A DNA stretch of 29,363 nucleotides, from positions 1 through 29,363 of the IMG/VR virus record IMGVR_UViG_3300033388_001798. One strand, written 5' to 3'. The position numbers and the translations under genes were made by a program. Under the pieces are notes generated by a model. It was not told the origin of the DNA. It did not search any database and saw nothing but the letters and a program-made list of their open reading frames with translations. Positions 1 through 29,363 of this stretch are shown here, one piece after another. Within the stretch, counting starts at the first letter, position 1. Every line of letters begins with the position of its first letter. The DNA comes from a virus.

Positions 1-1
1 G

Positions 2-187
2 CGAGCGGTGCATAGCAGCGACCACGGCACGCGGGACCATAACCGCGAATTGCGAGCCGCGTATAAAAAGCAAACGGGGCGGAAAGCGTTTACATGCCCC
101 GGTGCATGCGGAGACTGTACCCCGAAAGGGCACGCGTGCGGCTCGCAAGCTTTCCGCGATATTGATATTATTATCGCAGTACACTAG
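2..187 (+). CDS. C-terminal end of a Cys-rich phage protein (5' truncated)
   Basis: An open frame enters from the left edge and gives 61 residues before the TAG at 185-187. The visible part contains C32-x3-C36-x2-C39-x6-C46 just before a hydrophobic end (DIDIIIAVH). Small phage proteins with a 'TCP..C..C..C' cluster followed by a terminal 'I/V-A-x-H' are common and are assumed to bind zinc (DUF7227-like, from memory). The function is unknown and the start is outside the window. The stop codon lies inside the -10 box of the promoter for the next gene, so this gene probably ends one transcription unit. The frame and Cys cluster are seen directly; the family link is inference. Confidence 0.55.
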   Translation, partial: RAVHSSDHGTRDHNRELRAAYKKQTGRKAFTCPGACGDCTPKGHACGSQAFRDIDIIIAVH

Positions 188-190
188 AAT
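162..190 (+). promoter_or_regulatory. sigma70-like promoter upstream of the first early genes
   Basis: TTGATA (162-167), a 17-bp spacer and TAGAAT (185-190) lie about 45 bp before the start codon at 237. The -10 hexamer overlaps the stop codon of the upstream gene. The flanking string CACTAGAAT recurs at the candidate promoter near 787. It is supported by pattern only. Confidence 0.5.
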
Positions 191-236
191 ACAGCACGGG
201 GCAATTTTGCCCGAATCATAAAACGGAGTTTAGAAA

Positions 237-386
237 ATGAAATACGCAGCAAAGCAAAGCAGAATAACCGCGCAATTTTTCGCGGGCAATATCACGGTAA
301 AACGTGCCGCGAAACTTGCGAAGCGTGCGAAGCGTGCCGCAATGCACAAGGGGCGGAAAGCAAACCGCACGCGGGGCGAATCGTGA
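237..386 (+). CDS. small basic protein, 49 aa, unknown function
   Basis: ATG at 237 is preceded by AACGGAGTTTAGAAA, the same start element used by five other genes in this module, so the start is well supported despite the short length. The product is 49 residues and strongly basic, with a central Lys/Arg/Ala run (AKLAKRAKRAAMHKGRKA) that would form an amphipathic helix and could bind nucleic acid. It overlaps the next gene by four bases (GTGA), suggesting translational coupling with the zinc-ribbon protein. No homologue is recognised. Function is not assigned; DNA or RNA binding is an inference from charge only. Confidence 0.6.
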   Translation: MKYAAKQSRITAQFFAGNITVKRAAKLAKRAKRAAMHKGRKANRTRGES

Positions 387-673
387 GCCGCGACAATAGC
401 GCGCAATTAATTGCAATCAATTGCGACGTTTGCAGCGAAGATATAACCGGGGAGTATTTCCCCGGCGTTACACGCTGCGACAATTGCGCGGATAGATTCG
501 GGGACGCGGAGCCGGAAACCTACGCGGAATTTTGCGACGGGGCGAAAGGGGACGCGGGCGACATATTCGCGGATGATATCGGGGCGGAAAGTTTAACCGA
601 TTGCCTGCAGGATATCGCAAGCGGTGCCGGGTTCGATTCGCTAGGATTTTGGAAAGCAGATAGCCCGGTATAA
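383..673 (+). CDS. small zinc-ribbon-like acidic protein, 96 aa
   Basis: GTG at 383 overlaps the TGA of the 49-aa gene (GTGA), which favours this coupled start. The N-terminal part has C14-x2-C17 and C32-x2-C35, a typical four-cysteine zinc ribbon. The rest is acidic and rich in Asp, Glu and Ala. The codons for residues 8-14 coincide with two overlapping copies of the TGCAATYAATTGCA palindrome, so this DNA may be both coding and an operator. A strong terminator follows at 706-732. The acidic C-terminus and small zinc ribbon fit a phage regulatory or host-takeover protein, but no specific family is recognised. Confidence 0.7.
   Translation: MSRDNSAQLIAINCDVCSEDITGEYFPGVTRCDNCADRFGDAEPETYAEFCDGAKGDAGDIFADDIGAESLTDCLQDIASGAGFDSLGFWKADSPV
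402..425 (+). promoter_or_regulatory. two overlapping copies of the early palindrome, inside a gene
   Basis: CGCAATTAATTGCA (402-415) and TGCAATCAATTGCG (412-425) overlap by four bases and match the palindrome family seen at the early promoters. They lie at the 5' end of the zinc-ribbon gene, where a bound repressor could block elongation. Function is inferred from similarity to the promoter-linked copies. Confidence 0.4.
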
Positions 674-705
674 CATCGGGGCGAATCAATAAACCAGTAG
701 GAACT

Positions 706-732
706 AAACCGGGTATATTGCCCGGTTTTTTT
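706..732 (+). terminator. intrinsic terminator after the zinc-ribbon gene
   Basis: The stem AAACCGGG (706-713) pairs with CCCGGTTT (721-728) across a 7-nt loop, and the T run continues to 732. This is a canonical rho-independent terminator closing the 237-673 unit. Confidence 0.85.
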
Positions 733-753
733 ATGCCTGTATTTTGCCCCGCG

Positions 754-792
754 TGCAATCAATTGCAATTCGACAATTTCAGACACTAGAAT
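754..792 (+). promoter_or_regulatory. candidate promoter overlapping an operator palindrome
   Basis: TGCAATCAATTGCA (754-767) is identical to the palindrome at 1743. TTGCAA (763-768), an 18-bp spacer and TAGAAT (787-792) make a weak sigma70-like promoter whose -35 sits in the palindrome, as at 1742 and 2902. No convincing gene follows directly. Confidence 0.35.
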
Positions 793-843
793 TTTTCGCC
801 CGTTATAATTCACGGGCTGCAGTCTGTCCGGTAGTTTCTGTAA

Positions 844-861
844 TTTCTGTCAGGACAGAAA
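844..861. repeat. perfect 8-bp inverted repeat
   Basis: TTTCTGTC (844-851) and GACAGAAA (854-861) are perfect inverted arms separated by AG, with a further direct TTTCTGT at 834-840. It lies in a stretch with no supported gene. It could be a protein-binding site or a small hairpin; nothing decides between them. Confidence 0.4.
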
Positions 862-1092
862 CAACTGAAATGAAAGAAACCACGAATCAGGCACTTAACA
901 TAATATCGCGTACACTTGCCCCGCGATTTACTGCCCCGCTCCCACGGCTATCGGTCAGATTCGATTCTAAGACACTCACAGCCCGTTTGGCGCATGTTCT
1001 CGGCATACCCTTGCCCTTGCCATAGGGGCTTAATTGCATCCGGTACAGGGGCTTAGATTCGCCCGTACGGCATCCGGTGCCCGTCAAGAATC

Positions 1093-1534
1093 GTGCCATT
1101 TAACATAATGCGCCCATGGGATGCACTGCAAAAAGCGTGCCATTTAACATAATGCAATTGGCATGTTTTTTGCCGGGGCAAGTACCGTGCCATTTAACAT
1201 AATGCATTGAAAAATAAAAAGATATTATGTTAAATAGCCTATTGACAAACGCAAGCAGGCATGCTAAAATCCATGGGTGGGTCAGGGGCTACCCTGTAAA
1301 AAAAGCGTTTTTTGCATTATGTTAAATGGCATGGATTTTGAGAATGCAATAGGCGTGCCATTTAACATAATGCGCGAAAGTCAAAACAGTGCGGGCGAGT
1401 TAACATAACGCGCAAATGAGATTGATTCGCTTTACGCGAAAGTCGTCCACCCTCCGCGTCCACCCCTCCCTGATTCGAGATACAACAATACATGACAAAC
1501 GCAACCATTGCAAGCCCTATTTGACATAATACGC
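1093..1534. repeat. cluster of GTGCCATTTAACATAATGC repeats
   Basis: Full forward copies are at 1093-1111, 1137-1155, 1187-1205 and 1355-1373. Reverse copies are at 1222-1240 (core only) and 1314-1332 (18 of 19 bases). Degenerate forward copies are at 1400-1411 (TTAACATAACGC) and 1519-1534 (ATTTGACATAATACGC). The six good copies share the 11-bp core ATTTAACATAA. Its reverse complement TTATGTTAAAT equals the XerD-binding arm of the E. coli dif site, but no XerC arm is present at the proper spacing. The cluster flanks the promoter at 1242. Iterons or repressor sites are the likely roles. Confidence 0.85.
1242..1270 (+). promoter_or_regulatory. strong sigma70 promoter inside the repeat cluster
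   Basis: TTGACA (1242-1247), an exact 17-bp spacer and TAAAAT (1265-1270), with an extended -10 TGC just before it. Reverse-oriented repeats at 1222-1240 and 1314-1332 sit just upstream and just downstream, the arrangement expected for a repressed promoter. No gene starts within 500 bp downstream. Confidence 0.75.
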
Positions 1535-1542
1535 AAAATAAA

Positions 1543-1556
1543 TGAAATTAATTGCA
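1543..1556 (+). promoter_or_regulatory. operator-like hybrid palindrome
   Basis: TGAAATTAATTGCA joins a half-site of the TGCAAT family with one of the TGAAATTAATTTCA type found at 1720. It is part of the AATT-centred set in this module; binding is inferred. Confidence 0.35.
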
Positions 1557-1654
1557 CAATGGCATAGGTATGCGGCTCAGCAAATTTCGGGCGATTCTAA
1601 GCCCGTCTAACGGATTTGAGGGGGTACCCCTTGCCAAGGTATGGGAATAAATAG

Positions 1655-1677
1655 ATCGGCTGTTTTAGCCTTTTTTT
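1655..1677 (+). terminator. weak candidate terminator
   Basis: GGCT (1658-1661) pairs with AGCC (1667-1670) over a 5-nt loop and is followed by seven T. The stem is only 4 bp, so this is tentative. It would separate the 1242 promoter from the next operon. Confidence 0.35.
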
Positions 1678-1719
1678 GCCATATTGGCACGGCACTTGCA
1701 ACGCGGGCGTTTCCTCTAT

Positions 1720-1756
1720 TGAAATTAATTTCATTTGCCTATTGCAATCAATTGCA
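1720..1756 (+). promoter_or_regulatory. pair of palindromic operator-like sites
   Basis: TGAAATTAATTTCA (1720-1733, a perfect palindrome) lies 9 bp before TGCAATCAATTGCA (1743-1756). The second overlaps the -35 box of the promoter at 1742-1769. Tandem palindromes over a -35 region are typical of repression. Confidence 0.5.
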
Positions 1757-1769
1757 GCTGTGCTATTAT
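1742..1769 (+). promoter_or_regulatory. early promoter for the 1796-2897 operon
   Basis: TTGCAA (1742-1747), a 16-bp spacer and TATTAT (1764-1769) with extended -10 TGC. The promoter at 2902-2929 has the same two hexamers, the same spacing and the same TGTGCTATTAT block, which supports both. Confidence 0.65.
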
Positions 1770-1795
1770 TCAATCTCTATAACGGAGTGCATCTT

Positions 1796-1972
1796 ATGAA
1801 CCATCCAGTTTTTGACCTCGCTTGGATCAGCCTTGAAGTCCTGAAGGGATTTTCAAAAGAGACCACGAAAGAATGGGCGAATGATTTCCTCGCTAACAAT
1901 TCTGATCACCCTGCAGTCGCGGAAGCCAGAAAAGAATTCGCCATTGCAATCGCAAACCATAACGGAGTATAG
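1796..1972 (+). CDS. hypothetical protein, 58 aa
   Basis: The start at 1796 is chosen because AACGGAGT (1781-1788) sits upstream at the usual distance and the promoter at 1742-1769 lies just before it. Longer in-frame starts would precede the promoter. The 58-residue product looks helical and acidic-amphipathic (EVLKGFSKETTKEWANDFLA) with no Cys, signal peptide or membrane span. Its last codons are AAC GGA GTA TAG: the start element of the next gene doubles as the end of this one, giving the C-terminus NGV. First gene of an early operon; function unknown. Confidence 0.65.
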   Translation: MNHPVFDLAWISLEVLKGFSKETTKEWANDFLANNSDHPAVAEARKEFAIAIANHNGV

Positions 1973-1976
1973 GAAA

Positions 1977-2438
1977 ATGAAAAAATTCAGCATTCAAACC
2001 CGGCTTATCGATTGCCATTCTGTCCGCTACGTAGTTTTGGACGTACGCGGAAACCAAGTAGGCACAATGGAATTTAAAGAGGAATGGGAAGCGCGACTAG
2101 CTGCAGTACATTGGGCATGCGCCCCCTCGCTGGTAAAACAGCTTAACCTTAAAAAGGTAGATGGCATTTTTTCCGGTCGCCCGTTTGGCGGCGTGAAAGT
2201 CGAAAGCATGTATAAGCAGGCTAGCGGCGAATGGCGCGCAATTGTCACGGTAGATGGCGAGCGGGTAACCTACATTGCCAATACGCAAAAAGCCGTTTGC
2301 CTGCTGATCAAGGCGCACGGGGACGATATCAAAATCACGCGTAATATCCTGAACCCTGCAAGCCGGGAAATCAGAATTGCCCGTAGCGAATGGGGCGGAT
2401 GCACTGACCCCGGAACTGAAACTTATCATTGCATGTAA
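1977..2438 (+). CDS. hypothetical protein, 153 aa
   Basis: ATG at 1977 follows AACGGAGTATAGGAAA, the conserved early start element, four bases after the previous stop, so the longer in-frame alternative upstream is rejected. The product has a first half with predicted beta strands (YVVLDVRGNQVGTMEF) and a Trp-containing helix, then a second strand-rich segment (EWRAIVTVDGERVTYIA). It has no transmembrane segment and no recognisable catalytic motif. It resembles typical soluble early phage proteins of unknown function and belongs to the operon starting at the 1742 promoter. Confidence 0.75.
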   Translation: MKKFSIQTRLIDCHSVRYVVLDVRGNQVGTMEFKEEWEARLAAVHWACAPSLVKQLNLKKVDGIFSGRPFGGVKVESMYKQASGEWRAIVTVDGERVTYIANTQKAVCLLIKAHGDDIKITRNILNPASREIRIARSEWGGCTDPGTETYHCM

Positions 2439-2448
2439 GTGTTAACGG

Positions 2449-2494
2449 TTTGCCCCTTCGAAACTGAGGGGGCAAATAGAGAAACACTTTTTTT
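2449..2494 (+). terminator. hairpin between early genes, possible attenuator
   Basis: TTTGCCCC (2449-2456) pairs perfectly with GGGGCAAA (2469-2476). A run of seven T (2488-2494) follows only after an 11-nt gap, so it is not a canonical terminator. It may attenuate transcription or stabilise the upstream message. Confidence 0.4.
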
Positions 2495-2513
2495 AATTAA
2501 CGGAGTAGAGAAA

Positions 2514-2897
2514 ATGGGATACACTAATTATTGGAACCACGGCAATTTTTCCGATGTAAAATGGGATGCACTTTGCATAGCGGCAGGCGCGATTTTAACT
2601 CACAGCGGAATTTGTGCCGGGTGGGATGGCGAGGGCACGCCGGAAATTACAGCGGATGCAATCACGTTTAATGGCACGGGCGAGGATAGCCACGAAACTT
2701 TCCAAATCACGAAAGCTGCTAGCGATTTTACGTTTTGCAAAACAGCACGCAAGCCCTATGATGCCGTAACGCTTGCAGTACTTATGTGCGCAACCCTGAT
2801 TCTGAAGTCATTCGAATATCACAGTGACGGGGACGGGGAACAAGGGCACGGGGACGCAGCACGCGCCATTGTGCAAGCTGCGGTTATTCGGGCATAG
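2514..2897 (+). CDS. conserved phage protein of the MGYTNYW type, 127 aa
   Basis: ATG at 2514 follows AACGGAGTAGAGAAA. The N-terminus MGYTNYW, a central FNGTGEDSHETFQI and a FCKTARKPYD segment are features recalled from a widespread uncharacterised phage protein family whose members begin MG-T-YW. The C-terminal third is helical, with Asp/Gly-rich HSDGDGEQGHGD before the last helix. Four Cys are present without a clear metal-site spacing. It is the last gene before the 2902 promoter. The role is unknown; the family's usual position among early or accessory genes fits this context. Recognition of the family is from memory. Confidence 0.75.
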   Translation: MGYTNYWNHGNFSDVKWDALCIAAGAILTHSGICAGWDGEGTPEITADAITFNGTGEDSHETFQITKAASDFTFCKTARKPYDAVTLAVLMCATLILKSFEYHSDGDGEQGHGDAARAIVQAAVIRA

Positions 2898-2900
2898 GCT

Positions 2901-2929
2901 ATTGCAATTCAATTGCAATGTGCTATTAT
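2901..2929 (+). promoter_or_regulatory. early promoter embedded in a perfect 19-bp palindrome
   Basis: ATTGCAATTCAATTGCAAT (2901-2919) is a perfect palindrome about one centre base. Its left arm supplies the -35 TTGCAA (2902-2907); after 16 bp comes TATTAT (2924-2929) with extended -10 TGC. A dimeric repressor on the palindrome would exclude RNA polymerase. Confidence 0.65.
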
Positions 2930-2955
2930 GGGCATTCTAAAACGGAGTTTATGAA

Positions 2956-3177
2956 ATGAAAAAATTAATCCTTGCCCTTCCTACCTCGCTCGCCTTTGTC
3001 GCGCTTGCGCCTTTGTTCGCTGTCGTCACAATTGCATTTTCAAAAGCGGCTTTTGGCACGGGCGTGCCTGCCGTGTTTCTTTCCGAGCGTTTCGCCTTTT
3101 TGGTTTTTGACGGGATCACAATTGCAGCGGCTTTTTTCGCGGTCGCAATGTGCACCCTGATTGCTGAGGAACTTTAA
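2956..3177 (+). CDS. small membrane protein with two hydrophobic segments, 73 aa
   Basis: ATG at 2956 follows AACGGAGTTTATGAA and the promoter at 2902-2929. The product has a short basic start (MKK) and two hydrophobic stretches, residues about 4-35 and 47-68, separated by a short loop with Glu and Arg. This fits a two-span inner-membrane protein, or a signal-like first helix plus one span. It contains one Cys near the C-terminus. A 44-aa membrane protein follows directly. Holin-like or superinfection-exclusion roles are possible for such proteins, but nothing in the sequence decides this. Confidence 0.7.
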   Translation: MKKLILALPTSLAFVALAPLFAVVTIAFSKAAFGTGVPAVFLSERFAFLVFDGITIAAAFFAVAMCTLIAEEL

Positions 3178-3179
3178 AA

Positions 3180-3314
3180 ATGAATGCCCTTTTTATTTTC
3201 GCCATTTTGATTTTGGCTATTTGGACCCCGCACATATACGCGGGCATCACTACACGGGTGCGCTATTGGGTGCGCTCGCATAGGGGTTACACTGCACCCC
3301 GTAACGGAGTATAG
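3180..3314 (+). CDS. small membrane protein, 44 aa
   Basis: ATG at 3180 follows the previous stop by two bases, with GAGGA about a dozen bases upstream inside that gene. The N-terminal 20 residues (NALFIFAILILAIW) are a clear single membrane span; the remainder is basic (TTRVRYWVRSHRG), giving an N-out or N-in single-pass topology by charge. The last codons AAC GGA GTA TAG are again the start element of the next gene, as seen at 1961. The repeated NGV ending and tight spacing support this being real despite its size. Function unknown. Confidence 0.6.
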   Translation: MNALFIFAILILAIWTPHIYAGITTRVRYWVRSHRGYTAPRNGV

Positions 3315-3317
3315 AAA

Positions 3318-3779
3318 ATGAGATATGCAAGCGCATTGCGAACTTTTGATTCTGCCCTTTCGATTATGGCTGAGGGGGCACGCCTGCAGGCACGGGCGGA
3401 TACACTCACGATTGAGAATAGTGCATTCTCTACATTCGAGTTATTGCTTACTGCTATAGACTACCGCCCCTCGCTTAGCAGGGCATACCCTGCCACCCGT
3501 GAATTGGGTGCACTGTATGACGCAGCACAGCAGGCACGCGGGGACAGCAGGCGAGCGTTCATGTACGGCACCCCTAAGCGCAAGGGGAGCATAATAGATC
3601 GGCGTAATTGGGTGCCTGCTGATTCATGGTATAGGGTAGCCGACCGCATCACATGGTGGGATAGATACACGCGCCAATGGATAGCCTACTCGCTTGATGG
3701 CAAGGGCTACCAATGCGGACCATGTGACCTGTATAAAAATTCTGATACCCTGCTAAGGGCTGAGGAGTGCCACGACTAG
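3318..3779 (+). CDS. hypothetical protein, 153 aa
   Basis: ATG at 3318 follows AACGGAGTATAGAAA. The N-terminal half is helical and Ala/Leu/Arg-rich (residues 1-75). The second half carries Trp- and Tyr-rich segments (DRRNWVPADSWYRVADR and WWDRYTRQWIAY) and a CGPC pair near residues 133-136. CGPC is the active-site sequence of thioredoxins, but no thioredoxin fold surrounds it, so it is more likely chance or a small metal site. Last gene of the early module, followed by a very strong terminator at 3814-3849. No function assigned. Confidence 0.7.
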   Translation: MRYASALRTFDSALSIMAEGARLQARADTLTIENSAFSTFELLLTAIDYRPSLSRAYPATRELGALYDAAQQARGDSRRAFMYGTPKRKGSIIDRRNWVPADSWYRVADRITWWDRYTRQWIAYSLDGKGYQCGPCDLYKNSDTLLRAEECHD

Positions 3780-3813
3780 CACGCGACCGCGCACCCGGCA
3801 CCCGGTACCCCCG

Positions 3814-3849
3814 TGCCCCCCCTTTCGAGGAGGGGCATTTTTTTTTTTT
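3814..3849 (+). terminator. strong intrinsic terminator ending the early module
   Basis: TGCCCC pairs with GGGGCA, continuing after one mismatch with CC/GG around the loop TTTCGA, and is followed by twelve consecutive T (3838-3849). Confidence 0.9.
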
Positions 3850-3955
3850 CGGATTTCCGGGGGCACAATGGCATACAAGCAGGCACGCAAGGGGGCACCC
3901 CCTGCTGTCCCCTGCTAGCCTTTTACATTTTCGGAATACCAATGGCAGGGGGCAT

Positions 3956-3969
3956 TGCAATTAATGGCA
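3956..3969 (+). promoter_or_regulatory. operator-like palindrome
   Basis: TGCAATTAATGGCA differs from a perfect member of the early palindrome family at one base. It lies 31 bp before the second repeat cluster. Confidence 0.35.
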
Positions 3970-3999
3970 TACAGCAGCACAGGGAGCGGGGGCGCATAG

Positions 4000-4117
4000 T
4001 TAACATAATGCAAGAGACCTGATCACTTAACATAATGCACAGCCCGCTACTTAACATAATGTCCGCGACCCCATACGCCCCCTTTTTGAACGCTCAGCCT
4101 TTATTTTACATAACACG
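4000..4117 (+). repeat. second cluster of TTAACATAATGC repeats
   Basis: TTAACATAATGC at 4000-4011 and 4027-4038, TTAACATAATG at 4051-4061, and a degenerate TTTTACATAACACGC at about 4104-4117. All are in the same orientation, with the first three 24-27 bp apart. They share the core of the 1093-1534 cluster but lack its GTGCCATT left part. Confidence 0.8.
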
Positions 4118-4157
4118 CGCTTAGTGCCAGATTTCTGGGGAGCGAAATAGTTCACTT

Positions 4158-4171
4158 TGCAGTTAAGTGCA
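4158..4171 (+). promoter_or_regulatory. operator-like palindrome upstream of the head operon
   Basis: TGCAGTTAAGTGCA has palindromic TGCA ends and resembles the site at 23669 (TGCAGTTAACTGCA). It lies inside a looser dyad TTCAC...GTGAA (4151-4182). Regulation of the head operon is inferred from position. Confidence 0.35.
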
Positions 4172-4254
4172 CACACTGTGAAACTAATTGCAAACGGTGG
4201 CGATCAGAATCACAAAAAAAATTATGGTAGAAATAAATAGTTTATGGTTGGAGG

Positions 4255-4283
4255 TGGGCAGTGTGTGAGGGAAGTGCTAAAAT
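4255..4283 (+). promoter_or_regulatory. possible extended -10 promoter of the head operon
   Basis: TAAAAT (4278-4283) with TGC immediately upstream resembles the -10 block of the promoter at 1242. The -35 region is poor, so an activator or phage factor may be needed. It lies 28 bp before the start codon of the first head-module gene. Confidence 0.45.
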
Positions 4284-4311
4284 TCACGCTTCACATGAAT
4301 TGGAGAACAAA

Positions 4312-4530
4312 ATGGACAAGAAGTCAGTAATCGTTACATTGGTCAATGGCACTGAAAAGCATTACATGGAAACTGACGAGGTCAGCTACGATTTTCAAAT
4401 CGGGGAACACAACGGATGTTTGCTGATCGTGGAATTGCGAAGTGTGGGGAGTGTTATCAGTGTTCCGGATGAAGAAGAGATTCTGTATGCCTATGCTGCG
4501 AATGCGTGGTCAGTAGCTAAACTGGTTTAA
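4312..4530 (+). CDS. hypothetical protein, 72 aa
   Basis: ATG at 4312 is preceded by TTGGAGAACAAA, a good ribosome site; a more distant GTG would fall within the putative promoter and is rejected. The product is a small acidic, strand-rich protein (SVIVTLVNGTEKHYME, NGCLLIVELRSVGSVISV) that could form a small beta sheet ending in a helix. It leads the head operon, two bases before the minor head protein gene. No family is recognised. Its codon usage (GCT, GGT-type) resembles the structural genes and not the early module. Confidence 0.65.
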   Translation: MDKKSVIVTLVNGTEKHYMETDEVSYDFQIGEHNGCLLIVELRSVGSVISVPDEEEILYAYAANAWSVAKLV

Positions 4531-4532
4531 AT

Positions 4533-5570
4533 ATGACTGTAGAAAACGAAGCGTTTATAGATTTGGAGCAGATTCTGCATGTGCAGGTCAATCTGCTGTG
4601 GATGACAAAGTGGCGAGAGCTTGAGAAGGAAATGAACAAGCTTGCCAACGAAGGCAACTGGGATGCCGCTTTTGCAATTGCTTACAACATTCAGCTGGAT
4701 GACGTGATAAGCGAGACCCGTGCACTCGCACGCACTCTGGCTGAAGCGGCACTGTTTCTCGGGGCTAGCCGTATAGTTAACGCTGAGGATGCAGATTTCT
4801 TCGGCGAACCTGACGAGAGGCTCATTGAGAACGGAGTTGAGCAGTGGAGCATCGTTCTTGAAAGGAATGCTGCTATAGCTCTACAGACCACAGCTGAAAT
4901 CCAACTTGCCAACATGGAGCGCGTCAGAGCCGAAAAAAAACTGACTGAGATTATCAAAGGTGCTCCTGTAGACCTGAGCAGGGTCGGACGACAGGGAACC
5001 CAGTTTTCTCGTGCTGCAGCTGCGCTGATGATAAGCCGCATGTCTACAGCTGGGTTCATGGCACAGGCACAGGCATCTGGGATCAAGACGTATCGAGTCT
5101 CTGAGGTGATGGATGGACGTACCTGTCCTGTGTGTTCCCTGATGCACAACAAGACCTACCCTGTGGCTTCCGGAGTGGCTCTGTCTGGGGTTATCATGGG
5201 TGCCACTGACCCTGAGTCTCTCAAAGCGGTTGCCCCCTTCCCAAGTCAATCTGCAGCCAATGTCAAGCGGCTTGGTGGCATGTCACAGGGGCAACTCATT
5301 TCTGGTGGCATGAATCTTCCTCCGTACCATCCTAACTGTCGTGGCATTGCCACTTTGGAGGTCGAAAATCGCGGAGCTTCGCTCAATGTGTTAGGAGGAA
5401 GTTCCATAGCCCCCGGACATGCTTTGGTCGGCAGCGCAGAGTTGACACCGGAGCAGCTGGGAGCCAGAATGTTCGGCGAATTTGATGATGTGGACGGAAA
5501 CCTGCTTGACGCTGTGTTGGGCGGAGGTGGTGCACTCATCTTTGGTGATAACGAAGGAGAAGACCCATGA
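4533..5570 (+). CDS. minor head protein, MuF / SPP1 gp7 family
   Basis: A head-morphogenesis protein that in related phages sits inside the capsid near the portal and affects DNA packaging or ejection. The N-terminal ~190 residues are helical. The family signature lies in the C-terminal half: DGRTCPVCSLMHNKTYPV (about 194-211) and NLPPYHPNCRG (about 261-271), the Cys/His cluster followed by the PPxHPxCR motif. The last 70 residues are Gly-rich and acidic. At 345 residues it has a normal length. ATG at 4533 has no clear Shine-Dalgarno and probably relies on coupling with the gene ending at 4530. No portal gene precedes it, which is unusual for this family. Confidence 0.88.
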   Translation: MTVENEAFIDLEQILHVQVNLLWMTKWRELEKEMNKLANEGNWDAAFAIAYNIQLDDVISETRALARTLAEAALFLGASRIVNAEDADFFGEPDERLIENGVEQWSIVLERNAAIALQTTAEIQLANMERVRAEKKLTEIIKGAPVDLSRVGRQGTQFSRAAAALMISRMSTAGFMAQAQASGIKTYRVSEVMDGRTCPVCSLMHNKTYPVASGVALSGVIMGATDPESLKAVAPFPSQSAANVKRLGGMSQGQLISGGMNLPPYHPNCRGIATLEVENRGASLNVLGGSSIAPGHALVGSAELTPEQLGARMFGEFDDVDGNLLDAVLGGGGALIFGDNEGEDP

Positions 5571-6220
5571 CGGAAGCACGACGCATTAGAGAGAAGCTGG
5601 GCGTAGATCAGAACATCCTGCTTTCCCCGAAGAAACCTACCCCCAACATGAAGGAAGGCACACTGCTTCAGTGTCTCAGCCACAACGGTGTCTTTTCTGC
5701 CGGGGACTGCGCAAAGATCATTGCTGACAATGCAGACCCTGAGTGGATCACAGGAATGGTTAATGCGCATGCTGCCAGTGACAAACCGAAAGGTTCAGAG
5801 TATCGAAGTTCAAAGCACATCTGGCTGGAGCGTGACGAGAAGAACCTCTGGTGCTTCGACAAGATGCTGGCTGTGGCTATGGCAGCAAACAAGCTGTTCG
5901 AGTTCGACATTGATTTCTTTGAGGCACTGCAGCTGACCCGCTACGACGAAGGTGACCACTACAACTGGCACTTCGATCTGGGTCCGGGCAAGATGGGCAA
6001 CCGCAAGATGTCTATCACAGTGCAATTGAGTTCACCCGACGACTACGAGGGTGGAGACCTTGAAATCCAGCTGATTGACGCGCAGGACTTCTCTGCCCCA
6101 AGGGAGATTGGAAGTGTTAGTGTGTTCCCATCATTCATGAAGCACCGGGTCACACCAGTGACCAAGGGCACCCGATATTCACTAGTTGTGTGGGCTTCCG
6201 GAACCGAGAGGTTCAAGTAG
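5567..6220 (+). CDS. 2-oxoglutarate/Fe(II) dioxygenase (prolyl-hydroxylase / PKHD-like)
   Basis: Predicted soluble non-haem iron dioxygenase that couples decarboxylation of 2-oxoglutarate to hydroxylation of a substrate. The double-stranded beta-helix core carries H135-x-D137 (in NWHFDLG), the distal iron ligand H193 (FPSFMKHRV) and R203 (KGTRYSLVVW) for 2-oxoglutarate binding. The S-x-P-x-DYEGGDL segment is typical of the P4H/PKHD group. At 217 residues it is a complete single domain. It overlaps the minor head gene by ATGA and is transcribed with head genes, so a virion or assembly protein is a plausible substrate. The enzyme class is secure; the substrate is unknown. Confidence 0.9.
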   Translation: MTEARRIREKLGVDQNILLSPKKPTPNMKEGTLLQCLSHNGVFSAGDCAKIIADNADPEWITGMVNAHAASDKPKGSEYRSSKHIWLERDEKNLWCFDKMLAVAMAANKLFEFDIDFFEALQLTRYDEGDHYNWHFDLGPGKMGNRKMSITVQLSSPDDYEGGDLEIQLIDAQDFSAPREIGSVSVFPSFMKHRVTPVTKGTRYSLVVWASGTERFK

Positions 6221-6256
6221 TAGCGCAACGAGTTTGAAGGCAGTAGAGTTAATTCA

Positions 6257-6844
6257 ATGGAACGTGTAGTCAATTTCTCAAAATTCGATGACGAGAAGCA
6301 GCTTGCTTTCGGTGAGGTATACATACCTATGATACCCGACTCGCAAGGCGACTTCATGACTGGCACAGAAATAGAAAAGATGGCACATGGTTTCATGAAG
6401 AATGGATTGCTTCGCGGAGTTGACACGCAACACGACCTTTGTGATAACGGTTCGATTGTTGTAGAAAGCTTCATCGCACGAAAAGGTGATCCTGACTTTA
6501 TTGAGGGTTCGTGGGTGGCTGCAGTCTGGTGTCCTGACGACATTTGGCCGATGGTCAAGTCCGGCGAACTGGGTGGATTCAGCATGTATGGCAAGGGCGA
6601 GCGTATCCCTACCATGATCACCATTGAGATTCCGGATGACGGGATTATCAAGGGCGACACTGAGATACAAGAAGATCACAAGCACAAGTACTTCCTGAAG
6701 TTTGACGACGAAGGAAACTTTCAAGGTGGAGAGACCAGCACAGTGAATGGTCACTCCCATAACATTACGAAGGGAACGGTTACTTCGGAGTCTGACGACC
6801 ACCGACACCGTTTCTCATTCGTGGAGGCATTACAAAGTGGGTAA
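6257..6844 (+). CDS. XkdF-like prohead serine protease with His-rich C-terminal extension
   Basis: Residues 15-115 match the XkdF putative serine protease domain: FGEVYIPMIPDSQGDFMT near the start, a D-x-x-H segment with H59, a VVES segment with S71, GSWVAAVW, and GELGGFSMYGKG. H59 and S71 are the best catalytic candidates. The enzyme would trim scaffold and capsid proteins during prohead maturation. Residues 140-190 form an unusual tail with three H-x-H pairs (HKH 141-143, HSH 166-168, HRH 182-184) spaced by Gly/Thr-rich strands, suggesting a metal-binding or beta-hairpin add-on. The gene end overlaps the next gene by 8 bases. Confidence 0.82.
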   Translation: MERVVNFSKFDDEKQLAFGEVYIPMIPDSQGDFMTGTEIEKMAHGFMKNGLLRGVDTQHDLCDNGSIVVESFIARKGDPDFIEGSWVAAVWCPDDIWPMVKSGELGGFSMYGKGERIPTMITIEIPDDGIIKGDTEIQEDHKHKYFLKFDDEGNFQGGETSTVNGHSHNITKGTVTSESDDHRHRFSFVEALQSG

Positions 6845-8330
6845 GCTAGTAGAGATTGAAGCGCATGAGCTTAAGAACGGAGAGATTGAGAAGATTTCTC
6901 TTGTAACTCACGGTGCCATCCGCCAACCATTCAAGATTCTGAAGACTGCGGAAATTGATTCCAAGACGACTGGCGGCATCAAGAATGTCCTATCCAAGGT
7001 CTTCGGACAGGACCACACGCACGACGACGAAAGTAAGATCGCTGCGTTGTTCGTCCGCAAGGCAGTTGCGCAAAAGTGGCTTCCTCTCATCCGCAAGCAG
7101 GGCTTCCGGGTAGAAAAAGAACACGCATCAATTGAGGGTGACATCCTTGTCCTGAAGCAGGAAGGATTCACCGACGAGTGTGACGGTTCCGTCATCGCTT
7201 TGAACCCAGACGTAGCAGTACAGCTGTCTCACGTCTCAAAATTCTTTGACCCGTTCCCCGCATCTAGCTCCTTTGCTGACAATGTTGCTGCTGGCTCTTT
7301 TTGGCCGGGAATGCACAATGCAATGGAATCACTTGCGGAAACAGTTTGGAACGTGTTGAATGAAGCTGATAGTCCTGATGACGCAGCGTCCGACGTTGCT
7401 AAGCAGATCAAGGCATTTTCGAGCCATTTGAACAATCTGGTCGCTGAACTTCCTACTACCGTCTTCAAGATGGAGCAAGAAAGTTTGCAATCAGAGTTTG
7501 CAGGCTCTACCGTTTCTGGACTAGGAACACAAATCAACGTATCCAATGAGGACACAAACATGAGCACAGTAGTAACGAAGCATGCACCTGCGAGCGACCT
7601 TGACGGTCTGTTTGACGATGCACCCGCAGCTGAAGTCGTTAAGGACGTAGCTAGCGAAACTGCTGACGCAGAAATCGTATACGTTGACGCAGAAGGCGCA
7701 GAAATCACTGAAGCAGCTTTTGACGCACTTGATGCCGAAATCCAGAAGGGTTACGTCGTTAAGGGTGACGAAGGCGCACCGAAGTCTGGCGGATCACCGG
7801 GCAACCCTGTAGTAGAGAGCACATCTGACACTGGCGCAGTTTCGCTGGACGAAGGTGGAGTTCCTGATGGGTTCCGTAAGGAAGAGCGAGTTGTTAAGGA
7901 ATTTGTCGAAGGACAGATTGTCGAGAAGTTCGCAGAGTTCTTGATCAACATCGAAAATGGCGAAGCTATCTTCGTCAAGTTCATCGATGCACTCAGCGAA
8001 GCTAAGGTTGACGTACAGTCTGACTACACCGACGCAGAGAACAAGTTGTTCGCCGCAATGGGTGTCATGGCTAAGAGCCTTGAAGCTATCGGTGCAAGCA
8101 TCGAGAAGCAGAACACACGAATTGACGCAGTTGAAAAGACTGCTGACACAGCGCAGGTTACTGCGGAAGAGACAGTTGTCCTTCCCACTGCAGCTGACGA
8201 TCTAGGAAATGCGATTCAGTCCCTATCAGGACAGCCGCGTATCCAGAAAAACGATGCACCCGCATCAACCGGAGAACCTGTAGACATCTTTAAGGGTCTG
8301 CTGCCGGGAATCGAAGGTAATGCGGCTTAA
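6837..8330 (+). CDS. prohead core / scaffold-like protein, 497 aa
   Basis: GTG at 6837 is chosen because GGAGG lies 9 bases upstream and the next gene often starts inside the previous one here; a longer reading would run through the protease gene. The N-terminus (EIEAHELKNGEIEKISLVTHGAIRQPF) resembles the post-domain segment of XkdF proteins. Residues 30-235 form a mixed domain. From residue 242 onward the protein is acidic, Ala/Glu/Asp-rich and helical, like a phage scaffold, and it lies just before the capsid gene. A second start at 7560 may give the scaffold alone. No protease motif is clear, so scaffold or core protein is the best call. Confidence 0.7.
   Translation: MGKLVEIEAHELKNGEIEKISLVTHGAIRQPFKILKTAEIDSKTTGGIKNVLSKVFGQDHTHDDESKIAALFVRKAVAQKWLPLIRKQGFRVEKEHASIEGDILVLKQEGFTDECDGSVIALNPDVAVQLSHVSKFFDPFPASSSFADNVAAGSFWPGMHNAMESLAETVWNVLNEADSPDDAASDVAKQIKAFSSHLNNLVAELPTTVFKMEQESLQSEFAGSTVSGLGTQINVSNEDTNMSTVVTKHAPASDLDGLFDDAPAAEVVKDVASETADAEIVYVDAEGAEITEAAFDALDAEIQKGYVVKGDEGAPKSGGSPGNPVVESTSDTGAVSLDEGGVPDGFRKEERVVKEFVEGQIVEKFAEFLINIENGEAIFVKFIDALSEAKVDVQSDYTDAENKLFAAMGVMAKSLEAIGASIEKQNTRIDAVEKTADTAQVTAEETVVLPTAADDLGNAIQSLSGQPRIQKNDAPASTGEPVDIFKGLLPGIEGNAA
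7560..8330 (+). CDS. probable internal in-frame scaffold product, 256 aa
   Basis: Within the 497-aa gene, ATG at 7560 (residue 242, MSTVVTKHAPASDLDG) is preceded by GAGGA at 7548-7552 with a 7-base gap, an ideal ribosome site. From here the protein becomes acidic and helical, with long Asp/Glu/Ala tracts and a helical stretch near its C-terminal third, matching scaffold proteins. Nested scaffold starts inside a longer head gene are known in lambda (Nu3 in C). This is inferred from sequence only. Confidence 0.5.
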   Translation: MSTVVTKHAPASDLDGLFDDAPAAEVVKDVASETADAEIVYVDAEGAEITEAAFDALDAEIQKGYVVKGDEGAPKSGGSPGNPVVESTSDTGAVSLDEGGVPDGFRKEERVVKEFVEGQIVEKFAEFLINIENGEAIFVKFIDALSEAKVDVQSDYTDAENKLFAAMGVMAKSLEAIGASIEKQNTRIDAVEKTADTAQVTAEETVVLPTAADDLGNAIQSLSGQPRIQKNDAPASTGEPVDIFKGLLPGIEGNAA

Positions 8331-8341
8331 TCCGCGTTTTT
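8322..8341 (+). terminator. weak hairpin before the capsid gene
   Basis: GCGG (8322-8325) pairs with CCGC (8332-8335), followed by GTTTTT. It overlaps the scaffold stop codon. The short stem makes it at most an attenuator. Confidence 0.25.
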
Positions 8342-8370
8342 GACAGAAACTACATCGGAGTAGAACAACT

Positions 8371-9339
8371 ATGAGTGCCAACGAAACACTGCTACAAAAG
8401 GCAGATTGGGCAATCGGTGACCTTACAGCCAACAGCGGTTTGCTGAACCCTGAGCAGGCAAATGCGTTTATTCGCAAGCTGCTTATTCAGCCTACGTTGC
8501 TTGCACAAGCTCGTCGTGTTGTCATGAACGCGCCTACGCGAAAGATCAACAAGATTCAGTTCGCGAGTCGTATCCTTAAGGCGGGCTACACAGCTGGTCT
8601 TTCACGTACCCTTGACGACACAGCAAACCGTGAGCGTTCTAAGGTTACAACAGAGCAGATCGAACTGAACACGAAGGAAGTTATCGCGGAAGTTCGCCTG
8701 CCTTACGAAGTAATCGAGGACAACCTTGAGCGCGGCAACATCGGTCTTTCACGAGACGGTGGTGGTGCTTCAAGTGGTGGAATCGTTTCAACGATTATGG
8801 ACCTGATCGCCGAGCGTGCTGCGCTTGACCTTGAGGAACTGGCTCTTCTGGGTGATACCGGATCAGCTGATCCATACCTTGCCCTTACTGACGGGTACCT
8901 TGCTCGCTTCACAAGCAACATCGTGGACGCTGGCGGCGCAAACATCAGTCGTACTATCATGAAGAATGGTAGCAAGACTATGCCTACGCAGTATCGTCGT
9001 AACCGTAGCCAGATGGCTCACTACCTCTCAACTGAGCAGGAAATTGAGTACCGTGACACGCTCGCTAACCGCGAAACGTCATTCGGTGACGGACAGCACC
9101 AGTCAGTTTCGACTGTTTGGGCTGCTGGTACTCCAGTCGAAGGTGTTGGCTTGATGCCGGGAGCAACGGGTCTTCTGACTCATCCGCTCAACCTGATCTT
9201 CGGTATCCAGCGTCAGATTCACATCGAGTCTGATAAGGACATCCAAGCTCGTGAGTACATCATCGTGTTGACTGCTCGTGTTGACATGCAGGTCGAAGAA
9301 GAGTTGGCTGGAGTGAAGTACGTTAATCTCGGAGTGTAA
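8371..9339 (+). CDS. major capsid protein (HK97-like fold)
   Basis: 322-residue protein directly after the protease and scaffold genes and followed by a strong terminator, the usual setting of the major capsid gene. Features fit HK97-type coat proteins: an N-terminal helical arm (residues 1-45), a strand-rich E-loop region (RKINKIQFASRILKAGY), a long helix with VSTIMDLIAERAALDLEELALLGD (the spine helix area), and a C-terminal strand pattern IIVLTARVDMQVEEELAGVKYVNLGV that builds the A-domain and P-domain sheets. ATG at 8371 has a GGAG ribosome site. No cleavage site is obvious. Assignment rests on context plus fold-like pattern. Confidence 0.85.
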   Translation: MSANETLLQKADWAIGDLTANSGLLNPEQANAFIRKLLIQPTLLAQARRVVMNAPTRKINKIQFASRILKAGYTAGLSRTLDDTANRERSKVTTEQIELNTKEVIAEVRLPYEVIEDNLERGNIGLSRDGGGASSGGIVSTIMDLIAERAALDLEELALLGDTGSADPYLALTDGYLARFTSNIVDAGGANISRTIMKNGSKTMPTQYRRNRSQMAHYLSTEQEIEYRDTLANRETSFGDGQHQSVSTVWAAGTPVEGVGLMPGATGLLTHPLNLIFGIQRQIHIESDKDIQAREYIIVLTARVDMQVEEELAGVKYVNLGV

Positions 9340-9350
9340 GCTAGTCCGGG

Positions 9351-9379
9351 TTGACACAAAGAATCAGGGTATGTATCTT
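9351..9379 (+). promoter_or_regulatory. possible promoter overlapping the capsid terminator
   Basis: TTGACA (9351-9356), a 17-bp spacer and TATCTT (9374-9379) form a moderate promoter whose -10 lies inside the terminator hairpin. It could restart transcription for the acidic gene; support is weak. Confidence 0.2.
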
Positions 9380-9400
9380 TCGGTACATACCCTTTTTTTT
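9367..9400 (+). terminator. strong intrinsic terminator after the capsid gene
   Basis: GGGTATGTA (9367-9375) pairs perfectly with TACATACCC (9384-9392) over an 8-nt loop, followed by eight T. Confidence 0.93.
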
Positions 9401-9424
9401 ATCTAACAAAAGCTGGAGAAGTAC

Positions 9425-9847
9425 ATGAGTCTGCAAAAACTAAAGCTCGTCGGTTGTGAGCGTTTCAATTTCAAGGGTGAGCTTTACGAGAAGGGTAAAG
9501 TTTACATGGTCGGTGAATCTAAAGCCGCAATTATGCTACGTAAGGAGGACGAATATGGACGACCGTATTTCGCAGCCTACGTCAAGCCCGAAAAGTCAGA
9601 GAAAGTCCGAATTGCCGAAGAAGCGGCTCGCATTGCTATTGAAGCAGCGGCAGCGGCAGCAGTCGAAGAAGACAACGTCGTTGTCTATGAGGACGGTTCT
9701 GAAGTCGTTGAAGAAGCGGCTGAAGGAAATCCGGAAGAAGTAGTGGATCATGATGACGATCCTGATCTAGACGAAGAAGACCCAGAGAATGCAGAAGAGG
9801 TTGACGTGGACGAGGATCGCGACGACGGAACAGCTGGCGAGGTCTAA
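9425..9847 (+). CDS. acidic structural-region protein, 140 aa
   Basis: ATG at 9425 follows GCTGGAGAAGTAC. Residues 1-55 look like a small beta domain (LKLVGCERFNFKGELYEKGK, YGRPYFAAYVKPE). Residues 56-82 form an Ala/Glu helix containing seven consecutive Ala or near-Ala positions. The last 60 residues are extremely acidic (DHDDDPDLDEEDPENAEE). Strong terminators lie on both sides, so it is expressed as a separate unit after the capsid gene. A head decoration, neck or DNA-mimic-like role is possible, but no family is recognised. Confidence 0.65.
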   Translation: MSLQKLKLVGCERFNFKGELYEKGKVYMVGESKAAIMLRKEDEYGRPYFAAYVKPEKSEKVRIAEEAARIAIEAAAAAAVEEDNVVVYEDGSEVVEEAAEGNPEEVVDHDDDPDLDEEDPENAEEVDVDEDRDDGTAGEV

Positions 9848-9874
9848 ACAACAAAAACCCCGTTCATCGGTTGG

Positions 9875-9904
9875 AGGCAGTATCTTAGGGTACTGCCTTT
9901 TTTT
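9875..9904 (+). terminator. strong intrinsic terminator after the acidic gene
   Basis: AGGCAGTA (9875-9882) pairs with TACTGCCT (9891-9898) over an 8-nt loop, with the T run reaching 9904. Its loop resembles that of the capsid terminator. Confidence 0.92.
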
Positions 9905-10147
9905 ATGGGGTCCATGATGGAACGAACTTGCGGAACGTGCCGATGGTGTTGCATACACATGGGTGTAAGTGGCTTCAAACGGAGCGGCACACCATGTCAG
10001 TATCTGTCTAGTGAAATCAGTTGCAAAAACTGCACGCTGAAGGCTCTACCAAATGAGGGCAATAGACCCAAGATTTGTGGGGAGTACAAGTGCGACTACC
10101 TCAAAGGGCTTACAGATATAAGACCTGACGAAGAAGAGTTCCATTAA
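9905..10147 (+). CDS. YkgJ-like Cys-cluster protein
   Basis: 80 residues if started at 9905; ATG at 9914 or 9917 is equally possible, with GGGG just upstream the only ribosome-site hint. Cys residues at 9, 12, 15 and 16 give C-x2-C-x2-CC, followed by C31, C40, C43, an RP pair at 54-55, C58 and C63-x-YL. This order (CxxCxxCC, single Cys, RP..C....C.YL) is the signature of the YkgJ family, annotated as a zinc or iron-sulfur cluster-binding group of unknown biochemical role. It sits just behind a terminator and among virion genes, an odd place for this family. Confidence 0.7.
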   Translation: MGSMMERTCGTCRWCCIHMGVSGFKRSGTPCQYLSSEISCKNCTLKALPNEGNRPKICGEYKCDYLKGLTDIRPDEEEFH

Positions 10148-10200
10148 GAAGTTGAATGCTCTACTGTAGTCGAACATGACGTATAACACTGGAGACCTAC

Positions 10201-10464
10201 ATGAAGAAGGAAGAATTTGAGAAGCTGAACGGCAAGCTTGGTGAGAATGTGACCTACATCGATCTTGACGAGCAGCAAGTACCCCCAGAACCAACGACCT
10301 GTGGGTGGACGGATACACAAATCCGGAACAAATCGTTGAAAGAATTTGATGCCATGATTTCCAGTGGGGAACTCGGCATAGCTAGTTTGAAACAGACGCT
10401 AGACACCGAAGTCCAGCGCATAGAAGACCTACGACGGGTTCGCAATCGTAAAACCGACCTGTGA
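10201..10464 (+). CDS. hypothetical protein, 87 aa, coiled-coil-like C-terminus
   Basis: ATG at 10201 has TGGAG about 9 bases upstream. The N-terminus is charged (MKKEEFEKLNGKLGE), the middle has a Pro-rich turn and a single Cys, and residues 44-85 form a charged helix with heptad-like Leu/Ile spacing (SLKEFDAMISSGELGIASLK, TLDTEVQRIEDLRRVR). It probably oligomerises. It lies between the YkgJ-like gene and a large virion gene. Nothing further can be said about its function. Confidence 0.6.
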   Translation: MKKEEFEKLNGKLGENVTYIDLDEQQVPPEPTTCGWTDTQIRNKSLKEFDAMISSGELGIASLKQTLDTEVQRIEDLRRVRNRKTDL

Positions 10465-10473
10465 GATAAATAG

Positions 10474-12459
10474 ATGGTACAAATTAATGATCCTGATGGC
10501 CTGAGTCAAGGTGGAATCACCACTCCGGGTGACCTAGTAATAACGCTAGTGTCCCTACTGGACGGTACGTTGACAGGCTCGGCATCTTTGCCTGCTGTAA
10601 CTGCGGGCGACTACATTGAAGTTCGTGGGGCTACGACTGCTACGAACAATGGTCTGTACGTAGTAACAGGCTCCCCAAATACGTCTTCTATTTCCGTGAC
10701 TAAGCAGGCTCTAACGGGTGCTGCTGACAACGTCGTGACAGATGGTTCTAACGCCACAGCGCGTATCTTTGGTACGAACGCTGAAGAGAAGAACGTCTAC
10801 TTCGATACGACGAACCGAGTGTTCTCGCTGATCAACGGTTTCGGCTCAGTGACAGTTCTTACGAACGACGGTGTGCTAGGTCAGGCTCTGTATTCGTTCA
10901 TGAAGGAAGAGTGGAAGGCTGACAACGATCTTATCAAGTTCCCATTCCCGATGACCGCTATTACGCCTGAGCAGTTCGAATTCAACGAATGGCGACCAAT
11001 TGATGAAGTTGAGTCTACAATTTCTACTGGCTCTGCCTCTGACACTCGTGCCCTGATCCGCTCTGCTGGTTGGGACGAAGTTGATGTCAATGGTTTCCTA
11101 ATCAACCAGCGGTTCGGTTTCGTCACACTGGGTAACGTGGACGCATCTGACTTCACGTATGGTTTCTGGGATTCCGCTCTGGTTGACACAGACATCATTG
11201 ACGCTACCTTTGATGGTGCCGCGAACGAAGCGGTTCCTTCTGTAATCAGTCACGACGTTACAGCTGCAACATCACTTGTATTTACGACTACGACTTTGAC
11301 TCGTGGTGCGGGAGACTGGACTACCGACTTCAAGATCGGGGACTCAGTACTCTGCCAGAACGCTGCGGATGCAGCTAACGATGTCACGCTCGTCCTGACA
11401 GACGTATCAGCCCTAGTGCTTACGGTTGCGTCGGGCTGGACAGCAGACACAGATGCGGTAGGCACTATCTTGGTTGCGGTGGATCACAGAACTCAGGTGT
11501 TCACACCTCGTATCCGAGTGTTCGCTAAGACTTACGGTCAGTCTTCAACGACAGAAATTGGTGTATCCATCATCACCAACCAAGTTTACCGATTCCCATT
11601 GTCAGAAGCTGCTGATCCGGTTATTGTCGATCTTGGTGTTTCTGAAGGTGATGCCGATGGTGGTATCGCTCCGTACAACGACATGAGCATCGCGTACACA
11701 AACGTCGCTGAATCTCGTGACGGTTTCGTACTGGGTGACAACAAGCTGTTCGGTGTAATCATTGACGGTGACGTTTCCGTTGGTCAGGTTGACGGTGGTG
11801 GTTCTGCCTCTGCCGAGCAAATCTACGCCTTCGTTCAGGCTCGACTGCTGAACGCTACAGACATCAACGACGGTGCGCTTTCATTCGGTGCCGACGTTAT
11901 TGGACGACTGGCTGAGCCTCTGTTGCTGATCGCTTCAACAGGTAACACATTGAGCACAATCGAACTGACAGTTAACCCTGTTGGATCGGGTGGTACTGGT
12001 GTGGCTGTCGATACGTTCTCCGGAGCGGACAAGAACAGAGTTGCCTTCGTAGACAACTCATCTGTCACACAGACATTCCCGTTGACAGTTACGGTAACGG
12101 TTAACTTTAACCCCAACCTGACTGGCGACGTGGCCGCTGTCTTCACTATGTTCTTCACGAACGATGATGCGGGCGACAACAACGGATTTGACTACGGTAC
12201 GATCAACGCTATCATTGTCGAAGACGATGTTGCTTCTCCGATCACTGGAGCAATTCCGGGCGCAACACAGAACTACAACTACGCTTATGACGGAAACGTC
12301 CAGCGTGGTGGTGCTTCTGCTGGTCAAGATGCCCCTGTGACTATTGTCGCTATTGGCTTGAGTCTGGCTCAGTACGTTATCGCCACAGGCACGATTACCA
12401 ACACAGGTATGGTTGCCTCATTGGTTGCCGCGTTGGAGAGAAACTTTAGCAACCCATAA
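10474..12459 (+). CDS. large beta-rich virion protein, 661 aa
   Basis: Soluble, low-Lys, Thr/Val/Asp-rich protein typical of phage structural proteins. Residues about 40-80 contain a small module (AGDYIEV, TNNGLYVVTG) that resembles an insert in the tail tube protein (residues 140-176 of the product at 22370); a weaker copy lies near residues 278-325. The central part (about 135-235) has WKADNDLIKFPFPMTAITPE, which recalls a large structural protein of related phages. The last third is Gly/Thr-rich. The C-terminus ERNFSNP resembles that of the product ending at 14595. A head or tail surface role is likely; a sheath is not supported. Confidence 0.7.
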   Translation: MVQINDPDGLSQGGITTPGDLVITLVSLLDGTLTGSASLPAVTAGDYIEVRGATTATNNGLYVVTGSPNTSSISVTKQALTGAADNVVTDGSNATARIFGTNAEEKNVYFDTTNRVFSLINGFGSVTVLTNDGVLGQALYSFMKEEWKADNDLIKFPFPMTAITPEQFEFNEWRPIDEVESTISTGSASDTRALIRSAGWDEVDVNGFLINQRFGFVTLGNVDASDFTYGFWDSALVDTDIIDATFDGAANEAVPSVISHDVTAATSLVFTTTTLTRGAGDWTTDFKIGDSVLCQNAADAANDVTLVLTDVSALVLTVASGWTADTDAVGTILVAVDHRTQVFTPRIRVFAKTYGQSSTTEIGVSIITNQVYRFPLSEAADPVIVDLGVSEGDADGGIAPYNDMSIAYTNVAESRDGFVLGDNKLFGVIIDGDVSVGQVDGGGSASAEQIYAFVQARLLNATDINDGALSFGADVIGRLAEPLLLIASTGNTLSTIELTVNPVGSGGTGVAVDTFSGADKNRVAFVDNSSVTQTFPLTVTVTVNFNPNLTGDVAAVFTMFFTNDDAGDNNGFDYGTINAIIVEDDVASPITGAIPGATQNYNYAYDGNVQRGGASAGQDAPVTIVAIGLSLAQYVIATGTITNTGMVASLVAALERNFSNP

Positions 12460-12493
12460 TAAAAACATGGGTTACTCCACATGAGGTGAGGTC

Positions 12494-12916
12494 ATGACAG
12501 TTGGTATTTGTTTTAGACGAGAAAAATACTGGGAACAGGATCAGTGGTCCTACCTATTCTCAAATTTCGGGGTGACCGATCTTTGGGAGGTGGGAGACGA
12601 TGGCGACGACAACCTGAAAATCTATCAGCCTACGGTAAAGATAGTGACAGCTGCGGAACTGCCAAACGACAAGACACTGGTCGTCCTTGCTCCCCAAGCA
12701 GGAACGTACATTCAGGGTGATGAAGACCTGAAGACTTTCGTGCACCCGGAGAATGCTATCTACATGTTCGGACCCTCGCATCTTCACCTGAACGAAGATG
12801 ACATGGGCGGACGGGTAGCGGATCACTACGTCTACATAAATCTGGTAGAGAATGAGTGCTTCGCTAATGCGGCTGCGTACATGACCCTCTGGGATAGAGA
12901 AGCGAAGAGTGCCTAA
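12494..12916 (+). CDS. hypothetical protein, 140 aa, possible SPOUT-like fold
   Basis: ATG at 12494 has an excellent ribosome site (GAGGTGAGG). The product has alternating strands and helices: KTLVVLAPQAG (about 55-65), NAIYMFGPSHLHL (87-99), DHYVYINL (109-116) and a final helix NAAAYMTLWDRE. This order resembles the C-terminal part of TrmH/SpoU RNA methyltransferases (a glycine-bearing strand, a VxIP-type strand, then the helix). The N-terminal part is shorter than in real methyltransferases, so catalysis is doubtful. The gene overlaps the next by TAATG. Fold suggestion is inference; function unknown. Confidence 0.55.
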   Translation: MTVGICFRREKYWEQDQWSYLFSNFGVTDLWEVGDDGDDNLKIYQPTVKIVTAAELPNDKTLVVLAPQAGTYIQGDEDLKTFVHPENAIYMFGPSHLHLNEDDMGGRVADHYVYINLVENECFANAAAYMTLWDREAKSA

Positions 12917-14595
12917 TGGCTGACCAGATTACAGACAACAGAGCACTGATACACGACGCGGATACCGTCCCAGCGACTGCACCATTCTGGGTTGATATCG
13001 GTGCCAATGCTATGAGTGCCGCCTCGAATCTCGATGACGAAATCTTTCTTGAAGGTATCTCTTCCATTGGTGAAGTTGCTGGCTCTACGCGAGCGGGCAT
13101 CTTTTATGAGTACTCGGCTACGCAAGACCTCTCCAGCAATCACATTTACATCTGGGTGCTGTGTGGTGTTGTAGGACTGCTGAATGCCAAAGCCTCGCAG
13201 GGCTTGACTTTCCGGATATACACTACTGACCCCACAACAGATTACGCAGAGTGGGATTTGGCTGGTTCAGACGAGTGGCCGAATTCTATTCAGGGTGGTT
13301 GGACGCTGTTCTGTATCGACCTTGAGTCAAGCCCGTCGCGCACCTCTGGTACAGCACCGTCAACGGGCGCAGTTCTAGGGCTGGGCATTTCGTTCCAAAC
13401 CCCTACGATGCCACGAATGGTAAACAACGTCTGGATGGATGCAATGTACAGCTTGGCTGACGGTGTGCCTGCGGTTATTGTTGAAGGACAGAGCGGTGGT
13501 GTGACTCCGTGGACATGGGCTGACTTGCCTGTTGAGTTGGGTATTGCCTCTGGTGTTGCTCAGGATGGTCCGGGTGGCTCTGTCGTGTTGAACGGTCCAG
13601 TAGAATTCTTTGCGGACGACGCGACTGACCACGAATTTGATAGCACGAACGAACTGGTGCTGTGGGCAGACCACGAGTTCATTGCGCCTGACTTTTATGG
13701 TATTACGATTCTGGGCGCAAGCTCAGGCACAGCCGACTTTAAGATGGGTATAAAGTCTGGAACCGGGGACGACGCAACAGGGTCACAGGGTGGTTCTATT
13801 CAGGCAGCCTCTGCTAGTGTGCGATGGTTCTGGACTTCTGATGGAGCCAATATTGATTCGGTCAATATGTATGGTGTGCAGGTTGCTCACGCTTCTGATT
13901 TGTTGATGGGCAGTGCAGTCAACTCATGGATCGGGACAAGCTATCTTGATTGCACGAGTGCAGACGTACGACTTTCTGAGCAGCTACGTTGTAAGGTTGT
14001 TGATCCGGACGTGCTAGGTGGGGTTCCATTCTTCACAGCGGATGAAATGGACAACATAGTGTTCTGCGAGTTTGCATCCAACGGGGTGGGGCACGCTATA
14101 GAACTGGTTACTCCAGTTGACCTTAACCAGATTTCCAAGGGCAACTTGTTCACCGGGTACGATGTAGCTGATCCGGGCACAGTGAACAACAAGGCTGTGT
14201 ACAACAACCAAGCAGACGACATTATCATCAGCAACACATCTGGTGGTAACCTGACTGAGGACTTTCACGTTCGCAACGGTACGAGTGCTACAACAGACGT
14301 GCAGGCTAATATCTCGACTACCCTGACAGGTCTGAAGGACAACACAGAAGTACGAGTGTACGACCAGTCCAACCCACCTAATGAATTGGCGGGCATCGAG
14401 AACGCTACAGCGGGTACGGTAGATGACCGCTCATTTGCTTTCGCTCTGTCTGCGACGACTGTCGTTGACATCGTGATCTTCAATGTGGATTACATTCTAC
14501 CACCCAACAATCGAATCGATGATTTCACCGTTCCGAGTGTGGACTCCTCGCTGCCTGTCTCGCAGGTGTTCGACCGAAACTTTGAGAATCCGTAA
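12916..14595 (+). CDS. large beta-helix-like virion protein, 559 aa
   Basis: Starts in a TAATG overlap with the previous gene. Residues 1-215 form a sandwich-like region (ATAPFWVDIGANAMSAAS, WTLFCIDLESS). Residues about 235-440 have the repeated short strands and Asn/Gly turns of a beta-helix (FYGITILGASS, VRWFWTSDGAN, DNIVFCEFASNGVGHAIEL). Residues 440-535 carry TTLTGLKDNTEVRVYDQ...NELAGIENA and ATTVVDIVIFNV, a small beta domain common in phage virion proteins. The C-terminus DRNFENP echoes the product at 10474. Probably a head fiber or tail surface component. Confidence 0.65.
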   Translation: MADQITDNRALIHDADTVPATAPFWVDIGANAMSAASNLDDEIFLEGISSIGEVAGSTRAGIFYEYSATQDLSSNHIYIWVLCGVVGLLNAKASQGLTFRIYTTDPTTDYAEWDLAGSDEWPNSIQGGWTLFCIDLESSPSRTSGTAPSTGAVLGLGISFQTPTMPRMVNNVWMDAMYSLADGVPAVIVEGQSGGVTPWTWADLPVELGIASGVAQDGPGGSVVLNGPVEFFADDATDHEFDSTNELVLWADHEFIAPDFYGITILGASSGTADFKMGIKSGTGDDATGSQGGSIQAASASVRWFWTSDGANIDSVNMYGVQVAHASDLLMGSAVNSWIGTSYLDCTSADVRLSEQLRCKVVDPDVLGGVPFFTADEMDNIVFCEFASNGVGHAIELVTPVDLNQISKGNLFTGYDVADPGTVNNKAVYNNQADDIIISNTSGGNLTEDFHVRNGTSATTDVQANISTTLTGLKDNTEVRVYDQSNPPNELAGIENATAGTVDDRSFAFALSATTVVDIVIFNVDYILPPNNRIDDFTVPSVDSSLPVSQVFDRNFENP

Positions 14596-15359
14596 TGGCT
14601 ACCTTTGACGGACCTAACAAGATAATCACACTACTTGATCCGGGGACTAACCCGACTCAAAGCGTGCCTGATATCTATTCTGAGTGGAAGCAGTGGTCGG
14701 TGCTCACTGACAACTTGAAGTACCTGCCAGCTTTCGATCTGTCTGTGGGCGGCAACGACACAAACCCTCCGGAAAAACTGGACGGGTATTTCTTCGTGCG
14801 CAATGACTACGGGTGGAGAGTGCGACCGTTTGAAGCGAACGGTGTTACAACGCTAGCGGGCAACCTATTCGCATTCGACACAGGGACAGCTTTGTACTTG
14901 TCTACGATTGGCACGTTCACGGCATTCATCATTGGCTCTGTGTCTTCAAAGGCTCTGGCTGTAGAGACTGGCGTATCCGGATTGACTCCGACTGAGTCTA
15001 CTCAGCTGGGCGACATCGATACGACTACGAAAGCGATGGATATTACTCTGACCTCTATCGACGGAACGGTCACAACAATGAATGCTACACTGGATACTGT
15101 GGTTGTGACATTAACTGCACTAGGTGTATCATCAGAGACGATACGGAAATTGCTGATGAATCGTATGGAGACTGACCCGATTACAGGCATCATGACGATT
15201 TACGATGACGACGACACTACAGCGTTGTTGGTTGCCAACATATGGGAGAATGTCGTAGCATCACAACTTTACAGAGGTCGAGGTATGGAGCGTCGTGACA
15301 AACTGACGCAACAGTACCCCGACTCATTTGGACTAGAATTTGGACCGGAGTTTAACTAA
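14595..15359 (+). CDS. conserved virion protein of the DGPNK type, 254 aa
   Basis: TAATG overlap at both ends. The N-terminus MATFDGPNKIITL...VPDIYSEWKQW, NLKYLPAF and a GWRVRPFEANG segment are typical of a conserved but functionally undefined virion protein found near tail or fiber genes in many phages (recalled from memory). The central region (about 115-195) is a Thr-rich helical linker with STIGTFTAFI and repeated T-x-T patterns. The C-terminus is a small domain with DPITGIMTIYDDDDTTALL, a pattern also common in such proteins. It likely joins larger fiber components. Function inferred from context only. Confidence 0.7.
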   Translation: MATFDGPNKIITLLDPGTNPTQSVPDIYSEWKQWSVLTDNLKYLPAFDLSVGGNDTNPPEKLDGYFFVRNDYGWRVRPFEANGVTTLAGNLFAFDTGTALYLSTIGTFTAFIIGSVSSKALAVETGVSGLTPTESTQLGDIDTTTKAMDITLTSIDGTVTTMNATLDTVVVTLTALGVSSETIRKLLMNRMETDPITGIMTIYDDDDTTALLVANIWENVVASQLYRGRGMERRDKLTQQYPDSFGLEFGPEFN

Positions 15360-15967
15360 TGGTTGACACAATCAGACTAGAAGCGGACATACTTGCTAAT
15401 CTATTTCAGGATGGGCAGGCACCTTCGTCTATCACAGCGCAGGATGTTCGCGATCTCGTTGTGAGTTCCAAGTACCTTGCTAATCAGGGGTGGGACTTTC
15501 ACCTTGATGGCACTTTCACGGTAGGCTCGCCAAAAACGATCTTGGCTGGTGTACGCACGCAGATAACGATTGATGGTGCCCTTGGAGACTTCGGTCACCC
15601 ACTAGGGGACCACAATGCGTTCCACTTCTGGAACACCTCAAGCAACAAATTGATTCCGGATGGGTTGAACAACTTCGGCATCGTGCGTCTGGCTATGACG
15701 GGTCAGTCTACGGCTGCGCCGACCAATTATTTTGAGTTGGAGTTGGACGTGGGTGGTGCAACACCGATCATCTACCAGCAGACCGCTCCGTTCCTGAAGG
15801 GCTTCGGTAACCCGCAGAATTTCAATTTTACGATTCCGTTGTTCGCTGGCGCAGATTTTATAGCGAATGGTGGGACGTTCTACATCACCCCATTGGCTGA
15901 TGCGACGTTTCACACATTTGCGATCACATCATCGAAGATTTACGGGGCTTCACCAGCAGTAGTGTAA
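15359..15967 (+). CDS. virion protein with a jelly-roll-like region, 202 aa
   Basis: TAATG overlap with the preceding gene. Residues 1-45 are a helical start ending in ITAQDVRDLVVSSKYL, seen at the N-termini of several phage fiber-related proteins. The rest is strand-rich with aromatic and Asn/Gly turns (TQITIDGALGDFGH, YFELELDVGG, NFNFTIPLFAGADFIANGG), like a compact jelly-roll (C1q/TNF-like) domain that could trimerise. It sits between other virion-surface genes. A role as a fiber or decoration subunit is inferred; no specific receptor-binding feature is recognised. Confidence 0.65.
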   Translation: MVDTIRLEADILANLFQDGQAPSSITAQDVRDLVVSSKYLANQGWDFHLDGTFTVGSPKTILAGVRTQITIDGALGDFGHPLGDHNAFHFWNTSSNKLIPDGLNNFGIVRLAMTGQSTAAPTNYFELELDVGGATPIIYQQTAPFLKGFGNPQNFNFTIPLFAGADFIANGGTFYITPLADATFHTFAITSSKIYGASPAVV

Positions 15968-15977
15968 GGGGTGAGTT

Positions 15978-16472
15978 ATGAGTATCGTAGGGATGGGGCT
16001 TGGAGTCGATGTCGATACGGCAGACTTCACTGTAGCCTACGGGTTTGGAATCAGGCAGCTTACGCTGATCCAACCTCCCTATGTACCTATCAGATTTGAG
16101 AACTTAGTAGCAAACGAGGCTAGAATGGCAATACTAGAGCAACAGGATCGAGGCAACAGCGTCTCAGGCGAACTGAGAACGCGTGTGCTGGACGATGAGG
16201 GTAGAGTTGCTGTCCTAGTGGGTGAAATTCGGGAAGCCGATCTGGACCCACAGAATCGCTCTGCGACGATTGTATTCGAGGATCGTGGCAGTTCTGTGGC
16301 TGCTGAGGACAGATTGAACTTAGTTGCAACACAGAACAGATTGAATGCCGTAAGCTCTGAGGATCGAAACAATTCACTGGCACCTGAAGATCGTGGTGAC
16401 GATGCAGGGGCTGAAAATAGAACAGCAGTATCTGACGCGGACAACCGCTCAGTCAAAGTAGAGGACCTCTAG
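15978..16472 (+). CDS. nonapeptide-repeat protein, 164 aa
   Basis: ATG at 15978 follows GGGGTGAGTT. Residues 1-40 are a hydrophobic, Gly/Val-rich start. From residue 41 to 157 the protein consists of 13 consecutive nine-residue units, each ending in Arg, with later units ending EDR, QNR, ENR or DNR (for example GSSVAAEDR, LNLVATQNR, LNAVSSEDR). The consensus is x-x-x-V-x-x-E-D-R. Short strand-turn units of this kind could form a thin solenoid or fiber. Similar '..VPAEDRT..' proteins occur in other phages near fiber genes (from memory), with no defined role. Confidence 0.75.
   Translation: MSIVGMGLGVDVDTADFTVAYGFGIRQLTLIQPPYVPIRFENLVANEARMAILEQQDRGNSVSGELRTRVLDDEGRVAVLVGEIREADLDPQNRSATIVFEDRGSSVAAEDRLNLVATQNRLNAVSSEDRNNSLAPEDRGDDAGAENRTAVSDADNRSVKVEDL
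16098..16448 (+). repeat. 13 tandem 27-bp coding units
   Basis: The 27-bp period encodes the nonapeptides of the protein at 15978-16472. The unit ends are conserved at protein level (acidic/amide, D or N, R), while the DNA has diverged, so the array is old and kept by selection. Confidence 0.8.
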
Positions 16473-16473
16473 C

Positions 16474-16896
16474 ATGGCATTAACCGGGCAAGCTAAGAAG
16501 GATTATATGAAGCGGTACAACGCTGAGTATGACCATACTGCGTGGGCGGATCAGAACCGGGATAAGACGCGTGCCAACTCTGCGAAGCATCAGGCGGCAC
16601 ACTCAGAGGAAATCACTGAGACGCGGAGACTACGACGGAACAGTAACGTGGTTCATATGGCTAAGGCGAATGAGCATGCGGGACGAAGACGAGCAAGATT
16701 ACGAGAGCAACTATGTGACTGTTGCACGCGAGCAGACCTATTCGAATTTTACGTCATCGCGAATATGAAGACAGAAGAGACAGGGATTCCACATGAGGTA
16801 GATCATGTGCAATCAATTGCATCAGGCGGCGCACACTGTGCCAAGAATTTGAGGGTCATTACAATGGCTGCGAACAGAAAGAAGGGATCACGATAA
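16474..16896 (+). CDS. HNH endonuclease (stand-alone)
   Basis: 140 residues. The C-terminal half carries the HNH core: PHEVDHVQSIASGGAHCAKN with D110, H111 and N125, followed by N134 in MAANRKKGS. CDCC at 81-84 may provide part of a structural zinc site, although a second clear CxxC is missing. The N-terminal 75 residues are very basic and helical, suited to DNA binding. It is inserted between virion genes and ends in a TAATG overlap with the next gene. It may be a homing endonuclease. In related phages HNH proteins also aid packaging next to terminase, but terminase is absent here. Confidence 0.85.
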   Translation: MALTGQAKKDYMKRYNAEYDHTAWADQNRDKTRANSAKHQAAHSEEITETRRLRRNSNVVHMAKANEHAGRRRARLREQLCDCCTRADLFEFYVIANMKTEETGIPHEVDHVQSIASGGAHCAKNLRVITMAANRKKGSR

Positions 16897-17204
16897 TGGC
16901 ATTGGTTTTTCCCAATAAAGACCCCGAAGAAGTACTGGACTACCCCGTCCAGTTTGACGACTGGCTGGTCTCTGGTTGCGACATCGCATCTGGTGCCACT
17001 GTCGTTCAGGAAGGTGTGTCTGAGCCGGGTGGATTGACTGACCTAACCGTGGACGGAGTGTTCGTCGCGGGTAAGTCAATCGTCACATGGTTGTCGTCAG
17101 GCACTGACGGGGAGACATACACATTCAAGATCACAGCGAATGATACGGGCACTCCAGTTCGTACCGTTGTTCGTCGGGTCAAAATCAAGATAAAGGTGAA
17201 ATAA
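16896..17204 (+). CDS. fiber-tail-adaptor-like small beta protein, 102 aa
   Basis: TAATG overlap with the HNH gene. Starts with FPNKDPEEVLDYPVQFDDWL, then GCDIASGATVVQEG, and ends with ITANDTGTPVRTVVRRVKIKIKV. This pattern (KDP-x-EVLDY, a Trp/Leu-containing strand, ITxN/D-x-GxPVR-x-V-R) matches small Ig-like phage proteins that are annotated as fiber-tail adaptors (recalled name). The single domain has about seven strands. It would connect fibers to another virion component. The family match is good by pattern; the exact attachment point is unknown. Confidence 0.65.
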   Translation: MALVFPNKDPEEVLDYPVQFDDWLVSGCDIASGATVVQEGVSEPGGLTDLTVDGVFVAGKSIVTWLSSGTDGETYTFKITANDTGTPVRTVVRRVKIKIKVK

Positions 17205-17205
17205 C

Positions 17206-17544
17206 GTGGTTACGTACGACAGCTTGACAGACGAGCAGAAGAGCATCCTATCAGCGTGGGAAGCAAACACCCGTGCGTGGTTCAATGGTGATGCAAAATT
17301 ATTGCACCAAGCAATATCCCTGCAGTCTGCGCTAAACGCCAGCAACGGACCTCGGGATATAATCACATCCCTTGACCCTGCCGAGGAAGTGCCGAATAGC
17401 TCAGGGATAGCTGGTGCTCATGACCTTACCAAGCAGGAGTGGTCTGATCTGGTGGACGTGCTTGATGCGTTTATTCTGGCAACCAACACGACAGCGATCA
17501 AAGAACTTATGGCTAAGGCTGCAGGTCCTACTGCTGGGTTGTAA
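17206..17544 (+). CDS. hypothetical helical protein, 112 aa
   Basis: GTG at 17206 follows AAGGTGAAATAAC, one base after the previous stop. The product is predominantly helical (TDEQKSILSAWEANTRAW, AKLLHQAISLQSALNAS, QEWSDLVDVLDAFILAT, TAIKELMAKAAG) with an acidic surface. Such short helical proteins are common beside fiber-adaptor genes and could be assembly chaperones, but no family is recognised. It lies four bases before the beta-helix gene and is almost certainly co-translated with it. Confidence 0.65.
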   Translation: MVTYDSLTDEQKSILSAWEANTRAWFNGDAKLLHQAISLQSALNASNGPRDIITSLDPAEEVPNSSGIAGAHDLTKQEWSDLVDVLDAFILATNTTAIKELMAKAAGPTAGL

Positions 17545-17547
17545 GTC

Positions 17548-18579
17548 ATGGCTGCTTTCTCCGAGTTTTTTGTCGATCCATCGCTCGACTCGGACACGGG
17601 TACGGGCACGCTGGTCGATCCGTATGGTGACGCAGAGCACGGGATTCGAGAGGAAACTTTCGATACCGTTGGCGGCACAATTATGCACATCAAGGAAGGC
17701 GCAGCAGAAGTACTGTCCGACGACTTCGCTACCGCTATGGCGGACACAGGGTCTACCCCAGCTTGGCTAACAAGCACTACCGCAGCATTCGTTATCAAAG
17801 GGTACCGAGGCGTAGCACACGACGGGGGCAAAGCTGCGATTGATGGCAACGGGCTACACGGAATGTTCGGTGTCTCCAACATAAATTACGCTCACGCAAT
17901 TGACTTGCGTATGTTCAACACGGGTGCTGAGATTGCTATCAAGATGGCAGCTGGTGGATCAGTCCAACGCTGTGAAGTTCATGACTGCAACGTCAACGCG
18001 GTACAAGTCACTAACTACGGCGTGGTGATAGGCAACTACATCCACAACATCGGAGCGGTGGGTATCTCGTGTGGCGGAACAGGCGCGTCAGCAATCTATA
18101 ACAGGATTGAAGATGGTGTCTTATCTATGACTGTGGGGGTATCCTCGTTCGGCTCAGTGTGTGAGAGAAACATAGTAATCCTGAAAGCGAACAGTAATGC
18201 CACTGGTATCCTTGGCACGAGTGCGCCTATCCTAAACAATAGTGTGTACTGTCACGGTGGAGGCACTGGTATTGGTATTCGTGGTGCTTCCGGTTCACGA
18301 GAAGGTCACGTATTCAACAACCTGATCGAAGGCATCAGCGGGGTTGGTGGTCGTGGCATCCAGAGCATATCCAACAGTGGTAAGATGCAGGCGATTGGTG
18401 GCAACGAAGTATTTGATTGCACTACTCCGTTCATTTATGAAGCACCAGTGGTAGAAGATTGGGGCGACAACAATGTACTGACAGCTTCACCATTTGTGAA
18501 CGCTGCGGTGGGGGACTTCAGACCCGTTGACATTAGCAACATTCGGGAGGGTCACGTTCCCGGTGGATGGTTCATCTAA
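17548..18579 (+). CDS. right-handed parallel beta-helix protein (spike-like), 343 aa
   Basis: Begins with SEFFVDPSLDSDTGTGTLVDPYGDAEHGI, the typical opening of pectate-lyase-like virion proteins. Residues about 85-300 show the rung pattern of a right-handed beta-helix: short strands ending in N or G turns (NTGAEIAIKMAAGGSVQRCE, NAVQVTNYGVVIGNYIHN, SAIYNRIEDGV, PILNNSVYCHGGG, GHVFNNLIEGI). No catalytic Asp triad is evident, so binding is more likely than cleavage. ATG at 17548 lies three bases after the previous stop, and the end overlaps the next gene by TAATG. It may bind host polysaccharide. Confidence 0.78.
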   Translation: MAAFSEFFVDPSLDSDTGTGTLVDPYGDAEHGIREETFDTVGGTIMHIKEGAAEVLSDDFATAMADTGSTPAWLTSTTAAFVIKGYRGVAHDGGKAAIDGNGLHGMFGVSNINYAHAIDLRMFNTGAEIAIKMAAGGSVQRCEVHDCNVNAVQVTNYGVVIGNYIHNIGAVGISCGGTGASAIYNRIEDGVLSMTVGVSSFGSVCERNIVILKANSNATGILGTSAPILNNSVYCHGGGTGIGIRGASGSREGHVFNNLIEGISGVGGRGIQSISNSGKMQAIGGNEVFDCTTPFIYEAPVVEDWGDNNVLTASPFVNAAVGDFRPVDISNIREGHVPGGWFI

Positions 18580-20084
18580 TGTGGTCGCGCAACAACCTGA
18601 TCCGGACGTGGAAAGGTGCGCTTGAGCCGAGCACGGTAGTCTCTGATGTAGCAGTAACGAATTACGCTGAGAAGTCAGAAGACCTAGCCAGTTTTCGTTG
18701 GTCTAAAATAAGAACTACTGTTGGAGTGTCTACTGAGTCAGTGGTGCACAATGGAAAGACCATCCCGTTAGTACCGTTCATCGAAGACGGGACAGCGGGG
18801 CTATCGCATTACCTTCATAATACCATTGGTAATACGAATGCCGTAGGGCACTCAATGGTAATCTCAGTGTATGCCAAAGCTGCGGCTAGAACGTGGCTCA
18901 GAATAGGGCAGAACACAGTCCCAAGTGCCTACACATATTTCGATCTAATCAATGGGGTGATTGGTTCCTCGCTGGCTGGAGTTGACGCTGCTTACATAGA
19001 AGAAATTACTCCGGGTATCTATCGTTTAGAGGTGGTGTTCACTGCGACAGGTGTTGTGTCTGACCACACGATTCAGGTATCTGTTGCAGACAACGACAAC
19101 ACCTTCGATGGACTGAACCAAACGTCTTTGTTGGTTGGTGGCTTCCAGATTGAACAAGGTCTGAGAGCGGGACCGTACGTGGCGACTGAAGATGTCCAGT
19201 ACACGGGGTTCCCTATCACAGAGCGATTCCTATCGTATGGGGCACCAGATGTTGAGACTGTAACGAATGTCGTAGGGTACTCACACACGGTAGAGAATTG
19301 GTTCCAGAAGACGAATGTCACAGTCGTGGACAACAAGGAAAGCATCAACGGCATTCCTTTGGCACTGATCACAGACGATGGTACGCTGGGTGCTCACTGG
19401 GCTGGGCAGGTGAACCAGTACACAGCCAACTCTACCAGACGACGACTATCGATCTACGTGAAGATGGGCACAGCCCGGTACGTCACGTTTTCTGACCGAG
19501 CATCCAGCAGCACTAACACCCAATGGAACAACATCTTCGATCTGCAGGACGGGGTCTGGACATTCAAAGGCACCCTGTACATTGGGCTGCACGAAGAGGA
19601 GTACTTAGGCGAAGGGATGTGGCGAATCAGTTTCGTCAGTGCCGTGAACAGTGGGGCGTACGATAGCCTCAACGTGGGTATCTCTAATGGTCCGACTAAG
19701 GAAGACACATCATACAGCGGTGTGGGTCTTTACCTGTACGCTGGTGGTGCTCAGGTCGAGTACGACACTGATGCCTCACCGGGTACTCTGGTTAGACACG
19801 ACTCTGCTGGTACCAGTGGTGGACAGGCTACACGTACCTTCGGGCTGCAGATAGGTACATGGAAAGGTGCTGTAGAGCCGTGGGCTGTAGGAGATTTCTG
19901 GGGACCTGCTGAGAACGACCTCATTGGTATCTATGCCCCAAACCAAGAGATTACCGCTTCCATCGTTGGAAGTACTACTATAGGGCTTGATGGGTCAATG
20001 CCAGCTGTGGTGTTGGACTCAATGGACATCATTAAAACTGGTGTACCCAACTCTGAAACCGTTGTTACTGTGGAGCTAGATTAA
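18579..20084 (+). CDS. spike protein with two CBM-like domains, 501 aa
   Basis: ATG at 18579 in a TAATG overlap is preferred to an in-frame ATG 12 bases upstream. Two homologous domains are seen, about residues 24-210 and 230-410. Both follow the same order: N-Y/W-x-x-K/N segment, IxLxxxIxDDGT, a VYxK strand, FDLxxGV, a G-I/M-W/Y-R strand and a final GGxQxE segment (GGFQIEQG and GGAQVEYD). This is the phage head-spike/CBM-like fold that binds carbohydrate in related proteins. TWKGALEP near the N-terminus and TWKGAVEP near the C-terminus form a second small repeat. Likely an adsorption component. Confidence 0.72.
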   Translation: MWSRNNLIRTWKGALEPSTVVSDVAVTNYAEKSEDLASFRWSKIRTTVGVSTESVVHNGKTIPLVPFIEDGTAGLSHYLHNTIGNTNAVGHSMVISVYAKAAARTWLRIGQNTVPSAYTYFDLINGVIGSSLAGVDAAYIEEITPGIYRLEVVFTATGVVSDHTIQVSVADNDNTFDGLNQTSLLVGGFQIEQGLRAGPYVATEDVQYTGFPITERFLSYGAPDVETVTNVVGYSHTVENWFQKTNVTVVDNKESINGIPLALITDDGTLGAHWAGQVNQYTANSTRRRLSIYVKMGTARYVTFSDRASSSTNTQWNNIFDLQDGVWTFKGTLYIGLHEEEYLGEGMWRISFVSAVNSGAYDSLNVGISNGPTKEDTSYSGVGLYLYAGGAQVEYDTDASPGTLVRHDSAGTSGGQATRTFGLQIGTWKGAVEPWAVGDFWGPAENDLIGIYAPNQEITASIVGSTTIGLDGSMPAVVLDSMDIIKTGVPNSETVVTVELD

Positions 20085-20086
20085 CC

Positions 20087-20419
20087 ATGACGGACATTAT
20101 ACGCTATCGCGGCGACACCGCTGCCGATGAAATCACTGTGCAGACCAGCGCAGGTGCTGCTGTGAACATAGCGGGCTTCACGTTCATACTGACGGTCAAC
20201 TCTCTTGAGAACCCACCAGACAACGTGACTGAACTGTACTCCATAGTTGGAGCTATCTTGGTAGAGGCAGCGGGTACGGTTGAGTTCGTGCCGACTGCGC
20301 CGAATGCAGACCAGAAGCCAGCTGAGTACTACTACGATATTCAGATGACCGATGGTGCGGGGCGCATCAAGACAATTGCCAAGGGCATGTACACATACAC
20401 ACAGGACATTTCTAAGTAA
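20087..20419 (+). CDS. BppU-N-like virion protein, 110 aa
   Basis: Starts DIIRYRGDTAADEITVQTSAGAAVNIAGFTFILTV, with the RGDT...V-x-I-xGxxF pattern of the N-terminal domain of baseplate upper proteins (BppU-like), which anchors receptor-binding parts. About eight strands form one Ig-like domain, ending YYYDIQMTDGAGRIKTIAKGMYTYTQDI. No receptor-binding C-terminal part is fused, so it may act as an adaptor for the spike encoded upstream. It begins two bases after the spike stop codon and overlaps the next gene by TAATG. Confidence 0.65.
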   Translation: MTDIIRYRGDTAADEITVQTSAGAAVNIAGFTFILTVNSLENPPDNVTELYSIVGAILVEAAGTVEFVPTAPNADQKPAEYYYDIQMTDGAGRIKTIAKGMYTYTQDISK

Positions 20420-21066
20420 TGGCTATCATAGTTGAAGACGGAACCATTGTTGCAGGCGCGAATGCGTATGCGACTCTATCCGCAATGGATACCTATCACG
20501 AGGATCGTTTGAATACGATCTGGACTAGTGCTGATGACGAAACCAAAGAGGCGGCAATGCTGCGAGCTACTGCTGGTCTGGAATCTAAGTACCGTTCACG
20601 GTGGCTTGGGTACAAGGCTGACCACAATGCCGCGAACGCACCGCAATTTTTAGCATTCCCCCGACGTGATGACAAGGATCAGTCGCGGGCGAATGGATTC
20701 ACAGCTGCTACGATGGACGAGTTCACTGACGGGGATGGCATTGCCTACCCTGTAGATGAGATTCCCGCTCTGGTAGTGCAGGCATACGCTGAGGTTTGTC
20801 TGGTTGAGATTAGCCAACCGTTCGTGAGTATCGAGCTTTCCCGCGACGACATGCTGAAGTACCAGCGTGTTGACGTTATTGAGCAGGAGTGGTTGAGAAA
20901 CGCTCCAGCTGTAGTGCAGTTCCCGCACATTGACGCATTGCTGTCTACGTTGGCGAACAGCGCACCAGTTATGCTGGGAGCAAGCATCGGTCTTACCGAG
21001 GCAGAGCAGGACAGTCTGGAAGACACTGGTGCCTTCGACAGATGGTTCACATCACTACTGGGGTAA
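20419..21066 (+). CDS. head-tail connector, DnaT_2 / gp6-like
   Basis: MAIIVEDGTIVAGANAYATLSAMDTYHEDR, then KEAAMLRATAGLESKYRSRWLG and LAFPRRD, are the hallmark of the phage family labelled 'DnaT-like ssDNA-binding' (DnaT_2), which by position and structure is a head-tail connector of the gp6 type. Residues 35-65 and 115-150 are helices; the PRR segment lies between. The C-terminal ~60 residues are an extension with a further helix. It is followed by neck and tail completion genes, which fits a ring under the portal. The DNA-binding label should not be taken literally. Confidence 0.8.
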   Translation: MAIIVEDGTIVAGANAYATLSAMDTYHEDRLNTIWTSADDETKEAAMLRATAGLESKYRSRWLGYKADHNAANAPQFLAFPRRDDKDQSRANGFTAATMDEFTDGDGIAYPVDEIPALVVQAYAEVCLVEISQPFVSIELSRDDMLKYQRVDVIEQEWLRNAPAVVQFPHIDALLSTLANSAPVMLGASIGLTEAEQDSLEDTGAFDRWFTSLLG

Positions 21067-21069
21067 TCT

Positions 21070-21453
21070 GTGGCTGACAAATTCTACACTGACCTGCGAG
21101 ACAAAACGGTACTGCCTCTGATCAAGCAGTTCGGTAGACCTATGTCTCTGAAGTCCAACCGTGAGCCTGTCATTGATCCGGATACGGGGATGATCACTAC
21201 GGCAGCTGCTGAGGTGCTCACACCATTCGATGGACTGTTCAGATTCTACTCACAGGATGAAATCAACGGGAAGGATGTTCTTGCCAATGATATTCAGGTC
21301 CTGTGTGAAGTCTCAGCATTCAACACAGCAGGCATAACTCCTGATTCCTCAATGCAAGTAATTGCACAAGGGGTGACATACAACGTAGTGCGAGAGACAC
21401 CTACCATGCCGGGTGGTATTCGAGTGCTGACACGACTACAGATTAGAAAGTAA
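21070..21453 (+). CDS. head-tail stopper / neck protein, 127 aa
   Basis: GTG at 21070, three bases after the previous stop, with GGGG upstream. The product has an N-terminal helix (FYTDLRDKTVLPLIKQFG), then a beta-barrel-like domain: FDGLFRFYSQDEINGKDVLANDIQVLCEVS, MQVIAQGVTYNVVRETPTMPGG and a C-terminal strand VLTRLQIRK. The 'I-xGxxYxVVxxxPxxPGG' ending is typical of head-closure or stopper proteins between connector and tail completion genes. Assigned by this pattern and by gene order; start codon choice is fixed by spacing. TAATG overlap with the following gene. Confidence 0.72.
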   Translation: MADKFYTDLRDKTVLPLIKQFGRPMSLKSNREPVIDPDTGMITTAAAEVLTPFDGLFRFYSQDEINGKDVLANDIQVLCEVSAFNTAGITPDSSMQVIAQGVTYNVVRETPTMPGGIRVLTRLQIRK

Positions 21454-21926
21454 TGAGTCTAATAAACCACAACATGACACATCGACAGTTCCAGTTGGAA
21501 ATGACCAAGTGGGCAGTGCGCAATGTGCCGCTGATTGGCAAGGCAGTTCACTCTGCTGTGACCACAGCTATGTATCGGGGGATCGTACAGAAGACCCCTG
21601 TGCTGACTGGTCGTGCCCGCCACAACTGGTTCCCCACACTGGGTTCACCATCCTCATCCGCTGTAGAAGAGACAGCTGGAGTCTCTCAGACGGGTCAGCC
21701 CATGACAACCGAGGAGGTTGCGCGAATTAATACTGTCACACGAAAGTTGAAGGCGTTACCATTAGGGAAGTCTGAGGTGTTTATTACAAACAACCAACCA
21801 TACATTCAGGGGCTTGAGGACGGAAAGTCTCCGAAGTCACCACCTAATGCGATGGTTCAGAGCACTATCATAAATACTTTGGATGGTTTACAAATAGATA
21901 TTCGCGCAATACCGGGACTAGACTAA
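21453..21926 (+). CDS. HK97 gp10-like tail completion (neck) protein
   Basis: Contains QKTPVLTGRARHNWFP (residues about 46-61), the TPVxTGRAR-x-NW signature of gp10-like tail completion proteins, and later FITNNQPYIQGLEDGKSPKSPPNAMV, the N-N-x-PYxxxLExGxSxxxP motif of the same family. N-terminal and middle helices complete the domain. This protein joins the head connector to the tail tube. Gene order (connector, neck, completion, terminator, tube) agrees. TAATG overlaps on both sides. A Gly/Thr-rich insertion lies between the two motifs. Confidence 0.87.
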   Translation: MSLINHNMTHRQFQLEMTKWAVRNVPLIGKAVHSAVTTAMYRGIVQKTPVLTGRARHNWFPTLGSPSSSAVEETAGVSQTGQPMTTEEVARINTVTRKLKALPLGKSEVFITNNQPYIQGLEDGKSPKSPPNAMVQSTIINTLDGLQIDIRAIPGLD

Positions 21927-22351
21927 TGGTCGGCTACGTAGAAGAAAATACTGCGATCCGGACACTGTTTAACACGGGTTGGGCTGGGGCGACTCCCATT
22001 GCTTACGAGAATGAGAAGTTCACCCCACCGAATGATGCTCCGTATGTGAGCTTGGTGGTACGACCAGACGATGCCTTTCAGCATGAGTTGGGTTGCGAAG
22101 CCGGGGCACACTTCAGACATCCGGGTTTGGTTTTTGTAATGATTTTTTCGCCGCCTGATAAGGGGAACGCAGCAGCACTGGCACTAGCCGACACTGCAGC
22201 CCAAATTTTCAGACGACAAAGCTCGACGTTTACTGATGGAAGGATTCTGTTTCGTGCGCCGACTATAACACCGATAGGGATTACGGATGAAGCGTACTTT
22301 CATATCAATGTGGTTATTCCGTATGTTCGGGATTCTTATCATACTAATTAA
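21926..22351 (+). CDS. tail terminator protein
   Basis: TAATG overlap with the completion gene, 141 residues. The pattern TAIRTLFNTGWAG at the start (helix), PPNDAPYVSLVVRPDDAFQ, GLVFVMIFSPPDKGNAAALALADTAAQIF (strand then long helix) and the C-terminal strands ITPIGITDEAYFHINVVIPY matches tail terminators (gpU-like / DUF4128 group), which cap the growing tail tube. It lies directly before the tail tube gene, the usual position. Assigned from pattern and position, not from a decisive motif. Confidence 0.82.
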   Translation: MVGYVEENTAIRTLFNTGWAGATPIAYENEKFTPPNDAPYVSLVVRPDDAFQHELGCEAGAHFRHPGLVFVMIFSPPDKGNAAALALADTAAQIFRRQSSTFTDGRILFRAPTITPIGITDEAYFHINVVIPYVRDSYHTN

Positions 22352-22369
22352 GAGAGTTGGAGTAAAAAA

Positions 22370-23638
22370 ATGTCAACAAATTTTAACGCAGGACTAGATA
22401 GCAGTGACGTAATCGTCCGATATGGCGAGGAAGTGATCTGGGACACCGTGCCTGCGATTGCCTTCCAAGAGGTTCGCCTTACTGGAGAGTCATTCTCTGA
22501 GCAGAAGACACGAACACGTCCTGAAGAAATCAAAGCGGACGGTTTCGTATCGCACGCTCTGACGACTCAGGTACAGGCAACTGGTGGTTTGAACTTTGCT
22601 CTTTCTTTCGGTACATACGATGACCTTCTGGGTGGTTTGCTTAACTCTGATTTCGCAGGACCTTTGACGATTCAGTCTACAGTAACGACTGGTGTCATCA
22701 CGGTTCACGAATTGGGTACAACTCCGCTGACTAACCTCGGTGGTAGTGGCTTCGCTTGTAACGAAGCAGGTATCTTTGACAACGTGATCGCAGGATCATG
22801 GGTTCGAGTATCTGGTTACGCAACCAACCCAACAAACAACGGTCTCTTCCGAGTGACTGCGGTTGACGGACCAAACATCGAAATTCAGGTCTCTGAAACA
22901 GCTGGTGCTGGTGGCGCGAACTTGATTGATGCGGAAGTATCAACGGGTTCTGAAGTCAACATTCAGGGTGACAACCTTCGCAACAATGTGAACTTCCGAA
23001 GCTACTTCTTTGAGAAGCAGCTGTCTGCAAACTTGTTCCTCGTGTACAGCGGATCGTACATCAGTGACGGTAACCTGACAGCGCAGGTCGGTGGCTTCCT
23101 TGAAGGCACGTTCAACTTCCTATGCGCATCTGAAGACTTGGGTGCGACAGGTGGTACAGCAACATCGGGTACTGGTCCTGCGGTCGCAGCACCTGCTGGT
23201 CGAGTAATCGACACGGTAGCGGGCTTCAGCCAGCTTGAGCAGAACGACGTAGCAATTTCTGCGGTTGTTCAGGGCATCAGCTGGACGGTTACAAAGAACA
23301 ACGCTCGTGCCCAGTACGGACTTGGCGCAGCGAATGCGCAGGGTATGGCGCGAGGTACGATTGATGTCAGTGGTACGATGTCTGTCTACTTCACCGATTT
23401 CACTCTGTACAACCTGTACAAGGCTGAGACTGATCAGATCATTAGCTTCGCGGCTCTTGATGACACTGGTGACGGTTACATCTTCACGCTTCCGGGCGCG
23501 ACTCTGATGAACCCAACCATTGTTGCTGGCGGACCAGACACAGACATCGTGTCGGACTTCGAGCTTGAAGGTAATGAAGGTACTGGCGACTTCGTCGGTG
23601 TCATCATGCAAATCGACAAAGTATTCGCTGCTCTGTAA
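22370..23638 (+). CDS. tail tube protein with an inserted domain, 422 aa
   Basis: ATG at 22370 has TGGAG upstream. The N-terminus STNFNAGLDSSDVIVRYGEE, AIAFQEVRLTGESFSE and ALTTQVQATGGLNFALSFG are typical of a tail tube family (Phage_tube_2-like) in siphoviruses. Residues about 110-190 form an insertion with a small beta module (IAGSWVRVSGYATNPTNNGLFRVTAV) not needed for the tube fold and probably exposed on the tail surface. The C-terminal half repeats tube-type strands (VQGISWTVTKNNARAQYG, GTMSVYFTDFTLYNLYKA). It precedes the chaperones and tape measure, as expected. Confidence 0.88.
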   Translation: MSTNFNAGLDSSDVIVRYGEEVIWDTVPAIAFQEVRLTGESFSEQKTRTRPEEIKADGFVSHALTTQVQATGGLNFALSFGTYDDLLGGLLNSDFAGPLTIQSTVTTGVITVHELGTTPLTNLGGSGFACNEAGIFDNVIAGSWVRVSGYATNPTNNGLFRVTAVDGPNIEIQVSETAGAGGANLIDAEVSTGSEVNIQGDNLRNNVNFRSYFFEKQLSANLFLVYSGSYISDGNLTAQVGGFLEGTFNFLCASEDLGATGGTATSGTGPAVAAPAGRVIDTVAGFSQLEQNDVAISAVVQGISWTVTKNNARAQYGLGAANAQGMARGTIDVSGTMSVYFTDFTLYNLYKAETDQIISFAALDDTGDGYIFTLPGATLMNPTIVAGGPDTDIVSDFELEGNEGTGDFVGVIMQIDKVFAAL

Positions 23639-23668
23639 GAGTGACGGGTGGAACTAAATTTTAATTAA

Positions 23669-23684
23669 TTGCAGTTAACTGCAA
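23669..23684 (+). promoter_or_regulatory. perfect palindrome upstream of the small basic gene
   Basis: TTGCAGTTAACTGCAA is a perfect 16-bp palindrome related to the early-module operators and to the site at 4158. It lies between the tube gene and the basic gene and is the only such site noticed in the tail module. No good -10 was found nearby. Confidence 0.4.
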
Positions 23685-23742
23685 AAGGGGAATAGTCATG
23701 ACAATCTTTATGTAGCGCAATAAAGCGCGAAGGAGAACTGTC

Positions 23743-23925
23743 ATGGCTAAACGCCAAACGCAAAAAGTAAAGGGCTGCAAAAAAGGTGGTCGGAATAGAA
23801 GAAGTTGTGAGGCGTATCGGAAGGCTGGAACCCGCGAGAAAAACAAGGTTCTTAAGCTGAAGAGACGTATCAAAAGATTCCCTAATGATAAGGGTGCAAG
23901 AGCAGCGTTGGCTGCTCTTGTTTAA
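23743..23925 (+). CDS. small basic phage protein, 60 aa
   Basis: ATG at 23743 follows GAAGGAGAACTGTC, a strong ribosome site. The product is very basic (MAKRQTQKVKGCKKGGRNRR...) with SCEAYRKAGTREKNKVLKLKRRIKRF, matching a widespread unnamed family of short basic proteins encoded between tail tube and chaperone genes (recalled: 'KGxKKxGRNxxxCExYRxxGxREKNK'). Charge suggests RNA or DNA binding. A perfect 10-bp hairpin overlaps its stop region. The start codon is confirmed by the ribosome site; a 5-codon reading at 23698 is not a gene. Function unknown. Confidence 0.75.
   Translation: MAKRQTQKVKGCKKGGRNRRSCEAYRKAGTREKNKVLKLKRRIKRFPNDKGARAALAALV
23897..23923 (+). terminator. perfect 10-bp hairpin at the end of the basic gene
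   Basis: CAAGAGCAGC (23897-23906), loop GTTG, GCTGCTCTTG (23911-23920), followed by only three T. It may be a partial terminator or an mRNA-stabilising structure that sets the ratio of tube to chaperone. Confidence 0.45.
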
Positions 23926-23946
23926 CTACAAGATGGAGAGACTACG

Positions 23947-24432
23947 ATGTCTGCAAAACTGTATCAAATGTTCGAAATGGACAAGGACCTTGAGCGCGAA
24001 GGTATTTCTGTAAACTACGGAAGTGTTAAGTTCCAGATTGCCCGTGCGGGTGGTCGTAACAAAGCTTTCAAAGACACCTTCAGTGCGAAGGCGAAAAAGA
24101 ACCGCACACAGATTGACAACGAGACTATGTCCGACGACATGGCTGACCGCATCATGGCAGAGTCATATGCAGAAGCTGTTGTACTAGGCTGGTGGTCTCG
24201 TAAGGAAGATGCTGCTGGCGATGCTATCCTCGACAAGAAAGGCGAGGAACAGTGGGTTGACACCATCGAAACGAAAGAAGGTAAGAACGTCAAGTTCTCG
24301 GTCGCGGAATGCGTAAAGCTTTTCCTAGACCTGCCTGACTTGTTCCAGTCCCTCCAGAGTTATGCCATTAAAGCTGGCAACTACCGGAAGGAGTTGGATG
24401 AGGAAGACGAGGGAAACTTAGACGAGTCCTAA
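23947..24432 (+). CDS. tail assembly chaperone, lambda gpG-like
   Basis: ATG at 23947 follows GATGGAGAGACTACG. 161 residues: an N-terminal domain with KFQIARAGGRNKAFKDTFSAKAKKN, a middle helical region (MADRIMAESYAEAVVLGWW) and a C-terminal helix (VAECVKLFLDLPDLFQSLQSYA) before an acidic end (ELDEEDEGNLDES). Position between tube and tape measure genes plus an overlapping open frame and slippery site identify it as the G-type chaperone that keeps the tape measure in solution. Most ribosomes stop at 24432; a fraction shift frame at 24411-24417. Confidence 0.88.
   Translation: MSAKLYQMFEMDKDLEREGISVNYGSVKFQIARAGGRNKAFKDTFSAKAKKNRTQIDNETMSDDMADRIMAESYAEAVVLGWWSRKEDAAGDAILDKKGEEQWVDTIETKEGKNVKFSVAECVKLFLDLPDLFQSLQSYAIKAGNYRKELDEEDEGNLDES
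24411..24417 (+). promoter_or_regulatory. -1 programmed frameshift site GGGAAAC
   Basis: In the chaperone frame the codons read G GGA AAC, a canonical X-XXY-YYZ heptamer close to lambda's GGGAAAG, 12 bases before the zero-frame stop. After slipping, reading continues in the -1 frame to 24794. Stops at 24369 and 24399 in the -1 frame restrict the slip to 24402-24432. Confidence 0.9.
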
Positions 24433-24794
24433 AGTGGGAACTGGAGTGGGGACCAAGGCTCGATTCTCTCCTCAAGATGCAAGAGGGAGGGATGGAAGTC
24501 CCGGCACTCCAGAACCGACCTGCTATAACACAGTGGGTCATCGAGTACTGGGAAGCATTCCAGATACTCGGTAACAGCAGGATACCGTATCAGGGTGGTA
24601 TTGGACCTATCCCCCTAACTGAGATAGTCGCATATATGGATGCGACTTATCTTGGCGACGTTGATGAGCGGCTGAAAATGATCAAGATGATCCAAAGCCT
24701 CGATAGGGTTTACTGTAAGCATGTAAACGATAAAGCAGCGCACAAGCGTGACCTTGATAGTAAGGCTCGCAAGAGTGCACCGAGGAAGAGATAA
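24417..24794 (+). CDS. gpT-like frameshift extension of the tail assembly chaperone
   Basis: After a -1 shift at GGGAAAC the frame adds 125 residues (LRRVLKWELEWGPRLDSLL...) to the first 157 of the chaperone, giving a 282-residue gpGT-like protein. The extension contains QEGGMEVPALQNRPAITQWV and a long helix (DERLKMIKMIQSLDRVYC) and ends in a basic tail (KARKSAPRKR). There is no ribosome site for a separate start near 24477 that fits, so fusion by frameshift is the better reading. In lambda the T part recruits the tail tube protein to the tape measure. Confidence 0.85.
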   Translation, partial: LRRVLKWELEWGPRLDSLLKMQEGGMEVPALQNRPAITQWVIEYWEAFQILGNSRIPYQGGIGPIPLTEIVAYMDATYLGDVDERLKMIKMIQSLDRVYCKHVNDKAAHKRDLDSKARKSAPRKR

Positions 24795-24800
24795 GCCAAA

Positions 24801-27800
24801 ATGGCTAGAGAATTTTCAGTTGTAGTAGGCATCAACGCAACCAAAGCGATTGCGGGCGGGCGGCAATTCAAGGCTGGTGCCGACCAAGTAAACCGCTCTA
24901 ACCGTGGCATGCAGCGTTCGACTGCAAAAACTACAAAACGCATGACAGCAATGATCACAACGATGGGTCGGATGCGTGGTGTAGTCTCTTTGATGTTTGC
25001 CGGGTTCCTCGGCGTAGGTGGCATCAGTGCCGTAGTACGAACTCTAGCCACATTCGAAAAGAGCATGTCGAACGTCGAAGCCCTACTGGGTGATCGTGGT
25101 GTCGGTGGAGCTATGTCTGCCCTGTCTAACAAGGCACGAGAACTGGGTGCGACAACAGCGTTCACAGCGTCACAAGCTGCTGAAGGTATGAGATTCCTGA
25201 CACTGGCTGGCTTCGAGGCTCTGGAAACTTTCCAAGCTATCGGTCCCGCACTTGATCTTGCGCAAGCTGGTGCCCTTGGGCTAGGGCAAGCTGCCGACAT
25301 CGTGTCTAACATCATGCAGGGATTCAATATCAATGCGTCTCGTACTGGTGAGGTAGTAGACGCTCTGGCATTCGTCGCGTCTCGATCTAACACAAACATT
25401 CAACAGCTAGGTGAAGCGATGAAATTCGTTGCGCCAGTTGCGGGTGCCCTTAAACTTAGTGTGCAAGAAACATCTGCCGCTCTTGGTCTCTTGGGTAACT
25501 CCGGACTTCAGGCTTCTCTCGCTGGTACTGGTCTGCGAAGAGTGCTGTCTGGATTGCTTAACCCATCCAAGGAAGCTGATAAAGTATTGGCGCAGATGGG
25601 GCTGACTGCTGGTGATTTGACTGACGCTCTGCAGGACCCAAACAAGGGTCTGGTCTACGTTATCCAGCAGCTTAAAGACGCTGGTCTTGGAGCAGCTGAA
25701 GCATTCACCCTGTTCGGTCAACGTGGTGCTCCTGCCATTCTGTCACTGCTTGGGCAGACTGGTAAGCTAGAAAAATTCAATGAGCAGATGAAGAGCATAG
25801 CTGGTACCGCTCGTACTATTGGTCAGGTTATGATCGACAACCTTGCGGGTGATGCCCGCATCGCTATCTCTGCCATGCAGGAAGCTATCCTCCGTCTTGG
25901 TGATGCAGGGTTGACTGAGTGGTTGCGAGATACAACACAGGCATTCACAGGGTTCATTCGTGGGCTTGCTGGTATTGATCAAGAACTGGAAGGGTCTACT
26001 GAGAAGGTTAAGAAGTGGGCTAAGGCTGGTATTTGGCTGCGTGATAACGTAACTCTGCTTCGTAAGGCTCTGGTACTTCTTGTGGTGTACATGAACCGAG
26101 CACTACTACTATCGGTAGGAGCTAGTATTCTTGCCTTTGCAAAAATGGCAACGACGGTGGTTGCGCTTGTCCGTACGTTTGGTCTCATGGGCGCAGCGGG
26201 GATACTACTGACAACTCAGATGACACTCTTGAGAGCGGCTATCATATCAACAGGTGTAGGTGCCCTTGTTGTAGCAGCAGGATTCCTGCTGGACTGGATT
26301 CTGTTTTCGAAAGATGCTGAATCACAAAACGATAGAACCACTGCTGCGTTCAATCGACAGAAGTCTGAGATTGAAGACCTAGCATTCCAGTTCGGCATAC
26401 TTACTCAGGCAGAGAAAGCTCTTGCCATAGGTAAGTTGCAGAGCTTCCTGTTAGACCAAGAATTGTCTTTGGTGAAGATGGAACGACAAATGATCAACGC
26501 CACAACTGCTACTACTAGATTGGCTGAAGGCAACGCTGCACTAGTGATAGCACAAGAGCGTGTGAATAAAGTTCTTAAGTTCAACAACACCCTTACGTCT
26601 GACCAGTTCAAGATAGGCTCCGAGTCTCATGCCGCACTACTGCAACGAGAGGAGGCGACTCTGAAGATAGCTGAGGCTGAATTGCTGTTGGCTACAACTC
26701 AGGGTGTGTCACTAGTTAAGCTAGCAGAAATGCGACAGTCGGTAGAAGACCTTACCTTGCGTCTTGCAGCACAACGCTCAGTGTTTGCTGGGGTGGACGA
26801 GACTGTGGAAGCCTACATAGCAAGAATGAATGGTGCTAAGGATGCTGTAGATGAGTATGTAAAAGCTTTGAAGGGGCAGGTTGGGTTGGATGACACGCAA
26901 CTGCTATCACTGAGAGACTTGGTAAAACAATACAGTAAGAATGAAAAGAAAATAGCTGAACTTGTAGAAGGGCTAGACCTGCTAGCTCTCGCGGGTAAAA
27001 ATGCTGAGAAAATAGAAAAGGCTCTGGGCGTTGAGTCCGGAACTCTCGCACGTATTCAGGGTGACTTGAACCTTGCGTTGCGTGACACAAGAAAGAAACT
27101 AACTCTGGTAGAGAAAGCTGGTAAGAAGTGGGTGGAGATTCTTGAGGATTTGCGTGGGGAAATGGACCCCCTAGTTAAGCTTGAAATTGAACTGAAGCGA
27201 CGTACTGACGAGGTCATAGAAGCTTGGATTCGTGGTGGTATGAAGGCTGGCGAACTTGCCGAAGCCTTGAAGATTCTGAATGAAATGCACAAGAAGAACA
27301 TCGAGAAGCTTGAGGAGACTTGCAAGAAGACTGATGATCTGACGAAGTGTATGTCTGACAACGCGAAGGCAATGCAGACACTTTGGGATCAGGCACTGCG
27401 CAACATTCAGGACTCATTTGCGGATGCGTTCCGTGGAGCGTTCGAGAGTTCGTCTGACTTCTTCGACAGTATCCTTGATGCATTCAAGGACATGATTTCA
27501 CAGATGCTGGCAGCGTGGGCTATCAGTGGTATTGCCAACCTGTTCTCCGGACAGAGCTTCAGTGCGAACGGTAATTCCTTTAGTGGTATCTTCTCACAAG
27601 GTCTGCAGACTATCGCTAACCGTAGTGGTGGAGGGGCTGCTGGTGGGGGTGCAGGTGGTGCAGGGGGTGCAGGTAACGGTGGCATCTTCAGTAGCACAGG
27701 CGCAGTCGGTAGCCAGATTTACGGTGAGGGTACTATGCTGGGTGATGCCTTTGCATCCTTCTCTGCTGGCGCGGTTGCATTCTTCCAAGGTGCTGGAGCA

Positions 27801-29237
27801 CTGATTGGTATCGGTGAGTCTGCTGGTGCCCTTGGTATCGCGAACACAGGTATCGCTGGCTTCGGTACATCCGGTTCGGCTATCGCTGGAGCAGGTGGTT
27901 CTGCTTCTGCCATTGCGGGTAACCTCGGCATGGGTGCGATTATCGGTATCATCTCGGGTTACATCGCTGACTCCCTATTGGGTAGTCGTGGTGACCCCAC
28001 ACGTAACATGATTTTCTCTGCTATCGGTGGTGCGATTGGTGCCTACTACGGTGGTGCCATTGGTGCCATTATCGGTGGTGCTATCGGGTCACTGGTAGAC
28101 AACATCTTCGGTGGTGCGAAGAAACTTGAATCCGCTTCTCTGGCATTGTCAGTTGCGGGCACAGACTTTGCGGCGATACAAACTGAAGTGGTATCTAAAC
28201 AAAAGTCATTCTTCCGTGGTAAGGATTACACGACTACAGAGAGAAATGTTGGGTTCAAGTTCAACTCGTTTGAGCAAGCCTTCGTTGATTTTGCTAATGC
28301 TCTTGACTTGACTGCGGAAGCGTTCGGTGGTTCCTCAGAAGGGTTCCTTGACGAATTCGAAGCGAGCCTGACTCTGAACCTTAAGAGAATGAACTCAGAT
28401 CAGATATCAACAGCACTTCAAAACTTCATGCAGAAGATTATGCTTGAGGCTATCCAACTGTGGCTGGAAGAGGTTGAGGGTATTGAGTCCCACATCCACA
28501 TGGTATTGACAAGTCTGTCCGGTGACATCGAAGAATTTGCGCGAGGCATTCAGGCGTTGATGACGATCACTGCGTTGTTCGACGTGCCTCTTGTAGAGGC
28601 GGCAGCGCAGGCGATTGCGGATGCTAACATAGGAGTGCTGGAGAGTTACCAGACTGCTTTGGGCGGATACCGTGAAGTACTTGCAGCATACGACGGAAGC
28701 ATAGAATCTATAGAGCTACTGGTGGATGCAACAACAATCCTCATCGCGAGTCAGATTGAGTTGATTGCGGTTTACCAGCAGATAGGTGCCGCGATTTCTG
28801 AAATGTTCCAAGGGTCTGCACAGACTGTACGGGAAGCATTGATGTCTGAAGAGGAGTTGTACAACTTCCGTAAGTCACGTATTGACGAGTTGGTTGAACT
28901 GGCTGCGAACACGACTGACCCAGAAGAACTGGACCGTATCGCACGAGAGATTGATCGTCTTGGTCTGTTGAACTTCAACAGTCTTGATGAGAGTCAGCGT
29001 CAAGCCCTTGGTCCAGAGTTCATTGAGTTCTTCGAAGGACTGGATGAGTTCTTCGGTGGTCGGATCGATGAAGGTATTGGCAACGTCGTGCAGGATCAGG
29101 CGGACCTTGATCTTGAAGTTGCTACTCGTATGGAAGAGGCTGCGCAGGCAATCATCGATGCTGCTGCAGCACTACAACGTGAAGCAGATCGTCGCGAGCG
29201 TGAGCGTGAACGACACCGTGATGAGCACCACAGATAA
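24801..29237 (+). CDS. tail tape measure protein, 1478 aa
   Basis: Sets tail length and helps DNA entry. Residues 60-400 match the phage tape measure core: FEKSMSNVEALLGD, KARELGATTAFTASQAAEGM, LALGLLGNSG-type segments and PAILSLLGQTGKL. Residues about 420-500 are strongly hydrophobic. Residues 560-900 are long coiled coil. A Gly-rich hinge lies near 935-965 (GGGAAGGGAGGAGGAGN), and residues about 1043-1105 form a second hydrophobic, Gly-rich stretch (IGGAIGAYYGGAIGAIIGGA) typical of membrane-active tape measures. The C-terminus is Arg/Glu/His-rich. At roughly 0.15 nm per residue, a tail near 220 nm would be expected. Confidence 0.93.
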   Translation: MAREFSVVVGINATKAIAGGRQFKAGADQVNRSNRGMQRSTAKTTKRMTAMITTMGRMRGVVSLMFAGFLGVGGISAVVRTLATFEKSMSNVEALLGDRGVGGAMSALSNKARELGATTAFTASQAAEGMRFLTLAGFEALETFQAIGPALDLAQAGALGLGQAADIVSNIMQGFNINASRTGEVVDALAFVASRSNTNIQQLGEAMKFVAPVAGALKLSVQETSAALGLLGNSGLQASLAGTGLRRVLSGLLNPSKEADKVLAQMGLTAGDLTDALQDPNKGLVYVIQQLKDAGLGAAEAFTLFGQRGAPAILSLLGQTGKLEKFNEQMKSIAGTARTIGQVMIDNLAGDARIAISAMQEAILRLGDAGLTEWLRDTTQAFTGFIRGLAGIDQELEGSTEKVKKWAKAGIWLRDNVTLLRKALVLLVVYMNRALLLSVGASILAFAKMATTVVALVRTFGLMGAAGILLTTQMTLLRAAIISTGVGALVVAAGFLLDWILFSKDAESQNDRTTAAFNRQKSEIEDLAFQFGILTQAEKALAIGKLQSFLLDQELSLVKMERQMINATTATTRLAEGNAALVIAQERVNKVLKFNNTLTSDQFKIGSESHAALLQREEATLKIAEAELLLATTQGVSLVKLAEMRQSVEDLTLRLAAQRSVFAGVDETVEAYIARMNGAKDAVDEYVKALKGQVGLDDTQLLSLRDLVKQYSKNEKKIAELVEGLDLLALAGKNAEKIEKALGVESGTLARIQGDLNLALRDTRKKLTLVEKAGKKWVEILEDLRGEMDPLVKLEIELKRRTDEVIEAWIRGGMKAGELAEALKILNEMHKKNIEKLEETCKKTDDLTKCMSDNAKAMQTLWDQALRNIQDSFADAFRGAFESSSDFFDSILDAFKDMISQMLAAWAISGIANLFSGQSFSANGNSFSGIFSQGLQTIANRSGGGAAGGGAGGAGGAGNGGIFSSTGAVGSQIYGEGTMLGDAFASFSAGAVAFFQGAGALIGIGESAGALGIANTGIAGFGTSGSAIAGAGGSASAIAGNLGMGAIIGIISGYIADSLLGSRGDPTRNMIFSAIGGAIGAYYGGAIGAIIGGAIGSLVDNIFGGAKKLESASLALSVAGTDFAAIQTEVVSKQKSFFRGKDYTTTERNVGFKFNSFEQAFVDFANALDLTAEAFGGSSEGFLDEFEASLTLNLKRMNSDQISTALQNFMQKIMLEAIQLWLEEVEGIESHIHMVLTSLSGDIEEFARGIQALMTITALFDVPLVEAAAQAIADANIGVLESYQTALGGYREVLAAYDGSIESIELLVDATTILIASQIELIAVYQQIGAAISEMFQGSAQTVREALMSEEELYNFRKSRIDELVELAANTTDPEELDRIAREIDRLGLLNFNSLDESQRQALGPEFIEFFEGLDEFFGGRIDEGIGNVVQDQADLDLEVATRMEEAAQAIIDAAAALQREADRRERERERHRDEHHR

Positions 29238-29363
29238 TGACACATGAAGTCGTAAGAAGTATCCCAGCAGCAACCTCGGCAGAGCTTGCAATTGATTTCA
29301 CTCGTCCTGTGTTCTTGGTGAAGATGTTGATCCCCGGACAGACTCGGTATGTTTCAACGAACA
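29237..29363 (+). CDS. start of a tail protein gene (3' truncated)
   Basis: ATG at 29237 overlaps the tape measure stop (TAATG). The first 42 residues (MTHEVVRSIPAATSAELAI...) continue to the window edge and contain DFTRPVFLVKMLIPGQTRYVST. This looks like the start of a minor or distal tail protein, as expected next to the tape measure gene. Only a fragment is visible, so no family is named with confidence. Confidence 0.7.
   Translation, partial: MTHEVVRSIPAATSAELAIDFTRPVFLVKMLIPGQTRYVSTN

Follow-up and report, generated by a model that had tools for sequence, protein, structure and literature searches.

Unrelated phages carry arrays of half-sites resembling the XerD arm of dif beside blocks of small genes

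Results

Two half-site clusters lie on either side of a small-gene block

The DNA analyzed here, referred to as the window, is a 29,363-bp fragment of a virus record in IMG/VR (IMGVR_UViG_3300033388_001798). Its right part is a siphophage head–tail module with genes for a Mu-F/ParB-like head protein (4533), a protease (6257), the major capsid protein (8371) and the tape measure protein (24801); a 2OG-Fe(II) oxygenase gene is present within the head module at 5567–6220, where it separates the Mu-F-like gene from that of the protease. The capsid protein is 50–54% identical to those of Vibrio phages VH2_2019 and SIO-2, Rhizobium phage RHph_TM16, Rhodobacter phage RcZahn and Stenotrophomonas phage DLP_5, which have genomes of 80–100 kb. 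To the left of this module, two clusters of a short motif enclose a block of small open reading frames on the plus strand (1796–3779; frames at 1796–1972, 1977–2438, 2514–2897, 2956–3177 and 3318–3779). The frames tested had no Pfam match, and no PHROG match fell below 1e-3, the frame at 2514–2897 giving a weak one (E 0.005). Inside the first cluster, ahead of the block, lies the promoter-like sequence TTGACAAACGCAAGC (1242–1270, plus strand), of the sigma-70-like form TTGACA-N17-TAAAAT with a TG before the second hexamer; with 11 of 12 matches, it is the best of 13 such sequences between 700 and 4400. A terminator-like hairpin followed by a T-run (3819–3848, plus strand) closes the block just upstream of the second cluster.

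The first cluster had been described in the earlier note as six good and two degenerate copies of the 19-mer GTGCCATTTAACATAATGC. At up to three mismatches the window holds five copies of this 19-mer, compared with none in 100 dinucleotide shuffles; they are exact at 1093, 1137, 1187 and 1355 and have one mismatch at 1314 (minus strand). Six exact copies of the 11-bp core, ATTTAACATAA, are present: on the plus strand at 1098–1108, 1142–1152, 1192–1202 and 1360–1370 (inside the 19-mers 1093–1111, 1137–1155, 1187–1205 and 1355–1373), and on the minus strand at 1225–1235, 6 bp upstream of the −35 hexamer, and 1317–1327. Two further plus-strand copies are degenerate, namely AGTTAACATAA at 1398–1408, in which the shorter core TTAACATAA is exact, and ATTTGACATAA at 1519–1529, with one mismatch. 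The count of six and two thus holds for the core, but a good match to the full 19-mer is confined to five copies, that of the copy at 1225 being limited to the core and its neighbors. The interval 1093–1534 is likewise real, but a scan with the core adds plus-strand sites outside it: an outlier at 893–903 (ACTTAACATAA) and a second cluster at 3998–4113, composed of AGTTAACATAA(TGC) at 3998–4008, ACTTAACATAA(TGC) at 4025–4035, ACTTAACATAA(TGT) at 4049–4059 and, at 4103–4113, ATTTTACATAA, the variant met most often in other arrays. At up to one mismatch, 13 cores occur in the window compared with 0.29 expected, a number reached in none of 100 shuffles. The note was right that the copies of the first cluster lie in both orientations and in gene-free DNA, since no open reading frame of at least 60 amino acids occurs between 1100 and 1675. 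Spacing is irregular, at 24–50 bp. The motif common to all phages described below is shorter, [ACG]-TT[A/t]ACATAA-[T/c], and the GTGCC...GC flanks are typical only of the window and its close relative L006.

Sites turn over while their number is kept

L006, whose head protein is 76% identical to that of the window, carries nine exact copies of TTAACATAA (0.04 expected) in two clusters at places equivalent to those in the window. Absence from this intergenic region of relatives, which the earlier note named as a ground for refuting its reading, is thus not seen in this close relative. Alignment of the two sequences shows conservation of TTGACAAACGCAAGC and of the half-site that immediately precedes its −35 hexamer. 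The sites at 1142, 1192 and 1398 can also be aligned, the degenerate site at 1519 is matched by an exact one, and the terminator-like hairpin has an equivalent at L006 1519–1544. Within the small-gene block, the frame at 3318–3779 alone has a counterpart (71%). The site at 1317 is absent from L006 and the L006 site at 1568 is absent from the window, yet the totals are similar. Because numbers are kept despite this turnover, selection appears to act on the number and density of sites; position-specific operators would be expected to remain fixed. The label "iteron-like", by which the cluster was first described, has little support in sites whose spacing and orientation are irregular and whose positions turn over. 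One end of the L006 record (L006:1–65, at the end of IMGVR_UViG_3300009136_000034) resembles an Illumina/Nextera adapter and is an artefact.

The motif corresponds to the XerD arm of dif

We compared a profile of 147 array sites from 11 phage contigs with the XerD arms of 48 dif sites from Proteobacteria (table in PMC2731167), among which those of E. coli, Vibrio and Pseudomonas are nearly alike. The profile was seeded with the exact core, which favors conserved columns but does not determine which columns vary. The two sets correspond column by column: little or no variation is seen in either at the second T and at CATAA, the outer bases of the arm are loose in both, and the column at dif position 24 has A 0.69 and T 0.28 in the phages compared with A 0.52 and T 0.38 in dif. 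The agreement extends to the first base of the dif center (position 17; T 0.86 and C 0.12 in the phages, T 0.85 and C 0.08 in dif) and ends inside the center, at position 16. Column information is correlated between the two sets (Spearman 0.83–0.85). Of the 38 array sites with one mismatch, 36 differ at the three positions that are variable in dif, and 26 of these 36 carry an A-to-T change giving the arm TTATGTAAA, as found, for example, in the dif sites of Bordetella and Methylobacillus. The array sites thus carry an 11-bp arm that matches proteobacterial dif, and their correspondence to its XerD half, proposed in the earlier note for the core, is supported by this base-by-base agreement.

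XerC arms are lacking

The same note held that no XerC arm lies at the right distance, and this was confirmed with a single qualification. TTATGCG was not enriched at a 6-bp gap among 120 sites, and no XerC arm was found at 6–8 bp in the window or in L006; the exception is one conserved, degenerate candidate in the phages of lineage A (see below), ATTTAACATAA-TATCTA-ATTTGCGTATT. As a positive control, a pdif site of an Acinetobacter plasmid (L337), ATTTAACATAA-TGGGCG-TTATCCGAAAT, does show its XerC arm. No complete dif-like attP, of the kind used by integrative mobile elements exploiting Xer (IMEX), was found in the arrays.

These results bear on the idea that the arrays are Xer recombination sites, intact or decayed, left by an exchange resembling that of dif modules that moves small-gene cassettes. 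Arrays do flank variable small-gene blocks, the lineage A composite resembles an XerD arm, a 6-bp center and a degenerate XerC arm, and in one phage (G060) such a block separates terS from terL, two genes with overlapping homologues in its relative MW202621. Given that XerC arms are not enriched where a true pdif has one, and that a cassette with identical ends was not seen, we regard this origin of the arrays as highly improbable.

Two other arrangements of Xer-related sequence were encountered in viral contigs. L115 and L125, from phage contigs of 155 and 262 kb (G064 and G065), contain several closely spaced sites with a complete dif-like layout, namely a XerD arm, 6 bp and TTATGCGCA. In addition, TTAACATAA-N6-TTATGTTAA palindromes occur in unrelated AT-rich viral contigs (L113, L122, L130, L132 and others), with an excess at 6 bp that coincides with the lower edge of the search; for this reason such convergent pairs were not used as evidence for XerD–XerD dif sites.

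Arrays occur in unrelated phages

Further arrays were sought by pattern scans of IMG/VR, in isolate phages by BLAST, and in bacterial genomes with one strict pattern. They fall into several lineages. Lineage A, with dense arrays, comprises G002 (41 kb, overlapping ends), G055–G059, G062 and G072, which are related to one another and distantly to Stenotrophomonas phage BUCT555, itself lacking the motif. Lineage B consists of the window and L006, and lineage C of G060 (66 kb, 19 exact sites). Lineage D, the weakest member, is G003 (49 kb), with two sites only. In lineage H (G071, G073 and G074) the motif is dispersed, and at promoters where examined. A 266-kb contig, G075, is perhaps a further carrier, its lower GC content making chance matches likelier, and repeats in G076 were left out of the count since they lie within the span of a 3519-aa open reading frame. 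We therefore count at least three independent occurrences (A, B and C); the case is weaker for D and H.

In lineages A and C almost every site of a genome lies at one locus. Exact copies number 2–20 per phage genome or fragment and are clustered, differing in this from the single site per replicon of dif. In 11 contigs, 7.6 kb of array holds 94 exact cores and the 399 kb outside the arrays hold one, which, together with the irregular flanks, rules out chance or tandem expansion as the source of the arrays. The arrays are not a trait of a phage family either. TTAACATAATG was found in none of 50 other IMG/VR relatives collected via the capsid protein, and the motif was found in none of the 17 named phages scanned: exact TTAACATAATG is absent from DLP_5, BUCT555, Mx9, VH2_2019, RHph_TM16 and RcZahn; TTAACATAAT from MW202621, AXL_3, PW916, MW202657 and S72; and TTAACATAA from six Nipunavirus-like phages.

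Apart from the motif, no 8-mer is present in every lineage. When near-complete genomes from A, C and D were compared by blastp, the only protein common to them was TerL, with a DNA polymerase shared in addition by A and C. No common DNA-binding protein was detected in this way, a search that small, fast-evolving proteins could escape, and no tyrosine recombinase (Phage_integrase domain) was found in 18 records. Two small proteins encoded near arrays, Sg1 and Sg2, are restricted to lineage A and to L006 plus G060, respectively. A phage-encoded binder common to all was rejected on these grounds. The simplest inference from one motif in unrelated phages with no shared DNA-binding protein is that a host protein reads it; by exclusion, the distribution of the arrays is host-dependent. 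G003 and G060 come from one IMG sample (3300033144), in keeping with a common host community.

BLAST of the array against phages and plasmids, run to find a host, returned no array, only a true pdif in Acinetobacter plasmids. The strict pattern had one match in GTDB genomes, on a chromosome contig of a deltaproteobacterial MAG, where five tandem 17-bp repeats of CACCTTAACATAATGCA (L010:6047–6123) lie upstream of a chemoreceptor-like gene; this plain tandem repeat is probably unrelated. Our literature search found no paper describing such an array.

Arrays accompany small genes, promoters and, in one phage, DnaA boxes

In the lineage A phages, one small gene, Sg1 (82–107 aa), has the array in front of it or on both sides; it is located between the primase and terS genes and present in every array-bearing member examined (e.g., L114:1827–2096). 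Homologues of Sg1 were not found in BUCT555, in any named phage or in PHROG. Sg1 was considered as a DNA-binding protein and set aside: its AlphaFold2 model (pLDDT 83) matched only ScaR among solved structures, at an uninformative Z of 2.4. G060 has arrays at either end of the small-ORF block between terS and terL. The cargo genes vary, with Sg1 in lineage A and others in B and C, and the arrays are constant.

Promoters are a recurrent neighbor. In the Nipunavirus-like phages G071 and G073 (L327 and L330), most copies, of the form CTATTTAACATAAT, lie in one orientation 18–19 bp upstream of TTGACA-N17-TATAAT-like promoters, and here the sequence looks like a dedicated upstream promoter element. 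The window and L006 have a site 6–7 bp upstream of the conserved TTGACA promoter, and in G059 tandem copies 18–20 bp apart form −35/−10-like pairs, giving 17 promoter-like matches compared with 2.2 expected. These arrangements could be explained by a host transcription factor unrelated to Xer that controls the cassette promoters from operator or activator sites and whose site coincides with the XerD arm by accident. Such a factor would leave the coincidence with the XerD profile, including its tolerated variants, unaccounted for; moreover, many sites have no adjoining promoter-like sequence, and in most arrays neither spacing nor orientation is fixed (13–15 bp in G060, 24–50 bp in the window), in contrast to operators. 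We consider this explanation unlikely, if a serious contender.

Other features recall replication origins, at which the sites would be iterons binding an initiator, aided by host DnaA in at least one phage. Three strict DnaA boxes occur within 30 bp inside the array of G060 (38365–38394; L190:2360–2389), a density reached in none of 2000 shuffles, and this stretch is likely an origin of replication; no strict DnaA boxes lie within the other arrays. Most arrays are AT-richer than their own genomes, and that of lineage A adjoins the primase gene. Cumulative GC skew was set aside as an origin test, since it is inconsistent among arrays, with a minimum at the array in G003, a maximum in G060 and an offset of kilobases in lineage A. 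The arrays resemble iteron-type origins of plasmids and phages in that a short asymmetric site recurs in gene-free DNA of raised AT content; unlike such origins, they are irregular in spacing and orientation and share one site among unrelated phages. Neither regularly spaced direct repeats nor a shared cognate initiator was found, the latter by blastp among A, C and D, the window being a fragment. As a general account of the arrays, an origin therefore seems to us quite unlikely.

Discussion

Our analyses revealed clusters of half-sites with the profile of the XerD arm of dif, an arrangement around small genes, and a scattered distribution among phages of different lineages. The last two, the convergence among unrelated phages and the flanking of small genes, matter more than any claim of the earlier note, and both lay outside its author's view.

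We tentatively propose, at somewhat less than an even chance, that the arrays are not recombination sites but platforms of half-dif sites, located at the regulatory hub of small-gene cassettes and bound by host XerD or a protein with matching specificity. Each TTAACATAA unit would take up a single monomer of a host protein, independently of its neighbors; the most likely candidate is XerD, the chromosome-resolution recombinase. With no XerC arms at 6–8 bp, the bound protein would be unable to form a normal recombination synapse. The platform would sit where the promoter, genes and terminator of the cassette come together, near phage head or packaging genes, and selection would favor many sites per short stretch over exact positions. 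Irregular spacing, mixed orientation and turnover with numbers kept are consistent with monomer binding selected for density. That XerD itself is the binder is suggested by the match of the sites to dif. By analogy with the XerD sites of Bacillus subtilis discussed below, bound XerD may form a dense nucleoprotein complex that serves as a roadblock or a regulator on the phage genome, and not act as a recombinase.

Two considerations argue against XerD. The XerD arms of E. coli, Vibrio and Pseudomonas are nearly uniform, and a generic XerD function should hence be commoner, yet no array was found in named phages (searched by BLAST, the relatives being scanned). The fixed place upstream of promoters in G071 and G073 and the DnaA boxes of G060 suggest other roles. 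Transcriptional control, replication origin and XerD platform are, however, functions that need not exclude one another.

How do the arrays compare with known Xer sites? They share the XerD arm and its tolerated variants with the dif, pdif and dif-module sites of Proteobacteria and Acinetobacter plasmids, where Xer-related sites also flank small accessory genes. Those sites combine a XerC arm, a 6-bp center and a XerD arm, in contrast to the dense, mixed-orientation arrays of XerD arms alone described here. The attP sites of IMEX such as CTXphi are likewise phage-borne XerD arms used by a host enzyme, but include XerC arms and serve integration, whereas these phages have at most one degenerate XerC candidate and no integrase of their own was found. 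The closest likeness is to XDS, the sites at the B. subtilis terminus on which XerD is reported to unload SMC (Karaboja et al. 2021, as cited in PMC10945525). The arrays resemble XDS in being clustered XerD half-sites without a XerC partner, in the proposed recognition by XerD without recombination, and in that several sites may be needed to trap one complex. XDS differ in being chromosomal and from a Firmicute; the arrays lie in phage genomes and have arms of the proteobacterial type.

What might such a platform do for a phage? Eviction of SMC or titration of XerD are attractive but unproven roles. Phage interference with host SMC has a precedent in a viral DNA mimic described as inhibiting MukBEF (PMC7617805); it would have the same target if XerD evicts SMC, but is a protein inhibitor and not an array of DNA sites. 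It is conceivable that unrelated phages of one host group convergently gained arrays that recruit XerD without recombination, to unload or block an SMC complex (of the host or defensive) or to titrate XerD, as a DNA-encoded counter to chromosome-organizing machines. We offer this extension as a long shot.

The half-site arrays of these viruses suggest that a host protein is recruited in a way not described before. One host-type site, arrayed at one locus in phages among which no shared DNA-binding gene could be detected, points cleanly to convergence on a host protein, and the arrays mark a group of phages that may have a host in common. If the protein is XerD, it would have a role on phage DNA beyond recombination, the idea of SMC unloading would extend from Firmicutes to proteobacterial phages, and the arrays would provide a direct test of whether phages must cope with SMC complexes.
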